A stretch of DNA of 64,000 nt, from NCBI GenBank assembly GCA_030148725.1, contig JASBSU010000009.1, positions 62,001-126,000 on the forward strand, written 5' to 3'. This DNA comes from Hyphomicrobium sp. (GTDB taxonomy: Bacteria; Pseudomonadota; Alphaproteobacteria; Rhizobiales; Hyphomicrobiaceae). The notes beneath the pieces were generated by a model. The model was not told where the DNA came from, ran no database searches, and was given only the letters and a program-made list of their open reading frames with translations. The position numbers and the translations under genes were made by a program. Below are positions 1 through 64,000 of the stretch, piece after piece; position 1 is the stretch's first letter; each line of letters starts with the position of its first letter.

Positions 1-1
1 G

Positions 2-1021
2 TTAGTCGTCGGAGCCATGCTCCTCGCACCTTCGGTTGTGTACGCCGGATCAGGTGCTGACATCGGCGATGCCCGCACCATCGTCAGCCTCGTGAAAGCC
101 GACTTCGACAAGCAGGAGCGCGAGCTGGAGGTCGGCGACATCGTCCGCCAGGACGAGGTCATCGAGGTCAGCCAGGACGGCCGCGGCGAGTTTCGGCTCA
201 ATGATGATACGAAGCTGGCTCTCGGACCCGGCGCCCGCATGGTCCTCGACAAGTTCGTCTACGACAGTGACAAGAAGACCGGCTCGATCATTCTCGATCT
301 GACTACCGGCGCGTTCCGCTTCATCACCGGCGTCGCCAGCAAGAAATCCTACGAAATCCGCACGCCCAACGCATCGATCACCGTCCGCGGTACCATCTTC
401 GACGTGTACGTGCTCCCCGACAAAAGCTCGTGGCTGCTGCTGCATGAAGGCGCCATCGAGGTCAGCGCACCCAAGTCGGGATGCCGCGTTCTCGATCGCC
501 CCGGCCAGCTGATCCGCGTCGACAGCGATGCGAACGTGAGCAGGCCAACGAACTGGAACGACCTGCCGGGGCGCGATGCGGCGGACTTCGACGTTGCATT
601 TCCCTTCGTCGCCAACGCGCCCGAGATAGAGCCTCTCCCAGCCGTATCGCGCGACGGCATCATCGGCGCCGCCTTTCCTCCCGAGGAGGACAAGAAGTGC
701 ATTAACGGTAGCAAGTCGAAGCCGAAGACCATCAAGGCTGACGACAGCAAGCCAACCAAGAAAAAGCGTCAGGCCGCAAAGTCGGACGACGACGAACCAC
801 CACCGCGCAGGAAGAAGCGGCCGAAATATGAGTCCTCCGACGATGACTACGGCGGCGGCGCGCGCGCGATGGATATCATCATCCGCGGCGGAGTCGGTAT
901 CGGCGGATATGGCGGTCGACCGACCGGCAGGCCAGGCGGTTACGACGGTGGTGGCCGGCCGGGAGGCAACATGGGCGGTGGTGGCGGTAGCTACGGCAGC
1001 GGGGGGCAGATGCCTCGCTGA
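2..1021 (+). CDS. FecR-domain periplasmic protein, 5' end outside window
   Basis: The reading frame is open to the left edge of the window. The first visible residues (LVVGAMLLAPSVVYA) look like the hydrophobic end of a signal peptide ending in a VYA-type cleavage site, so the true start lies upstream. The next 160 residues or so match a FecR domain, a beta-rich sensor or ligand fold: a low-complexity acidic start, then GxxRTIVS-like, FRLNDDTKLALGPG and TPNASITVRGT motifs. No sigma factor or TonB receptor is adjacent, so it is not an obvious FecIR system. The C-terminal third is unlike the rest: a Lys/Arg/Asp-rich linker followed by a Gly/Arg-rich tail that is probably disordered. The FecR assignment is good; the role is unknown. 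Confidence 0.8.
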   Translation, partial: LVVGAMLLAPSVVYAGSGADIGDARTIVSLVKADFDKQERELEVGDIVRQDEVIEVSQDGRGEFRLNDDTKLALGPGARMVLDKFVYDSDKKTGSIILDLTTGAFRFITGVASKKSYEIRTPNASITVRGTIFDVYVLPDKSSWLLLHEGAIEVSAPKSGCRVLDRPGQLIRVDSDANVSRPTNWNDLPGRDAADFDVAFPFVANAPEIEPLPAVSRDGIIGAAFPPEEDKKCINGSKSKPKTIKADDSKPTKKKRQAAKSDDDEPPPRRKKRPKYESSDDDYGGGARAMDIIIRGGVGIGGYGGRPTGRPGGYDGGGRPGGNMGGGGGSYGSGGQMPR

Positions 1022-1038
1022 CGGCGCAACCCCGCCGA

Positions 1039-1344
1039 TTATTTCTTCTCCAGCAGCAGCTTTGTCCGCTCCAGCATCTTTGTCTTCAGCGGCTCCCAAA
1101 GCTTGCGCAGCAGGGCAGGTAGCACGACCTCGAGACGCACGGTGTCGTCGTTCACCTCCAGCGACCCGGGGATCGCTTGCCCCATCGCCTTCACGACGAA
1201 CGGCATCTTGTTGTCAACCCAGGGCTGCTGTTCGAGCGTAAGCAAACCGCTCGCCGGCACATTATCGAGACCCGATTGCAGTCGCCGCAACGCCTCCGCT
1301 TTGCCCAGCGTATGCGGGATCGAAACCACCATCGGCTCTGCCAT
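1039..1344 (-). CDS. Polyhydroxyalkanoic acid system family protein
   Basis: This small protein of about 101 residues resembles the family annotated as putative polyhydroxyalkanoic acid system protein. Its features are an N-terminal VSIPHTLGKAEAL segment, a central LEVNDDTVRLEV strand pattern and a basic C-terminal helix (LLRKLWEPLKTKMLERT). The ATG at 1344 is chosen because AGGAG lies about 8 nt upstream; the longer upstream frame has no such site. No PHA synthase or phasin is visible nearby, so the link to PHA granules rests on family annotation only. It is convergent with the FecR-domain gene. Confidence 0.65.
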   Translation of the reverse strand: MAEPMVVSIPHTLGKAEALRRLQSGLDNVPASGLLTLEQQPWVDNKMPFVVKAMGQAIPGSLEVNDDTVRLEVVLPALLRKLWEPLKTKMLERTKLLLEKK

Positions 1345-1425
1345 GTCTTTCTCCTGGTCGCGGCTCAAATGAGCGTTGCGACTATATAGGCGGCAAATGC
1401 TGCCGGCGTTACCCGACGTCAACGG

Positions 1426-1731
1426 TTAATTGCCACGCCGCTTGCGGGTCGCAGCAGCCTTCTTCGCCGACGCTGATCGCGCTGCCGCCGGCCGAGCCGC
1501 CGACGCCCGCCCACCGACGCCTCCACCCTTGTGCGCGGCGGGACGTCCGGTCCGTTTCCCGCGGCCCGAACCGCCCGGCGCCTTGCCGCCTCCGTCGTCC
1601 TTGTTGACGGTCGCCCAGGCACGCCGTTCGGCTTCCTTCTTGCCGACGCCGCGCTTCTCATAGCCCTCGGCAATATGATCCGCCTTGCGCTCCTGCTTGT
1701 CCGTGTATTTGGATTTGTCTCCACGCGGCAT
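1426..1731 (-). CDS. Small basic protein with histone-H1-like tail
   Basis: A protein of about 101 residues. The first 50 (MPRGDKSKYTDKQERKADHI onward, through a KKEAERRAWATVNK helix) are conserved in small alphaproteobacterial proteins often labelled plasmid stabilization protein. The remainder is a Gly/Pro linker and an Ala/Lys/Arg tail that resembles a histone-H1 or DNA-binding tail. The ATG at 1731 has AAGGGG 8 nt upstream and is preferred to an in-frame GTG three codons earlier. The biochemical role is not known; nucleic-acid binding is inferred from charge alone. Confidence 0.6.
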   Translation of the reverse strand: MPRGDKSKYTDKQERKADHIAEGYEKRGVGKKEAERRAWATVNKDDGGGKAPGGSGRGKRTGRPAAHKGGGVGGRASAARPAAARSASAKKAAATRKRRGN

Positions 1732-1861
1732 GACCTGCACCCCTTATGGAAAGTTCCAGCAGATGAGCGCCTAACCCGCTGCCGCGCGCCCGGTTCCCCG
1801 GCTGGCCTTGTCGCGCACGACAGCCTCACCTCTGCTAAGCTTCGCGCGAATCGAGGCACCC

Positions 1862-3115
1862 ATGGCACGTCGATCCGGCAGCGCCGATCTTCCCCTGCAC
1901 AGCGGACGCGTACCCGCGTGGCTGGCGCAGCGCATGGCGACGCTCGGCGCCGTCATCGCGCAGACGATCGTCCACCACTACGGGCGCGATGAATTCCTGC
2001 GCCGCCTGTCCCATCCCTTCTGGTTCCAGTCCTTCGGAGCCGTCATGGGCATGGATTGGCATTCGTCTGGCATCACGACCAGTGTCATCGGTGCCATGAA
2101 GCGCGGCCTCGCGCCGCTCGGCAACGAATTGGGCATCCACGTCTGCGGCGGCCGCGGCAAGCACTCGCGCAAGACTCCGGAGGAGCTCAGTGCACTCGGC
2201 GACCGCATCGGCGTCGACGCCGCCGCATTGACGCGCGCCAGTCGCCTCGTCGCCAAGGTCGACAGCGCTGCCATACAAGATGGCTTCGACCTCTACCTGC
2301 ACGGCTTCTTCGTGACCGACGACGGAAAATGGACGGTCGTGCAGCAGGGCATGAACGGCGAAGCACGTCAGGCCCGCCGGTACCATTGGCACTCCGGCGA
2401 CATCCTCGATTTCGTCGAGGAGCCGCACAGTGCGATCGACGGAGAGCCGCAGGGCAGCATCGTCAATCTCACAGACAAGCGTGCGGCCACGTCCCGCACG
2501 GCGCAACTCGATCTGCTTGGCGATCTCGGCCCTGATCGCATTGCCAATGAGTATGCCGCAGTGATTGAGCCCTCATCGACGTCAGCACAGCCGATGCTGC
2601 CGCACCTCGTCATGCCAGCCCATCATGACGTGCGCTCATCCGATGTCTTCGTACGCCGCCTGCATGGCACCCTCGCCGCTGCGGCAGAGCGCGGTCCCAC
2701 AGACTTCCCCGAGCTTTTGCTGACACCCGGTGTCGGCGCGCGCACGGTGCGTTCGTTGGCGATGGTCGCTGAGGTGATCCACGGGACGCCGTATCGTTTC
2801 GACGATCCCGCACGCTTCTCGCTCGCCCACGGCGGCAAGGACCGCCACCCCTACCCGGTTCCGATCAAGGTCTACGACGAGACGATCCGCGTTCTGAAAT
2901 CGGCCGTGGCGAATGCACGGCTCGGCCGCGACGAAACGCTAGAGACCTTGAAGCAGCTCGACGCTCAGGCACGCACCCTCGAGCGCACGGCAAGCGGTCC
3001 GTCCTTCGAAGCCTTCGTAGCTGGCGAGCGCGCGGCCGCACCCGACCTGGAAGCACGATCGGTCTTTGGGTGGGAAAGCGATGTTGGCGCGCAGAAGAAA
3101 CCGCGACGTGCCTAA
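1862..3115 (+). CDS. DUF763 domain-containing protein
   Basis: A protein of 417 residues. Recognisable DUF763 features are the ADLPLHSGRVPAWL opening, WFQSFGAVMGMDWHSSG, the DGFDLYLHGFF segment, and the C-terminal LLLTPGVGARTVRSLAMVAE helix-hairpin-helix-like stretch. The latter is followed by a conserved HGGKDRHPYPV block. DUF763 has no established function; the GVGxxTxRxL motif suggests contact with nucleic acid (inference). The ATG at 1862 follows a GAGGCACCC site and gives the conserved N terminus; the 18 extra codons upstream look non-coding. It is transcribed alone, convergent with cysB. Confidence 0.85.
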   Translation: MARRSGSADLPLHSGRVPAWLAQRMATLGAVIAQTIVHHYGRDEFLRRLSHPFWFQSFGAVMGMDWHSSGITTSVIGAMKRGLAPLGNELGIHVCGGRGKHSRKTPEELSALGDRIGVDAAALTRASRLVAKVDSAAIQDGFDLYLHGFFVTDDGKWTVVQQGMNGEARQARRYHWHSGDILDFVEEPHSAIDGEPQGSIVNLTDKRAATSRTAQLDLLGDLGPDRIANEYAAVIEPSSTSAQPMLPHLVMPAHHDVRSSDVFVRRLHGTLAAAAERGPTDFPELLLTPGVGARTVRSLAMVAEVIHGTPYRFDDPARFSLAHGGKDRHPYPVPIKVYDETIRVLKSAVANARLGRDETLETLKQLDAQARTLERTASGPSFEAFVAGERAAAPDLEARSVFGWESDVGAQKKPRRA

Positions 3116-3126
3116 GCGCCGAGGCG

Positions 3127-4071
3127 TTAGTCGCCTGCCTCGGTCTCGCCCCGCGGCGCGATGCTCGACCGGATCACGGACTCGGTCAGATCCGGCGAGC
3201 ACAGTTCGATGAACTGATAGGCGAAGCCGCGCAGGTAACGGCCTTGGCGGACCGCGATGCGCGATGTGTTGCGCTCGAACAGACCCGGTGTCGGCAGCAG
3301 CCGCAGTCCCGGATCGCGTTTCTCGTCGTAAGCCATCGAGGCGACGATACCGACGCCAAGACCGAGCTCGACGTAAGCCTTGATCACGTCGGCGTCGAGC
3401 GCCGTCATGATGATGTCCGGAGCGATGCCGGCCTTCTCGAAAGCCTGATCGATCCGCGGCCGTCCCGTGAATCCACGGTCATATGTGATGAGCGGGTGAT
3501 CCGCGATGGCGGACAGCGTCAGTGGCGTTGCCTTCTCCAGTTCGTGCCCCGTCGGCACGATCACCGCGTGTTCCCACGAGTAGTAGGGGAACGCGACGAC
3601 ATCTGCATTCTCTTCCAGCGCTTCGGTGGCGACGCCGATGTCGGCGCTCCCGTCGAGCAACATCGCGGCGATCTCCTTCGGACTCGCCTGATGCAGCACC
3701 AGATGCACTTTCGGAAACAGCTTCTTGAACTTCACCACCACGTGCGGCAGCGCATAGCGCGCCTGCGTATGCGTAGTTGCGACCTTCAGCTCGCCCTGCT
3801 CGCTGCTCGAGAACTGCTCGGCGAGCTGCTTGATGTTCTTGGCATCGAGCAGCATTCGCTCGACGATGACCACCAGTTCCTTGCCAGGCTCCGTCAGCCC
3901 GAGAAGTCGCTTGCCACGACGCACGAACAGCTCGACGCCCAGCTCGTCCTCGAGGTCCTTGATGTGCTTGCTGACGCCGGACTGCGACGTGTAGAGCGCG
4001 TTCGCCACCTCCGTCAGGTTGAATTTGCGCTTTACCGTTTCGCGAATGATGCGAAGCTGTTGGAAGTTCAC
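3127..4071 (-). CDS. cysB: CysB-type LysR regulator of sulfate assimilation
   Basis: A 314-residue LysR-type regulator close in length to CysB. Residues 1-60 form the winged helix-turn-helix ([11 protein letters not shown] start, [18 protein letters not shown]). Residues 90-300 form the periplasmic-binding-like effector domain with the CysB-typical [12 protein letters not shown] and YDRGFTGR segments. In known systems CysB senses O-acetylserine/N-acetylserine and activates sulfate uptake and reduction genes. The start is GTG and overlaps the cysA stop by 4 nt (GTGA), so it is probably translationally coupled as the last gene of the operon. Candidate targets are the similar sites at 7691-7710 and 11369-11388. 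Confidence 0.93.
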
Positions 4072-5183
4072 TTCTGCGCCTCTTGCTCGAAGACCTGCAG
4101 CCTCGAGCTAACGAGGCGAACCGGCTGGCCGGCCGCGAGGTTAAGCTCCGAAAGTTTCTGCGTTGATAACTCTACCTCAAAGAACTGCTCGCCGCCCTTC
4201 GCTGTACCCTGTCCGTTAACGTAGCCCTGCGGGACGAGCGAACTCAGCTCCACCCGCGCGACGGCCCCGACGTCCAGGATACGACTGACAGTAGCCGGAA
4301 CCCCGACCGGCCCCCCGTTGGCATTGACCAGTATTTCCAGCTCGTGCGGCCGCGCGAACGCCACGACATCCCTGCCTGACGTTGCCGCTACGCCTGCTGG
4401 AATCGGAAGGATGCTGTCGCCAACACGCAGCTCCTCGCCTTGCACATGCCCACTGAACTTGTTCACCGCGCCGAGGAACGAGTAGACGAACGGCGTCGCC
4501 GGCTTGGCGTAAACCTCCGCCACCGACCCGACCTGCTCGACTTTGCCACGGTTCATCAGCACCAGGCGGTCCGCCAGCTCCACCGCCTCATCCTGGTCGT
4601 GCGTGACGAACAGCGACGTGATGTGCAGCTCATCGTGCAGACGCCGCAGCCAGCGCCGCAATTCTTTGCGCACCTTGGCATCGAGCGCGCCGAACGGCTC
4701 GTCGAGCAGCAGGACCCGCGGACGCACCGCCAGCGCACGTGCGAGCGCAATGCGCTGCCGCTGCCCGCCCGACAACTGCGAAGGATAACGATCGGCGAGC
4801 CAGTCGAGCTGCACCAGCTCGAGCAGCTCCTTCACCTGTCGCCTAATTTCCTTCTCGCGCAGCCGCTGACCGCGCGGCTTGACGCGCAGACCGAACGCGA
4901 CGTTGTCGAACACGGTCATATGCCGGAACAGCGCATAATGCTGGAACACGAACCCGACCTGCCGCTCGCGCACGTGCGTGTCCGATGCGTCCTCGCCATC
5001 GAGAATGACGGAGCCGGACGTCGCATATTCGAGGCCGGCGATGATGCGCAGAAGCGTCGTCTTCCCGCAGCCCGACGGCCCGAGCAGGGCTACGAGCTGA
5101 CCCGTTGGGAAGTCGAGCGTGACGGTGTCGAGAGCCACGAAGCTGCCGAACGTCTTGCTGATGTCGCGAACTTCGATGCTCAT
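4068..5183 (-). CDS. cysA: Sulfate/thiosulfate ABC transporter ATPase CysA
   Basis: The ATP-hydrolysing subunit of the sulfate/thiosulfate importer, 371 residues. Walker A is GPSGCGKTT (residues about 35-43). The signature LSGGQRQR, Walker [13 protein letters not shown] and switch HD (FVTHDQDEA) are intact. A C-terminal TOBE-like domain (about 240-371) follows, as in CysA. The ATG at 5183 overlaps the cysW stop by 4 nt (ATGA), and its stop overlaps cysB, so cysT-W-A-B are read as one coupled unit. The longer upstream frame is only the cysW region out of frame. The cytoplasmic ATPase would pair with CysT/CysW below. Confidence 0.96.
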
Positions 5184-6070
5184 GGTGCTTCGGGTTCCTG
5201 TGCCTGAATGCCTGCCCGCCACTCCACGAACGTCTTGAGGACGAGCGTCACGAGCGCGAGCAGCGCCAGCAGCGAGGCCACGGCGAAGGCGGCTGCGAAC
5301 TGGTATTCGTTGTAGAGGATTTCGACATGCAGCGGCATCGTGTTGGTCTGCCCACGGATGTGCCCGGAAACCACGGAGACCGCGCCGAACTCGCCCATGG
5401 CGCGCGCGTTGCAAAGGATGACGCCATAGAGGAGCCCCCACTTGATGTTCGGCAACGTAACGTCGCGGAACATGCGGAATCCGCTTGCGCCGAGCACCAG
5501 TGCCGCCTCTTCCTCGTCACGCCCCTGCGCCTGCATCAGCGGAATGAGCTCGCGCGCTACGAACGGTACGGTGACGAAGATGGTCGCCAGGATGATGCCC
5601 GGCACGGCAAACACGACCTTGATGTCGTGCTCCAACAGCCAAGGCCCTAGCCATCCCTGCGCGCCGAACACTAGGACGTAGATGAGCCCCGCGATCACCG
5701 GCGACACCGAGAACGGCAGGTCGATCAGGGTGATCAGGAACTGCTTACCGCGGAAGTCGTGCTTCGCGACCGCCCAGGCAGCCGCGATGCCAAAAATGAC
5801 GTTCAGCGGCACCGCGACCGCGGCCGCAAGCAGCGTCAGGCGAATGGATGACAGCGTATCGGGTTCAACAACCGCGCGCAGATAGGCTTCCCAGCCCTTC
5901 TTGAAAGCCTCGACGAACACCGCCAGCAGCGGCAGAAGCAGAAACAACGCGAAGAACGTCAACGAAATGCCAATGATGACCCACTTCACGAGCGGCGGAT
6001 CGGAAGCCGCCGGGCTCGCCTCGAAACGTTGCGCACGGGCAAACGGCGCAGCATGAGCGACGACAGCCAT
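5180..6070 (-). CDS. cysW: Sulfate ABC transporter permease CysW
   Basis: A 296-residue inner-membrane permease with about six hydrophobic segments, beginning with [20 protein letters not shown]. It has the cytoplasmic EAA-type loop ([22 protein letters not shown]) that docks to CysA, and the [19 protein letters not shown] block typical of CysW. The ATG at 6070 is chosen because TGATG joins it to the cysT stop; eleven extra codons upstream are part of the cysT end. It forms the channel with CysT for sulfate or thiosulfate. Confidence 0.95.
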
Positions 6071-6906
6071 CAGCGCACCCTCTCGTTGGAACGCGCCGAC
6101 CATGCCTGCAGCGCGTTGATCACCAGCAGCAGCAGAAACGAGACGATCAGCATCACAGCCGCAACCGCCGTCGCGCCCGCGTAGTCGTACTGCTCGAGCT
6201 TCGTGATGATGATCAGCGGCGTAATCTCCGAAACCATCGGAATGTTGCCGGCAATGAAAATGACGGACCCGTATTCGCCGACCGCGCGCGCAAACGCCAT
6301 CGCAAAGCCCGTGATCAGCGCCGGTGCCAGCGCCGGAAGCACGACCTTCCGGATCGTCTGCAGCCGCGAAGCACCTAGGCTTGCCGATGCCTCCTCGAAC
6401 TCGATGTCGAGATCTTCCAGAACAGGCTGCACCGTGCGCACGATAAACGGCACACCGATGAAGATCAGAGCTACCAGCACGCCAAGCGGCGTGAAAGCCA
6501 CTTTGATGCCGAGTTCGTTGAGAGTGCTGCCCAGCCAGCCATTCGGTGCATAGAGTGCCGTCAGCGCAATGCCGGCGACGGCCGTCGGCAACGCGAACGG
6601 AAGATCGACGAGAGCATCAACGATCCGTCGGCCGGGAAAGTTATACCGCACCAGGCTCCATGCCAGCATCAGCCCGAATACGACGTTGATCGCGGCGGCG
6701 AGCAGCGACGCGCCGAAGCTGAGCCGATACGACGCCATGACGCGCGGAGCCGTCGCAACTTGCCAGAAATCGCTCCATCCGAGCGAAGCGCTTTTGATGA
6801 AGACGGCGCTCAGCGGAATGAGCACGATCAACGACAGGTATGAGATCGTAATGCCCATCGAGAGGCCGAAACCGGGGAGCACCCGGCGGACTTTCACTGC
6901 ACTCAT
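6070..6906 (-). CDS. cysT: Sulfate ABC transporter permease CysT (CysU)
   Basis: A 278-residue permease with an N-terminal [23 protein letters not shown] membrane helix and five further hydrophobic segments. It carries the EAA-loop [21 protein letters not shown] and the [16 protein letters not shown] block diagnostic of CysT. The stop overlaps the cysW start by 1 nt. Its start is 11 nt after the stop of the xre-cupin gene, so the regulator is the first gene of this operon. No periplasmic binding protein is in the operon itself; a matching Sbp is encoded at 10267-11292. Confidence 0.95.
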
Positions 6907-6917
6907 GATCGCTCCCC

Positions 6918-7613
6918 TTATGCGCCTGCAAACGCAAATGGGTGCGAGTTGCCAACCGGCTCGACGTAGGTGAGCACCACATGCACAACAGCCTCTCGAA
7001 CTTCGAGGTTGCGATACGTGTGCGGCACATCGGCGTGAAACTGAACCGCATCGCCTTGCGGAACAACGATCGGCGCCTCGTTGCCGACGGTCAGTTCGAT
7101 CCGTCCTTCCACGACGAGGATGTTCTGTTTCGTGCCCGCGGCCTGCGGCTCCAGCGCCTCGCGATGCTGCGCGGCGATGCGCACCTCGTAGAACTCGGCA
7201 CGGCGCGTGCTATCCAAGGGAAACAGAGCGCGTGACGTGAAGCGTCCGCTGCTCGCGGTGACGATCTTGGCGCGGCTTCTCGGAAGCACGACGGTCAGGC
7301 GCGAAGCCGGCGCAACCAGTAGATTAGCAATCGGCACGCCGAGTGCATCGGCCACCTTCAGCAGCAGGCTGATGGTCGGCACGCTTTTGCCGGTCTCGAT
7401 CTGGCTCAGCATCGCGCGGCTGACGCCGGCCAGCTTTGCAAGCCGCTCCAACGAGTGTCCTTGCCGAGTGCGCAAACGCTTGAGATTGATGCTGATCGTC
7501 GACAGGAGCGCGGTGGAATTGTCCGAACGCTGCCTGATGCGCGTGCCGACTTTGACGGCCGCCGACCTGTCTCTGTTTGCCACGGCGATGTCTGTCAACC
7601 CGCTCAAAGCCAC
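6918..7613 (-). CDS. XRE-family regulator with C-terminal cupin
   Basis: A protein of about 231 residues. Residues 41-97 form an XRE helix-turn-helix (LKRLRTRQGHSLERLAKLAGVSRAMLSQIETGK). Residues about 137-222 are a cupin barrel (ILVVEGRIELTVG, then VPQGDAVQFHADVPHTYRN). This two-domain build is typical of one-component sensors of small amino-acid-like ligands. It sits 11 nt before cysT, so it probably senses a sulfur metabolite and acts on the sulfate genes (inference). The start is uncertain: the frame is open to a TTG at 7682. The GTG at 7613 is favoured because the putative operator then lies at the same distance from the start as in sbp; a TTG at 7607 is also possible. Confidence 0.82.
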   Translation of the reverse strand: MALSGLTDIAVANRDRSAAVKVGTRIRQRSDNSTALLSTISINLKRLRTRQGHSLERLAKLAGVSRAMLSQIETGKSVPTISLLLKVADALGVPIANLLVAPASRLTVVLPRSRAKIVTASSGRFTSRALFPLDSTRRAEFYEVRIAAQHREALEPQAAGTKQNILVVEGRIELTVGNEAPIVVPQGDAVQFHADVPHTYRNLEVREAVVHVVLTYVEPVGNSHPFAFAGA

Positions 7614-7690
7614 CCCCTGAGAGGCGCGAACCGCACCGCTCCATTTCGATTGGCATGAGGTTAACTGGCGCCCGTCGAGCAAGGGAACGC

Positions 7691-7710
7691 AGAAAAACTG
7701 CTAAGCTTAT
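7691..7710 (-). promoter_or_regulatory. Candidate shared operator upstream of the sulfate permease operon
   Basis: On the plus strand this 20-mer ends in CTAAGCTTAT and matches the 20-mer at 11369-11388 upstream of sbp at 16 of 20 positions, including AGAA at one end and AGCTTAT at the other. It lies about 78-97 nt before the GTG at 7613, and the sbp copy lies 77-96 nt before its ATG. A LysR (CysB) or XRE-cupin site is an inference from the gene context. Confidence 0.5.
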
Positions 7711-7788
7711 GAAGGCGGATTTCTCCAGGTGCGGAATGCGGATGCGTCCTCGCAGGCGCGAAAATACATGCTCCCCTATCACGCACGA

Positions 7789-7813
7789 AGAGAGCCGCAT
7801 TCCGCGGCTCTCT
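7789..7813 (-). terminator. Hairpin downstream of the porin gene
   Basis: A perfect 10-bp inverted repeat (AGAGAGCCGC / GCGGCTCTCT, 5-nt loop) lies about 62 nt past the porin stop in its reading direction. It is followed by TCGTGCG rather than a clean T-run. It probably terminates or stabilises the porin mRNA and insulates the sulfate operon. Confidence 0.6.
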
Positions 7814-7874
7814 CCTGAAACGACAACGATCGTTTTATGTGGTCAATCGCAACCCGACGACCGATCTCGACGCA

Positions 7875-9263
7875 TCAGAACTTGATGATGCCGCCACCGA
7901 ACACCAGATCGAGATCTTCCAGCGCGATGGCGTTTGCGGCACCGGCTGCCGCAACCCCGCCCGCCGTGTTCACCACCGAGATGTCGCCTTCGACGTGCCG
8001 ATAGGAGAGATACAGCGTCATTGCCGCGGCATCGATACCCTGAGCGACACCCAGTCCGTAGCTCTCGACGCCGGTCGAAACGACCGCCGCTGCATTTGCA
8101 GTGCCGGCGAAGGTACTGCTGAGCGTGCGCGTATTGCCGCCACCCTCATAATGGTAGTACTCGCCGTAGACCGTCGTCTTGCCGAGCGCCGTCCACTTCT
8201 TCTCGATACCAGCTTGCGTCGACCAGAAAGTCTGCTCGTCGTCGGCACCACGCACCGAGAACAGCGTCGTGCTTTCAATGATGTCGTCGTTCTTGACGCC
8301 GGCACCGAAGTTCGCGAACAGGCCGGTTTCCTTATGCATCACGCTGACGGAGCCGCCGAACTGCGTGCACTTCGTATCGTGATTGCCGGGCGCCCCGCCG
8401 ATGGCCGCGCAGGCCGTCTGAGTCTGCCCGCCATCCGTGATCTCGCCGTACCCGATACCGGCCTCGATCGCGAAACCGGCATGCTCACCCGAGTAGTTGA
8501 GTGATGCGTCCCAGTAGTCGTCCTGCCCCCAGAACGCCGAGGCTGTGAAGCCCTGGAACTCCGGAGTCGTATAGCGGACACCGTTGAAGCGCTTCTCGCC
8601 CTCGCCGGGCTGGTCGCCGTGCACGCCGATCAGGTTGTAGTAGGAATACGGATTGCCTGTGCCACCACCGCTGGCGAGCGCACCATCCTTCCTCCGCAGG
8701 AACAGACCAAGCCCGGTATCCTCGATATCGGAATACTTCGCGAAGTCCTTCGTCTGCGCCAGATTGATTTCGGTAATCCCGTCCGTAGCGGTGCTCATCA
8801 GGCCCACGGCCACGGTGCCGTACGTCTTGCTCTTCAAGTACCAATAGGAATCACGAAGATCGAACGGCGCGCTGGTGGCAAGATCGTTCTGCGTGAAGCG
8901 TTTCGAGTTCGCACTGCGAACGCCGATCTCGAGCCGGTAGCCCGCTTCCCAGTCCTTGTCGATCTTGGCCTTGCCGCGAAAGCGGAAGCGCGAGCGCGAG
9001 TTGTCGTTGGTGACGACGTACGCGTTGCTCTCCCAGCCGTCGTCCCAATAAAGCACGCCCTGGTTGACCTGCCCCGAAACCTCCAAGGAAACTTTGCGAT
9101 TGCCTTTGCGAGCCGTGGTCGCTTCCAGCTCCGCAACTCGCTCTTCCAGATCGGCGCAGCAATCTCCGCCCAGATCCGCAGCTCGTGAAGGCGCCGTTCC
9201 AACGAACAGGCCTGCCGCGAGGACCAGCGCCAAGCTGGTGCCTCCCCCTACTCCCCCGTACAT
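7875..9263 (-). CDS. Porin (Porin_2-type outer membrane channel)
   Basis: A 462-residue outer-membrane beta-barrel porin. A signal peptide (SLALVLAAGLFVGTAPSRA) is followed by a short coiled-coil-like segment (LEERVAELEATTA). The barrel begins with VSLEVSGQVNQGVLYWDDG, as in rhizobial porins, and ends in Phe (GGGIIKF), the usual Bam signal. AGGAG lies about 8 nt before the ATG at 9263, and a TATAAT-like box lies just upstream on the minus strand (9284-9289). It sits between the sulfate permease operon and sbp, so a role in sulfate entry across the outer membrane is possible but unproven. Confidence 0.88.
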   Translation of the reverse strand: MYGGVGGGTSLALVLAAGLFVGTAPSRAADLGGDCCADLEERVAELEATTARKGNRKVSLEVSGQVNQGVLYWDDGWESNAYVVTNDNSRSRFRFRGKAKIDKDWEAGYRLEIGVRSANSKRFTQNDLATSAPFDLRDSYWYLKSKTYGTVAVGLMSTATDGITEINLAQTKDFAKYSDIEDTGLGLFLRRKDGALASGGGTGNPYSYYNLIGVHGDQPGEGEKRFNGVRYTTPEFQGFTASAFWGQDDYWDASLNYSGEHAGFAIEAGIGYGEITDGGQTQTACAAIGGAPGNHDTKCTQFGGSVSVMHKETGLFANFGAGVKNDDIIESTTLFSVRGADDEQTFWSTQAGIEKKWTALGKTTVYGEYYHYEGGGNTRTLSSTFAGTANAAAVVSTGVESYGLGVAQGIDAAAMTLYLSYRHVEGDISVVNTAGGVAAAGAANAIALEDLDLVFGGGIIKF

Positions 9264-9498
9264 TACGCAACTCCTACGCTTACATTATACGCAACTGACG
9301 CTTGTTATGTGTCTGCTATGTTGGAGCGCTGCTCCGCTATATCAGATTGATATATTTTGATTTTTCAGGCCGCCCACCTCCTCGTCAACGACGCTTTGTG
9401 ACGGTCTATGACACTGCGAGCAAAGTGACACGCAGCAGTCACACTTTTCCGCTGCAACGGATGCAACGCGCCGAACGACGAACGATCGGCGTCACGCA

Positions 9499-10071
9499 TC
9501 AGAAGTCCCCCAGCTCGATGAGATCTTCAGCGACGCGCGACGAGACCGAAGCGCGCGGCGCAACTCCGCGCAGCGACCGATAGATATCGAGACCGCGCGG
9601 CCACGGGCCGTGCCCGGAGCTCGGATTGATATGTCCCGCCGCGCCGACGTTGATGAGTTGCGATCCCCACGCCTCCGCCCAGAGCGCCGCGCGGTCTATC
9701 GACATCCAGCGATCGTTGGTGCTTGCGACGACAATGGAATGCAGGCCGAGGACATTGCTCGGCACCACCTTCTGCAAGCCGAAGCGAGAAGGATCGGCAG
9801 GCGCCACCAGGAGCATACCGGCGATGAGGTCGCTGCTGTCGGCTGCGACGTTCACCGCCGCGAGGCACCCGAAGCTGTGAGCGACGATGAATACGCGGCC
9901 CGGAGCGCGGCTCAGATCACGCCGCAGCCGCGCTGACCAGCGCAGCAGATCCGGTTCACTCCAGTCGCTCTGAACGACGCGGATGCAGTTGCGTATTTGT
10001 GTCTCGAACCATGACTGCCAATGGTCGACACCACTTCCGTAAAGTCCCGGCACGATCAGGGTGGTGTCCAT
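9499..10071 (-). CDS. RBBP9/YdeN-family alpha/beta hydrolase
   Basis: A 190-residue serine hydrolase of the RBBP9/YdeN type. The N-terminal TTLIVPGLYGSGVDHW is the family's opening. The nucleophile Ser is in VAHSFGC, the acid is likely in STNDRW, and the catalytic His is in GAAGHINPSSGHGPWP. The length matches the family (about 185-190). The substrate is unknown. It lies alone between the porin and sbp on the same strand. Confidence 0.88.
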   Translation of the reverse strand: MDTTLIVPGLYGSGVDHWQSWFETQIRNCIRVVQSDWSEPDLLRWSARLRRDLSRAPGRVFIVAHSFGCLAAVNVAADSSDLIAGMLLVAPADPSRFGLQKVVPSNVLGLHSIVVASTNDRWMSIDRAALWAEAWGSQLINVGAAGHINPSSGHGPWPRGLDIYRSLRGVAPRASVSSRVAEDLIELGDF

Positions 10072-10179
10072 TGCTTATCCTCGCATAGCCCCCGACGCCA
10101 AAATCACTCGCAGTGCTGGTGCTGTGCCGTCCCCCCGCGCTTCCCCCGGCCCCCCGCGCAGGAGAACGGCACTGCATCC

Positions 10180-10258
10180 CGACGCTCGACTAAAGGAGCG
10201 GGTCCCCGATCGGCGGCCAGCGTGGGTCGGGCGCCGATCGGCCGATAGTCGAGCGTCG
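10180..10258. repeat. Nested inverted repeats downstream of sbp
   Basis: Outer arms of 13 bp (10180-10192 CGACGCTCGACTA and 10246-10258) enclose inner arms of 10 bp (10206-10215 CCGATCGGCG and 10232-10241). The element begins 8 nt past the sbp stop in reading direction. A strong mRNA 3' structure or terminator is the simplest reading; there is no long T-run. Confidence 0.7.
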
Positions 10259-10266
10259 TCGTTGGA

Positions 10267-11292
10267 TCAGCTTTTCTTGTCGGGTGCGTAGATCTGGTCG
10301 AACACGCCGCCGTCCTTGAAGTGCGTCTCGTAGGCCTTCTTCCAGCCGCCAAAGCCCTCATCGATCGTGAACAGGTTGATCTTCGGGAACTGGCTGGCGT
10401 ACTTCTCGGCAACCTTCGCATCGGTCGGCCGATAGAAGTTCTTCGCAGCAATCTCCTGCGCTTCGGGCGAATAGAGGTACTCGAGGTAGGCCTCAGCGAC
10501 CTTGCGCGTGCCCTTCTTGTCGACGTTCTTGTCGACGACCGACACCGGCGGCTGCGCCAGGATGCTCTGCGAGGGAACTACGATCTCGAACTTGTCCGGG
10601 CCCAGCTCCTTGATGGCGAGGAAGGCCTCGTTCTCCCAGGAGATGAACACATCGCCGACGCCACGCTCGACAAACGTCGTGGTCGAGCCGCGGGCGCCGG
10701 AGTCGAGCACCGCCACGTTCTTATAGAGCTTCGTCACGAAATCCTTGGCCTTGTCCTCGCCGCCGTACTTCTTGTCGGCGTAGTGCCAGGCCGCCAGATA
10801 ATTCCACTGCGCGCCGCCCGAGGTTTTCGGGTTCGGTGTGATGACGGAAACGCCTTCCTTCACCAGATCGTCCCAGTCCTTGATGCCTTTGGGGTTGCCC
10901 TTACGGACGAGCAGCACGATCGTCGAGGTATAGGGAGTAGAGGCCTTCGGCAGGCGCTTCTGCCAATCCGCCGGCAGCAGTTTCGCCTTGTCGGCAATGG
11001 CGTCGATGTCGCGCGCCAAGGCCAGCGTCACCACATCGGCATCGAGCCCGTCGATGACGGCACGTGCCTGCTTGCCCGAGCCGCCGTGCGACTGCTTGAT
11101 GACCACGTCCTCGCCGGTCTTCGCCTTCCAATGCTTGGCGAAAGCGGCGTTGTATTCCTGATAGAGCTCGCGCGTCGGATCATAAGAAACATTGAGAAGC
11201 GTCGTCTGCGCCTGCGCGGCGGTTGCTCCGCCAGCAAGGCCTGCGGCAAGGGCGAGTGCCAACGCCTGACGCCGGGTGAAATCGATCTTCAT
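10267..11292 (-). CDS. sbp: Periplasmic sulfate-binding protein
   Basis: A 341-residue sulfate ABC transporter substrate-binding protein. It has a signal peptide ([22 protein letters not shown], with an RR pair), then [17 protein letters not shown] and [24 protein letters not shown], which form the sulfate pocket of the family. Downstream [16 protein letters not shown] and a C-terminal [15 protein letters not shown] block are also family hallmarks. The ATG at 11292 has an AGAGG site upstream; nine extra codons in the frame are unlikely. It would deliver sulfate to CysTWA, encoded 3.4 kb away. A candidate shared regulatory site lies at 11369-11388. Confidence 0.94.
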
Positions 11293-11368
11293 CGGTGTAT
11301 CCTCTCTGCCCGCGACCAATGCGGTCCGGACTGAGAGAACTACCGACGGCGCCGATCCATCCGAACTA

Positions 11369-11388
11369 AGAAGAATTTCTGAGCTTAT
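11369..11388 (-). promoter_or_regulatory. Candidate shared operator upstream of sbp
   Basis: The plus-strand 20-mer ends in CTGAGCTTAT and matches 7691-7710 at 16 of 20 positions. It is AT-rich against a GC-rich background and lies 77-96 nt before the sbp ATG, a place suited to an activator such as CysB. No protein-DNA evidence is available from sequence alone. Confidence 0.5.
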
Positions 11389-11568
11389 TAAGAAAACCGC
11401 ACGACCTCGGCATCGCGAACGCGGTTCGCGTCGGATTGCACCGGGGCGCGATATTTTTGCGAGCCATCATGGCTTCCGCGGCACGCCATGCTGCAAATCG
11501 CGACATCCCGCATGAGCGAAAAACCGCGGAGCATTCCGCCGGCCGCCGGCAGCCGTACCCAAAAACGA

Positions 11569-12732
11569 TCAGTGTCTCAGTTTGCCGCTCGCGGGAACGC
11601 CCGCAACCCACGTCTCGAGCACGTCTATGGAAACCGGCTCGAAGGCCACCATGTCGGCACGAAAAGCCGGCGCGAGGCGACCGAGCAATGTGCCGAGGCC
11701 CAGGAACTCTGCCGGCTCGGTCGAGGCGAATTGGAGCGCCGTCGGCAGGGGCACGTGAAGGTCGCGCACGGCATTGCGCACAGACGTCGCCATATCGATC
11801 GCAGCACCTGCCAGCGTGCCATCACGCCGCGAGCAGCGCCCGTCATGCACGGTAATTTCCTCGCCGTAGAGCGAGAAACCGCCCTTGCTGCCGCCAACTG
11901 TTGGCATGGCATCGGTAACGAGCATCGGCCGCGCGCGCCCTCTCAGCGCCAGCCGAAGCATCACCGGGTCGACGTGAAAGCCATCTGCGATCATCCCGAA
12001 CCACGCCCGGTCGCTTTCGAGCGCCGCTGCAATCGGCCCCGGCGCGCGGCTCGAGAGCTGCGGCATTGCGTTGAACAGGTGCGTGAAGCCGGTGAGCCCC
12101 GCGGCCAGCGCTGCCTGCGTCTGTTCATAGTTCGCCATCGAATGCCCCAGCGACACCCGCACGCCAGCTTGCGCCAGCGCCGTTATGAACGCCGAGGGTA
12201 CACGTTCCGGTGCCAGCGTCACCAGCACCGCGCCTTCGTGCCACGACGTCAACAACTCGAGGTCGTTCGCATCAGGCTCACGAAACATCGCTTTGTCGTG
12301 GACACCCGGCTTCTCCGGCGACAGGAACGGGCCCTCGAAATGCACGCCGAGAACGCTCGGATTGCGCGCCGCCGCAGCACGCACGGCACCGAGCGCCGCA
12401 ACCATCTTCTCTCGCGTGTCGCTGATCAGCGTCGGCAGAAGCCCGGTCGTCCCATAGCGACGGTGCGCCTTCGCGATCGCATCGACCCCCTCTTCGGTCG
12501 TCGTATCGTTGAACAGCACATCGCCGCCGCCATTCACTTGCACGTCGATGAAGCCCGGCGCCAACCAGGCGTCGCCCGGCAGATGCACGACCGGTATCGA
12601 CGCCGGTAGCGCGCCGCGCGAAACCACGTCGACGATATGCGCGCCCTCGATGATCACGGCACAATCCTCGAGGACTGCGACGCCATCGAAAACATGGCCA
12701 GCGGCGATGGCATAAGTTTGGGCAGCGCTCAT
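11569..12732 (-). CDS. nagA: N-acetylglucosamine-6-phosphate deacetylase
   Basis: A 387-residue amidohydrolase-fold enzyme converting GlcNAc-6-P to GlcN-6-P and acetate. Family motifs are LAPGFIDVQVNGGG, the metal-site Glu in GVHFEGPFLSPEKPG, the metal-binding His in VSLGHSMANYEQ and in GFTHLFNAMP, the substrate His in IADGFHVDP and the catalytic Asp in LVTDAM. The ATG overlaps the preceding SIS gene's stop by 4 nt (ATGA), so the BadF-kinase, SIS and nagA genes form one coupled operon for amino-sugar breakdown or recycling. Confidence 0.95.
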   Translation of the reverse strand: MSAAQTYAIAAGHVFDGVAVLEDCAVIIEGAHIVDVVSRGALPASIPVVHLPGDAWLAPGFIDVQVNGGGDVLFNDTTTEEGVDAIAKAHRRYGTTGLLPTLISDTREKMVAALGAVRAAAARNPSVLGVHFEGPFLSPEKPGVHDKAMFREPDANDLELLTSWHEGAVLVTLAPERVPSAFITALAQAGVRVSLGHSMANYEQTQAALAAGLTGFTHLFNAMPQLSSRAPGPIAAALESDRAWFGMIADGFHVDPVMLRLALRGRARPMLVTDAMPTVGGSKGGFSLYGEEITVHDGRCSRRDGTLAGAAIDMATSVRNAVRDLHVPLPTALQFASTEPAEFLGLGTLLGRLAPAFRADMVAFEPVSIDVLETWVAGVPASGKLRH

Positions 12733-13781
12733 AGCGTGTTGGTGACTTTCCTCAGGTTGCGCGGACGGTCGACGTCGACGTTCAATCGCTGTGCGAGTTG
12801 AACGGCCATCGCATAGAAGCTCTGAATGAGGCAGATCGCATCTGCCTCCGGCTGATCGGCTGTCAGGGTCGGCAGTCGGCCAACGACATCGCTGCTCCCA
12901 TCGGCGACGAATAGATCGGAGCCGAGCCGCCGCAACTCCACCGCAAGCTCGCGCATTCCAGCCGCCGCCTCGTCGGTCGGTGTCAGCATCAGGATCGGAT
13001 AGCTGCTGGAAACGAGCGAGACCGGCCCGTGCATGAACTCCGCGCCACTGAAGGCCTCGGCGTGCCTGTGGCAGGTCTCCTTGAGCTTCAGCGCCGCCTC
13101 ACGAGCGATTGCGAGCGTCGGTCCACGGCCGATGATGACGAGGCTTGGCGCTTTGGCGAGCGACGGCAGAACCGCACTCCAATCCAGGGCCGCCGCCGAG
13201 GCGAGCCGCTCCGGCAGGCGTTCGACGGCGCGCGCCATGTAGTCGTTGTCCGACCATTGCGCCACGAGACGCGCCAGCACCGTCGCCGTTCCAATGAACG
13301 TCTTCGTTGCAGCGACGCTCAGCTCGGGTCCTGCACAGATCGGCAGAACGACATCGCAAGTGTCTGCCAGTGGCGAGTTCTCTGAATTCGTCACCGCGAC
13401 TGTCAGAGCGCCGGATCGCTTTGCACTTCGGGTCAGCGCAAGCAGATCTTCACTGCGGCCCGACTGCGAGATCGCAAGCACCAACTCGCCCTCCAGCCGC
13501 AGCCCTCCGCCGTAGATGCTGGCGACGCTCGGAGCAGCCGGCGCAACCGGAATGCCGAGGCAGCGCTCGATGAGGTGCTTTCCGAACGCGGCTGCATGAG
13601 CGGAGCTGCCGCGGGCGCACGTGACCACCACGCGCGGCGGCCGCTTCTTCAGGCGATCGACGAGTTCGGCGAGCGGCCGCACGAGCGCCTCGTCCTGGCG
13701 CAGGACAACCATCGGAGCTTCCGCGAGCTCCTCGGCCATCTTCGCTTTCGCGCTGCTCATTACCGAACCGTTCGCCGTCAC
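12729..13781 (-). CDS. SIS-domain amino-sugar isomerase/deaminase (NagB-II/GlmS-C-like)
   Basis: About 350 residues with two SIS domains like the isomerase half of GlmS but no glutaminase domain. The first has TCARGSSAHAAAFGKHLIE and the ISQSGRSEDLL sugar-phosphate loop; the second has IIGRGPTLAIAREAALKLKETCHRHAEAF and EFMHGPVSL. Together with NagA it probably acts as a glucosamine-6-phosphate deaminase of the isomerase type, giving fructose-6-P, since no classical NagB is nearby. The GTG at 13781 overlaps the kinase stop (GTGA) like the other junctions here; the ATG at 13760 is the alternative start. Confidence 0.88.
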   Translation of the reverse strand: MTANGSVMSSAKAKMAEELAEAPMVVLRQDEALVRPLAELVDRLKKRPPRVVVTCARGSSAHAAAFGKHLIERCLGIPVAPAAPSVASIYGGGLRLEGELVLAISQSGRSEDLLALTRSAKRSGALTVAVTNSENSPLADTCDVVLPICAGPELSVAATKTFIGTATVLARLVAQWSDNDYMARAVERLPERLASAAALDWSAVLPSLAKAPSLVIIGRGPTLAIAREAALKLKETCHRHAEAFSGAEFMHGPVSLVSSSYPILMLTPTDEAAAGMRELAVELRRLGSDLFVADGSSDVVGRLPTLTADQPEADAICLIQSFYAMAVQLAQRLNVDVDRPRNLRKVTNTL

Positions 13782-14683
13782 CTGCGCCTCGCTAACGGTT
13801 CGCAGCGCGCCAATCTCTGAGCCTCGACACGCGCCAGCCATAGCGCACCCGTGAGGGCATCGCCCTCCGGCGCCACGAGAAGCGATCGCGTGCGTGGCGC
13901 AAGCCACGGCTCGATGCTACCGGCAAGACCGCCCGACAATGCCAACTGCGGAACGCCCAGCGCCGCAAGCCGTTCAGCCATTTCACCGACGTGCGCTGCG
14001 GCCTCGGTCATGAGTTCGCGCGCCGTGCTGTCGCCGCGCGCCGAATATTCGATGACCAGCGGCGCAAGCGTCGCGAAATCGCGCGGATGCGCCTGGCCCA
14101 TCCAGCGCACGATGGCGTGCGGATCTCCGTCGAACCGCTCCAGAATTTTCTTGGTCAGCCCCGTCCACGCGCTGCGGCCGTCGCAGCAGCGCAGCGTTCG
14201 CCGCGCGATCTCACAACCGATCCACGCTCCGCTTCCCTCATCTGAAACCGGAAAGCCCCAGCCGCCGACCCGGTACTCCTCGCTGCCGACGATGCCCCAG
14301 CCGACGCTGCCGGTGCCGACAACGATGATGCCGCCGTTCTTGCCGCCATGCGCTCCGACGCACGCCGCGTGAGCGTCAGTCGTCAGCAAGGTATGAGCGA
14401 AAGGCAGGTTGTATGTGCGCGCAGCGGCAAGATGAGTGGGCTCACTGGCACCCGCGAGTGCCAGGCACGCGACGATGTTGGCATCCTGGAGAGCGACGCC
14501 CGCTTGTTCCAGGCATTGCTCCGTCGCGTGGAGAACGGCTGCGAAACTCTCTTTGATGCCAAAACGAATGTTTGCCGGCCCAGCGGAACCTTCGCCAAGC
14601 AGATGGCCTTCCACGTCGGTCAGCCGGGCGCGGCAGCCGGTTCCGCCGCCATCGACACCAAGCAGTAACGCCGTTGCCGCCAT
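13778..14683 (-). CDS. BadF/BadG/BcrA/BcrD-type N-acetylhexosamine kinase
   Basis: About 301 residues of the ASKHA kinase fold. The phosphate-1 loop is LLGVDGGGTGCRARL; the phosphate-2 and adenosine segments are GGIIVVGTGSVGWGI and LALSGGLAGSIEPWL. The family includes mammalian NAGK and bacterial GlcNAc/MurNAc kinases. Because it lies upstream of a SIS enzyme and nagA and divergent from murQ, the likely substrate is GlcNAc and/or MurNAc (inference). The ATG at 14683 is used (GGGAA upstream); an ATG at 14704 is possible. Confidence 0.85.
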   Translation of the reverse strand: MAATALLLGVDGGGTGCRARLTDVEGHLLGEGSAGPANIRFGIKESFAAVLHATEQCLEQAGVALQDANIVACLALAGASEPTHLAAARTYNLPFAHTLLTTDAHAACVGAHGGKNGGIIVVGTGSVGWGIVGSEEYRVGGWGFPVSDEGSGAWIGCEIARRTLRCCDGRSAWTGLTKKILERFDGDPHAIVRWMGQAHPRDFATLAPLVIEYSARGDSTARELMTEAAAHVGEMAERLAALGVPQLALSGGLAGSIEPWLAPRTRSLLVAPEGDALTGALWLARVEAQRLARCEPLARRR

Positions 14684-14772
14684 TGGATGCACGTTTCCCA
14701 GCATCTACGCTATTGAAGAGAGACGCCACCTATATAACGTGGTGAACGCCTTCGAGGGATCACGCTTTCCGC
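14684..14772. promoter_or_regulatory. Divergent promoter region between the kinase operon and murQ
   Basis: About 90 nt separate the oppositely oriented kinase and murQ genes. The AT-rich stretch CTATATAACG (around 14729-14738) could hold a -10 element. Shared control of both arms of the amino-sugar pathway is inferred from the layout. No regulator gene is adjacent. Confidence 0.35.
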
Positions 14773-15696
14773 ATGAATACGGAAGAGTTAAGTCCGCGCT
14801 ACGCCGATATCGACCTCTGGCAACCTTCTGACATCCTCGATGCGATGGTCGAAGGTCAGCTTGCCTCTGTTGCCGCCGTCAGGGCTGCGCGCCCCGCAAT
14901 CGAGGAAGCTGCGCTCGCTATCGAGGCGAGAATGCGCAAGTGCGGACGCCTCATCTACGTAGGAGCAGGTACGTCCGGTCGCCTCGCCGTTCAAGATGGC
15001 GCGGAGCTGATGCCGACATTCAGTTGGCCTCAGGAGCGGCTATTGCTGCTTCTGGCTGGCGGCGATGCCGCCATGACGCAAGCCATCGAAGGCGCCGAGG
15101 ACGACGTCGACCGTGCCGGCGAGCTTATCCGCGAACATGACATCGGCCCCGATGATGCGCTCATCGCAGTAGCGGCGAGCGGCAGCACCCCCTTCACGCT
15201 GGCTTGCCTGCGCGAAGCCGGACGCCGCGGTGCGCTGACGATCGGCATTGCCAACAACCCCGGTGCCCCTCTCCTCACCGACGCCGCTTGCCCAATCTTC
15301 CTGGCCACCGGTCCAGAGCCCATTGCGGGCTCGACACGCATGAATGCGGGCACCGCTCAGCGCATCACGCTTAATCTTCTCTCTACGCTCGTCATGATCC
15401 GGCTCGGCCGCATCTACCGCGGCATGATGGTCGAGGTTCAGGCTTGCAATGCCAAGCTCGCCAAGCGGCGTGAACGCATTGTTGCACATCTGACCGGCCA
15501 GAGCGGCGCGCCCGTGCGGGAAGCGCTGGAGGAGGCGGAAGGCAACGTGAAGCTCGCCGTATTGCTGCTGCAGGGATACGCGCTGCACGAAGCCCAGTCC
15601 GTTCTCGATGAAGTCGGTGGGCGTCTTCGCGCGGCACTCGATCATTTGGCGAAGTCGCGCGCGCCTTCTCTCGAAGGCACGAAAAATCACTCGTGA
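14773..15696 (+). CDS. murQ: N-acetylmuramic acid 6-phosphate etherase
   Basis: A 307-residue SIS-fold lyase that removes the D-lactyl ether of MurNAc-6-P to give GlcNAc-6-P. It opens with LSPRYADIDLWQPSDILDAM. The sugar-phosphate loop is VGAGTSGRLAVQDGAELMPT, followed by AVAASGSTPFTLACLR. The family signature is in GPEPIAGSTRMNAGTAQR, and the C-terminal three-helix bundle is present. Its product feeds the divergently encoded NagA. No anhydro-MurNAc kinase (AnmK) is in the window; the BadF-type kinase might supply MurNAc-6-P. Confidence 0.96.
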   Translation: MNTEELSPRYADIDLWQPSDILDAMVEGQLASVAAVRAARPAIEEAALAIEARMRKCGRLIYVGAGTSGRLAVQDGAELMPTFSWPQERLLLLLAGGDAAMTQAIEGAEDDVDRAGELIREHDIGPDDALIAVAASGSTPFTLACLREAGRRGALTIGIANNPGAPLLTDAACPIFLATGPEPIAGSTRMNAGTAQRITLNLLSTLVMIRLGRIYRGMMVEVQACNAKLAKRRERIVAHLTGQSGAPVREALEEAEGNVKLAVLLLQGYALHEAQSVLDEVGGRLRAALDHLAKSRAPSLEGTKNHS

Positions 15697-15953
15697 GAAA
15701 CTTCGCACGCTGAACGCACAACGCGCGTTTCTATCAAACGCCTTCGCTGCGAACTGTCGGCAATTCTCCGCAAAAACACGACGCATTGGCGATCTCTCAA
15801 ATCGCACCAACCGAGTTTGGACGCCATAAACGTGGTTGACCGCTTTCGGTTGAGTTCACGCGCCGATTGAACCCACATGCACGCTCCCGCCGAGCGATGC
15901 GGCGGGCGCAGGTTCATGGGTAGACCTGCGTATTCGTCCATGACGAGGGCGCG

Positions 15954-18689
15954 ATGGCGAGTTTTGTTGGCGGTATGCGCATGCGCGCAACCTCCATACC
16001 GACCGGGGGCTCAGGCGAAAACGGCGCCAGCACTCTGCGTGGAGAAGCGGCCTCGCATCCCGTTGATCGCGTCAAGCGTTATGCCGCGACGACGACCGTC
16101 GCCGTCGCAGCTCTCGCGGCATCCGGGTACGTAACCCTGCATCTCGCAATGCATCGCATGGGCCCGCCACCCATTGAGCTCACTGCGTCCGTGCAGCCAA
16201 CGGCGTCCGCACCGACGCCTCCGAACCCGATGGTCCCGACGCTCGATCCCGACGCCGTCGATCAGCGCTATCTCGCCATGCTCTTCGCGTTCGAGGACAG
16301 ACGCTTTTATTCGCACTACGGCGTCGACCCCTTCGGGATCGCACGCGCGGCGCGTGATCTTTTCGTCAACGGTCGCATCGTCACCGGCGGCTCGACCATC
16401 ACGATGCAGGTGGCGCGCCTCATCGACAACAACTACCAGCGCCGCCCGTCCGTGAAGGTACGGCAGATTCTGCGCGCCATGCAGCTCGAGCGCGATCTCA
16501 CGAAAAAGCAGATCCTCGGTCTTTATCTCGCGCTGGCGCCGTTCGGTGGCCGGACCAAGGGCGTGCGCGCAGCGGCGATGAAGTTCTTCGGCAAGGATCC
16601 GCGCAACCTCACGATCGCCGAGGCCGCGCTGCTCGTCGCGCTCCCTCAGGCACCCGAGGCCCGACGCCTCGACCGCGATGCGGCTGCCGCGCTCCGCGCC
16701 AGGAACTTCGTTCTCGACCGGGTCGCCAGTGTTGGCGTCCTCACCGCCGCCGAGGCCGAGTTGGCCAAACGTGAACCCCTGACACCAGAGAGTTCCATCA
16801 TGCCCCCAATCCCAGAGCACAAGCCCTCCTCGTTCCAGGTTGCCGGTCTCTTTGCGGGCCTGACGCTCGGCATGAACGTCGTAGCCGGGTCTGCGGCGGC
16901 AACGACCATCGAGCCGCAGCGAGCGCACTTCGTCGGTTCCGGCGAGCAGGTCGTGCTCGACGTGCGTCGCAAGCTTCTCGGCGCGCAGCCCGCAGGAACG
17001 CATCAAGATGATCGCGATGCGCTTTGGATGTTCTATGCCTCGCGCAATGAGCCGGTATGGACGTCGAAACGCGGCTGGACACCGAAGGCCGCCGCCCTGA
17101 TCGAGGAAATCCGCAAAGCGGATGACTGGGGCCTCGACGCCGCAGACTTCACCATCCCGGATATGCAGACAGCCTCGACCGCCGGCACCCCAGTTCCCGA
17201 GCGCCAGCTCGTCGATGCCGAAACCGCCCTTTCGCTTGCCGCTTTGAAGTATGCCCGCTACGCGCGTGGAGGACGTATCGCCGATCCCGCGACGCAGCTC
17301 AGCTCTTACCTCGATCGCAAACCGCAGGTTAAACCGCCGTTCCTCGTCATTTCCGACCTCGCGACGTCACACGCGCCCGACGCGCTGCTGCGCCGGATGC
17401 ATCCGCAGAACGAGCAGTTCGCCAAGCTGCGCGAGCAGTATCTGACGCTTCGTCAATCGGGGGGCGATGCCCCAGTCAACATCCCACCCGGCAACAAGCT
17501 GCGTCCGGGAACCACCGATCCGACCATCGCGCTGATACGCGAACGGCTTCGCGTACCTGCATCTGCCGGCGAGGACGCGAATCTCTATGACGACCAACTT
17601 GTCGATGCCGTGAAGCGCTTCCAGACCAAGCGCGGTATCGAGCCGGCCAACGGAACCATCACAGCCAAGACGCGCCGCGCGCTTAGTGAAGGACAGAAGG
17701 TCAGCCCCGAGACATTGCTCGCCAACATGGAGCAGTGGCGCTGGATGCCGGACGATCTCGGCCACGCATATGTTTGGGTCAGCATTCCCGAGTTCACCGT
17801 CAGCGTCGTGAAGGATGGACAAACCGTCCACACCGAGCGCGTGATCACGGGTGAGACAAAGATGCAAACGCCGGTCTTCTCGGAAGACTTGAAGACGATC
17901 TACTTTCACCCGCGCTGGATCGTCCCCAACAGCATCAAGGTGAAGGAGATCGGCCCCGCGATTGCGCGCGGCAAGCGCCGCGACATGGTCGTGATGCGCA
18001 ACGGCAAGGTCATCAAGCCGAGCACCGTCAACTGGTACAAGGCCGACATCCGAAACTACGATGTCTTTCAGCCGTCGGGTCCCGGCAACGCCCTCGGCGA
18101 GATGAAGTTCACCTTCCCCAATAAGCACATGGTCTATCTGCACGACACGCAGAGCAAGGGCCTGTTCAGCTCCGAGCAGCGCACGTTCAGCCACGGATGC
18201 GTGCGCGTGCGCAATCCCCAGCGTCTGGCTGAGGTCCTGCTCGACATCGACAAAGGCTGGACGCCCGAGGAGGTAACCCGCCTCGTGAAGGTGAAAGGCA
18301 ATCCGGAGGAGAACGCCGTCGATCTCAACGATCACATCCCGGTTCACCTCACCTACTTCACCGCCCGCGTCGACGAGGATGGAGACGTCATCACTTCCAA
18401 AGACGTCTACGGCCACGAAAAGCGGATTACCCAGGCCCTGCAAGGCAAGTGGGACAGCATCGACAAAGGGCCAGACCACCTCGCACAGGTGGAACTGGCG
18501 CGGCGGCTCGATGATGCAGACAACGCCAAGCCGAGGAACAGGAGCGCCCGTCGCAGCACGAGCTCCGGCAAGCGCTACGCGACCCGCAGCAACGGCTACG
18601 GTGGAGGTGGTGGCAGCGGATACACGGCGCGCGTGAGCAGCAACGGTTCCTCCGCCAACGATGTCTTCCGCCGCAGCTTCGGCTACTAG
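15954..18689 (+). CDS. GT51 glycosyltransferase / YcbB-type L,D-transpeptidase fusion
   Basis: A 911-residue cell-wall enzyme with two catalytic halves. A membrane anchor lies at about 46-66. Residues about 100-275 are a GT51 transglycosylase of PBP1C type: catalytic E114 in FAFEDRRFYSHYGVD, GGSTITMQ at 145-152, LERDLTKKQILGLYL, APFGGRTKG and LPQAPE. Where a class A PBP would continue with its penicillin-binding domain, residues about 328-500 instead match the YcbB scaffold, about 515-580 a peptidoglycan-binding domain, and about 600-765 a YkuD catalytic domain with SHGCVRV (H747, C749). The tail is Ser/Arg/Gly-rich. Residues 283-316 look like a signal peptide left at the junction. GAGG precedes the ATG. 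It probably polymerises glycan and makes 3-3 cross-links in the periplasm. Confidence 0.9.
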   Translation: MASFVGGMRMRATSIPTGGSGENGASTLRGEAASHPVDRVKRYAATTTVAVAALAASGYVTLHLAMHRMGPPPIELTASVQPTASAPTPPNPMVPTLDPDAVDQRYLAMLFAFEDRRFYSHYGVDPFGIARAARDLFVNGRIVTGGSTITMQVARLIDNNYQRRPSVKVRQILRAMQLERDLTKKQILGLYLALAPFGGRTKGVRAAAMKFFGKDPRNLTIAEAALLVALPQAPEARRLDRDAAAALRARNFVLDRVASVGVLTAAEAELAKREPLTPESSIMPPIPEHKPSSFQVAGLFAGLTLGMNVVAGSAAATTIEPQRAHFVGSGEQVVLDVRRKLLGAQPAGTHQDDRDALWMFYASRNEPVWTSKRGWTPKAAALIEEIRKADDWGLDAADFTIPDMQTASTAGTPVPERQLVDAETALSLAALKYARYARGGRIADPATQLSSYLDRKPQVKPPFLVISDLATSHAPDALLRRMHPQNEQFAKLREQYLTLRQSGGDAPVNIPPGNKLRPGTTDPTIALIRERLRVPASAGEDANLYDDQLVDAVKRFQTKRGIEPANGTITAKTRRALSEGQKVSPETLLANMEQWRWMPDDLGHAYVWVSIPEFTVSVVKDGQTVHTERVITGETKMQTPVFSEDLKTIYFHPRWIVPNSIKVKEIGPAIARGKRRDMVVMRNGKVIKPSTVNWYKADIRNYDVFQPSGPGNALGEMKFTFPNKHMVYLHDTQSKGLFSSEQRTFSHGCVRVRNPQRLAEVLLDIDKGWTPEEVTRLVKVKGNPEENAVDLNDHIPVHLTYFTARVDEDGDVITSKDVYGHEKRITQALQGKWDSIDKGPDHLAQVELARRLDDADNAKPRNRSARRSTSSGKRYATRSNGYGGGGGSGYTARVSSNGSSANDVFRRSFGY

Positions 18690-18694
18690 ACGAC

Positions 18695-18770
18695 GATCAC
18701 TGGTGCCACCGCCAGGAGAGGTCCGGCTGCCAAGTGCAGTCGGGCCTCTGTTCTTCCGGTGGCAATGATC
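18695..18770 (+). terminator. Large nested hairpin after the GT51-LDT gene
   Basis: Three nested stems pair GATCA (18695-18699) with TGATC (18766-18770), TGCCACCG (18704-18711) with CGGTGGCA (18757-18764), and AGAGGTCCG (18717-18725) with CGGGCCTCT (18741-18749, one G-U). It starts 6 nt past the stop codon. There is no clear T-run, so it may be a terminator or an mRNA-stabilising element. Confidence 0.55.
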
Positions 18771-18906
18771 ACAAGCGATAAAAAGGTCAGCGTTTCATTC
18801 GCCAAAGATAAAGTCTGTCCACGGCCTTTCGTTGATTGTATCGCTTGCCCCGTCATCACTGGAGCGCCTGCGCAGTGCAGCCGTTTTTCTGTCGAGTGAG
18901 GACGCA

Positions 18907-19548
18907 ATGTCGAAGAGTGCGTACGGAATGGTGATGGGCGCCGCGGCCCTGTCGGCGTTCTGCTTGGTTCAGCCCGCCAGCGCGCTGACCATGAAGCAAT
19001 GTAGCGAGAAGTATAAAGCCGCTGCCGGCACACCCGCCGCAGCCATGAGCTGGAACGATTTCCGCAAGGCGGAATGCGGCACGGACGCGACGATGGCGGT
19101 GAAGAAGACGAAGGCGCCCGCCGCCAAGGAAGCCAAGACGGCGACCGACCCTGCAACACCGCCTCCGGCCCGGCAGAAGAAGCAGGCCGCGACCGAGCCC
19201 TCCAAGCAGAGCAATGAGGTCAAGGTCAGCGAGAAGGAATGCAGCGTGCGCTATCAGGCCGCGAAGTCCGCCGGCACACTTGGATCGATGACCTGGAACC
19301 AGTTCCGATCCGCCGGATGCCCGCAGACGATCGCCAAGCGCACCGGCGCCATGGCGCCGACCGCCGGCTCCATGTTCCCCACCACCGTCTCCAGAAAGTA
19401 CTCCGGCGAGAGCCCCGGCCGCGCACGCCTTCTCACCTGCCGCGACCAGTACGAGGCCAACAAGGCTGCCGGTATCAGCGAGCCGAAGTGGACCGAGCAG
19501 GGTGGCGGCTACTACAGCGAATGCAACAAGCGCCTGAGCCAGCAGTAA
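18907..19548 (+). CDS. Secreted protein with cysteine-flanked repeats
   Basis: A 213-residue exported protein of unknown function. A signal peptide (MGAAALSAFCLVQPASA) is followed by two clear copies of a module of about 30 residues. The pattern is C-S-x-x-Y-x-A-A ... M-x-W-N-x-F-R-x-A-x-C (KQCSEKYKAAAG... and KECSVRYQAAKSAG...), each bounded by Cys. A divergent third copy sits near the C terminus (LTCRDQYEANKAAG ... YYSECNKRL). A Lys/Ala/Pro-rich linker joins modules one and two. The paired cysteines suggest one disulfide per module in the periplasm. The ATG at 18907 follows GAGGAC; a longer frame is unlikely. Confidence 0.75.
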   Translation: MSKSAYGMVMGAAALSAFCLVQPASALTMKQCSEKYKAAAGTPAAAMSWNDFRKAECGTDATMAVKKTKAPAAKEAKTATDPATPPPARQKKQAATEPSKQSNEVKVSEKECSVRYQAAKSAGTLGSMTWNQFRSAGCPQTIAKRTGAMAPTAGSMFPTTVSRKYSGESPGRARLLTCRDQYEANKAAGISEPKWTEQGGGYYSECNKRLSQQ

Positions 19549-19602
19549 TCCGCATCAACGACTGCCAACTCCGCATCCAAACCAACGAGAGGACAAACGA
19601 CC

Positions 19603-20127
19603 ATGGGCATTCTCGATGAAGTGCTTCAGCAGCTCCAGCAACAACAGGGCAAAGGGCAACCGCAGAACGCGGCCACCGGCGCCGACGGCCAGTCGCCGCT
19701 TCTGGTGATCTTCCAGGAGCTGCTGCTCGGCAAGCCGCAAGGCGCAGACCAACCGGCACCACGTCAGCAGCAGGCCGAGGCGCCGAGAGGCAACGTCTCC
19801 GCCCAGCAGGGCGGCGATCAGGACGCAAGCGGTCTTGGTGGATTGGGCGGCCTCGGCGGACTGCTCGCGCAGCTGCAGCAGTCAGGCCTCGACGACGTCG
19901 TCCGCTCGTGGGTCGGCCCCGGCGAGAACAAGCCGGTCGAGCCAGATGCCCTCGGTGACGCGCTCGGCAAAAAGGCCGTCACCCAGATGGCCGACAAGAC
20001 CGGTTGCAACCCCAACGACCTGCTGGCGCAGCTTTCGAAGGCACTGCCTGGCCTCATCGACAAGCTCACGCACGATGGGCGCATCCCGACGCAGCAAGAG
20101 GTCAGCCAGCGCCTGCGCGGTCAGTGA
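19603..20127 (+). CDS. YidB-family (DUF937) protein
   Basis: A 174-residue protein with a Gln-rich N-terminal half and the YidB/DUF937 C-terminal region. The latter has a GGLGGLGGLLAQLQQSGLDDVVRSWVGPGENKPV block, then LGKKAVTQMADKTG and LLAQLSKALPGLIDKLTHDGR. No biochemical function is established for the family. The ATG follows AGAGGACAAACGACC. It lies 54 nt after the secreted Cys-repeat gene and may be co-transcribed with it; a hairpin terminator follows at 20146-20176. Confidence 0.88.
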   Translation: MGILDEVLQQLQQQQGKGQPQNAATGADGQSPLLVIFQELLLGKPQGADQPAPRQQQAEAPRGNVSAQQGGDQDASGLGGLGGLGGLLAQLQQSGLDDVVRSWVGPGENKPVEPDALGDALGKKAVTQMADKTGCNPNDLLAQLSKALPGLIDKLTHDGRIPTQQEVSQRLRGQ

Positions 20128-20145
20128 AGCCTGAACAATTGCAGG

Positions 20146-20176
20146 AGCCGGCGCCAATAAGCCACTGGTGCCGGCT
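20146..20176 (+). terminator. Hairpin terminator after the YidB gene
   Basis: The arms AGCCGGCGCC (20146-20155) and GGTGCCGGCT (20167-20176) form a 10-bp stem with one G-U pair and an 11-nt loop. TCCAATCTTTC follows. It lies 19 nt past the stop codon. Confidence 0.65.
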
Positions 20177-20530
20177 TCCAATCTTTCACCTGCTGGCCCT
20201 TGAACACGCCCTCTCCCGGCACGATGTGACGGGCTCAGGATGCTCCGAAAGGCCATTTCGCCTTGAGCAACCTGAAAACGGGCGGGCCGAATCAAATCGG
20301 CGCACCACAAATGGGGGGCCGATTTGCGACGGGCATTAACGAAGACTTTACGAAGCCGCTCGCAGGATCAGGCAAATGACTTAGCAATGCGCAATCGTGG
20401 ATTGATCGCTATGCAAGCCGCCACATATTTAAGCCGAAACTATTTAGCTAAACCATTGGCTTGGCGACAGAATGACGCGTCACAGTTCCGTTATGTTGCT
20501 CTGCAGCGTTTCAAGTCCTAGCCTGTGAAT
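20177..20530. other. Intergenic stretch without a recognisable gene
   Basis: About 350 nt with no supported ORF. The part from about 20380 to 20480 is clearly more AT-rich than the surroundings (for example CATATTTAAGC and CTATTTAGC), which suits a promoter region for the small gene that follows. No RNA gene or repeat was recognised. Confidence 0.5.
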
Positions 20531-20878
20531 ATGTATAGAAGCTCGACCAAATCGATCGGCTTTCTTCTGCTCCTCTGGATCGGGATTTTCCTTCCCGTGA
20601 CCGAGTACCAGGTCTCGCACGCCGGCGGCGTGGCCGGCCTCACCGGCATCGCTCTCAGCGCCGAGTCGGAACCTGACTCGAGCGAGCTCGGCAAGACGTC
20701 CAAGACCGACCGCTACAAAGCATCGGTCAGCGTCGACCTCTCCGATTTCACGCTTGTCATCGGCCCCCAGCAGATCGCTCTCAGGAGCGAGACGCTGCAC
20801 GAGACGCCGATTGACCAAGGGTTCGCCTCGCGAGCCTTGCCGCCACAAGAGCGGCCGCCGAACGCCACGCTGGCCTGA
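20531..20878 (+). CDS. Small hypothetical protein with N-terminal membrane segment
   Basis: About 115 residues. A hydrophobic stretch (SIGFLLLLWIGIFLPV) near the N terminus could be a membrane anchor or uncleaved signal. The rest is polar and shows no family motif that I recognise. An in-frame GTG two codons earlier (20525) is an alternative start. It precedes the RND efflux genes by 109 nt on the same strand, so they might be linked. It may be a lineage-specific gene; coding status is only moderately supported. Confidence 0.45.
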   Translation: MYRSSTKSIGFLLLLWIGIFLPVTEYQVSHAGGVAGLTGIALSAESEPDSSELGKTSKTDRYKASVSVDLSDFTLVIGPQQIALRSETLHETPIDQGFASRALPPQERPPNATLA

Positions 20879-20987
20879 TCGGCGTCTGGGCTCACCGCCC
20901 TCCCAACACACTCTTCCCGGAATTCGTCGCTGACCTCGGTGCTGGCATCCGTGCGCGCACCCGATCGAACGACATGACGAGGTAATT

Positions 20988-22214
20988 ATGTTTATCAGCG
21001 CCCCCCGAGCGTCCCTTCTAAGCCGCAGCGCATCTGCTCTCATGTGGCTTTCACCACTGGCTCTTGCCGGTTGTGATGAGCCGACGGCCTCAGCGCAGCA
21101 GCAGACCGCGCCGCCCGAGGTGTCGTACGTCACCGTGCGGCCGCAGCCGATACCATACACACGCGACCTTCCCGGCCGCGTGGCGCCGATGCGAATGGCC
21201 GAAGTGCGGGCCCGTGTCAGCGGACTCGTGACCAAGCGCACCTTCGAGCAGGGCAGCAAAGTCGAGGAAGGCAGCGTCCTCTACACCATCGATCCAGCGC
21301 TTTACGAGGTCGAACTCGCAACGGCCGAAGCCGCATTGGCTCGCTCTGAAGCGAACCTCGTTCTGACCCAGCAGCAGGAGGAGCGGCTCAAGGCGCTGCT
21401 CGCCAAGCAGGCTGCAAGCCAGGCTCAGTATGACGTCGCCGCCGCCGCACATCAGCAGGCGCTGGCCGAGGTCGCGGGCGCAAAAGCGGCGCGTGACCGC
21501 GCTCAGCTCAACCTTGACTACACGAACGTGCGCGCCCCGATCAGTGGCCGTATTGGCCGCGCCATCCTCACCGAAGGTACGCTCCTCGATTCGACCAACA
21601 GCGGCGTTCTCGCAACCATTCAGCAGATGGATCCGATCTACGTCGACATCACCCAGTCCGTCGGCGAATTGAACAAGCTGCGCCGCGATCTCGCCTCAGG
21701 AGAACTGACTCACACGGATAAGAATGCCGCCAACGTCCAGCTCATCATGGAGGACGGCAGCATTTATCCGAACGCCGGGCGCCTTCTCTTCTCCGACGTG
21801 TCCGCCGATCCGAGCACCGGCCAGGTGACGCTGCGTGTGCAGATCCCCAATCCGCAGAACGAGCTGTTGCCGGGCATGTACGTTCGCGCCCGCATCACGC
21901 AGGCCGTCGATTCCGACGCCATCGCACTGCCGCAGCAGGCCATCCAGCGCACCAACGATGGCAAGGCCGAAGTTTGGGTGATCAAGGACGACGACAAGGT
22001 CGCGCTGCAGCCAGTGGAGGTCGGCCCGGTCGTCGACCAGATCTGGCTCATCCGTGACGGCCTGCAGGAAGGCGAGCGCGTCGTCGTCGAAGGCTTCCAG
22101 AAGATTTCCGCCGGCATGAAGGTGACGCCGATCGATCACAACGGCATCGAGCAGCAGGCGAGTGTGCTGCCCACGGCTGCGACTTCGGCGATCAAGGAGG
22201 CACGCGTCCACTGA
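20988..22214 (+). CDS. RND efflux periplasmic adaptor (membrane fusion protein), lipoprotein
   Basis: A 408-residue AcrA/MexA-type adaptor. The signal ends in LALAGC, a lipobox, so it is probably lipid-anchored in the periplasm. Order of domains: beta-barrel/lipoyl N half (VRARVSGLVTKRTFEQGSKVEEGSVLYTIDP), helical hairpin (about 110-175, LTQQQEERLKALLAKQAASQAQYD), lipoyl C half (LDYTNVRAPISGRIGRAILTEG), beta-barrel and membrane-proximal domain. It lies 26 nt upstream of the pump gene, forming an operon. A TolC-type partner is encoded at 56520-58037. No adjacent TetR-type regulator is present, so control is not evident. Confidence 0.95.
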   Translation: MFISAPRASLLSRSASALMWLSPLALAGCDEPTASAQQQTAPPEVSYVTVRPQPIPYTRDLPGRVAPMRMAEVRARVSGLVTKRTFEQGSKVEEGSVLYTIDPALYEVELATAEAALARSEANLVLTQQQEERLKALLAKQAASQAQYDVAAAAHQQALAEVAGAKAARDRAQLNLDYTNVRAPISGRIGRAILTEGTLLDSTNSGVLATIQQMDPIYVDITQSVGELNKLRRDLASGELTHTDKNAANVQLIMEDGSIYPNAGRLLFSDVSADPSTGQVTLRVQIPNPQNELLPGMYVRARITQAVDSDAIALPQQAIQRTNDGKAEVWVIKDDDKVALQPVEVGPVVDQIWLIRDGLQEGERVVVEGFQKISAGMKVTPIDHNGIEQQASVLPTAATSAIKEARVH

Positions 22215-22240
22215 CACGACGGTCCTGGTGACGCCGCCAT

Positions 22241-25200
22241 ATGGCTAGCTTCTTCATCGACAGGCCCATCTTCGCCTGGGTTATTGCGCTGTTCATCTGC
22301 TTGGGAGGCATTCTTGCCCTCCCAAGCCTTCCCGTTGCGCAGTATCCGATCATTGCGCCGCCCTCGATCGCGCTGTCGACGCAGTTCCCTGGAGCCTCGG
22401 TCGAGGATCTCTACACGGGAACGACGCGTCTCATCGAGGACGAGCTCAATGGTGCAGCGAACATCCTGAGCTATGAATCGGCGTCGGACTCGTTCGGCGT
22501 CGTCGAGATCGTCGCCAACTTCCAGCCAGGTACCGACCCGGGATATGCCGGCGTCGAGGTCCAGAACCGACTGAAGCGCGTCGAGGCGCGCCTGCCCGCC
22601 GAAGTCCGCCAGCAAGGCATCCTCGTCGAGGAGGCCTCCGCCGCAACGCTGCAGATCATCACGCTGGTCTCTACGGACGGAACCGTTGACGAGGTCGGCC
22701 TCGGCGACTTCCTCATCCGCAACGTCATCAACGAGATCCGACGTATTCCCGGCGTCGGCCGCGCCACGCTCTATTCCACCGAGCGCGCGCTGCGCATATG
22801 GATCGACCCCGACAAGCTCCGCGGCCTTTCGCTCAACGCCTCCGACGTCACCGACGCGATCACCAAGCAGAACGCACAGATCGCCTCGGGCGCCGTCGGC
22901 GCGCAGCCAAGTCCGTCCGAGCATGCAGTCAACTTCCCCATCGTCGTCAAAGGGCAGATGCGTGCGCCGGAGGAATTCGGCGCCATCGTCCTGCGCGCCA
23001 ACCCCGACGGATCGACGGTCCGCCTGCGCGACGTCGCCCGCATCGAGTTCGGCGGCGACGACTATAAATTCTCGACGCGCCTCAACGGTGGCGAGGCTGC
23101 CGGCATCTCCGTCACGTTGGCACCCGACGGCAACGCGCTCGAAACCGCCAAGGCCATCCGCGCCAAGATGGTCGAGCTGTCGCAGTTCTTCCCGCCGAAC
23201 CTCAAGTGGGACATTCCCTACGACATCACACCCGCCGTCGAAGCCTCGATCGAGAAGGTGATGCACACGCTGATCGAAGCGGTCGTGCTCGTCTTCATTG
23301 TGATGTTCATCTTCCTGCAGAACTTCCGCTACACGCTCATTCCCACCATCGTCGTGCCGATAGCACTGCTCGGCACCTGCATGGTGATGATGCTCGCCGG
23401 CTTCTCCATCAACGTGCTCACCATGTTCGGCATGGTGCTCGCCATCGGCATTCTCGTCGACGACGCCATCGTCGTCGTGGAGAACGTCGAACGCATCATG
23501 AGCAAGGAGGGCCTTTCCCCGAAGGAAGCGACGCGCAAGGCCATGGGCCAGATCACCGGCGCCATCATCGGCATCACGTTGGTGCTGGTCGCGGTGTTCA
23601 TCCCGATGGCGTTCTTCCCCGGCTCGGTCGGTATCATCTACCGCCAGTTCTCGATCGCGATGGTGACGTCGATCGCCTTCTCTGCGTTCCTCGCGCTGTC
23701 GCTGACGCCGGCTCTCTGCGCCACGCTCCTGAAACCGATCGAAAAAGGCCACGCACACGCAAAGGGCGGCGTGTTCGGCTGGTTCAACCGTTTCGTCGCC
23801 CGCATCACCGCTGGTTACGGCCGCGGCGTATCCGCCTTCATCGCCCGCTCCGGCCGCGTGATGATGATCTATGTCGCCATCCTCATCGGGCTCGGCTACG
23901 CGTACATTCGCCTGCCCGAAGGCTTCCTGCCGCTCGAGGACCAGGGCTTCTTCACCGTCGACATCCAAACGCCACCAGGCTCCTCCTTCAACCGCACGCT
24001 CGCCGCGGTGAAGAAGGTGGAGGAACATCTGATGGCGCAGCCCGGCGTCGCCACCGTCACGATGATCAACGGCTACTCGTACTCCGGCCAGGGCCAGATG
24101 ACGTCGCAGGCGTTCGTCACCCTGAAGCCATGGGGCGAGCGTGACGCCGCCAATTCAGCCGCCAATCTCGTCAACGGCACGAACGCCGCGATGGCGAACT
24201 ATCGCGATGCCGTTATCCAGGCGCTCGAACCTCCACCCATCGACAATCTCGGCAACGCATCGGGCTTCAGCCTCCGTCTGCAAGACCGCGCACAGAAGGG
24301 CTACTCGGCCCTCATGGCGGCGCAGGAACAGTTACTCAAGCTCGCCCGCCAGAGCGACGTCGTTCAAAACGTCTACGTCGAAGGCTTGCCCCCTGCCCCG
24401 CAGGCCGAGCTCGTCATCGACCGCGAGAAGGCGATGGCGCACGGCGTCAGCTTCGACGACATCAACAAGACCATCCAGGTGAACCTCGGATCGGTCTACG
24501 CCAACGACTTCCCCAATCGGGGTAAGATGCAGCGCGTCATCGTGCAGGCCGAGGACTTGCAGCGTCTCAACGCCGCCGACCTCCTCAACTACGCCATCAA
24601 GAATGACAAAGGCACGATGGTGCCGATGTCGTCCTTTGCCGAGCTGAAATGGAGTATCGGCCCTGCACAGATCGTCGGCTTCAATGGCTATCAGTCCGTG
24701 CGCTTCACCGGCGAACCCGCGCCTGGCTACACCAGCGGCGACGCCATCGCCGAAATGGAGCGGCTGATGCAGCAGCTCCCAAAAGGCTTCGGCTACACAT
24801 GGACGGGTCAGTCGGAGCAGGAGAAAGCCGCCGGATCGCAGGCGAGCCTGCTGCTCGCGCTATCCGTTCTCATCGTCTTCCTGTGTCTTGCGGCATTGTA
24901 TGAGAGCTGGTCTATCCCGTTCTCGGTGCTGCTCGTCATTCCGCTCGGCGTCGTCGGCGCGCTTGCGGCCGTCTACCTGCGCGACATGCCCAACGACGTC
25001 TACTTCAAGATCGCACTCGTCACCATCATCGGCCTGTCGGCCAAGAACGCGATCCTCATCATCGAATTCGCCAAGGAGATGTGGAAGCCGGGAACCTCCC
25101 TCGTGAAGGCGACGGTGATGGCGGCGCAACAGCGCTTCCGCCCCATCGTCATGACGTCGCTGGCGTTCATTTTCGGCGTCATACCGCTCGCCATTGCCGT

Positions 25201-25426
25201 CGGTGCGGCCTCGCGCAGCCAGCAGGCAATTGGCACCGGCGTCATGGGCGGCATGATCGCCGCGACCGTGCTCGCCGTCTATTTCGTGCCGGTCTTCTTC
25301 GTGGTCGTGACGCGCTACTTCCAGCGCAAGCGCCTCAGCCAAATTGATCTCGCGGAGTGGCACCCGAAAAAGAAAAAAGAAGAGTCGCTGCCGACCGTCG
25401 AGCCAGCCGCCGAAACCAAGGCATAA
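22241..25426 (+). CDS. RND (HAE1/AcrB-type) multidrug efflux permease
   Basis: A 1061-residue inner-membrane proton-driven exporter. N terminus FFIDRPIFAWVIALFICLGG; TM4 proton-relay acidic pair in GILVDDAIVVVENV; TM10 Lys in GLSAKNAILIIEFAKEM. Two large periplasmic loops (about residues 30-335 and 560-870) form the porter and docking domains. The length fits AcrB (about 1050). The C-terminal tail is Lys/Glu-rich. It is translated after the adaptor and should form a tripartite pump with a TolC-like channel. Substrates cannot be deduced from sequence. Confidence 0.96.
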   Translation: MASFFIDRPIFAWVIALFICLGGILALPSLPVAQYPIIAPPSIALSTQFPGASVEDLYTGTTRLIEDELNGAANILSYESASDSFGVVEIVANFQPGTDPGYAGVEVQNRLKRVEARLPAEVRQQGILVEEASAATLQIITLVSTDGTVDEVGLGDFLIRNVINEIRRIPGVGRATLYSTERALRIWIDPDKLRGLSLNASDVTDAITKQNAQIASGAVGAQPSPSEHAVNFPIVVKGQMRAPEEFGAIVLRANPDGSTVRLRDVARIEFGGDDYKFSTRLNGGEAAGISVTLAPDGNALETAKAIRAKMVELSQFFPPNLKWDIPYDITPAVEASIEKVMHTLIEAVVLVFIVMFIFLQNFRYTLIPTIVVPIALLGTCMVMMLAGFSINVLTMFGMVLAIGILVDDAIVVVENVERIMSKEGLSPKEATRKAMGQITGAIIGITLVLVAVFIPMAFFPGSVGIIYRQFSIAMVTSIAFSAFLALSLTPALCATLLKPIEKGHAHAKGGVFGWFNRFVARITAGYGRGVSAFIARSGRVMMIYVAILIGLGYAYIRLPEGFLPLEDQGFFTVDIQTPPGSSFNRTLAAVKKVEEHLMAQPGVATVTMINGYSYSGQGQMTSQAFVTLKPWGERDAANSAANLVNGTNAAMANYRDAVIQALEPPPIDNLGNASGFSLRLQDRAQKGYSALMAAQEQLLKLARQSDVVQNVYVEGLPPAPQAELVIDREKAMAHGVSFDDINKTIQVNLGSVYANDFPNRGKMQRVIVQAEDLQRLNAADLLNYAIKNDKGTMVPMSSFAELKWSIGPAQIVGFNGYQSVRFTGEPAPGYTSGDAIAEMERLMQQLPKGFGYTWTGQSEQEKAAGSQASLLLALSVLIVFLCLAALYESWSIPFSVLLVIPLGVVGALAAVYLRDMPNDVYFKIALVTIIGLSAKNAILIIEFAKEMWKPGTSLVKATVMAAQQRFRPIVMTSLAFIFGVIPLAIAVGAASRSQQAIGTGVMGGMIAATVLAVYFVPVFFVVVTRYFQRKRLSQIDLAEWHPKKKKEESLPTVEPAAETKA

Positions 25427-25463
25427 CCTCTGACGACCGTAGAGGCGGGCCCTCGAAGTTCGG

Positions 25464-26318
25464 CTACGCCCGCACAGAAGCGCCGATCTCCGGCAACTCC
25501 GCACCCTTACCCAGCGCCGCCACCGCCACATCCCCATCCGTGATGTAGTGGTTGATGCGCTTGCCGACCGGATCGCCAGCACGTTCCCACACCACAGGGC
25601 CAACGGCGCCAGCCGCCTGCAGCTCGCCGATGATGAAGTCGCGCTCGGCGTTCGTATCGGAATCGGTGGCATGCGTGATCTGGAACGTCAGCTTGGTGAG
25701 ACCGAAACCGGTATCGCGCGTCCCAGCGCCGACCCACGGCACCCGCTCTCCCGGCGCCGGACCATCCGTGTTGAGCCAGAAGCTCGCGGTGTCGATGTCC
25801 TGGATGTCCTCCAGCCGGCGCCCCCAGAACCGCACGTGATGACGCTTGCGCGGACTGTCACCTATCGGCTTTTGAAAGCCGATGTCCTGACCGCGCCCGA
25901 ATAGGAACAGCGTCGAGAACGGCGCGGTGGGATAGGGCCGATTGAGCAGGAACGCCCGCACCATCCGCCAGGAGCTTGCCAGCGTCAGCTTGTCGGCCTC
26001 AACCCACCCGATGGCAGCAAACGCATTGCGCAACTCGTCCATGGTGCCATAGAGCGCAATATTGACGGGGTCCGCCGGCAAGCCATCGCCTGAAACCGTG
26101 AAGCTCGGAACACGCCGACGCTGCGTCACCTTGAGACCCATGCGCACCGCGTAGGGCAGAATGACATAGGCACCGACGCCGTAAGTGATGGCGAGCGCCA
26201 GCGTCATCGGAAGCCGCTGGTCCGCGAAATCCCACACCACGAACACGATCAGCCAGATGCTGATCGCACCAATGCCGAAAATCGCAATGCGCTGTAGCGT
26301 ACGGATCAGCAGTCTCAC
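25464..26318 (-). CDS. LssY C-terminal domain membrane protein
   Basis: About 284 residues with two N-terminal membrane segments (IAIFGIGAISIWLIVFVVWDF and LALAITYGVGAYVILPY). An LssY_C-like domain follows, with DPVNIALYGTMDELRNAFAAIGWVEAD, PTAPFSTLFLFGRGQDIGFQKP and RHHVRFW motifs. LssY_C proteins occur with PAP2-type phosphatases, but none is adjacent. The GTG at 26318 has GGGGGAG upstream and is preferred over a longer frame without a good site. The role is unknown. Confidence 0.8.
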   Translation of the reverse strand: MRLLIRTLQRIAIFGIGAISIWLIVFVVWDFADQRLPMTLALAITYGVGAYVILPYAVRMGLKVTQRRRVPSFTVSGDGLPADPVNIALYGTMDELRNAFAAIGWVEADKLTLASSWRMVRAFLLNRPYPTAPFSTLFLFGRGQDIGFQKPIGDSPRKRHHVRFWGRRLEDIQDIDTASFWLNTDGPAPGERVPWVGAGTRDTGFGLTKLTFQITHATDSDTNAERDFIIGELQAAGAVGPVVWERAGDPVGKRINHYITDGDVAVAALGKGAELPEIGASVRA

Positions 26319-26337
26319 GCCACTCCCCCTCGCCCGA

Positions 26338-26778
26338 TCAGTATTCGCTCTGGCGGATGAAACTTTCGGGCGTCCCATCCTTCGGATCGACGAAGATCAC
26401 ATCTTTTGGATCGCGCCGCGGACTGTCGATCGACAGAAACACGAGCGGCTCCTCCAGGATATCCGGAAGTGCGTGGACGACGCCCCGCTCGAAATGCAGA
26501 AGCTGCCCCGGACCGAACTCTGCCTTGCTCGAGGCATCGCCCATCCAGAAGGTCCCGCGACCTGAAAACACGAAGAGATACTCGTCGCATTGCGAATGGT
26601 AGTGCGGCGGCGTCGGCTTATAGACGCGGAACACGCGCGCGCTGGCCGACGGCCGATCGGTCAGGTACCGGTCGACGAGCATCGTGTCGGCGCTCTCCGG
26701 CAGCGAAGCAGCGATCGCCCCGATATCGAAGCGCCCCATGCTCGCAAGCGCCGCTTCCGGCGGCTTGTTGTCGGCCAT
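26338..26778 (-). CDS. Cupin-domain protein
   Basis: A 146-residue single-domain cupin. Metal-site motifs are PPHYHSQCDEYLFVFSGRG (two His and Glu) and PGQLLHFERGVVHALPD (His of motif 2). The substrate is unknown. The ATG at 26778 has GAGG 8 nt upstream. It lies 19 nt upstream of the LssY_C gene on the same strand, so they may be co-transcribed, and is divergent from the DoxDA-like gene. Confidence 0.82.
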   Translation of the reverse strand: MADNKPPEAALASMGRFDIGAIAASLPESADTMLVDRYLTDRPSASARVFRVYKPTPPHYHSQCDEYLFVFSGRGTFWMGDASSKAEFGPGQLLHFERGVVHALPDILEEPLVFLSIDSPRRDPKDVIFVDPKDGTPESFIRQSEY

Positions 26779-26905
26779 GCCACGCACCTCGTTAATCGCC
26801 ACGCGTCGCGCTTTTGCTCAACTTCCCGTAAGTAGCTCTTAGCGCATCTCCGGTTAACGTCGCCCGGTTAACGGCACGCCGCCGCGTCGACAGGGGAGCA
26901 GTTGC

Positions 26906-28015
26906 ATGGCGCACGTGGAATCGATCGAGGGGCAACCGCGCGCTGCCCGGACCGATCTAGCCCTCGCCGCACTCATCCTCCTGGGCACCCGCTTCGTTCA
27001 GGGCTTCATTTTCTGGGGCGGCGCCAGCCGGCGCCTGTTCTACGATTACACCGAAACGGCGGGCGTCGATCACGCCGTTAAACTGGACTTCGACGCTGCA
27101 GGCTACGTGGCGGCCAAGCTCACCCATGCGCTGCCAGGGGCCCTGTGGCTGCAGACGCCCATCGAGTGGACGCTGCACCACCACGATCTCATCGTAACCT
27201 CGGTCTGGATGTGGACCTTTGCAGAGCTCGCGGTCGGGCTTGGCTTGATGTTCGGCCTCGCTACGCGCGCGAGCGCCTTCGTCAGCATCTGGCTGAACGT
27301 CGTTCTCATGTTCATCTTCGGTTGGATGGGCTCCACCTGCCTCGACGAATGGACGATGGCGGTGTCCGGCGTCGCGATGAGCTCGGCGCTGTTCCTCTCT
27401 GGAGCCGGTGCCTACTCGCTCGACGCGCGCTTCATTGCAGGACCGCACTCCACCCCGAGCCGGGCATGGATACCCTGGATCTTCAGCGGTCCGCTTCCGG
27501 ATGCAATGCTCCGCAAGCTCGCCCTGCGCCTCGGTCTCGGATGCGCCCTGTTCACGGTCATCACGTACCAGATCCTTTTCGGCGCCGTCGTCTCGCCGCT
27601 TCACTCACGCGTCAACTTCCACCACCACGACATCGCCATCACCGGCCTGAAGGTCGCAAGCGACGGCAGCACCACCTTCGACGCGTACGTGAACGCCGGA
27701 CCTGACACCGGCGCCGCCTACATCATCGCAGCGACGTTGCTGGACGGATCGGGGCAAAAGCTTGCCGAGTGGGACGGACAGGCGCTCGCAGCCTTGCCAC
27801 CCACTGCAATCCGCAACACCTACCCGTACGCCTGGGCATCCCACTTCGGAACCGAGCGCATCGGCATCAGCGGCCAGACCGGCGCGCGGGCGACGATCGC
27901 CCTGCCGCCACCGACCAGCGCCGTGCAGGCGAGCGATAGCACCTCTCGCGTGCTGCTGCTCGAAGCCATCGACGGCACAACATGGCGCGCTGTCACCGGT
28001 ACCGACGCGCCATGA
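26906..28015 (+). CDS. DoxDA-type thiosulfate:quinone oxidoreductase, fused subunits
   Basis: A 369-residue membrane protein. Residues about 15-230 match DoxD: four or more hydrophobic helices, an early FIFWGGASRRLFYDY motif, and the CLDEWTMAVSG segment. Residues about 235-365 match the DoxA subunit (VNFHHHDIAITGLKVA, AYVNAGPDTGAAYIIAATLLDGSG). In the archaeal enzyme DoxD and DoxA are separate and couple thiosulfate oxidation to tetrathionate with quinone reduction; the fused form is known in bacteria. Here it suggests membrane-level thiosulfate oxidation. AGGGGAG precedes the ATG. Two cupin genes flank it. Confidence 0.78.
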   Translation: MAHVESIEGQPRAARTDLALAALILLGTRFVQGFIFWGGASRRLFYDYTETAGVDHAVKLDFDAAGYVAAKLTHALPGALWLQTPIEWTLHHHDLIVTSVWMWTFAELAVGLGLMFGLATRASAFVSIWLNVVLMFIFGWMGSTCLDEWTMAVSGVAMSSALFLSGAGAYSLDARFIAGPHSTPSRAWIPWIFSGPLPDAMLRKLALRLGLGCALFTVITYQILFGAVVSPLHSRVNFHHHDIAITGLKVASDGSTTFDAYVNAGPDTGAAYIIAATLLDGSGQKLAEWDGQALAALPPTAIRNTYPYAWASHFGTERIGISGQTGARATIALPPPTSAVQASDSTSRVLLLEAIDGTTWRAVTGTDAP

Positions 28016-28065
28016 CCCCGTGCGAGGACAGCACGCCCTCGCACTGATGACGCCCATGTCGCTGC

Positions 28066-28560
28066 CTATCCCTCGCGGTTCGGCGTACCGAGAATGTGTG
28101 ACTTCGGCGGCAGCATCACGTTGTCGAAGTCCTGTGTGAACATGGCCGCCGCAAAGAACGCCACCGCACGCAACGGCCCCGGTCCGGTATTGACGAGATC
28201 ATGGCGCACGTTCGTCGGCAACACGAACACACTGCCGGGTCCGACGGGATACTTACCATCCTCCATCTGCAATTCGCCGGTGCCGTCGATAATGTATTGG
28301 GTCTCCTCCGTCGCATCCGTGTGCCAGCCCAGATGCCCTCCAGGCGCGATCTCGTAGACGATCGTCGATGATTGATCGGCGTGGTTACCACCACATGTCG
28401 CAAACGACGCCCGCCAGTTCACTTTCGAATCGTCGACGCTGCTCACCCCAATGCGATCCAGCGTGTTCGTGTCGACAACCGGCTTAGGGGATGAAACCTT
28501 TGCCTTCGGGCTCTTCTTGCCCTGGGCGACCCTCGCCGTAACCTGACTTTCTGGAATCAT
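28066..28560 (-). CDS. Cupin-domain protein
   Basis: About 164 residues. A basic N-terminal segment (SQVTARVAQGKKSPKAK) leads to a cupin: GGHLGWHTDATEETQYIIDGTGELQM carries the His/Glu of motif 1, and VGPGSVFVLPTNVRHDLVNTG carries the motif 2 His. The ATG at 28560 has GGAGGCGAGGC just upstream; the longer frame lacks one. It is convergent with the DoxDA-like gene. Ligand and role are not known. Confidence 0.8.
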   Translation of the reverse strand: MIPESQVTARVAQGKKSPKAKVSSPKPVVDTNTLDRIGVSSVDDSKVNWRASFATCGGNHADQSSTIVYEIAPGGHLGWHTDATEETQYIIDGTGELQMEDGKYPVGPGSVFVLPTNVRHDLVNTGPGPLRAVAFFAAAMFTQDFDNVMLPPKSHILGTPNREG

Positions 28561-28766
28561 GCCTCGCCTCCATGTTTCAGGCGGGCAGCGTATGTCGGCT
28601 TCGGCGCCGCGCAACGAGACAGGCAATATGTGGTTTGAGCCCGATTGCGAGCACCTCGCGGATTATCCTCGAAATGCTGCAACCACCGCAATGATGCAGA
28701 CGATGCTGTTGCGCTTGACAACCCGAGGCGCGCCGCCACCTTTGCGACGGCTGCCGGAGGAGACAC

Positions 28767-29573
28767 ATGGCGAAGCGAGGAAAAATACGCGCCGGCATGG
28801 GTGGTTGGACCTTTGAACCGTGGCGCGGCACGTTCTATCCCGACAAGCTCCCACACGCCAAGGAGCTGACCTACGCCGCCGAACACGTCCCCACCATCGA
28901 GGTGAACGGAACGTTCTACCGCACGCAGACGCCTGCGACCTTCGCCAAGTGGGCTGCCGAAACGCCGGACGGATTCGTCTTCTCGCTGAAGGGACCACGC
29001 TACGCGGTCAACCGCCGCGTGCTCGCCGAGGCCGGCGACAGCATCAACCGTTTCATCGACTCAGGACCACTCGAGCTGGGCGACAAACTCGGCCCGATGC
29101 TCTGGCAGTTCGCGCCGACAAAAAAGTTCGACGCCGCCGACTTCGGCGCATTTCTCGAGCTGCTTCCCCACAAGGTCGGCAGCCGGCCACTCCGCCACGT
29201 TGTTGAAGTCCGGCACGACAGCTTTTGCACGCCCGAGTTCATCGCGCTGGCGCGTGAGCACAAGACGCCCATCGTTTTTGCCGAGCACGAAACCTACCCG
29301 TCCATAGCAGACGTTACGGGCGATTTTCTGTACGCGCGGCTGCAGAAGGGCAAGGATGAGGTAAAGACCGGCTATCCGCCCAAAGCGCTCGACGCCTGGG
29401 CCAAACGCTTCCTCACTTGGTCCGAAGGCGGCGTCCCGGAGGATCTCGCGGTTGTCGATCCAAAGCACAAGCCAGCCAAAAAGCCACGCGATGCCTTCGT
29501 CTACTTCATTCACGAGGGCAAAGTGCGGGCGCCGCATGCCGCGATGGCATTCATGCAGCACATAACCGAGTGA
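28767..29573 (+). CDS. DUF72 domain-containing protein (YecE-like)
   Basis: A 268-residue protein of the DUF72 TIM-barrel-like family. Motifs are GMGGWTFEPWRGTFYPDKLPHAKELTYAAEH, the EVNGTFYR strand, FVFSLKGPRYAVNRR, LGPMLWQFAP and VEVRHDSF. GGAGGAG precedes the ATG. The family has no firmly established activity. It may be transcribed with the DUF3175 gene that follows 59 nt downstream. Confidence 0.9.
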   Translation: MAKRGKIRAGMGGWTFEPWRGTFYPDKLPHAKELTYAAEHVPTIEVNGTFYRTQTPATFAKWAAETPDGFVFSLKGPRYAVNRRVLAEAGDSINRFIDSGPLELGDKLGPMLWQFAPTKKFDAADFGAFLELLPHKVGSRPLRHVVEVRHDSFCTPEFIALAREHKTPIVFAEHETYPSIADVTGDFLYARLQKGKDEVKTGYPPKALDAWAKRFLTWSEGGVPEDLAVVDPKHKPAKKPRDAFVYFIHEGKVRAPHAAMAFMQHITE

Positions 29574-29632
29574 GAACTCGTTAGCTCCTCGATCGTTACC
29601 CTGGCACGTCCGCAGTAACGATGGAGGCCATC

Positions 29633-30013
29633 ATGGCCTTGGCGAAAAGGAAGACCAAGCCGACCAAACGCGCCGCCACCAAATCTTCGACACGTCGCAA
29701 ACCAGCCGCAAAATCGGCAGCGACGACGCGATCGCCCGCGAAAAAATGGTCGCAATCCGTCACGCGAAACAGCAACGCTATGACGCTCGATCGTGATGTC
29801 TTCACGCTCGACGATCCGAAAAAGATCGCGGCATCGCTGAAGGCATCTGCAGAACGTAGCCGGCGTCGCAAATCCGATCCGTACCGTTCCGCGATGTCGA
29901 TGCTGACGTTCTACATCAATCGCGCCGGCCGCCAGCTTCCTGCAGATCGCAAGTGCATCCTCGAGCGCACCAAAGACGAGCTGCGCAAAGCGTTCGGCAA
30001 GGATGCAAGTTGA
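29633..30013 (+). CDS. DUF3175 domain-containing protein
   Basis: A 126-residue protein with a Lys/Arg/Ala-rich N-terminal 40 residues, then the DUF3175 core: KKWSQSVTRNSNAMTLDRDVFTLDDPKKIAASLKASAERSRR and PYRSAMSMLTFYINRAGRQL. The length and composition suggest a small DNA- or RNA-associated protein, but no function is known. GGAGG lies 6 nt before the ATG at 29633, which is preferred to an ATG four codons earlier. It is followed by a strong terminator. Confidence 0.88.
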   Translation: MALAKRKTKPTKRAATKSSTRRKPAAKSAATTRSPAKKWSQSVTRNSNAMTLDRDVFTLDDPKKIAASLKASAERSRRRKSDPYRSAMSMLTFYINRAGRQLPADRKCILERTKDELRKAFGKDAS

Positions 30014-30135
30014 GTCCACGTATGCTGCGCGATCGTCACGCGCGCGTTGCGCAAATGACTCTTTTTTCGCGTCCGCGACTCTGATCTAAATATCTCACCG
30101 GCCCAGCCGGTCAGACGGCCACAAGCGCCGCAAAC

Positions 30136-30171
30136 GGTGTCAGACCTTCACGGTCTGACACCATTCTTTTT
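30136..30171 (+). terminator. Rho-independent terminator after the DUF3175 gene
   Basis: A perfect 11-bp stem (GGTGTCAGACC, 30136-30146, with GGTCTGACACC, 30152-30162), a 5-nt loop and a T-rich tail (ATTCTTTTT). It lies between the convergent DUF3175 and NlpD-like genes and may serve both. Confidence 0.9.
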
Positions 30172-30193
30172 CCCTCACGTCGCGCGAAAAATT

Positions 30194-31735
30194 CTACAGC
30201 CGTTCGAGGAACGGTACGGGATCGACAGGCTTCGATCCCTGCCGCAGCTCGAAGTGCACCTGCGGCTGATCGACCGAGCCGGTCCGCCCGGCCGTCGCAA
30301 TCACCTGACCGCGCTGCACCTTGTCGCCACGCTTCACCATCAGCTGGTCGTTGTGTGCATACGCGGTGACCCAGCCATTGTCGTGGCGCACCAGGATGAG
30401 ATTGCCGTAGCCCTTCAGCTCCGACCCGGCATAGGCGACCGTGCCGCCTTCCGCAGCATGCACCGACGTCCCTTGCGGCACGGACATGTTGATGCCGTCG
30501 TTATGCGTGCCGTCCGGCCGTTGACCGAACCCGCTGATGATACGTCCGCTCACCGGCCACCGCAGCTTGTCGCTCGATGCCACCGACTGGCGCGGCTGCG
30601 AGGGTGGCGCCATCCCGGCGGTCGCAACGTCGTTCGCGTTACGGGTTGCGACCTGCGTGTAGGTGCTGCCGCTCGGCTGCGAGCCATTGAGGACGGTCGG
30701 CTGTTGCGATGAACCACTCGACGCGCTCACGTCGCTCGGCTGATACGAGGGCGTCGGGCTCGAGGCTGGCGGAACGACCGCAACCTGCTGAACCGGCTGG
30801 CCCATGCTGCCACCATCGGAGCCAGGAACGCGGAGCACCGCGCCGGCCTTCACAGTGCGCACATCCGTGATGCCATTGGCATGCTGCAGCTCCGCCGCGG
30901 AAACGCCGTACGTCCGCGAGATGCCGTAGATCGAATCGCCCGGACGCACCGTGTATGAGCCGCGATACTTGCTATCGAGGTTCGACGGCACGGGCGGCGG
31001 CTGGATGCTTGCCGTCTGCGTCACAGGCGACGGCGCCGAGCGCTGTGCCGCGACACCCTGCGGCAGATAAAGCTTCTGGCCGAGCTTGAGGTTGGGGCTC
31101 GTCAAGTTGTTGAGCTGCATGAGCTCGGCGACCGACACGTTGTGCCGACGCGACAGGCCATAGAGCGTATCGCCAGGCTGCACGTCGATCGTATCCCCAG
31201 GATTGGCGAGCGACGGCGTCGGCTGCGGATCATAACGGTTGGTCGATGCGGTAGCCGCCGGCGGCACGGTGCCGTAGCGCCCGCCTGCCGTATAGGAATT
31301 GTAGTTCGAGCCGTTGTTGGCGTTCGACGAGCCCGACGAACCGTACGAGTTCGACGAACCGCCGGACCCATACGAATTGTTGTAGCTCACCTTATCATTG
31401 CGCGTGCTGGCCGCGTAGTTAGTGCCGGTGCGGCCGCCCGAATAGGCCGACGGCGTCGCGTCGGGAAGGTTCTGCGAGGCAACGCTGTTCTCGCGATAGG
31501 TGCGCGGCGCGTTGTACGGGGCGCCTCCGCCGCCGTAGCTGTCGTTACCGAGATTGCTGCGGCCATAACCAGACGCCGTCTGCTGCGGCGGCTTATCGTC
31601 AGCGAAGCTGAAGCTGGGGCCTGAAAGGGAAGCGGAGCATCCCCCGCTCAAGGCCGCGACGAGGATGGCGGCGGCGCGGGCCGATGGCTGAGAAAGCGTC
31701 GATCCGCAAATATGGAAACGCATAAAACGCATCAT
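30194..31735 (-). CDS. NlpD-like LysM / degenerate LytM (M23) lipoprotein
   Basis: A 513-residue envelope protein. The signal ends in an LSGGC lipobox (Cys about 33). A long Ser/Gly/Asn-rich linker follows, then LysM domains at about 181-226 and 259-304 and a LytM-type M23 domain at about 391-511. Zinc ligands are missing: the usual H-x-G-x-D is N-D-G-I-N, and the HxH motif is Q-V-H, while AYAHND matches E. coli NlpD. It is therefore probably a regulator of a peptidoglycan amidase rather than a peptidase. Position downstream of surE supports NlpD kinship. AAGGTG precedes the ATG at 31735. Confidence 0.87.
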   Translation of the reverse strand: MMRFMRFHICGSTLSQPSARAAAILVAALSGGCSASLSGPSFSFADDKPPQQTASGYGRSNLGNDSYGGGGAPYNAPRTYRENSVASQNLPDATPSAYSGGRTGTNYAASTRNDKVSYNNSYGSGGSSNSYGSSGSSNANNGSNYNSYTAGGRYGTVPPAATASTNRYDPQPTPSLANPGDTIDVQPGDTLYGLSRRHNVSVAELMQLNNLTSPNLKLGQKLYLPQGVAAQRSAPSPVTQTASIQPPPVPSNLDSKYRGSYTVRPGDSIYGISRTYGVSAAELQHANGITDVRTVKAGAVLRVPGSDGGSMGQPVQQVAVVPPASSPTPSYQPSDVSASSGSSQQPTVLNGSQPSGSTYTQVATRNANDVATAGMAPPSQPRQSVASSDKLRWPVSGRIISGFGQRPDGTHNDGINMSVPQGTSVHAAEGGTVAYAGSELKGYGNLILVRHDNGWVTAYAHNDQLMVKRGDKVQRGQVIATAGRTGSVDQPQVHFELRQGSKPVDPVPFLERL

Positions 31736-31760
31736 GATACGCACCTTTACTGCCAACCTT

Positions 31761-31785
31761 CCATTAATCCTTAAGGGGTTAATGG
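31761..31785. promoter_or_regulatory. Palindrome upstream of the NlpD-like gene
   Basis: CCATTAA (31761-31767) and TTAATGG (31779-31785) flank a CCTTAAGG core. The imperfect dyad of 25 bp is centred about 38 nt before the ATG at 31735. It could be an operator or a leader hairpin. Confidence 0.45.
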
Positions 31786-31983
31786 ACCCTTAACGGAGGC
31801 AGCAGGGCTGCTGAATTTATTGGCAGCACCGGATCAGGCAGCGAGGCCCGACCTTGCGCCGTAAGATGCAAAGCTACTCAGCCATTGTGCTTAGTTAACG
31901 ACTTAGCCGCGACGACTTCGCGGCATCGCGATGGCAATCGCGCGCCGGACGGACCCCGCCAAACTGGCTGCTAGGCAACCGAC

Positions 31984-32784
31984 TTAGAGATCGCCACCGG
32001 CCGCGCGCTTGCGCGGAAAATCCGCCTCGAAAAACCGCCCGAGCTTGTTGCGCGTCGCCTGATGCGTGAGGTCGAGGCAAAGCGGCGTCACGGAAATGCG
32101 CCGGGCATCGATGGCGGCAAGGTCCGTGCCCTCCACAAGCGTCGAAGGTGGCCGCTCGAAGTTGAACCAGAAATAGGGCATCCCCCAAGGATCGCTGCGC
32201 TCGTCGATCCGCAGCGACGCCTGATCGCGCCGGCCCTGCTGCGTGATCTCGATTCCCGTGACCGCATCCGGCGGACACGCGGGAAAGTTCACGTTGAGCA
32301 CGATGTCCTTCGGCCAGTCGGATTCGAGCAAACGCGCAACGAGCCCTGGCCCGTGCGTCAGCGGCGTCTCCCAGTGGATCTTGCCCTCTTCCAGCGATCC
32401 GCCGACCTGGCTCATCGCAATCGCGCGCACGCCGAGCATCGTACCTTCTATAGCCGCCGCGATGGTGCCCGAGTACGTCACGTCCTCGGCGAGGTTCGAG
32501 CCGTGGTTGATGCCCGACAGTACGAGATCGGGCGGACTGTCGATCATGAAATGCCGGATCGCCATGATCACGCAATCCGTCGGCGTGCCGCGCAGAACGA
32601 ACGTACGCGCGTTCGTCTGCCGCACCCGCAGCGGCTCGTGCAGCGTCATGGAGTGGGAGGCGCCCGACTGGTTCTTCTCCGGCGCGACCACCCATACATC
32701 GTCGGAAAGCTGCTCCGCGATACGCGTGAGGTTCTCGATGCCTTCCGAGCCGATGCCGTCATCGTTGGTGACGAGGATGCGCAT
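31984..32784 (-). CDS. surE: 5'/3'-nucleotidase SurE
   Basis: A 266-residue metal-dependent nucleoside 5'-monophosphate phosphatase. It has the MRILVTNDDGIGSEGI metal-binding start, VVAPEKNQSGASHSMTL, GTPTDCVIMA and LVLSGINHGSNLAEDVTYSGTI. The ATG at 32784 is fixed by the conserved NDDG N terminus and follows the serS stop by 2 nt, so the two are coupled. In many relatives pcm follows surE; here the next gene is the NlpD-like one and pcm is absent. Confidence 0.96.
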   Translation of the reverse strand: MRILVTNDDGIGSEGIENLTRIAEQLSDDVWVVAPEKNQSGASHSMTLHEPLRVRQTNARTFVLRGTPTDCVIMAIRHFMIDSPPDLVLSGINHGSNLAEDVTYSGTIAAAIEGTMLGVRAIAMSQVGGSLEEGKIHWETPLTHGPGLVARLLESDWPKDIVLNVNFPACPPDAVTGIEITQQGRRDQASLRIDERSDPWGMPYFWFNFERPPSTLVEGTDLAAIDARRISVTPLCLDLTHQATRNKLGRFFEADFPRKRAAGGDL

Positions 32785-32786
32785 GA

Positions 32787-34070
32787 TTATGCCGCCTTCT
32801 CGATCACCGCGAGACCGCCCATGTACGGCCGCAGCGCCTCGGGAATGACCACCGAGCCATCCGCCTGCTGGTAATTTTCCAGAACCGCGATCAGCGTGCG
32901 CCCGACCGCAAGCCCGGACCCGTTCAGCGTATGCACGAAGCGGGTATCCTTGCCTCCCTTCGGCTTGAAGCGCGCATTCATCCGCCGCGCCTGGAAGTCG
33001 CCGCACACCGAGCACGAGGAAATCTCGCGATAGGTGTTCTCGCCCGGCAGCCACACCTCGATGTCATAGGTCTTCTGCGAGGCAAAGCCCATGTCACCTG
33101 TGCACAGGAGGATCGTGCGGAACGGCAGTCCGAGCCGCTTGAGCACCTCTTCCGCACACGCCGTCATGCGCTCGTGTTCGGGGAGGCTTTCCTCCGGCGT
33201 CGTGATGGAAACGAGCTCAACCTTGCTGAACTGGTGCTGGCGGATCATGCCGCGCGTGTCTCGCCCCGCCGCGCCCGCTTCCGAGCGGAAGCAGGGCGTA
33301 TGCGCGGTGAGCCGCATCGGCAGCTTGTCTTCTTCGAGGATTTCATCGCGCACGAAGTTCGTCAGCGAAACCTCGGCGGTCGGGATCAGCCAGAAACCGT
33401 TCTCGGTGCGGAACAGATCCTCCGCGAACTTCGGCAGATTGCCGGTGCCGTAAGCCGCGTGATCCTTCACCAGCAGCGGCACGATGTTCTCGGTGTAACC
33501 GAATTCGCTCGTGTGCAGGTCCAGCATGAAGGCGCCCAGCGCCCGCTCCAGCCGCGCCAGAGCACCTTTCAACACCACGAACCGCGCCCCGGAAATCTTC
33601 GAGGCGGTGGCGAAGTCCATGAGGCCGAGCCCCTCGCCGATCTCGAAGTGCTGCTTTGGCGCGAACGCGAACTGCGTCGGCGCGCCGACCTTGCGCACCT
33701 CGACGTTGTCTTTCTCGTCCTTGCCAAGCGGAACCTCGGCCAGCGGCAAATTCGGAATGACCGACAGCGCATCGCGCAGCTTGCCGTCGAGATCGCGCTC
33801 GACCTCCTCGCCTTTCGCGAGTTCGTCTTTCAGCGTGGCAACCTCGGCCATCAGCGCGTTCGCCGTGGCCTCGTCCTTCGCGGCCTTCGCCTTGCCGATC
33901 TCCCTGGATGCCGCATTGCGGCGCGCCTGCGCCTCTTGCAGCTTCGTCACGTGCGAACGCCGCGCCTCATCGAGTGCAATCAGTTCTGCCGACAGCGGCG
34001 ACAGGCCTCGCTTCGCCAGACCTGCGTCGAACGCTTCCGGGTTCTCTCTGATCCACTTGATATCGAACAC
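32787..34070 (-). CDS. serS: Seryl-tRNA synthetase
   Basis: A 427-residue class II aminoacyl-tRNA synthetase. The N-terminal coiled-coil arm (about 30-100, [23 protein letters not shown]) grips the tRNA-Ser long arm. Class II motif 2 ([24 protein letters not shown]) and motif 3 ([18 protein letters not shown]) are intact, as is the TAEVSLTN serine pocket. The start is GTG at 34070 with GAGGCGAGCC upstream, giving the conserved [12 protein letters not shown] terminus; the upstream extension is repeat-derived sequence. Confidence 0.96.
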
Positions 34071-34109
34071 GGCTCGCCTCTGCTCGCTGATGGTTCTTTC
34101 GAACGTCCT

Positions 34110-34184
34110 CCCGGCGGAGGCCGGGATCCACGACACATCGAAACGAGGGTGCCGAGACGTGCGTGGCTACCGGCCTGCGCCGGC
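34110..34184. repeat. Paired REP-like palindromic repeat between tatC and serS
   Basis: Two GC-rich palindromes, CCCGGC-GGAG-GCCGGG (34110-34125) and CCGGC-CTGC-GCCGG (34170-34183), sit about 45 nt apart. The surrounding sequence translates in one frame as the [19 protein letters not shown] pattern seen in a widespread dispersed proteobacterial repeat. Only this copy was found in the window. Confidence 0.65.
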
Positions 34185-34247
34185 ATGACGTGAATTTCAA
34201 TTGTTGCGGACGGTATAGTGGGACAGCCGAGGATGGTCCAGACGCGA

Positions 34248-35045
34248 TCAAGCCGCGGACGCTGCACCCTGGGCGTGCTTCTTGGCGACCCGGTCCACCG
34301 CCCAGATCGATAGCTCGTAAAGCCCGATCGTCGGCAGCATCATCGCCAGCATGCTGAATGGGTCAGGCGGCGACAGAACGGCCGCCACGGCTGTAATCCC
34401 GAGGATGGCATACCGCCGCCCCTTCTTCAGCATGTCGGCAGTAACGAGGCCCGCGCGCGCCAGCAGCGTCAGCACCACCGGAAGCTGGAAGCAGATCCCG
34501 AACCCGATGATGAGGCTCATGATCAGCGCCAGGTATTCTGAGACGCGTGCCTGCAGATGGATTTCGACTGGCCCGCCCGTCTGCTGCATCGACAGGAAGA
34601 ACCGCATCGCCATCGGCATGACGAGGAAATAGACGAGCAGCGCGCCGAGCATGAACAGCACCGGCGTCGCCACGAGATACGGCACGAAGGCGCGCTTCTC
34701 GTTCTTGTAGAGACCAGGCGCAACGAACTTGTAGATCTGCGCGGCAACGATCGGGAACGAGATACAGGCCGCACCGAACAGCGCCAGCTTCATCTGCGTG
34801 AACAGAAACTCCTGCGGCGCCGTGTAGATCATCTCGATCGGATCTGTGCCGCCGTGCGCCCATTGATAGGGCAGCACCAGGATGTTGTAGATCTGTTTGG
34901 CGAACGCAAAGCAGACGACGAAAGCCAGCCCCAGCGCGATCAGCGAATAAATGAGCCGCTGCCGCAGCTCGACGAGGTGATCGACCAGCGGAGCCTTGGA
35001 CGCGTCGATGTCCTCTTGTCCGGGCCGCGGCGCTATTTCGGTCAT
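34248..35045 (-). CDS. tatC: Sec-independent translocase subunit TatC
   Basis: A 265-residue inner-membrane core of the twin-arginine translocase. It has six hydrophobic segments, the LVDHLVELRQRLIYS cytoplasmic N-terminal signal-binding site, and PQEFLFTQMKLALFG, PGLYKNEKR and LSPPDPFSMLAMMLPTIGLYE motifs. The ATG overlaps the tatB stop by 4 nt. It forms the receptor with TatB for folded proteins with RR signal peptides. Confidence 0.97.
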   Translation of the reverse strand: MTEIAPRPGQEDIDASKAPLVDHLVELRQRLIYSLIALGLAFVVCFAFAKQIYNILVLPYQWAHGGTDPIEMIYTAPQEFLFTQMKLALFGAACISFPIVAAQIYKFVAPGLYKNEKRAFVPYLVATPVLFMLGALLVYFLVMPMAMRFFLSMQQTGGPVEIHLQARVSEYLALIMSLIIGFGICFQLPVVLTLLARAGLVTADMLKKGRRYAILGITAVAAVLSPPDPFSMLAMMLPTIGLYELSIWAVDRVAKKHAQGAASAA

Positions 35046-35473
35046 GCAGCCCCCCGGCCCGGCACGTTCGCACGCTCAGCCGTCGCCTCGGGCTCGGTTT
35101 CGATTGCGACGTCGGGCGATGGCAGCTTTTCAGCTTCAGGCTCTGCGGGCGGCGCTGGCATGCCGGTGCCGAACTTCAAAGGCTCCGGCTTCGGCGCACT
35201 CGCTGGCTCGGCCCGCGCCTCAAGGCTGCGCGCGCCGCTCTCGACCGTCGCGTGCACCTCGCGCGCCGCCGCCTCGAATTCTTTCTTGAGCTGGTCGAGT
35301 TCGGCTTCGCGCATCGCCTCGTCGAAATGGCTGCGGAACTCGGCCGCCTGCCGCCGAATGACGCCCAGGTATTTGCCAACCGTCCGCAGCAGGATCGGCA
35401 GATCCTTTGGCCCGACGACGATCAGCGCCACGACGGCGAGGATCAGAAGCTTGCTGGAAGTGATGTCGAACAT
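35042..35473 (-). CDS. tatB: Twin-arginine translocase subunit TatB
   Basis: 143 residues. The N-terminal membrane helix and hinge (MFDITSSKLLILAVVALIVVGP, with the conserved Glu-less GPKDLP) are followed by an amphipathic helix (LPILLRTVGKYLGVIRRQAAEFRSHFDEAMREAELDQLKKEFE). A Pro/Glu/Ala-rich tail ends the protein. It sits between tatA and tatC in the usual order and docks with TatC. Confidence 0.94.
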   Translation of the reverse strand: MFDITSSKLLILAVVALIVVGPKDLPILLRTVGKYLGVIRRQAAEFRSHFDEAMREAELDQLKKEFEAAAREVHATVESGARSLEARAEPASAPKPEPLKFGTGMPAPPAEPEAEKLPSPDVAIETEPEATAERANVPGRGAA

Positions 35474-35546
35474 GCGCCGTCCCGATTGCCGACGCGCTCA
35501 GTCTCGCGCCAGCGCCACCTCGACGCTGCGCGCAGCGTCTGCCGGC

Positions 35547-35783
35547 TCAACCCGTCTTTGTGGTGTCGCGATCCGATGTCTGGACCGGGCGCTGATCGAT
35601 GACGCGCGGATCGCCGCCACGCGCCTCGCGCCGCTCCTCTTCGTCCTCGTCGGAAAGCCCCTTCTTGAAGCTTTTGATGCCCTTGGCCATGTCGCCCATA
35701 ATCGACGAGATGCGCCCGCTGCCGCCGAAAACCAGAAGGGCGACAAGTGCCAGGATGAGCAAATGCCATGTGCTCAGGCCCAT
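35547..35783 (-). CDS. tatA: Twin-arginine translocase subunit TatA
   Basis: A 78-residue pore-forming Tat subunit. One N-terminal membrane helix ([20 protein letters not shown]) is followed by the hinge and amphipathic helix ([22 protein letters not shown]) and an acidic/basic tail. The ATG at 35783 has AGGAG about 9 nt upstream; the longer frame is not supported. First gene of tatABC. Confidence 0.95.
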
Positions 35784-35908
35784 CGTGGGTTGCTCCTTAA
35801 ACGAGTTGCTCTCATCGCAACTCCCATCGGCCAAAACGTTGCGATTTTCGCAACTGGTATTGCAGAAACCATATAGGCTCGCAAGGCCAGCAATCCTACC
35901 CGGTACCA

Positions 35909-37081
35909 CTAAGACATTAATTCGGCTTCACTTTTTCCTTCGGCGCGGAACACCAGGACCCGCGCCGGATCAATTTGGGCGCGCACCTCTGCCCCCCGCA
36001 CCCAGCCGTCGCTCTCCCGCACCCTCACCTTCAGCGGCTTTTCGAAGCCCGCGACCGCCACTTCCAGCCGCGCCACATCACCGAGAAACTTCACGTCGAG
36101 CACCCTGCCGGGGAGCCCGGCGCCGTCGCGCGATAGCCGCACCCCACGCTCGCGGATGCATACCGTTGCCGCTTCGCCCTCGTTCAGCCCCGGAGCCGGA
36201 AGCATACCGATCGGCGTATCGATGCCGTTCTTGCCCACGCGGTGCTGGATTTCGTTGATCTCTGAGAACAGCCGCGCGACGAACAGGTCCGCCGGCTGAT
36301 GATAGAGCGTTTCCGCAGACCCTGCCTGCACGAGCCGGCCGGCACGCATCACGGCAATGCGATCGCCGATGCGCATCGCCTCTTCCGGGTTGTGCGTGAC
36401 GATGACCGACGTGGCGCGCGTCTCGCGCAGCAACGCCAGCGTCTCCTCTTGCATCTCATCGCGAAGCTGCACGTCGAGCCCCGAGAAGGGCTCGTCCATG
36501 AGCATCACCGCCGGTCGCGGAACGATGGCACGCGCAAGCGCCACGCGCTGCTGCTGGCCACCCGAAAGAATGTGCGGATACTCATCTGCCAGCTGCGCCA
36601 GACCGACACGCTTCAGCGCCGCCAGTGCCTCGCGACGCGCGTCCGCCTTCGGCAGCGACTTGAGCCCAAACGCCACGTTCCCGAGGATGGTGAGATGCGG
36701 GAATAGTGCGAAGTCCTGGAACATCAGCCCGACGCCGCGATCCTCCGGGGCAACGAAGCGAGCCGGCCCCGCCACCTCCAAACCGTTGATGAGCACCCGG
36801 CCGCCGGTCGGCTTCTCGATCCCGGCGGCGATCCGCAGCAGCGTCGTCTTCCCGCAACCCGAAGGTCCGAGCAGGCAGACGATCTCGGCGGGCGCGACAT
36901 CGAGGCTTACGCCGGCCAGCGCCTGCGTGCTGTCGAACTGGCGCGCCACATCCTCGAACGTCAGCTGCGCCGCAAACGTAGCGGCGGCGCCCCCCTTGCC
37001 GTTGAGCGCACCACCTTTGCCTGCGCCACCGTCTTGCGCAGCAGCCGGCAGACGTTGTGGAGTGGGAACCAGCGATGCCAA
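35909..37081 (-). CDS. FbpC-like ABC importer ATPase, apparently orphan
   Basis: 390 residues. Walker [17 protein letters not shown], signature [15 protein letters not shown], Walker [13 protein letters not shown] and the HN switch ([10 protein letters not shown]) are clear. A C-terminal TOBE domain (about 285-380) is typical of Fe3+/spermidine/molybdate importers, and the spacing is closest to FbpC. No permease or binding protein is adjacent; the gene sits between scpB and tatA. The first 38 residues are a Gly/Ala-rich extension. The start appears to be TTG at 37081, so the exact N terminus is uncertain. Confidence 0.85.
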
Positions 37082-37114
37082 CGGGAGGGTACCTTCTTAC
37101 GCGACGGGCAAGCC

Positions 37115-37954
37115 TCAGGACTTATCGGCGTCCTCATCGTCGGGCAAGCCGTCGTTCGGTTCCCCGCCCTCCTCGGCGGCTTCCGCGGCAGCGGCCTCTT
37201 CCTCCTCGATCTCATCGAGGGGGACCTCGTCCGGCATCAGCGCCGCGACATCGGTCGGCTCGGGCACCGCGAAGTCTGGCGGCAGATTGCCGTCCAGTAG
37301 CCCCGACGCCCTGAGCTCGGCGAGGCCGGGCAGATCCTTGATGCTCTCGAGCCCGAAATGAACGAGGAAAGCGTCCGTCGTGCCGTACGTCACCGGCCGG
37401 CCAGGCGCGCGGCGGCGCCCCCGCAACCGCACCCATCCGGTCTCCAGCAGGATGTCGAGCGTACCCGCGGAGGTCGTCACGCCGCGAATGTCTTCGATCT
37501 CGGCGCGCGTCACCGGCTGATGGTAGGCGATGATGGACAGCGTCTCGAGTGCAGCCTTCGACAGCCGCTTCTCCTGCGTCGCATACCGCTCCAGCAGGTA
37601 AGAAAGATCTTCCGCCGTACGGAACGCCCACTTCCCGGCCACCTTGACGAGATTGACGCCGCGGCCGTTGTAGAAGGCGCGCAGTTCCTCGATCAGCGCC
37701 GCGATGTCCTCACCCTCCGCGAGATGACTGGCGAGGCGGGCTTCATCGAGTGGCTCTGAAGCAGCAAACAGTAGCGCTTCGAGAATGCGCAGCTTCTCAC
37801 GGTGATCGGCGAACGGGAGCGTTGCAACGTTGCGCGGAAGCGAGCCGCCAGGACGTGCCTCGTCGGCATCGTCCTCACGCGCGCTTTCGCTGCGGCCCTG
37901 GCCGGAAGGCACCAGGCTCAAACGTGGCGGTTCCATGCGCTTTTCTTTCGTCAT
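37115..37954 (-). CDS. scpB: SMC-Scp complex subunit ScpB
   Basis: A 279-residue winged-helix kleisin-binding subunit of the condensin-like SMC complex. Recognisable segments are LRILEALLFAASEPLDEARLASHL, the YNGRGVNLVKVAGKWAFRTAEDLSYLL helix-turn region, and LSKAALETLSIIAYHQPVTRAEIEDIRGV. The last 40 residues or so are highly acidic (EEEAAAAEAAEEGGEPND) and are not part of the conserved core. It lies 33 nt after scpA. Confidence 0.95.
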   Translation of the reverse strand: MTKEKRMEPPRLSLVPSGQGRSESAREDDADEARPGGSLPRNVATLPFADHREKLRILEALLFAASEPLDEARLASHLAEGEDIAALIEELRAFYNGRGVNLVKVAGKWAFRTAEDLSYLLERYATQEKRLSKAALETLSIIAYHQPVTRAEIEDIRGVTTSAGTLDILLETGWVRLRGRRRAPGRPVTYGTTDAFLVHFGLESIKDLPGLAELRASGLLDGNLPPDFAVPEPTDVAALMPDEVPLDEIEEEEAAAAEAAEEGGEPNDGLPDDEDADKS

Positions 37955-37987
37955 CGCCTATCCGGAACGCACGCTCTGCTCAACTGT

Positions 37988-38842
37988 TCAAGCAATCTTC
38001 TGCCACTCGGCCTGCGACAACGCCCCATCGGACGCGCGCGGACGCATGTAGATGGGACCGAACGGGCCGTCCTGACGCAATTCGATATGGCCTTCGCGCG
38101 CTAGCTCAAGCGTAGCGCCGAACGAGCTAGCGACCACGGTCTTTCCGTTCTCGTGCTCTTTCGTCATCGACAGCATGCAGCGCTCGAACGCCAGCCAATC
38201 CGAGGGTGAAGGCGTTTCTCCGAGCAACCGTTCGAGGCGCACGCGCGCATCCTTGATGGACCATACGGACCGCACCTTCACCACGTGTCCGACCTTGATC
38301 GTGCGCCGGCGCTGATCTGCGTAGGCGTGCAGCAGATCGTAGATCTTGGCGGTGAACTCGGTCTCGCGGATCGTGCGCGTACCCTCCGGCATCCCGCGGG
38401 CGAACACGTCCCGCCCGAGCCTCAAGCGCGTCATCAGCTGCGCCGAAGCCTCGCGCATCGCATCAAGACGCAGCAGCCGGAACGACAGGCGCCGCGCCAG
38501 TTCCTCCGCGCTCGTCTCGTCGCCCTGAACCGTCTCACGCGGCAGTAGCAGCTTCGATTTGAGGAACGTCAGCCATGCCGCCATGACGAGATAGTCTGCG
38601 GCGAGCTCCAGGCGGAGTTTCTGCGCTTCGGTGATGAAGCCGATGTACTGGTCGGCGAGCGCCAGCACCGAGATCTTGGAAAGGTCCACCTTCTGCGTAC
38701 GGGCGAGCGCCAGCAAAAGGTCGAGCGGCCCCTCGTATCCGGCCACATCGACGATAAGCGCATCCTCCTCGTCGAAGCGTGCTTCGACCGTCGGCTGCTC
38801 CCAGGCAGATGCTTCGCTGTCCTCTTGCGGCTCCGTGCTCAT
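37988..38842 (-). CDS. scpA: SMC-Scp complex kleisin subunit ScpA
   Basis: A 284-residue kleisin that bridges SMC heads in chromosome organisation and segregation. Motifs are the YEGPLDLLLALARTQKVDLSKISVLALADQYIGF N-terminal SMC-binding helices, YLVMAAWLTFLKSKLLLP, and the C-terminal winged helix. The ATG at 38842 has GGGAAG upstream. It forms an operon with scpB and follows nagZ at 71 nt. Confidence 0.95.
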   Translation of the reverse strand: MSTEPQEDSEASAWEQPTVEARFDEEDALIVDVAGYEGPLDLLLALARTQKVDLSKISVLALADQYIGFITEAQKLRLELAADYLVMAAWLTFLKSKLLLPRETVQGDETSAEELARRLSFRLLRLDAMREASAQLMTRLRLGRDVFARGMPEGTRTIRETEFTAKIYDLLHAYADQRRRTIKVGHVVKVRSVWSIKDARVRLERLLGETPSPSDWLAFERCMLSMTKEHENGKTVVASSFGATLELAREGHIELRQDGPFGPIYMRPRASDGALSQAEWQKIA

Positions 38843-38913
38843 CGCTTCCCGGTGGCCTGACGGCGGCGCCAACCGGCGACCGCCTCTTATCCAGCTGAAA
38901 TATAGTGTTGAGC

Positions 38914-39945
38914 TTACACTGATTCAGCCGAGCCGGCCGCAAACGCAAGCACCTTGGCCAGTTGCGCCTCGGCCGCACTGGAATCAAATGGTTGCGTGGC
39001 TTTCGTTACCTTAATGGCCGCGTCAAATCGCGCCTGCGACCGGCCTTCAAGCCTCCCGCAACCCGCTGCCGCTGCGAGCATTTCCGGCAGATCCCCACTG
39101 CAGTGGAGCGCCAGGTCGGAGCCGGCCGCAATCACCGCCGCGGCCCGCTCGCGCATCGGTCCCGTCAGCGCCTTCATCGTCAGATCGTCGCTCATCAAGA
39201 GGCCGTCGAAGCCGATCTCTCCGCGAATGATCTCGGCCGTCACGATGGGCGAAGTGCTCGCCGGCGCGTCAGGATCGATGTCGCGGAATACGACGTGCGC
39301 CGTCATCGCAGATGGCATGTCGCGCAGAGCCCTGAACGGCGCGAAATCGGTCACCGTCAGCTCGGCGCGTGGCTCCGTCACCACCGGCAACGCGAGGTGA
39401 CTGTCGGCCGTCGCCCGCCCGTGTCCAGGAATGTGCTTGATGACCGGCACCACGCCGCCCGCCATGAAGCCTTCGCCCACCGCCCGCGCCAGCGCCACGA
39501 TCTCGTCGACCGTCTTGGCGTACGCGCGATCGCCGATAATGTCGTGCGCACCCGGCACCGGCAGGTCCAGCACCGGCGCACAGTCCGTATTGATACCGAG
39601 ATCGATGAGATCGGCCGCCAGAAGCCGCGTCGCCTCGAAGGCCGCCGCAACGGCGCCTCCAGTGTCTTGCGCATAAAGCCGGCCATAGACGGCGGCTGGC
39701 GGCAGAGCACGCCCGAGCGGAGGCCGCAAGCGCTGCACCCGGCCGCCCTCCTGGTCGATCAGGACGAGGAGATCGTCGGCGCCGACTGCCGTTCGCACGT
39801 CGGAGATCAGCGCACGGATCTGCGCATGGTCGCGCAGGTTCCTGGCAAACAGAATGAACCCCGCCGGACGCGCATCCTTCAGGAATTGAGCCTCGTCGCG
39901 CGACAGCTCCGTGCCCGCGACGCCAACGATGAGTGCGGAGCGCAT
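38914..39945 (-). CDS. nagZ: Beta-N-acetylhexosaminidase NagZ
   Basis: A 343-residue GH3 enzyme that removes GlcNAc from GlcNAc-anhydroMurNAc peptides in cytosolic peptidoglycan recycling. The nucleophile-region motif is in GLLMSDDLTMKAL, and the His/Asp catalytic dyad loop is KHIPGHGRATADSH. The N-terminal substrate loop LIDQEGGRVQRLRPP is typical. There is no signal peptide, as expected for the cytosol. Its products feed into the MurQ/NagA route at 11.5-15.7 kb. Confidence 0.96.
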   Translation of the reverse strand: MRSALIVGVAGTELSRDEAQFLKDARPAGFILFARNLRDHAQIRALISDVRTAVGADDLLVLIDQEGGRVQRLRPPLGRALPPAAVYGRLYAQDTGGAVAAAFEATRLLAADLIDLGINTDCAPVLDLPVPGAHDIIGDRAYAKTVDEIVALARAVGEGFMAGGVVPVIKHIPGHGRATADSHLALPVVTEPRAELTVTDFAPFRALRDMPSAMTAHVVFRDIDPDAPASTSPIVTAEIIRGEIGFDGLLMSDDLTMKALTGPMRERAAAVIAAGSDLALHCSGDLPEMLAAAAGCGRLEGRSQARFDAAIKVTKATQPFDSSAAEAQLAKVLAFAAGSAESV

Positions 39946-39973
39946 TATATGACGGCCCTTTCCCGGGCCTCAG

Positions 39974-39992
39974 CCGCCTGCGCCGCAGGCGG
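39974..39992. terminator. Hairpin between the SPOR gene and nagZ
   Basis: A perfect 8-bp stem (CCGCCTGC, 39974-39981, with GCAGGCGG, 39985-39992) with a 3-nt loop. It lies about 140 nt past the SPOR-gene stop and 30 nt before nagZ. No T-run follows, so it may be an attenuating or stabilising hairpin. Confidence 0.4.
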
Positions 39993-40127
39993 GGCCCCCG
40001 CAACTTTGGCGCGGGCATCAGCTTGCGCAGCAGTTGCTATATTCAAAGCTTCTCTCCGCCCGTGTCGCAGCAAAAAGCGACCTAGCACCACAGGGCGCGC
40101 CCGTCGAGCGCGCCGCCGTCATGGTGC

Positions 40128-41966
40128 TTAGTAAGCGGTAACCCAGCAGTCTTTGTAGCCGTAAGCCTTGAGCTGCGTGCACAGCTCGGCGGCCTGCGCC
40201 TTTGAGCCCGGAGGCCCGACGAGCAGCCGGTGATACGGCCCCTTGCCCGCCAGCGTCGTCTCGCGCACGTCTGGCGTCTTGTTGCCCAGGACCGGCCCAT
40301 ACTGCTGCTGCATGTCGGCGAACTTGCGCAGCGCATCGAGGCGGCTGGTACCCGATGCCGGCACAGAAGCCAGCACTACGACATAGCCATTGGCTCCGCC
40401 CGCCGAGCCACCCGACGGACCTGCGTCGTTGGTCGGGGCAGCGGCAGCCACCTTCTGGCGCTTCGGCGGCGCCGCTGCCGGAGCTTCTTCTGGCAGGCTG
40501 GCCGTCGATGAAGGAATGACCTTCGTTGTCTTGACGTTCATGCCCGAGCGCTGCGGGGGTGCCTCATCAGCCACCGGCTCGGCTTGCCGGGGCGGCGCAC
40601 TGGCCTGCCGCTGCTGCGGCTGCTGTTGCGGCGGCGCCGCTTGCTGGCCAGCGCTGCCGAAGGCATCGACGACCATCAGGCCGGGTACGGACACAGGCTC
40701 GGAATGGTTCACAGGCTCGGCCTCAGGCGGCGCAATGGAGCCATCGCGTCCGACGACCAGGGTCTTCACCTGCCGCGAGCCTTCGCTGCCGGTGTCGCTC
40801 TCCGACAGACCGGCGGAATCCTGGTGCGAGGTATCCGCCTCGCCGAGGCGTCCAAGAACTTTGCTGTCCGTGTGCGAGAACTGACGTCCACCCGGATCAG
40901 CCGGCTTCTCCTTCGCCGGCGAAGAATCGCTGGCGATGACAGGTGGTGCCGATTCCGATGGATGCCCACCGAGCAGCGTCGAGTAAGCCTGCGCCAGCCC
41001 ATACCCGAGACCGATCGCAACCACGACCGCACCGGCGATCCGCATTGTCCAGCTGCGACGGCGCGGCTCCTCGGCCTCGTAAGCGGCCTCGTCCTGGTTG
41101 TAGGTCGGCTCCAACGCCCCGCCGTGGGTCTGGTGATCGTAGTGGCCACCGCGCGCATAGGCTTGCTGGTCAGCGAGCCCGGGATCGACGTATCCGGCAG
41201 CCGGCAACGCCCAATCCGCCTGCTGCAAGCCGTCGTAGTGGGGCTGGTTGCCGTTGGCGGCGTAGGCCGCGTCAGCCGGCAGGTAATCGTCCACCGCCTG
41301 GCCGTATGGGTCCGAAGCCGGCTGTTGAGCCGGCCAGCCATCGTAAGCCGGAGCCGCCGTCCGCTGCTGCGGGGCGTATTGCGGCGCGGCCGGCTGCGCG
41401 GCGGGCTGACGATAGCCCAGCGCGGCGTTGATGGGATTGTCGGCCTGCGGCTGCGGCGCGGCATACTGAGCGCGCTGCGCCGGCTGCTGCTGCGGCGCCC
41501 GGCCGTACTGCGGGGGCTGCGTCCGCGGGAAATTATCGAAATCGTGCGTCTGCGCCTGCGGTGCGTTGCGCGCGCTCTCGAGGCTGCTCAGGGCCTGCCG
41601 GTTTGGCTGCGGCGCGGTCGGCACGGGAGCATGCGCCTGCTGGGCCGGATAATGCGGCGCCTGGGGCTGATGTGCCGGTTGCTGCTGCGGATAGTGATAG
41701 CCGGGCTGTCCAGCCTGCGCCTGACCGTACTGCGGCTGCGCATACTGCGGCTGCGCGGGCTGCTGGTAAGCCGGCTGCTGTGCTGGATAGCCGTTCTGCT
41801 GCGGCTCGCCGTAGCTCGGCTGCGCATACTGCTGCCCCTGCTGGGGATATTGCGAAGTCTGCGCGCGCTGTGCTGGCCGACCGCCGGTACGGGGATCGGG
41901 CTCGCCCGCGGGGTGGCGCTGCTGAGGTGGCCACCCACTATTTGCGGCACCTTGGGAGCGAGACAT
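40128..41966 (-). CDS. SPOR-domain membrane protein
   Basis: A 612-residue single-pass membrane protein. The first 300 residues or so are a Gln/Pro/Ala/Tyr-rich disordered cytoplasmic tail. A membrane helix (IAGAVVVAIGLGYGLAQAYSTLL) precedes a Pro/Gln-rich periplasmic linker. The C-terminal 75 residues or so are a SPOR domain (GYVVVLASVPASGTSRLDALRKFADM, ending GYKDCWVTAY), which binds denuded glycan at division septa. The ATG at 41966 follows GAGGGG. It lies between argS and nagZ, a conserved location in the order. Confidence 0.88.
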   Translation of the reverse strand: MSRSQGAANSGWPPQQRHPAGEPDPRTGGRPAQRAQTSQYPQQGQQYAQPSYGEPQQNGYPAQQPAYQQPAQPQYAQPQYGQAQAGQPGYHYPQQQPAHQPQAPHYPAQQAHAPVPTAPQPNRQALSSLESARNAPQAQTHDFDNFPRTQPPQYGRAPQQQPAQRAQYAAPQPQADNPINAALGYRQPAAQPAAPQYAPQQRTAAPAYDGWPAQQPASDPYGQAVDDYLPADAAYAANGNQPHYDGLQQADWALPAAGYVDPGLADQQAYARGGHYDHQTHGGALEPTYNQDEAAYEAEEPRRRSWTMRIAGAVVVAIGLGYGLAQAYSTLLGGHPSESAPPVIASDSSPAKEKPADPGGRQFSHTDSKVLGRLGEADTSHQDSAGLSESDTGSEGSRQVKTLVVGRDGSIAPPEAEPVNHSEPVSVPGLMVVDAFGSAGQQAAPPQQQPQQRQASAPPRQAEPVADEAPPQRSGMNVKTTKVIPSSTASLPEEAPAAAPPKRQKVAAAAPTNDAGPSGGSAGGANGYVVVLASVPASGTSRLDALRKFADMQQQYGPVLGNKTPDVRETTLAGKGPYHRLLVGPPGSKAQAAELCTQLKAYGYKDCWVTAY

Positions 41967-42015
41967 GTTGGACCCCTCGAAGCACTGTTTCAATCATCAA
42001 GCATCGAATCGGAGT

Positions 42016-43830
42016 CTAGCGCATTGACTCCGGTGCCTCGACGCCGAGGACTGATAGTCCCGAGGATATCACCTGTTGAACGGCAGCGATAAGCGCCAAC
42101 CGCGCGGCGGTCATAACCCCGTCATCTGCCTGAATAAATCGCAAATGTGGCGAATCATTGCCTCGGCTCCACTGGGCATGGAGCGCCGAAGCCAGCTCAT
42201 AAAGGTAGAACGCGAGACGGTGCGGCTCCTCTGCGCGCGCCGCCCCGCTGACGAGACGCGGGAACGCCGCTACCTTCCGGATGAGGTCGATCTCGCCCGC
42301 ATCCGTCAGCCGTGACAGGTCTGCATTCCGCACCGCCTCGCTCCCAGGCGACAGCTCCGGGAACACCTCCTGGGCATTGCGAAACACCGACGCGACACGC
42401 GCGTGCGCATACTGCACGTAGAAGACAGGATTGTCCTTCGACTGCTCAGTCACCTTGGCGAAGTCGAAGTCCAGCGGCTCCAGCTCCTTCCGGTACAGCA
42501 TCATGAAGCGCACCGGATCGCGCCCCACCTCATCGACCACGTCACGCAGCGTCACGAACGTGCCCGCGCGCTTCGACATCTTGTAGGGCTCGCCGTTCTT
42601 GAACAGCTTGACGAGGTTCACGACTCGGATTGCCACGTCGGCTGATCCGCCAGTCGTCTGCCATGCCTTCAACTTACCCTTGGCGTCGCGTTCGACGGTG
42701 CCGTCGGTGAACGCCGCGACGGCGGCGAGCATGCGCGGGATATAACCGATGTGGTCGGCGCCGAACACGTTGACCAAGTGCTTATAGCCCCTCTGGAGCT
42801 TGTCGTAGTGGTAGGCGACGTCGCCGGCGAAGTAGGTGTAGCTGCCGTCAGACTTCATCAGCGCGCGGTCTGCCTCGTCGCCGAACTCTGTCGACTTGAA
42901 CAGCGTCTGCTCGCGGTCCTCCCACTCCTCGTCCTCGTGCCCCTTCGGCTTTTCGAGGCGGCCCTCGTAAATGAGGCCCTTGGCCCGCAACGCGTCGATG
43001 GCAGCTTTCACCTTATCGGTGCCGCCCTTCGTCAGAGCCGCTTCCGAGAAGAACACGTCGTGCCGGATGTTGAGCGCCGCGAGGTCTTCTTTGATCATCG
43101 GCATGATCTGGTCGATCGCGAACGTGCGCACCAGCGCAAGCCAATCGGCCTCGGGCTTGTCGAGCAGCGACCGCCCGTGCGCCCTCGCCAGCGCCTCGCC
43201 GACTGGCTTCAGGTATTCGCCCGGATATAGCCCCGCGGGGATCTCGCCGATGTCTTCGCCCAGCGCCTCGCGATAGCGCAGGAACACGCTGCGTGCGAGG
43301 ACGTCCACCTGCCCGCCGGCATCGTTGATGTAGTATTCGCGCGTGACGTCAAAGCCCGCGAACGCCAGCAAGTTGCCCAGCGCATCTCCGAACACCGCCC
43401 CACGGCAATGGCCGACGTGCATCGGCCCGGTCGGATTGGCGGAGACGTACTCGATGTTGACGGTCTGCCCCTTGCCGAGCCCCGTGCGGCCGTAGCCGGC
43501 GCCGTCCGAATGAATGGCCCGCACCAGACCATGCCAGAACTCAGGCTTGAGCGTGATGTTGAGGAAGCCCGGTCCGGCGACGCTCACCGAGGCAATGTTG
43601 GCGTCCGCCGAGAGCTTTGCCTGCAGCTTCTCGGCAATGTCGCGCGGTTTCATGCGCGCCGGCTTTGCGAGGACCATCGCAGCGTTGGATGAAAGGTCAC
43701 CGTGCGTCGGATCGCGCGGCACTTCCACCTCGAGCCCATGAGTGGGCAGATCGGGCGGCAAGGCGCCTTCCGATTTCAGCTCTTCCAGCGCCGCAGACAC
43801 GCGGCTTTCGATCTCGGCGAACACGTCCAC
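42016..43830 (-). CDS. argS: Arginyl-tRNA synthetase
   Basis: About 604 residues. The class I HIGH-like signature is in [25 protein letters not shown] and the KMSKS motif is [21 protein letters not shown]. The N-terminal tRNA-binding domain (Add1) and the C-terminal DALR anticodon domain ([15 protein letters not shown] onward) are complete. The start is not an ATG: GTG at 43830 (AGGA about 9 nt upstream) is preferred; a TTG at 43839 is possible. Confidence 0.96.
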
Positions 43831-43877
43831 GGGGTGCAATCCTGGGGCTGAAAAGACGAGGGAAAGTCGCGGCCCGC

Positions 43878-45098
43878 CTAACGCAAAACGGGGGTGGCGT
43901 CAAACAATCGACGGTGCTCCTCGATGGCGTAGCGATCCGTCATACCGGCCACGAAGTCACCGATGAGCCGGGCCCGGCGCCGCTCGTCCAAGCCCTGCGA
44001 GGTAGCATACCACTCGGCCACCATGGACGCTGGATCAGCAAAGTAGCGGTCGAACAGGTCCCCGACCACACTCTCTGCGTTACGCATCACACGCATCACC
44101 CGCTCGTGCCGATAGACGCGCTCGAACAAAAACGCCTTGAGGCGCACGACGTCCGCGGCGAGACCATCCGAGAACGAGACGATAGCGCGCCCCGCGCCCC
44201 TGATATCGTCAGGCGATTGCGGCGCCAGCGCCGCAAGGCGCGCTCGTGTCTCCATCACCAGGTCTGCGATCATCTCCGTAATGAGCCGCCGCGTCAGCTC
44301 GTAGACGCTGCGCGCCTCACCCGACGCGCCGAGGTCGCGCACTTTCTCCATGGCAGCACCCGCCAACGGCTGGCGCCGCAGGTCTTCGAGCGTGATCAGA
44401 TGCGCCCTGAGGCCGTCGTCGATGTCGTGCGTGACGTAGGCGATGTCGTCCGCCAGCGCAGCAACCTGCGCCTCGGCCGAAGGCAAGGAGGACAGCGCAA
44501 GACTGCGCCACTGCTCCAGCCGCTGCGCCACTTTCGTAACCGCACTGTCCTCCGGAACCGGGCCGTTATGCTTGGCAAGGCCCTCGATGGTCTCCCAGGC
44601 GAGATTGAGCCCGTCGAAATGCGCGTACTTGCGCTCCAACGTGGTCACGACGCGCAGGCTCTGGGCGTTGTGGTCGAAGCCGCCATACGCCTGCATCGCC
44701 CTGTCGAGGGCCCGCTCGCCCGCATGACCGAACGGGGGATGCCCGAGGTCGTGCGCCAGCGCGATGGCTTCCGCGAGATCCTCGTCGAGGCGCAGTTGGC
44801 GCGCCACCGTCCGCGCGATTTGCGCCACTTCCAGGGAGTGCGTCAGCCGCGTTCGATAGTGATCGCCCTCATGGAAAACGAAGACCTGCGTTTTATGGGT
44901 CAGGCGCCGGAAGGCCGTCGAGTGCAGGATGCGGTCACGGTCGCGCTGGAACGGGCTGCGGGTGGCGCACTCCGGTTCGGCGGTGAACCGGCCGCGGCTC
45001 GGGATGGCCCCCGCCGAGTAGGCGGCAGGCGCCCGCTCTCCAGGGCTGAGCCTGGCGCCGTAATCGGCCGAAACGCCTGGAATGGCTGGTTTGTCCAC
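43878..45098 (-). CDS. dgt: dGTP triphosphohydrolase-like protein
   Basis: About 406 residues of the HD-domain dNTP triphosphohydrolase family, the short type common in alphaproteobacteria. The metal motifs are R-T-R-L-T-H ([13 protein letters not shown]), the HD pair in [21 protein letters not shown], and the distal Asp in [16 protein letters not shown]. It hydrolyses dNTPs to deoxynucleosides and triphosphate. The start is GTG at 45098 (GGGA upstream); the longer frame is less likely. It is divergent from erpA. Confidence 0.92.
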
Positions 45099-45226
45099 GT
45101 TCCCGCGCCGTTTTGACTGTTCGGCCGGGCCTTTGATTTGACGACCCGGCGAGCTTATCTTGCATTGAGACAGATTCCCGCGAACTGCAACCACCCGCAG
45201 GGCGCCCGACCGAACCCGAGGCCGAT

Positions 45227-45556
45227 ATGAGCGAGCAAGTCACCGTTACCGAGCGTGCCGCCAAGCGCATTGCCGAGATCGTTGCCGGCGAAGCGGCCGC
45301 GCGCGCCCTGCGCATCAGCGTCGAGGGTGGCGGCTGCTCCGGCTTCCAGTATAAATTCGATCTCGTGCCGCAAGCCGACGACGATGATCTGGTGCTGGAA
45401 CGCTCAGGCGCCAAGGTGGTGATCGACCAGGTCTCGCTCGGCTTCCTTACTGGCTCTGAGATCGACTTCGTCGACGACCTGATCGGCGCTTCGTTCCGGA
45501 TCAACAACCCCAAGGCGACCGCCTCCTGCGGTTGCGGCACCAGCTTCTCGATCTGA
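45227..45556 (+). CDS. erpA: Iron-sulfur cluster insertion protein ErpA
   Basis: A 109-residue A-type Fe-S carrier. The three cluster-binding cysteines are in [13 protein letters not shown] and the C-terminal [11 protein letters not shown]. The N terminus [13 protein letters not shown] and [25 protein letters not shown] are standard. It transfers [4Fe-4S] or [2Fe-2S] clusters to apo-proteins. IlvD at 49984 is an Fe-S enzyme that could be a client (inference). It is followed 52 nt later by xth on the same strand. Confidence 0.95.
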
Positions 45557-45608
45557 CCGGCGCCGCCCGGCTGGCCACGCCAACGATTCTCGACTACCCC
45601 TTGCGCCC

Positions 45609-46391
45609 ATGAAGGTGACCACCTGGAACATCAACGGCGTCAAGGCACGCCTTGAGTCGGCCCTGGCGTATCTGCGCCAGGAATCCCCCGACGTCATCTG
45701 CCTGCAGGAGATCAAGAGCGTCACCGAAGGTTTCCCATCAGAAGCCTTCGAGGAGCTCGGCTATCACTGCCTGGTGCATGGCCAGAAGGGCTTCAACGGC
45801 GTCGCCATTCTCTCCAAGATGCCGCTGGAAGAGGTGCGCATGGGCCTTCCCGGCAACGACGCCGACGAGCAGTCGCGCTTCATCGAGGCCGTGATCTCCG
45901 TACCATCCGGCATCTTGAAGGTCGCCTCAATCTACGCACCCAACGGCAACCCCATCGGCACCGAGAAATTCCCTTACAAGCTCGCGTGGCTTGCGCGCCT
46001 GCGCACGCACTTCAAGCGCCTGCTGGCCGAGGAAGTCCCGTTCGTCATGGCCGGCGATTACAACGTCATTCCCGAGCCGCCCGACGCCAAGCGCCCCGCG
46101 GCCTGGACGGGGGATGCACTTTTCCAACCCGAAACCCGCGCCGCCTATCGCGCCATGCTCAACGACGGCCTGACCGACGCGATCCGGCTCTGCCATCCAG
46201 GTCCGGGTGTCTATACGTTCTGGGATTATCAGGCGGGCGCTTTCCAGAAGGACGACGGCATCCGCATCGATCACCTGCTGCTCTCCCCGCAGGCGACCGA
46301 TAAGCTCCGCTCGGCTGGTGTCGATCGCTTCACGCGCGCCTGGGAAAAGCCGTCTGACCATGTACCCGCTTGGGTCGATCTCGACCTTTGA
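45609..46391 (+). CDS. xth: Exodeoxyribonuclease III (AP endonuclease)
   Basis: A 260-residue Mg-dependent AP endonuclease/3' exonuclease of base-excision repair. Metal and catalytic residues are visible in TTWNINGVKARLE, ICLQEIKS (Glu), MAGDYNVIPEPPDAKRP (Asp/Asn) and the terminal SDHVPAWVDLDL (Asp-His). The length matches ExoIII. It may be co-transcribed with erpA. Confidence 0.94.
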   Translation: MKVTTWNINGVKARLESALAYLRQESPDVICLQEIKSVTEGFPSEAFEELGYHCLVHGQKGFNGVAILSKMPLEEVRMGLPGNDADEQSRFIEAVISVPSGILKVASIYAPNGNPIGTEKFPYKLAWLARLRTHFKRLLAEEVPFVMAGDYNVIPEPPDAKRPAAWTGDALFQPETRAAYRAMLNDGLTDAIRLCHPGPGVYTFWDYQAGAFQKDDGIRIDHLLLSPQATDKLRSAGVDRFTRAWEKPSDHVPAWVDLDL

Positions 46392-46434
46392 AAACGGCGA
46401 CAGACCGCCCTTCGGCGCCGCCGCACGCTAATCT

Positions 46435-47418
46435 CTATTCGCTGCACTTCGCCGTGACGACGCTACCGGTCGCCGGCAGAAAGACCTTGCAGTCGAGCGG
46501 GCGCGGCGGGTCAATCTTCGCCTCGGCCACGTCGCTCCCCCGCTTCGGCGCTGCGTCGCCGCCGAGCGCTGCCAGTCTCTGCCTGGCGATACGGCGCGCA
46601 GCCAGTCCATCGAAACCATCGCCGCCAACGGCCAGCGCTTTGTCATAACTGGAACGCGCGGCCTTTCTGTCGCCACGCGCCTCTAGAATGCGCGCCTTCA
46701 GCATCATCGCCGACGCAGACCCGCTGCGCAGCGACAACGCGCGGTCGATATCCGCCTCTGCCGCTGCGATATCGCCAGCGCTGAATGACACCCACGCACG
46801 CGCATAGTAGGCGCTCGCCTCCTCGCGCTTCGTCTCCAAAACGCGCGCGATCTCTTCGCGCGCCGCATCAACCTCGCCGGCATCAGCGCGAACCAGCGCC
46901 CGCATCAACGCAACGTTTGCAACATCCGGCTTCAGGTCGCCAGCCGCTTGCAGATCGCGCAAGGCCGCCGCGCGATCGCCCTCGCTGCGCAGCACGACGG
47001 CACGACTGTAAAGGAAGCGCCAATCTCCTTTGCCCTGCTTGACGGCCTCGTCGAGATCCGACACCGCCTCGGCGTGCGTTCCCAGATCGGACTTCGCAAA
47101 CCCGCGTGCCTCATAGGCGCGGGCAAACCCGGGCTTGAGCTCGAGTACCTTCGTGTAATCGGCAATGGCCTTTGCCGGCTCACCAACGCGGCGCCAGGCG
47201 GTGCCACGATTGAAGTACCCGATGTACATCTGCGCGTTCGGAAGCCGGCCGCTGTTCATGACCCTGGAACACGCCGCGACGGCCCCACGATCTTTTGCTG
47301 CAGTGCAATCGGAAAGGTCCCGGCTCATGCCCGCCGACGCGCCCGTCGCCATCAGTGCCGCAAGGATGAATGCGCCGGTTAGAAAGCCACCAACCAAAAC
47401 GAAACAGGCGCGCAACAT
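46435..47418 (-). CDS. Secreted tetratricopeptide-repeat protein
   Basis: A 327-residue protein with a signal peptide (LVGGFLTGAFILAALMATGASA). It has a Cys-containing SDCTAAKDRGAVAACSRVM segment seen in related exported TPR proteins and then about six TPRs (for example RGTAWRRVGEPAKAIADYTKVLELKPGFARAYEARGFAKSDLGTHAEAVSDLDEAV). The C terminus ends in a short Cys-containing strand region. ATG at 47418 follows GGAGGGG. TPRs mediate protein contacts; the partner is unknown. Confidence 0.85.
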   Translation of the reverse strand: MLRACFVLVGGFLTGAFILAALMATGASAGMSRDLSDCTAAKDRGAVAACSRVMNSGRLPNAQMYIGYFNRGTAWRRVGEPAKAIADYTKVLELKPGFARAYEARGFAKSDLGTHAEAVSDLDEAVKQGKGDWRFLYSRAVVLRSEGDRAAALRDLQAAGDLKPDVANVALMRALVRADAGEVDAAREEIARVLETKREEASAYYARAWVSFSAGDIAAAEADIDRALSLRSGSASAMMLKARILEARGDRKAARSSYDKALAVGGDGFDGLAARRIARQRLAALGGDAAPKRGSDVAEAKIDPPRPLDCKVFLPATGSVVTAKCSE

Positions 47419-47732
47419 TTTCCCCTCCGTCCGAATGAGATTGTTAGCCATCCGCCCGGTTCTTGCGCCGGCGCACGGCCTCTCCCATTCGTTAGCGCGC
47501 CATGCGGCGCTGCGCTGTTCCGCGAGGAACAGCGGGCATTTGCGCAGTTAAAGACTATGCCGCCATCGCTGGGCACATCGCCGCAAGGCGTTCCGATCCG
47601 TTCAGCGAGTTCTTACGTTTCTCGGCGAAAGTCTGCCGCCGGAATACATCGCTTCACGCATCGTGCGTGGTGTGACGATCTCGTATAATATCGTCCGCGT
47701 CGGACAGAAGGCTCATTGTGCAGGGTCCCGTC
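47419..47732. promoter_or_regulatory. Divergent intergenic region with hairpin and TATAAT box
   Basis: About 314 nt between two divergent secreted-protein genes. It holds a perfect 9-bp inverted repeat (CGCTGTTCC 47513-47521, GGAACAGCG 47526-47534), which could be an operator, and a TATAAT at 47684-47689, 44 nt before the rightward ATG. No gene is seen inside. Confidence 0.45.
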
Positions 47733-48155
47733 ATGAACACTCAGAAGATCAATCGCATTGCATTCCGCTCGGGGCTGATGGCTCTCGCCGCGCTCCCCGT
47801 GCTTGCCGCCGTAGGGCCCAGTGAAGCCGAGCCCGCGGCGAGCCTCTCCGGCTCGTGGAGCGGCGGCGGTTGGGTGTCGTTCTCCAACGGCAACAAGGAA
47901 AAGGCCCGTTGCCGCGCGCACTACTCGGGAAGCGGCGGCGCCTATACGGTCACCGCGACGTGCGCGACCGCATCGGGCAAAGCTTCGCAGACCGCCAAGG
48001 TCTACAAGGTGGGCGGCAACTCCTACAAAGGCAGTTTCGTCAACTCAGAGTACAACGTGCGCGGATCGATCCGCGTCAACGTCAAAGGCAACAGCCAGAG
48101 CGTCAGCCTCAACGGCGATGGCGCATCTGCCCAGCTCAGCCTCTCGCGTCGCTGA
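47733..48155 (+). CDS. Small secreted protein of unknown function
   Basis: A 140-residue exported protein. The signal peptide SGLMALAALPVLAAVGPSEA is clear. The mature part is beta-rich: LSGSWSGGGWVSFSNGNKEKARCRAHYSG, then GGAYTVTATCATASGK and YNVRGSIRVNVKGNSQSVSLNGDGASAQLSL. Two Cys in the mature part could form a disulfide. ATG at 47733 (AGGG upstream) is preferred to a GTG at 47718. It precedes a strong terminator. No family with known function was recognised. Confidence 0.7.
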   Translation: MNTQKINRIAFRSGLMALAALPVLAAVGPSEAEPAASLSGSWSGGGWVSFSNGNKEKARCRAHYSGSGGAYTVTATCATASGKASQTAKVYKVGGNSYKGSFVNSEYNVRGSIRVNVKGNSQSVSLNGDGASAQLSLSRR

Positions 48156-48184
48156 CCTAGACGATATCGTCAGACAATCGAAAC

Positions 48185-48217
48185 CCGGAGCGTGCCCAGC
48201 GCGCTCCGGTTTTTTTG
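48185..48217 (+). terminator. Rho-independent terminator between convergent genes
   Basis: The stem CCGGAGCG (48185-48192) pairs with CGCTCCGG (48202-48209) and is followed by seven T residues (48210-48216). It lies 30 nt past the stop of the secreted-protein gene. Confidence 0.9.
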
Positions 48218-48235
48218 CGCGCAGAGCCGCACGAC

Positions 48236-48667
48236 CTACACGTCGTGCTTCGCGTCGGCCGGCTGCTGCAGTGATCCGAGCACCGACCCGCTCCACCGCT
48301 CGACTTTTTCCGGTAGGAAGACATAGCTGTGCAGCTTAAAGACCAGACCGTCGCGCATGACGGTGTGCTCGCCGGCATAGATGGCATCAGCCGGCAGGTA
48401 ATACGCGCACGATGATTTCGCGATTGCCTTGTTGACTGCGTTCGCCGCCATCTCCTCGTTCTCACCCTGCGCCTGATACAGCAGGAAGTTGATCGAGTCG
48501 GTTTTCTCATTGCAGAAGAAGCCGCGCACTCGCTCGGCACCTGGCAGTCCCTCGGCGACCGTGGGCGGCGCGGCCAGGAACGCGAAAGAGACACAGAGGG
48601 CAAGAGCCCCGCACTTGTACGGAATGTCCTGCCGAGCGCGGCAGATCAGAGAGCGAAATCTCGTCAT
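48236..48667 (-). CDS. Small secreted protein of unknown function
   Basis: A 143-residue protein. The basic start (MTRFRSLICRARQ) precedes a signal-peptide-like hydrophobic segment (LALCVSFAFLAAPPTVA). The mature protein has two Cys (FFCNEKTDSINFLLYQAQGENEE and AIAKSSCAYYLPADAIY), probably a disulfide, then beta-strand-like sequence (HTVMRDGLVFKLHSYVFLPEKVERWS). The ATG at 48667 has GGAGG 6 nt upstream. No known family is recognised. Confidence 0.7.
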   Translation of the reverse strand: MTRFRSLICRARQDIPYKCGALALCVSFAFLAAPPTVAEGLPGAERVRGFFCNEKTDSINFLLYQAQGENEEMAANAVNKAIAKSSCAYYLPADAIYAGEHTVMRDGLVFKLHSYVFLPEKVERWSGSVLGSLQQPADAKHDV

Positions 48668-48962
48668 GCACACCTCCAAGGTCTGGCCAAGCGCATGAAT
48701 GATGCGCTTCGTTCCGCCTTGGACGTGACCTCCGCCGCCCGATTCTTTTGGGTCTTTGCACGGACGATATGATCGAAAGCTCAGGCGCTCAAGCGCAAGG
48801 CACGATCATGCAGCGCCTAAAAACCAACCGGCGACCGTCAAATCCGGAAAATTTGCAAGCAATCCAACCCAGCTGCTGGGATTAAAAAGCAGGCGATCCC
48901 ATTTGACGCGGGCGCGAACAAAGCTGCGCATGGATGCCGATAGCGGCGAAGGAGCAACAGTA

Positions 48963-49997
48963 TCAGCGTGGCGCGGGCGCATTGCCGGCGCTGGCGTCTC
49001 GCAATCCGACATCGGAGGCAGCGCCTTTGATCAGCGTCCCTCCAGCCTCGGGCAGCGCCGAAGGCCGTGCAGCCACAGGAGCCGCCGTACTGTCGGTGGT
49101 GATCGCGTTCATATCGTAGACAACCGCCTCGCCGTTGCCGCACGTGCGGGTCGCCTGCACGCTGAGAGAGCCGAGGCCGATTTCGTCACGCGTCTCGGGC
49201 TTGCGCCCATAGCGCGTACGCCAGTCCGCAACGATGCCGGTCGCCTGCTTGCGCACGCCCTGCGCGGCGCCGCAGAAGATGTTCTGATAGATGTCCTCGA
49301 TCCACACGCGCTCGTAGGGCGGGGAGTTGTTGACGGCAACCGAGATGAGCGCCAATGCGCGCACCGGATCGGCCTTCATGAACTTGCCGCGCCACAGAAG
49401 GTCGGCAAGGAAGGCCTGCGCGCCGGCATGCCCCTTCTGGCTCAGCACCGACAGCCAGTGCTTTGCGTACGCCACATCGCTCTCGACGCCATCGCCGTGC
49501 AGGTAGAGCTTCGCCAGCTCGAACTGCGCATCCTCGTCGCGGAAGAACTGCGCGGCTTCGCGCAGGTACTCCATCGCGATCTTCGGATTGGGCTTGAGGT
49601 TGGCTTCGGGCAAGCCGTTGAGCACATATCCGGCGATACGCGTCATCGACTTGGCGACGTACGGCGCACGCTGGTTGTCGTCAGGATCGACGTCGGTGTG
49701 CTCCTCGGCGATCTTCAGATAAAGCTCGTACGCCTTTGCGTGATCGGTGAACGAGCCATTATTGTCGGAATAGATGCGCGCCAGATAGTACGGTGCCAGG
49801 AACAGATGAGCGTCAGCCGCGTATTCGAGAGCCGGAACGGCGATCTCGTAGTAGCCGCCGTTGAATGCCCCGATGCCCTGTTCAAGAGCATCCTGCGCCG
49901 ATCGGTACTTCGCGGAGGAGGCCGAGGCCCCCACCGCTCCGAGGACGAGCATTATTCCGGCAAGCAGTACGCATACTGTCCGATCAAATGTCCGCAT
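48963..49997 (-). CDS. Sel1-repeat protein, ExoR-like
   Basis: A 344-residue exported protein. Signal peptide [19 protein letters not shown]. Sel1-like repeats follow (for example [48 protein letters not shown]). The [30 protein letters not shown] block resembles ExoR, the periplasmic regulator of the ChvG/ChvI acid/envelope two-component system in rhizobia. No chvG/chvI is adjacent in this window. The C-terminal 40 residues or so are a disordered Ala/Pro tail. Its start overlaps the ilvD stop by 14 nt. Confidence 0.75.
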
Positions 49998-51708
49998 AGC
50001 AGATCACTTCCGCTTTGGCTCCGGCATGAGTGACGGCGCCTTTGTGGGCCGGCCCAACCAGTTCGGCGTACTTGCGTATCGCGCCGCTCTGATAGGCGTT
50101 GGGCGGGGCCTTCCAATTTTTACGCCGCTCCGCGAGCTCAGCTTCGCTGACCTCGACGTCGAGCGTTCCCGTTGCAGCATCGATAGCGATGATGTCGCCG
50201 TTTTTGAGGAGACCGATAGGCCCTCCTACGGCAGCTTCAGGGCCAACGTGGCCGATGCACAAGCCGCGCGTGGCACCCGAGAACCGACCATCGGTGATGA
50301 GCGCGACTTTATCGCCCTTACCCTGGCCATAGATCGCCGCCGTCGTAGACAGCATCTCGCGCATGCCGGGACCACCCTTCGGCCCCTCGTAGCGGATGAC
50401 CAGAACTTCGCCTTCCTTGTAGTTCCCGGCATCGACGGCCGCGAACGCATCCTCTTCGCAGTCGAAGCAACGGGCAGGACCGCGGAACTTCTGCATCTTG
50501 AGGCCGGCGACTTTCACAATCGCTCCATCGGGCGCCAGCGTGCCCTTGAGGCCCACCACACCACCTGTCGGACTGATCGGGTTTGAAACCGGGTAGATCA
50601 CGTCCTGCTCGGTATTGAACTTCACCGAGGCGAGGTTCTCCGCCATCGTCTTGCCGGTCACGGTGAGGCAATCGCCGTGCAGGATGCCGCCATCGAGTAG
50701 CGCCTTCAGGATCTGAGGCACGCCACCAACGGCATGCACGTCGTTGGCGACATACTTACCGCCGGGCTTGAGATCGGCGATATACGGCGTCTTGCGGAAG
50801 ATCTCGGCCACGTCGAACAGATCGAATTCGATTCCCGCCTCGTGCGCCATCGCCGGTAGATGAAGCGCACCATTCGTCGAGCCGCCCGTCGCGGCAATGA
50901 TGATTGCAGCGTTCTCGAAGGCCTTTCGCGTGCAGATGTCCCGCGGCCGGATGCCCAGCGCCACCAACCGCATCACGGCTTCGCCGCTCGCGTACGCATA
51001 TTGATCGCGGCTCTCGAAAGGCGCCGGCGTTCCGGCCGACCCCGGAAGAGCCAGGCCAATAGCCTCGGAAACGCACGCCATCGTGTTGGCGGTGAACTGG
51101 GCGCCGCACGCACCCGCGCTCGGACACGCGACGCACTCGAGCTCGTGCAATTCGTCATCGGACATCTTGCCGACCGAATGCATCCCGACGCCCTCGAAAA
51201 CGTCCTGCACCGTAACGTCGTGCCCTTTGAACCTGCCGGGCAGGATCGAGCCGCCGTACATGAAAACCGAGGGCACGTTGAGGCGCAGCATCGCCATCAT
51301 CGTGCCCGGAAGGCTCTTGTCGCAGCCCGCGATGCCGACCAGCGCGTCGTACGAATGGCCGCGCATGGTCAGCTCGATCGAATCGGCAATCACCTCGCGC
51401 GAAACCAGCGACGACTTCATGCCCTGGTGGCCCATGGCGATGCCATCGGTCACGCTGATGGTGCAGAACTCACGCGGCGTGCCGCCGGCTTCCTTGACGC
51501 CGCTCTTGGCCGACTGAGCCTGCCGCTGCAGCGCAATGTTGCATGGGGCCGCTTCATTCCAGCAGGAAACGACACCGACGAACGGCCGATGGATCTCGTC
51601 CTCGGTGAGACCCATGGCGTAATAGTAGGACCGATGCGGCGCGCGCGTCGGCCCTTCCGTCACGTGGCGAGAAGGCAGCTTCGACTTGTCGAACGTTTTT
51701 GCGTCCAT
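49984..51708 (-). CDS. ilvD: Dihydroxy-acid dehydratase
   Basis: A 574-residue Fe-S dehydratase of branched-chain amino acid synthesis. Cluster-ligand cysteines are in [20 protein letters not shown] and [17 protein letters not shown]. The catalytic region is [20 protein letters not shown]. The ATG at 51708 ([10 protein letters not shown]) gives the normal length; 34 upstream codons in the frame are not conserved. It overlaps the ExoR-like gene by 14 nt. Confidence 0.96.
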
Positions 51709-52055
51709 ACTTCTGATTGATCCGTACGCTTGGAGTTGCAGCAACCCACAATGTTTGCCGCGTCGGTAGGACGAAGGCTGCCCAAGCCTTGTTGTCTGAA
51801 AAGCACGCACGCCATACAGCCACCCTGCTGCGCGACGTAACGCTTCCCTCGCTCTTATCTAGTCCGACGCTGGCGCCGTATTGTGGCTCAACGGAGGCAG
51901 TGACCGCCCAAATCGTGGCCTGTTCGCCACATCGGTCATGCGGAGACTAACTTATTCATCGATTGCACGAAAGTAAGCCCCCAAGCGGCAGCAAAGCGCC
52001 GCTTAACATCGTTCAATCACGGGATGGGGCTTTGGCGTATCGGCGCGGCAGGCCG
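51709..52055. other. Intergenic region upstream of ilvD
   Basis: About 347 nt between the valS end and the ilvD start on the same strand. It should hold the ilvD promoter and possibly the valS terminator. No leader peptide, T-box or other riboswitch pattern was recognised. Confidence 0.4.
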
Positions 52056-54818
52056 CTAGGCCTCGATGCGCTTCAGGGCTGCCCCGAGCTTCGCGATGCG
52101 GCTTCCCGTCTCCGCGACCCGCTCGCGATTGAGCTCGACGACATGCTCCGGCGACTTCGAAACGTTCGCCGGATTGGCGAGCCACGCTTCGGCCTTGGCG
52201 CGGTCCGTCTCGGCCTTCTCGATTTCCTTTTGCAGCCGCTTGCGCTCGGCCGCCATGTCGATGATGCCCTCGAGCGGCAACGCCACCGTGGCCTCCCCGA
52301 CGACGATCAGCGCCGCACCCTTCGGAGCGGCCTCCTCGAACGCGATGTCCTCCAGGCGTGCCAGCCGCCGGATCGTCTCGTCGTGGCGCTTGGCGCGCTC
52401 CACCGTCGCCGCACCGGCGCCGGTGATGACGAGCGGAATTTTCGCGCCGGCCGGCACATTCATCTCCGTCCGCACCGAGCGGATTTCGGAAATGAGCTTC
52501 ACGACCCAGCCGATCTCATCTTCCACCTCGGCATCGACCAGCCCCGACAGAGTTGGCCATTGGCTGAGAGCCAGGAGATTCTCCCGCTTCTCGCCATGCT
52601 CGACCGCGTGCGCCCAAAGCTCTTCCGTGATGTACGGCATGAACGGGTGCAGCAGCTTGAGGATCTGGTCGAGCGTCCACGCGACGGTCGCACGCGTCTC
52701 GGCAACGGCCGCCTCGTCATCGCCCGCCAGGATCGGCTTGATAAGTTCGAGGTACCAATCGCAGAAGACGCCCCAGACGAACTCATAGACCGCATTCGAA
52801 GCTTCGTTGAACTTGTAAGCCTCGATGCCCTCTGTCACCGCGCGCGCCGCAAGCTCCGTCTCGCCGATGATCCAGCGGTTGACGGTCTCCTTCACGCGCG
52901 ATGGATCGAAGCCGCGCTGGCGCACGCATTCGTTCATCTCGGCAAAGCGCGCCGCATTCCAAAGCTTGGTCGCGAAGTTGCGATAGCCCTCGACGCGCTG
53001 CGTCGACAGCTTGATGTCGCGCCCTTGCGCCGCCATCGCCGCAAGCGTGAACCGCAGGGCATCGGCACCGTAGGTGTCGATGATGCCGAGCGGGTCCATC
53101 ACGTTGCCCTTCGACTTCGACATCTTCTGCCCCTTCTCGTCGCGGACGAGGGCGTGGATGTAGATGTCGCGGAACGGCACCTCCTGCATGAAGTGCATAC
53201 CCATCATCATCATCCGGGCGACCCAGAAGAAGATGATGTCGAACCCCGTGACGAGCACGTTCGTCGGGTAGTAGCGCTTGACCGCCGTCGTCTCGTCCGG
53301 CCAGCCGAGCGTCGAGAACGGCCACAGCGCTGACGAGAACCACGTGTCGAGCACGTCATCGTCGCGTTTGAGATCGACCGCCTTGCCGTAATGCTTGGTC
53401 GCGTCGGCCACCGCCTGCGTTTCGTCCTCAGCGACGAACACCTTGCCGTCCGGCGCGTACCAGGCGGGAATTTGATGTCCCCACCAGAGCTGGCGCGAGA
53501 TGCACCACGGCTGGATGTTGCGCATCCATTCGAAGTACGTCTTCTCCCAGTTCTTCGGAACGAACACGCTCTTGCCGCTCTCGACCATCGCGATCGCCGG
53601 CTTCGCCATCTCGGCGGCGTTCACATACCACTGGTCCGTCAGCCAAGGCTCGATGACGACGTTCGAGCGGTCGCCATGCGGCACCGTATGCGTCGTCGGC
53701 TCGATCTTCTCGAGCAGCCCCAGCGCCGCGAAGTCTGCAACGACGCGACGGCGCGCTTCGAATCTGTCGAGCCCACGATACTCCGGCGGTGGCACATTAT
53801 TGATGTGCGCCTTGTCGTCGAGGACGTTGATCATCTCCAGCGCGTGGCGCTTGCCGACCTCGAAGTCGTTGAAGTCGTGCGCCGGCGTGATCTTCACCGC
53901 ACCGGTGCCCTTCTCGGGATCGGAATATTCGTCGGCAATGACCGGGATCTCGCGGCCGACCAGCGGCAGCTTCACCTTCGCGCCGGCCTTGATCAGTGCT
54001 GCGTAGCGCTCATCCTCAGGATGCACGGCAACGCCCGTGTCGCCCAGCATTGTCTCCGGGCGCGTCGTCGCGACGACAATGTAATCCTTGTCGTAACCCT
54101 TCACCGGCTTCGCGAGCGGGTAGCGGAAATGGTACATGTGCCCGGACGGGTTCTTGCTCAGCGCCTTCGCCAGCGCGTCTGCATCGAACGGCTTCTCGGG
54201 GTCACCATCCGCCCAGGTGAACGTGCCGCGTGCCTCGACCTGCACCACCTCCAGATCGGAGATCGCGGTCTGGAACTTCGGGTCCCAATTGACGAGCCGC
54301 TTGTCCTTGTAGATGAGCCCGGCCTCATGCAGCGCCACGAACACCTTGACGACGGCCTTCGACAACCCCTCGTCCATGGTGAAGCGCTCGCGGCTCCAGT
54401 CGCATGACGCGCCGAGCCGTTTCAGTTGATTGAGGATTGTGGAACCGGACTCTTCCTTCCACTCCCACACCTTCTCAACGAACTTCTCGCGACCGATCGT
54501 GCGCCGGTCGGGCTCCTGCCGCTCCATCATCTGGCGCTCGACCACCATCTGGGTCGCAATGCCGGCGTGATCGGTCCCCGGCTGCCAGAGCACATCCTTG
54601 CCGCGCAGCCGCTCGAAGCGGCAGAGCACGTCCTGCAGCGTGTTGTTGAGTGCATGCCCCATGTGCAGCGATCCCGTCACGTTGGGCGGCGGGATGACGA
54701 TGCAGTAAGGCTGTGCATTCGCGCGATCGGAACGCCCCGCCTTGAAGGCGTCGGCGCGCTCCCATTCCGCACGGATGCGCGGCTCGATTTCGGCGGGCTG
54801 ATAAATTTTGTCGAGCAT
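52056..54818 (-). CDS. valS: Valyl-tRNA synthetase
   Basis: A 920-residue class I synthetase. HIGH is in PPPNVTGSLHMGHALNNTLQDV and KMSKS in GQKMSKSKGNVMDPL. The CP1 editing domain (about 190-330, with a YIVVATTRPETMLGDTGVAVHPED motif) and C-terminal coiled coil (about 840-915, IDMAAERKRLQKEIEKAETDRAKAEAWLANPANVSKSPEHVVELNRER) are present. The ATG at 54818 is the conserved MLDKIYQPAEIEPR start. It lies 143 nt downstream of popZ on the same strand. Confidence 0.97.
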   Translation of the reverse strand: MLDKIYQPAEIEPRIRAEWERADAFKAGRSDRANAQPYCIVIPPPNVTGSLHMGHALNNTLQDVLCRFERLRGKDVLWQPGTDHAGIATQMVVERQMMERQEPDRRTIGREKFVEKVWEWKEESGSTILNQLKRLGASCDWSRERFTMDEGLSKAVVKVFVALHEAGLIYKDKRLVNWDPKFQTAISDLEVVQVEARGTFTWADGDPEKPFDADALAKALSKNPSGHMYHFRYPLAKPVKGYDKDYIVVATTRPETMLGDTGVAVHPEDERYAALIKAGAKVKLPLVGREIPVIADEYSDPEKGTGAVKITPAHDFNDFEVGKRHALEMINVLDDKAHINNVPPPEYRGLDRFEARRRVVADFAALGLLEKIEPTTHTVPHGDRSNVVIEPWLTDQWYVNAAEMAKPAIAMVESGKSVFVPKNWEKTYFEWMRNIQPWCISRQLWWGHQIPAWYAPDGKVFVAEDETQAVADATKHYGKAVDLKRDDDVLDTWFSSALWPFSTLGWPDETTAVKRYYPTNVLVTGFDIIFFWVARMMMMGMHFMQEVPFRDIYIHALVRDEKGQKMSKSKGNVMDPLGIIDTYGADALRFTLAAMAAQGRDIKLSTQRVEGYRNFATKLWNAARFAEMNECVRQRGFDPSRVKETVNRWIIGETELAARAVTEGIEAYKFNEASNAVYEFVWGVFCDWYLELIKPILAGDDEAAVAETRATVAWTLDQILKLLHPFMPYITEELWAHAVEHGEKRENLLALSQWPTLSGLVDAEVEDEIGWVVKLISEIRSVRTEMNVPAGAKIPLVITGAGAATVERAKRHDETIRRLARLEDIAFEEAAPKGAALIVVGEATVALPLEGIIDMAAERKRLQKEIEKAETDRAKAEAWLANPANVSKSPEHVVELNRERVAETGSRIAKLGAALKRIEA

Positions 54819-54961
54819 TGGAGGGGCAAAAATCTCGGGAAGGCGCGAGCGGAAGCAGCGGTCCTACGCTCTCCGTTCCCGCGCTGTCAACGGCGGATCC
54901 AGGCCGAACGAGAGCCTGGGCGCCGCCTGCAAAGCTTATTTCGGAACGCGATGACGGCCGC

Positions 54962-56242
54962 TCAGCTCTTGTCGGGCGTCTTGCCGCCCTTCACCTGCTC
55001 GGAAAGCTCGCTCCGTAGCGCTTCTTCGAGGATGCGCTCCATGTTCTCTGCCAGCCACTGGCGCAGCATTGGGCGCAGCAGCGCCGCCGCCGCGCCGTCG
55101 AGCTTGGGCGACGTCGCTTCGGGAGCTTCGTCCCGCACCTCGACGATGGCCGGCAACGTCTCGGCGGGCTTTTTGCTGCCGACCCCGCCGATGAATGACG
55201 CTCCTGACGTAAAGACGGACATAGCTCCCGGTTGCTGTTGCACGAGATCGACGACGGCGTCGATCAGGGCTTCGCTTGGAACCTTGCTCGCATCCACCTT
55301 CAGCGCAGGCTCGGCAAACGCCTCGGTGATCGAGGCCTTGCTTTCGCTTGGCTCGCGAACCGCAGACGCCTTCGCTTCCGAGACGACGGGGTCAGATGAG
55401 GTCGCAGCTGTGCCGCCCATCAGGCCGAATGCAGGCCCGGACGTTGGCTTGGCGGTGGAACCCAATACGTCCTGATCTGGCGACTTGCTCGTGTCGCGCG
55501 CGGGACGCGGGAACGCAGCAATGTTGGCCGCCGAACCATTCTGGCCATGACCCGGCGCGGCGCGCAGAGGCAGCACGCGCGCTTCGGCCGGCGCATCCGA
55601 TTTATCGTCCACCTTGGTCGCCGGCTCATCCGCCGACGCGCTGTCGATGCTCAGAGCCGAAGCGGGCCTCCACCGTGCGTCGCTTGCCTGCGGCTTCGGC
55701 TGCACCTCTTCTCGCTTCGGAACAACGGTGCCGAAGTCGAACGACAGGAGATGATCCTGTTTGGGCTCGGCTGTCGCGGCAGGCATATCGCCCTCTGGCT
55801 CCGCGCGCCACGACGGCTTCGAAGCAGCGGCACTACCGCGAGCGCTGGTGCTTGACGAAGTATCGGCCGACGAGCGTCCCTGCGAAAGCTCGGTCAGGGC
55901 TTCAAGATTATTGCGCGGCCCTTTCTCGATGACGCTGGCGATCTCCTGCTGCAGCGAGCGGCGCTGATCGGACAGCGCGGTCGCCACTTTCAGGGCATCA
56001 GAGAGAGAATTGAAGTTCGGGCTTTGTCCGGCGGGCGCATCAGCCGTGCGGCTGCCCGTCAGCTCGCTGATATCCGGCTCGATCGCCTCGCTTGCCTCGC
56101 GAGCGCCAAGCCCGCCGAACGGCGTGCGGCCCATGGCGTCCGGCATCGGGCGTGGACCCGGTTTGTCGTCGGAGATCATCTTGCGGATAGAGGAGAGAAT
56201 CTCCTCCATGGAAGGTTCGGAAGCCACCTGCGGCTTACTCAT
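54962..56242 (-). CDS. popZ: Cell-pole organising protein PopZ (DUF2497)
   Basis: A 426-residue, mostly disordered protein. The N-terminal SEPSMEEILSSIRKMISDDKPGP helix recruits client proteins, and the C-terminal LRPMLRQWLAENMERILEEALRSELSEQV helices drive oligomerisation. These are the two conserved PopZ/DUF2497 ends. The long Ser/Ala/Pro/Asp-rich middle (about 340 residues) is longer than in Caulobacter PopZ. It builds a polar matrix that anchors chromosome origins and signalling proteins. The ATG at 56242 follows AAGGGA. Confidence 0.88.
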   Translation of the reverse strand: MSKPQVASEPSMEEILSSIRKMISDDKPGPRPMPDAMGRTPFGGLGAREASEAIEPDISELTGSRTADAPAGQSPNFNSLSDALKVATALSDQRRSLQQEIASVIEKGPRNNLEALTELSQGRSSADTSSSTSARGSAAASKPSWRAEPEGDMPAATAEPKQDHLLSFDFGTVVPKREEVQPKPQASDARWRPASALSIDSASADEPATKVDDKSDAPAEARVLPLRAAPGHGQNGSAANIAAFPRPARDTSKSPDQDVLGSTAKPTSGPAFGLMGGTAATSSDPVVSEAKASAVREPSESKASITEAFAEPALKVDASKVPSEALIDAVVDLVQQQPGAMSVFTSGASFIGGVGSKKPAETLPAIVEVRDEAPEATSPKLDGAAAALLRPMLRQWLAENMERILEEALRSELSEQVKGGKTPDKS

Positions 56243-56519
56243 GCGGCGCAATCCCTTACACGACGCGTCGCGACGCCGCCCGCTTGCGGCTCACGCGCGC
56301 TTCCCCGGTCGTACAACGGCCATGCCCGCCCATCAATAAGGCTACACAACCCTGCGCTGTCGGAGGACGATCACCACACCCTCGAAGCCCCTAAAGGCCC
56401 CTCCGACGGCAAGCATGCCGCCACGCCATGCTCGACTGCTAATCGGCATCCTTGGCAGCTCTGTGGCGCGGCGGGGCGCCGCACCAGTTTTTCCGGGGAT
56501 ATGGATATCCGCCCTGGGC

Positions 56520-58037
56520 CTACTTCACCGGCGCCCAGCCGTCGTCTGCCACCGGCTGCGACGCCTCGAACGTCTCGGTCCGGCCGTCACCATATGTGAT
56601 GCTGAGACCGATCCATTTCCTGCGCACTTCCTGGTAGTGGACGTTCGGATCGTAGACGTAGGCCGCCGCGCCGATCCAGGCAGCGTCGAGCCGACCCATT
56701 GCCGCCAGCACGCTGTAGGCAGCGACGACGAGATTACGGCGCGTCGTTTCGAGATCGACCTGCGAGTTGAGGTACTCGAGTTCGGCGTTGAGCACGTCGA
56801 GCAGCGTACGCTGGCCGACCTTCTCTTCTTCGCGCACGCCCTGCAGAGCCACCTTGTTCGACTCGACCGACACGCGATCGGATTCGAGCTGGGCGCGCGC
56901 TGCCTCGAGCTGCGACCATGCCGCGACGAGGTTCTGCGTCTGCTCGGTACGGACCTGCTCGATCTGCTGCAGAATGCCGATGTGGTTCTGCTTGGCCTGC
57001 CGAACACGCGCGTAAACGTCACCCGCCTCGTAAATCGGAATGACCGCGCGCCCGACAAGCGTCGACGACTCCACTTCGTCCGTCAGCTTGGAGGATCCGA
57101 AACGATCATTATAGCTCGCCTCGAGCTGCACCGTCGGCAGCAACTCGCCGCGGATGCGCTCGACCGTGTACTTTGCTGCCTGCTCGCGGAACAGCGCGGC
57201 AACGACCAGCGGATCCTCGTTATTGCTGACACCCACCGCCTCTTGCAGCTGGTGCGGCAGCAGCCCCTCCGGCGGACCCGGCCAGTTCAGATTGTTCGGC
57301 GGGTGACCGATCACCTGCTGATAGCTGCCACGGCTCGTCCTGAGATTGGCGCGCGCTGCATCAAGCCGAGACACGGCATCGGCACGACGGGCCTCGGCCT
57401 GTGCAACGTCCGTCCGCGTGACTTCACCAACCGCGAAGCGATCCTGGGCGGCCTTCAGCTCTCGCGAGAGCACGTTTACGTTGTTTTCGTTGAGGCGGAC
57501 CAACTCCTGGTCGCGCACCACGTCCATATATGCCGTCACCGCCTGCAGCAGCACGATGCGCTCGGTGTCGCGAAGGACCTCGCGCTCGGCGCGCACGTTG
57601 GCTTCCGCCTCATTGACCGCGTTGTAGGTGCGAAACCCACTGAAAAGGGGCTGCACCGCCTGCACGCCGTAGCCGCGCGGCTTGGTGACACCGTCGAGAA
57701 AGTTGGAAGGGCGCTGGTCGGAGCGCTCGATGCCGATGTCAGCATTGCCCGTGATTGTGGGTCGATAGCCGGACATGGCGCGAGCAACGTCCTCGTCGCT
57801 GGCCCGCTGGAAGGCGCGCTGCGCGTCGAGACGCGGATTGTAGCCATACGCGGCAGAGAGAGCCTCCTGCAGCGACTCGGCGGTCACCGGCGTCGAGGCC
57901 GCACAAGCGAGCGCCACGCAAAGCGCGAACACCCCGCGCGCTCGTTGCGCACCGGGCGAACGATGCAGTCGCTGTTTCGACTTCATGCCCAAATGGTCAA
58001 CCCATTCATGCTGACGCTTATTTTTGGCCGTGCGCAT
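56520..58037 (-). CDS. tolC: TolC-family outer membrane efflux protein
   Basis: A 505-residue outer-membrane channel. Signal peptide RGVFALCVALACAASTPVTAES follows a long N-region. It shows the duplicated TolC fold: SLQEALSAAYGYNPRLDAQRA, VGEVTRTDVAQAEARRADA, PLFSGFRTYNAVNEAEANVRA and the second-half LVGRAVIPIYEAGDVYARVRQAKQN and EEEKVGQRTLLDVLNAELEYLNSQVDL. ATG at 58037 follows GAGGGGAA. It is the only TolC candidate in the window and could serve the RND pair at 20988-25426 (inference). Confidence 0.93.
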   Translation of the reverse strand: MRTAKNKRQHEWVDHLGMKSKQRLHRSPGAQRARGVFALCVALACAASTPVTAESLQEALSAAYGYNPRLDAQRAFQRASDEDVARAMSGYRPTITGNADIGIERSDQRPSNFLDGVTKPRGYGVQAVQPLFSGFRTYNAVNEAEANVRAEREVLRDTERIVLLQAVTAYMDVVRDQELVRLNENNVNVLSRELKAAQDRFAVGEVTRTDVAQAEARRADAVSRLDAARANLRTSRGSYQQVIGHPPNNLNWPGPPEGLLPHQLQEAVGVSNNEDPLVVAALFREQAAKYTVERIRGELLPTVQLEASYNDRFGSSKLTDEVESSTLVGRAVIPIYEAGDVYARVRQAKQNHIGILQQIEQVRTEQTQNLVAAWSQLEAARAQLESDRVSVESNKVALQGVREEEKVGQRTLLDVLNAELEYLNSQVDLETTRRNLVVAAYSVLAAMGRLDAAWIGAAAYVYDPNVHYQEVRRKWIGLSITYGDGRTETFEASQPVADDGWAPVK

Positions 58038-58291
58038 TACTTCCCCTCAGCCGCACTCGATTGGGGCCTCCCCGAGCCCTGATTCGGAATCACGAGTGCG
58101 AGGCAGAGTCTGGGGGTTGGTTTGCGATTTGTGTAGTGGCGGGGGACAGTTGGTGGAAAAGCCTTGTGGCTGCGTGGCCACAATCCCACACCACGTCGCG
58201 GCACGCTGCCGCAGCGAGCACTCACAACCCCGCGTAATCGCGCGCAGATTGCTGCTCTACCGCCCCTGCACGGGATGGCACTGAGGGTTCC

Positions 58292-58951
58292 TCACAAGAC
58301 AAACGACGGCACTTTTCCAAAGCCCGGCAGTTCCGGCCCTGACGCGTCGAACGCGACGCGCGAATCGATCGAGCGGCCGAACCGCCGCCATATGGTGGCC
58401 TTGCCGATCCCCTCCGCGTTGACGATCGCCACGAGGCGGCCGCCGTCCTTCAGCTGATCGAAGAGTTCCTCGGGGACCGTGCTGACAGAGCCTTCCACCA
58501 CGATAGCGTCGTACGGGGCCTTCGTCGGCCACCCCGCCTTGAGCGGCCCGGCCACCACGGTGACGTTCGCAAGCCCAGCAAGGTTCTGACGTGACAACTC
58601 GATCAGGGCTTCATCGCTCTCGAGGGCGACCACGCTGCGCGCCACCTCCGCCAGCAGCGCCGCAGAGTAACCGGTAGCGCCGCCGACAATGAGCACGTGG
58701 TCCGCCGGCCCGATGTCCGCGAGCTGGAGCAGCTTTGCCTCGACCCGCGGCGCCAGCAGCCACCGGGCGCCAGATTTAGCACCCGCGATCTGGATCGGCT
58801 CGTCCATGTAGGCGAGGCCCGCCAGATGGCCCGGCACGAACCGCTCGCGGGCGACACGCCGCATGGCCCGCACGATCCTGAGGTCGGTCACATCACTGGG
58901 CAGCACCTGGCTCTCGACCATATTCGTGCGCTGAACGGCGGCGTCGACCAT
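58292..58951 (-). CDS. Protein-L-isoaspartate O-methyltransferase-like protein
   Basis: A 219-residue SAM-methyltransferase-fold protein. The start (MVESQVLPSDVTDLRIVRAMRRVARERFVP) and the SAM site (VLIVGGATGYSAALLAEVA, SVVALESDE) resemble PIMT. The usual PIMT active-site motif (I-G-x-G-Q-T-I-S-x-P) is replaced here by IAGAKSGARWLLAP, and LIVGGA replaces the usual EIGTGSG. Repair of isoaspartyl residues is therefore doubtful. It lies beside tolC, while the canonical pcm site next to surE is empty. AGAGGAA precedes the ATG. Confidence 0.82.
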   Translation of the reverse strand: MVDAAVQRTNMVESQVLPSDVTDLRIVRAMRRVARERFVPGHLAGLAYMDEPIQIAGAKSGARWLLAPRVEAKLLQLADIGPADHVLIVGGATGYSAALLAEVARSVVALESDEALIELSRQNLAGLANVTVVAGPLKAGWPTKAPYDAIVVEGSVSTVPEELFDQLKDGGRLVAIVNAEGIGKATIWRRFGRSIDSRVAFDASGPELPGFGKVPSFVL

Positions 58952-59131
58952 TGCTTTCCTCTTGGCTGCGCATGTGCGTTGCAGCGGACCTTACCCGAGC
59001 CGCGCAAAATGTGCGACGGGGCGTACGGTCCCAAGCCGAATTTGACGGATCTCAAAGGCCCACTTTGCACGGCCCGATCCGTATGATACACGGCGCACTC
59101 TTTAATTGGCTCCGGCTTCGCGGGGCTGGAA

Positions 59132-59205
59132 GGCCACGTGGCGGAGTGGTGACGCAGCGGACTGCAAATCCGCGCACCCCGGTTCGATTCCGGGCGTGGC
59201 CTCCA
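59132..59205 (+). tRNA. tRNA-Cys (GCA)
   Basis: A 74-nt cloverleaf: acceptor GGCCACG pairs with CGTGGCC, anticodon loop CTGCAAA gives GCA, T loop GGTTCGATTCC, and a genomically encoded CCA end at 59203-59205. There is no variable-arm oddity. It lies alone between the PIMT-like gene and the ABC exporter. Confidence 0.97.
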
Positions 59206-59303
59206 ATAAATTAAATGATTGAGCTGTTTCGCGAGCCCGTTCCCGCAATCGCTGGTCTCTATTCGCGCGCGGCGGTCGCTCGGCCCGGACAGGGCGGCAA
59301 TTA

Positions 59304-61166
59304 TCAGCGATATCCCGCCGCCTGCAGCTCGAACAGTTCCGAATAGCGGCCCGGCCTCGATACCAACTCCTCGTGCGTGCCCGAGGTGTCCACTTTCCCG
59401 TCCGCGAGCACGAGAATGCGGTCGGCCATGCGCACGCTCGAGAAGCGATGCGAGATCAGCACCGCCGTCTTCCCGGCGCACAATTCCTTGAAGCGCGTGA
59501 ACACCTCGAACTCGGCGCGCGCATCGAGCGCCGCCGTCGGCTCGTCCAGAATGATCACCTGCGCGTCGCGCATATATGCCCGAGCGATGGCGAGCTTCTG
59601 CCACTCGCCACCGGACAGCTCGACGCCATTGTGGAATCTCTTGCCGATCATCTGCTCGTATCCGGCCGGCAGCCTCGCGATCACGCCGTCGGCAACACTC
59701 CGCCGCGCGGCCTCCCCGATACGCGTCAGATCTTCGCGCGCGTCGATCTTGCCAACCGCGATGTTGTCCGCCGCCGTCAGGTTGTAGCGAACGAAATCCT
59801 GGAAGATGACGCCGATGTTGCCGCGCACCGCGTCTAGGTCGTACTCGCGCAGATCACGGCCATCAAGCAGAATGCGGCCTTCATCCGGGTCATAGAGGCG
59901 TGCGAGCAGCTTCACCAGGGTCGTCTTGCCGGCGCCGTTCTCGCCTACGAGCGCCATGACCTCACCCGCCTTCAACGTGAAGCTCAGACCCCGCACCGCC
60001 CAGCGCTCTGCGCCTGGATAGATGAAGCCCACATTCTCGAACACGAAGCCGCTGCGGATGGGGTTGGGAAACGGCAGCGGATGCTGCGGTGACTGGATTT
60101 CCGGCTTCACATTGAAGAACGAAAACAGGTCATCGAGATAAAGTGCCTGTCCGGCCACCGATGAAAAGCCTGCCAGCAATCCCTCCATGAGAGACCGCAG
60201 CCGCGCGAACGATCCCGCGAGGAACGTCAGATCGCCGATCGAGAATGCTCCCGCGAGGGTTCCCCAGACGATGTAGACATAGGCGAGGTAGTACCCGACA
60301 GAACCAATCGCAGAGAACAGCGCGCCCCACCGGGCGCGGCGCAAAGCCAGCCGCCGGTTGGCGGCGTAGAGGTCGGCGGCCAACCGCCGATATCGATCAA
60401 TCAGGAAGCCGTGCAGGCCGAATATCTTGACCTCTTTCGCCGTCTCGACGCTTGCCGCTGTCTGCCGGACATAATCCAACTCGCGCCGTGCCGGAGTACG
60501 CAGATATTCGAGAAAATAGCTCTGCGCATTGAAGTGCGCGTCGCCGAGGAACGCCGGGATCAGCGCGACGAACAATAGAACGATGAGCCCCGGCGCGTAG
60601 ATGACGAGACCCGCAGCAAAGCTCACCGCGGTGACGATATCCTGCGCCTGCGCAAACAGCTGGGTCAGGAGCCCCATGCGACCGCTGGTTTGCCGCCGCG
60701 CCCGTTCGAGCTGGTCCTGGAACGCCGCATCCTCGAAATCTTCCAGGTCGAGCGTCGCCGCATGCTGCATCAGCCGCACGCTCGAAGCGTTGGAGACGCG
60801 TTCGGCAAGCAGGTTCTCGATCAGCGATATCGAGCGCCCCAGAACGTCCGCCAGCACGGCAAGAGCGAATTCCGCCAGCAACAGGACGCCGAGAAAGTTG
60901 AGATGACCGCTCGCCAGCCATTCCTCGAAGGATTGCGGGCGCTGCGGCAGCTGTACCAGCAGCACGACGTCGTCGATGATCAGCTTGCCGATATAGAGCG
61001 TCGCAACGGGCAGCAGCGACCTAACCAGGCGCAGCAGCAGCGACGAGAGCATGAGGCCCGGACTTGCGTCCCACACCATGAGGAGAAACGGCCTCAGGTT
61101 GCGCAGGGCGCCCACTCGTTCCCGGATGGATTTCGTCTTACTGGATGTCTTGGGCGATGCTGGCAC
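59304..61166 (-). CDS. ABC exporter with fused membrane and ATPase domains
   Basis: About 620 residues. N-terminal transmembrane domain (about 20-330, several helices such as LMLSSLLLRLVRSLLPVATLYIG and DIVTAVSFAAGLVIYAPGLIVLLFVALIP) is followed by the ATPase: Walker A GENGAGKTT, Q-loop FQDFVRYNL, signature LSGGEWQKLAIARAY, Walker B VIILDEPTAALD and H-loop ISHRFSSV. The domain order is TM-ABC, a half-size exporter likely to work as a dimer. Substrate unknown. The start is uncertain: GTG at 61166 (GGAGG about 13 nt upstream) is used; a GTG at 61247 extends the frame. Confidence 0.9.
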   Translation of the reverse strand: MPASPKTSSKTKSIRERVGALRNLRPFLLMVWDASPGLMLSSLLLRLVRSLLPVATLYIGKLIIDDVVLLVQLPQRPQSFEEWLASGHLNFLGVLLLAEFALAVLADVLGRSISLIENLLAERVSNASSVRLMQHAATLDLEDFEDAAFQDQLERARRQTSGRMGLLTQLFAQAQDIVTAVSFAAGLVIYAPGLIVLLFVALIPAFLGDAHFNAQSYFLEYLRTPARRELDYVRQTAASVETAKEVKIFGLHGFLIDRYRRLAADLYAANRRLALRRARWGALFSAIGSVGYYLAYVYIVWGTLAGAFSIGDLTFLAGSFARLRSLMEGLLAGFSSVAGQALYLDDLFSFFNVKPEIQSPQHPLPFPNPIRSGFVFENVGFIYPGAERWAVRGLSFTLKAGEVMALVGENGAGKTTLVKLLARLYDPDEGRILLDGRDLREYDLDAVRGNIGVIFQDFVRYNLTAADNIAVGKIDAREDLTRIGEAARRSVADGVIARLPAGYEQMIGKRFHNGVELSGGEWQKLAIARAYMRDAQVIILDEPTAALDARAEFEVFTRFKELCAGKTAVLISHRFSSVRMADRILVLADGKVDTSGTHEELVSRPGRYSELFELQAAGYR

Positions 61167-61438
61167 GGCGCCACTAATGCCTCCCCTTCCCCCGCAACGC
61201 CAGCAGAGATAGTGACGCGCTGGTCCGCGGGCGTACGCGGGAACCACTCCCTTGCCCAGCGACGCCGCTCCCCCTCCATCAAGCGCCTCGCGGGCCTGGC
61301 CGCCGCGACACAGTCAAGCACCACGCATCGCGTTCCCCCGACGCGTTTCGCGCCGTGGATTAGGCAACATCGCCACTGGTTGCGGTGCGAAGTCCTGAAC
61401 TATTCCTGCAGCGCAGGTTATCGGTAAGGGGGAGTTTC

Positions 61439-61606
61439 ATGAACGTCGACGGCAGCACGATCTTCGCAGAAGGCTCGCTCGAGCAGGTGGCTATTCAGGC
61501 CGCACGAAAGCTCGTCGATGAGCGAGGCTCTGGTTCTCGCAAGCACTTTCTCGACGCCTATGCTGAACACCTCGAAGCTCTGAAGCGCGAGCGCTCGGCC
61601 GAGTGA
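61439..61606 (+). CDS. Small hypothetical protein
   Basis: A 55-residue protein: MNVDGSTIFAEGSLEQVAIQ followed by an Arg/Glu-rich helical C-terminal half (ARKLVDERGSGSRKHFLDAYAEHLEALKRER). The ATG at 61439 has AAGGGGGAG just upstream, and this site, rather than the longer frame from 61385, is convincing. Unknown function; probably cytoplasmic. Confidence 0.65.
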   Translation: MNVDGSTIFAEGSLEQVAIQAARKLVDERGSGSRKHFLDAYAEHLEALKRERSAE

Positions 61607-61657
61607 TCAATTCGCCACCGCTCCAGAGCGGGTGGAGCGGTGGCATCCATCGACGGT

Positions 61658-61927
61658 TTACTTGCCCTTCCAGCCGGCTTGGCTGCTGCACTTCTCCATC
61701 ACCTTCGGATTGGCTTTCTCCCATTCGGTGATCGACCGCGTCTCGCTTTCGGACATCTCGTTGTTCATGCAGCTGCAGTACTTGGTGACCACGTCCACCG
61801 ACTGTCCCTGATCCTTATTGTCGACAACGCAATCGCCGACCCACTTCGCATCATCCGCATTCCGGTCGGCCAGCACGGGCGTCGCAACACACGCCAGCAG
61901 CGCAATGAGCGCCATACTTTTCTTCAT
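61658..61927 (-). CDS. Small secreted Cys-containing protein
   Basis: An 89-residue exported protein. Signal peptide KKSMALIALLACVATPVLADR. The mature part has four Cys: WVGDCVVDNKDQG, YCSCMNNEMSES and VMEKCSSQ, a pattern fitting two disulfides. ATG at 61927 has GGAGG about 9 nt upstream. Convergent with the 61439 gene. Function not known. Confidence 0.75.
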   Translation of the reverse strand: MKKSMALIALLACVATPVLADRNADDAKWVGDCVVDNKDQGQSVDVVTKYCSCMNNEMSESETRSITEWEKANPKVMEKCSSQAGWKGK

Positions 61928-62161
61928 GAGTTCAGCCTCCATCTCTGGTGGATGGCTCTATGCCCAGACGAATCGCGCCGCGTCGTCTCATTGCGCGCAA
62001 ACCTCCCAGCGCGCCGACGCGATTTGGCGAGGCCCGGCGGTATATGTTGAGGGTTAACCCTGGCGCGCGGACGTCCGGCGCTTTCATCGAGCCTCACGCG
62101 AACCAATTTGGCTCGCAATGAGTTATCTCCGCGAACCCTAGGGGTAACGGAGGTAGCTATC

Positions 62162-62425
62162 ATGGGCATTATCGCGTGGATCGTAGTTGGCCTGATCGCC
62201 GGCTGGCTCGCTGAGCAGCTGACGGGCCGAGAAGACAGCCTTCTCGCCAATCTCGTTATCGGCATCATTGGTGCCCTCGTCGGCGGCTTCCTCTTCGGCC
62301 GGCTGTTGGGCTTGCAGTACGACCAGGGCCTGAACCTCGCCACTATCGCCGTGGCAACCGGAGGCGCCGTCGTATTCCTTTGGATCTTCGGAATGGCACG
62401 CCGTTCGTCTCGCCCGTCGGCCTAA
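62162..62425 (+). CDS. GlsB/YeaQ/YmgE-family stress response membrane protein
   Basis: An 87-residue inner-membrane protein with three hydrophobic segments (IIAWIVVGLIAGWLAEQL, LLANLVIGIIGALVGGFLFG, ATIAVATGGAVVFLWIFG). This matches the transglycosylase-associated/GlsB family linked to general stress response. GGAGG lies upstream of the ATG at 62162; the longer frame is not supported. It is followed closely by a small hydrophilic gene. Confidence 0.9.
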   Translation: MGIIAWIVVGLIAGWLAEQLTGREDSLLANLVIGIIGALVGGFLFGRLLGLQYDQGLNLATIAVATGGAVVFLWIFGMARRSSRPSA

Positions 62426-62459
62426 TGGGCGCAAGCAAAGTTTGACATCGGAGACTTGG

Positions 62460-62639
62460 ATGAAAACCACCGATATTCGAAGCCGCAACGAGCTGGATCC
62501 GTCGGGCACCAAGAAGGCCGCGAAAAAGACGCCGTCGTTTTCAGTCGACCGCAAAGGCGAGTCGAGCGCCGGTGCTGTGACCGAGAAAGATAAACTGCGC
62601 GCCGTACCCGCGACGCGCGACGGCAGCAATAACCGCTAG
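62460..62639 (+). CDS. Small hydrophilic protein after the GlsB-family gene
   Basis: A 59-residue Lys/Ser/Thr/Asp-rich protein (MKTTDIRSRNELDPSGTKKA and so on) with no hydrophobic segment, likely disordered. GGAGACTTGG lies just upstream of the ATG. It is 34 nt after the GlsB-family gene, so a stress-linked pair is plausible. No known family was recognised. Confidence 0.5.
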   Translation: MKTTDIRSRNELDPSGTKKAAKKTPSFSVDRKGESSAGAVTEKDKLRAVPATRDGSNNR

Positions 62640-62676
62640 GCTTTCAACAATCGCTAGGATTTGGAGTGCCGCACCT

Positions 62677-63306
62677 TCACAGGTGCGGCCCTGTCATTGT
62701 CCGCCGGCACGTGTCGTGCCACGTCTCCTTCGACATATGTGTTTCAGGGTCCCACGCGGCCTCGCACTCTGCCATCGTTTTCCCCGCAGCACCCTGTCTT
62801 GCGCCTCCCCCCGCTGAAAGCTCGTTGGGATTTCTGCGATCGTCATCGGCGCGGCGCGGCAGCCCCGGAGCGTCGGGATCGCGCCCGGCATCGCGGCGTA
62901 CGTCGTTGGTGCGACCACGATCGTCGCCAGCCTCCGGGACAGATGCAGATGGCGTATTGGAGTTGCGTAATTCCATCGCCCGTTGCCGTGTCCTCTCCTG
63001 AGCGGGCGTCGAAATACCCGGCGTGGTCGTACTCGGCGCCTGGTTCGTGAGCCCGGAAGAGTTGTTGCCTGCTCCTCCTGCCGAACCACCCGCCGATGGT
63101 CCGCTTGAAGCTCCGCCAGCCGCGGCGCCGCCGCCCGCCGAGCCTCCGGCGCCGCCTGCTGAACCGCCACCAGACGAACCGCCCCCACCACCGCCGCCGC
63201 CGCCGCCCCCTCCACCCGATTGTGCGAAAGACAGCGTCGGCGCGGCTGCGAGCGAGATGGCCACCAGCAGCATGGCGACATGCTTGTTGATCAGAACTCC
63301 AGACAT
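62677..63306 (-). CDS. Secreted glycine-rich protein
   Basis: About 209 residues. A signal peptide (HVAMLLVAISLAAAPTLSFA) is followed by a run of about 13 Gly and a Gly/Ser/Ala-rich region, then a charged Arg/Asp/Asn-rich segment. The C terminus (TMAECEAAWDPETHMSKETWHDTC) has paired Cys and Trp as in small exported proteins of this group. ATG at 63306 (AGG upstream) is used; ATG at 63318 is possible. Function unknown; the Gly run may be prone to slippage. Confidence 0.65.
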   Translation of the reverse strand: MSGVLINKHVAMLLVAISLAAAPTLSFAQSGGGGGGGGGGGGGSSGGGSAGGAGGSAGGGAAAGGASSGPSAGGSAGGAGNNSSGLTNQAPSTTTPGISTPAQERTRQRAMELRNSNTPSASVPEAGDDRGRTNDVRRDAGRDPDAPGLPRRADDDRRNPNELSAGGGARQGAAGKTMAECEAAWDPETHMSKETWHDTCRRTMTGPHL

Positions 63307-63542
63307 CTCAGACCTCATGCGGTTGAAGGCATGAGGGCAATGCGTCCGGGTACAGACGGTTCCGCTGGTGACAGCCTTAATGGCTACGCAACAATATCTT
63401 CCCACCGAGCAGATAGAGCCAATCAGCCACACCGCAGGCCGATCCGGTTATAGCCAGTACGGTGATCGGTGCCGGTTCTTGAAACGGTCATGGTTGGCTG
63501 GCAAACCCCGCCAGAAGCAAATTGCATCGGAAAGATTCGTTC

Positions 63543-64000
63543 ATGCAGGGCAAAACTTCCGCTTCCATCCACGTCTGTCCCCTGAGGCACATTCCAGACG
63601 TGCTGCAAGCGACGGGAGCGAGCCACCTCGTCAGCGCCATCAATGCAGACCTCGCGCCAGCGACACCCGCTGGCTTGACCGTCGACCGTCACCTGAAGCT
63701 CGACATGCATGACATCATCGAGCCTTGTGACGGTGCCTGCCCGCCCGACCACGAGCATGTCGGCCAGTTGATCGAATTCGTGCACGGCTGGGACCGCAAG
63801 GCCCCGCTTCTCATTCACTGCTATGCCGGCCTCAGCCGTTCGACCGCCGCGGCCTTCATCACGCTGTGCGCGCTCAATCCTGATGCCTCAGAGGCGCGCA
63901 TCGCTCAGGCGCTGCGCCGCGCATCGGATACCGCGGTGCCCAACCGCCGTTTCGTTACGCTCGCTGACCGGTTCCTGAAGCGGGACGGCCGCATGCTGTC
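63543..64000 (+). CDS. Protein tyrosine phosphatase family protein, 3' end cut by the window
   Basis: The frame is open from ATG 63543 to the window end (152 codons plus 2 nt). The active-site loop is HCYAGLSRS, fitting C-x5-R, with C93 and R99. The upstream LKLDMHDIIEP segment fits a DxxD-like general acid region (D54 or D57). Folds of this type are dual-specificity or tyrosine phosphatases; the substrate is unknown. GGAAAG precedes the ATG by about 9 nt. Confidence 0.78.
   Translation, partial: MQGKTSASIHVCPLRHIPDVLQATGASHLVSAINADLAPATPAGLTVDRHLKLDMHDIIEPCDGACPPDHEHVGQLIEFVHGWDRKAPLLIHCYAGLSRSTAAAFITLCALNPDASEARIAQALRRASDTAVPNRRFVTLADRFLKRDGRML

Follow-up and report, generated by a model that had tools for sequence, protein, structure and literature searches.

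A stretch of 64,000 nucleotides of Hyphomicrobium sp. DNA (here called the window) contains one open reading frame which encodes a PBP1C-type GT51 glycosyltransferase and a YcbB-type L,D-transpeptidase (Ldt) in a single chain. The bifunctional peptidoglycan synthases described so far combine GT51 with a penicillin-sensitive transpeptidase. We propose, with a probability of roughly 0.6, that the fused protein is a naturally occurring peptidoglycan synthase with two functions, derived from a PBP1C-type protein whose penicillin-binding D,D-transpeptidase gave way to a complete L,D-transpeptidase of the YcbB (LdtD) type. Each half belongs to known families; their combination appears to be new, since the literature searched, which comprised mainly open-access papers, with automatic database annotations outside its scope, yielded no account of a GT51-YkuD fusion. 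The text of a 2025 review of LD-transpeptidases contains no occurrence of fused or fusion, and its two passages on glycosyltransferases concern separate enzymes (PMC12729407).

The fused ORF is a single open frame on the forward strand which extends from the ATG at 15954 to the TAG ending at 18689. A preliminary description of this DNA had reported one unbroken frame of 911 codons with GT51 and Ldt motifs, and both the frame and the motif positions were confirmed. A Pfam search found Transgly and YkuD in this one ORF, both above the curated cut-offs. Transgly covers residues 100-257 (E 6.6e-45) of the GT51 domain of PBP1C type (residues 98-278, 16245..16787). The YcbB Scaffold domain follows at residues 358-495 (17025..17438; PF20142, E 3.2e-23, also above the curated cut-off) and the YkuD catalytic domain at residues 605-761 (17766..18236; PF03734, E 4e-21) with His730 and SHGC from 746, the catalytic Cys749 of which lines up with its counterpart in E. 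coli YcbB (6ntw). Between them, a peptidoglycan-binding stretch (residues 543-577, 17580..17684) matched PF01471 (PG_binding_1) at E 5e-4 with 20.6 bits against a cut-off of 23. Transgly, Scaffold and YkuD were matched in all six fused proteins known to us from this study (see below) and PG_binding_1, at E 0.001, in three of them; the scores in the window protein and the matches in its five orthologues rule out chance domain matches. The penicillin-binding D,D-transpeptidase domain PF00905 is absent from the fused protein (Pfam families to E 0.1), which thus has the GT51 domain of class A PBPs and lacks their second domain; PF00905 was present in four of the six other GT51 proteins of the window genome that were scanned (L008 left out).

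The best NCBIfam matches were PBP_1c for residues 100-286 and the L,D-transpeptidase PRK10594 for residues 537-827, both far below the whole-protein cut-offs, as is expected of a fusion. The PBP1C equivalog TIGR02073 scored 216.2 bits (cut-off 494.2) over residues 100-286 only, and TIGR02070 for MtgA, the monofunctional GT51, 77.2 bits (cut-off 182.65). The protein has the Scaffold and YkuD domains with the catalytic Cys which are typical of YcbB/LdtD; it is not a soluble protein with an N-terminal signal peptide and without a glycosyltransferase domain, as GT51 and a helix precede the Ldt part. In the AlphaFold model, computed from an alignment of the window protein with 59 of 66 listed relatives in which only six rows covered the junction, this helix comprises residues 36-69 (16059..16160) and, judged also by a crude hydrophobicity scale, is a putative membrane anchor; the junction between the halves is disordered and contains no helix. 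The Gly/Ser-rich C-terminal tail (18504..18686), which ends in SSANDVFRRSFGY, was modelled with low confidence. Its end resembles the C-termini of two stand-alone YcbB-type Ldts (L035, L056), which hints at a conserved C-terminal function.

The window genome (G000) is a 3.84-Mb draft of 61 contigs, and the fused ORF is the only one with both domains among its 8 GT51 and 18 YkuD places. Orthologous open frames are present in five further genomes, so that the fusion occurs in six of the eight Hyphomicrobium genomes examined (G000, G007, G031, G057, G068 and G080); the window protein is 58-67% identical to the other five. The best match in G045 and G075, drafts of 530 and 360 contigs, was an ORF of 736-737 residues which matched over the GT51 part only. 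As the frame is the same in five more genomes and every gap at the junction spans whole codons, chance and a sequencing frameshift, which the preliminary description had named as a possible objection, are excluded in practice; the in-frame junctions in six genomes likewise rule out an assembly artefact.

Searches by similarity to the window protein, in which at most 9, 4, 6 and 18 candidates per genome were considered in the family, order, class and phylum, respectively, detected the fusion among the matches listed in 6 of 99 family genomes and, with a 400-residue GT51-junction query, in 3 of the 397 genomes of the order; every one of these belongs to Hyphomicrobium. Among the 142 genomes of the class and the 100 of the phylum (the genome sets overlap) it was found once each, both times in the window's own genome. 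Wherever found, the fusion ranked at the top, and none was seen outside Hyphomicrobium among the matches listed at any of the four levels, although an unrelated GT51-YkuD fusion could escape searches of this kind. A widespread architecture was therefore not borne out: as far as searched, GT51 and YkuD share one ORF in six genomes of one genus, and the fusion is neither common nor already described, as the preliminary description had allowed that it might be. A pattern scan of genome contigs gave 49 loci, of which two were fused, in Hyphomicrobium sp. NDB2Meth4 (L047) and Hyphomicrobium sp. SB8 (L048), both within the same six genomes. Among 72,556 plasmid records, 574 matched the fused protein and none reached 80% coverage in one place. 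All 22 PDB sequence matches consisted of one stretch in one half of the protein, and in the structure comparison (best 50 per list) no row covered the two domains over their whole length; in one list the alignments extended to 528 columns at most.

An MtgA-like GT51 protein of the window genome (L005, 1408-3387, contig C40; TIGR02070 above the cut-off) has a Pro/Ala-rich extension of about 430 residues before its hydrophobic stretch. The eighth GT51 protein of this genome (L008, contig C15, 34422-37934) has at least 795 aa and a weak Transgly match of 56 bits, and one family genome carries a tandem pair of YcbB-type Ldt matches (L031, contig C96 of G013).

Each half of the fused proteins groups in a single clade. 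In the GT51 tree (45 of 46 rows, one duplicate dropped), the PBP1C side was split from the PBP1A-like rows at 100/100, and within the PBP1C side the six fused GT51 parts grouped together at 100/100, separately from the other PBP1C-side sequences of the genus. The stem of this clade measured 0.85 changes per column versus 0.25 for a six-row clade of those other sequences, and its length may reflect an altered function. The six fused Ldt parts likewise clustered at 100/100, surrounded by stand-alone YcbB-type Ldts, in a tree of 58 of 81 matches (alignment of at least 480), with the nearest neighbours joined only at 92/80. Profiles, trees and structure confirm the earlier assignment of the two parts as PBP1C-like and YcbB-like. 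Alignments with PBP1C stop at about residues 275-290, around Met283. The simplest history, which we infer from these data, is a single event in which a PBP1C-type gene lost everything past GT51 and became continuous, in the same frame, with an Ldt gene that brought along the region for its signal peptide.

The GT51 motifs of the fused protein are E114 (codon 16293..16295), GGSTITMQ from 145, Q171 (codon 16464..16466), LERDLTKKQIL from 178 and LPQAPEA from 230. The catalytic Glu114 is conserved in all 6 fused, all 26 PBP1C-side and all 13 PBP1A-like rows. PBP1C reportedly showed transglycosylase activity in a 1999 study. The second GT51 Glu carries weight in GT51 enzymes. At its position the fused proteins have Gln (6/6), and the preliminary description was right about the presence of Q171; the residue is not peculiar to the fusion, since Gln also occupies this position in 25 of the 26 PBP1C-side rows, with Glu in all 13 PBP1A-like rows. 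Transgly profile positions 1-19 have no counterpart in the fused protein, while for the PBP1C encoded in this genome the match begins at position 9. Together with Gln171, the long stem branch and the PBP1C-type motif changes, this lost N-terminal stretch would fit a GT51 part that no longer polymerises and serves as a membrane anchor and a platform binding lipid II or strands, which would hold the Ldt at sites of synthesis. We consider this quite improbable, as ten motif residues are invariant in all 45 aligned rows, GT51 is the best conserved part of the fused protein (mean identity 76%) and Gln171 is usual on the PBP1C side. Overproduced E. coli PBP1c, moreover, supports LdtD-dependent labelling; without overproduction, PBP1a and PBP1c do not substitute for PBP1b with LdtD and mid-cell labelling is not restored (PMC6131605).

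The junction (residues 279-323, 16788..16922) is a signal-peptide-like segment with the motif AGLTLGxN; the preliminary description mentions neither this segment nor the invariant internal ATG and the neighbouring recycling genes treated below. Its residues 283-320 include the invariant Met283 and Lys290 and a hydrophobic stretch in which AGLTLG and Asn308 are invariant; A-x-A follows the hydrophobic stretch in five of the six orthologues (by eye). AGLTLG occurred once elsewhere among the loci compared, in an unrelated frame of L122. The segment was considered as a candidate for conservation beyond that of usual signal peptides, and this proved to be so only modestly (identity 0.64 versus 0.68 for the core; in seven groups of stand-alone Ldts, signal peptides 0.50-0.89 and core 0.68-0.95). 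On a crude hydrophobicity scale the sums for this segment in all six proteins (+3.1 to +4.7) speak against a membrane span; on the same scale the first helix gave -5.0 to +3.1, positive and hence disfavoured in three of the six, and the two values for the window protein are close (3.8 for the junction segment and 3.1 for the helix). With moderate confidence, we take the junction as a linker passing into the periplasm. A true stop-transfer at this place, if real, would leave the Ldt half in the cytoplasm.

Met283 could also be a second start (ATG 16800..16802). One ORF would then yield two products, the long fusion and a free periplasmic Ldt which starts from the internal ATG and carries a signal peptide, the in-frame fusion having left the ancestral start in place; the short product would match the soluble YcbB/LdtD proteins. 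This reading, which we regard as doubtful, agrees with the invariance of Met283 in all six orthologues (the window protein has 22 Met, of which 6 are invariant), with the Pro-rich stretch, hydrophobic stretch and A-x-A that succeed it, and with the ordinary signal peptides that open stand-alone Ldts of the family (16 of 20 in one set, where the examined stretch reached the N-terminus), although these differ in sequence from the junction segment. GAGAG or GAGGC lies upstream of the internal ATG in all six genes, but the Shine-Dalgarno pairing was calculated at about -3 for four of them (-5.8 and -9.3 for the other two), a level which 37-45% of in-frame codon positions in those four orthologues also reach; at its 5' start, the window gene has a score of -6.4. 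The strength of pairing thus does not back an internal start. It is compatible with one, as the neighbouring murQ, nagK and nagA at mechanically taken starts score only -3.6, 0.0 and -0.3, and the test therefore decides little. Synonymous divergence in the junction was low in one close pair (0.00 and 0.09 versus 0.22-0.64 elsewhere) but not in the other two pairs.

Genes for recycling of wall sugars adjoin the fusion. The murQ gene for N-acetylmuramic acid 6-phosphate etherase (14773..15696, forward strand; NF003915 above and TIGR00274 below the cut-off) ends 257 bases upstream of the fused ORF. Divergent from it, on the reverse strand, are a nagK-like N-acetylglucosamine kinase gene (13778..14704; best match NF046058, below the cut-off), a gene for a nagB-II-like SIS protein (12729..13907; best match NF046059, below the cut-off) and nagA for N-acetylglucosamine-6-phosphate deacetylase (11569..12732; TIGR00221 above and NF008371 below the cut-off). 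Within 15 kb, murQ and nagK adjoin the fusion in all six loci, and nagB-II and nagA in four. murQ was not seen in the fragmented drafts G045 and G075, the two genus genomes without the fusion. The possibility that murQ is always accompanied by the fusion was ruled out: murQ occurs in 17 of 99 family genomes, and in the 11 of these that have no fusion neither the fused GT51 nor the Ldt part was matched within about 1.5 kb on either side of murQ (one locus was shorter). Since the ORFs downstream of murQ also appear unrelated in three such loci (L166-L168; by eye, the three inspected of eight murQ regions), the fusion probably entered a recycling cluster that existed before it. The gene arrangement makes it plausible that recycling is linked to the fused synthase. 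It is unlikely that the locus specifies a nested pair, an anchored GT51-L,D-transpeptidase building 3-3 wall and a free periplasmic Ldt, with the murQ/nag adjacency perhaps coupling recycled sugars to 3-3 wall synthesis. Promoter-like sites numbered 0 (0.6 expected) and terminator-like sites 4 (3.0 expected). Downstream of the fusion, 18832-19548 encodes a protein of 238 aa in which a KAA...W unit containing Cys is repeated; this gene and a YidB-like gene (19603-20127) were found by tblastn near the fusion in five of the six loci, L149 being the exception.

The data establish the architecture and its conservation, the one clade per half, the predicted folds, the retained catalytic residues and the neighbouring recycling genes; that the two domains are active and coupled, that the protein is anchored in the membrane and that its C-terminal half lies in the periplasm is what we infer. 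In the proposed synthase, the N-terminal helix would anchor the protein in the inner membrane and the periplasmic GT51 domain would polymerise lipid II. D,D-carboxypeptidases would cut the new stems down to tetrapeptides; the window genome has four Peptidase_S11 places, the products of which could do so, and one FtsW/RodA-family place. The YkuD domain, on the flexible junction, would then attach the new strand to the wall through 3-3 cross-links, and the peptidoglycan-binding part would hold this half to the sacculus. Against such a synthase speak the signal-peptide-like junction, Gln171 in place of the second Glu, the long GT51 stem, the lost start of the GT51 profile, the two of eight genus genomes without the fusion, the failure of E. 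coli PBP1a and PBP1c at normal levels to stand in for PBP1b with LdtD (PMC6131605) and the PG_binding_1 score below the cut-off in the window protein. It is conceivable that the Ldt half mainly tethers outer-membrane proteins to peptidoglycan or exchanges D-amino acids, with GT51 only supplying nascent strands, as Agrobacterium Ldts tether beta-barrel proteins (PMC11527210); this is very unlikely, because the fused Ldt belongs with the YcbB enzymes, which have a Scaffold domain, and E. coli YcbB makes 3-3 cross-links (PMC5089857).

With a synthase of the proposed kind, evolution would have put the parts for polymerisation and 3-3 cross-linking into one chain, and the arrangement looks built for an unusual kind of cell wall. 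As the preliminary description suggested, its cross-linker might be insensitive to most beta-lactams. The fusion would offer a single-protein system for studying how L,D-transpeptidases get nascent strands and for asking if coupling to a glycosyltransferase makes 3-3 wall efficient. It also bears on the source of L,D-rich wall in polar-growing or budding Hyphomicrobiales; Agrobacterium, which belongs to this order and grows at the pole, has neither RodA nor PBP2 (PMC11527210). A PBP1C-type glycosyltransferase would have been given a partner in nature, which fits the result of overproducing E. coli PBP1c with LdtD (PMC6131605).

The fused protein shares with PBP1C/PbpC (TIGR02073) the side of the GT51 tree, Gln at the position of the second Glu and the N-terminal helix, whereas the PBP1C of its own genome (L004) has PF00905 and BiPBP_C where the fused protein has a YcbB-type Ldt. 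With YcbB/LdtD (E. coli 6ntw and V. cholerae LdtA, 7aj9) it has in common Scaffold and YkuD, the catalytic Cys and the predicted fold. Stand-alone YcbB-type Ldts of Hyphomicrobiaceae are up to about 50-55% identical to it over the Ldt part, but they have an ordinary signal peptide where this was seen and no GT51. E. coli YcbB is soluble and periplasmic and has no glycosyltransferase-related domain (PMC5089857, PMC6478713) and no membrane tether, and binds PBP1b with a Kd of 250 nM (PMC6478713); in the fused protein, GT51 and a helix precede the Ldt, so that the fusion would provide together the tether and the glycosyltransferase. Formation of 3-3 wall by YcbB in E. coli needs only the glycosyltransferase of PBP1b and a D,D-carboxypeptidase (PMC5089857). 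The beta-lactam bypass by YcbB, PBP1b and DacA comprises the same three activities as the mechanism proposed here, but with a glycosyltransferase of PBP1b type and an Ldt which are separate proteins binding each other, in contrast to one chain with a glycosyltransferase of PBP1C type.
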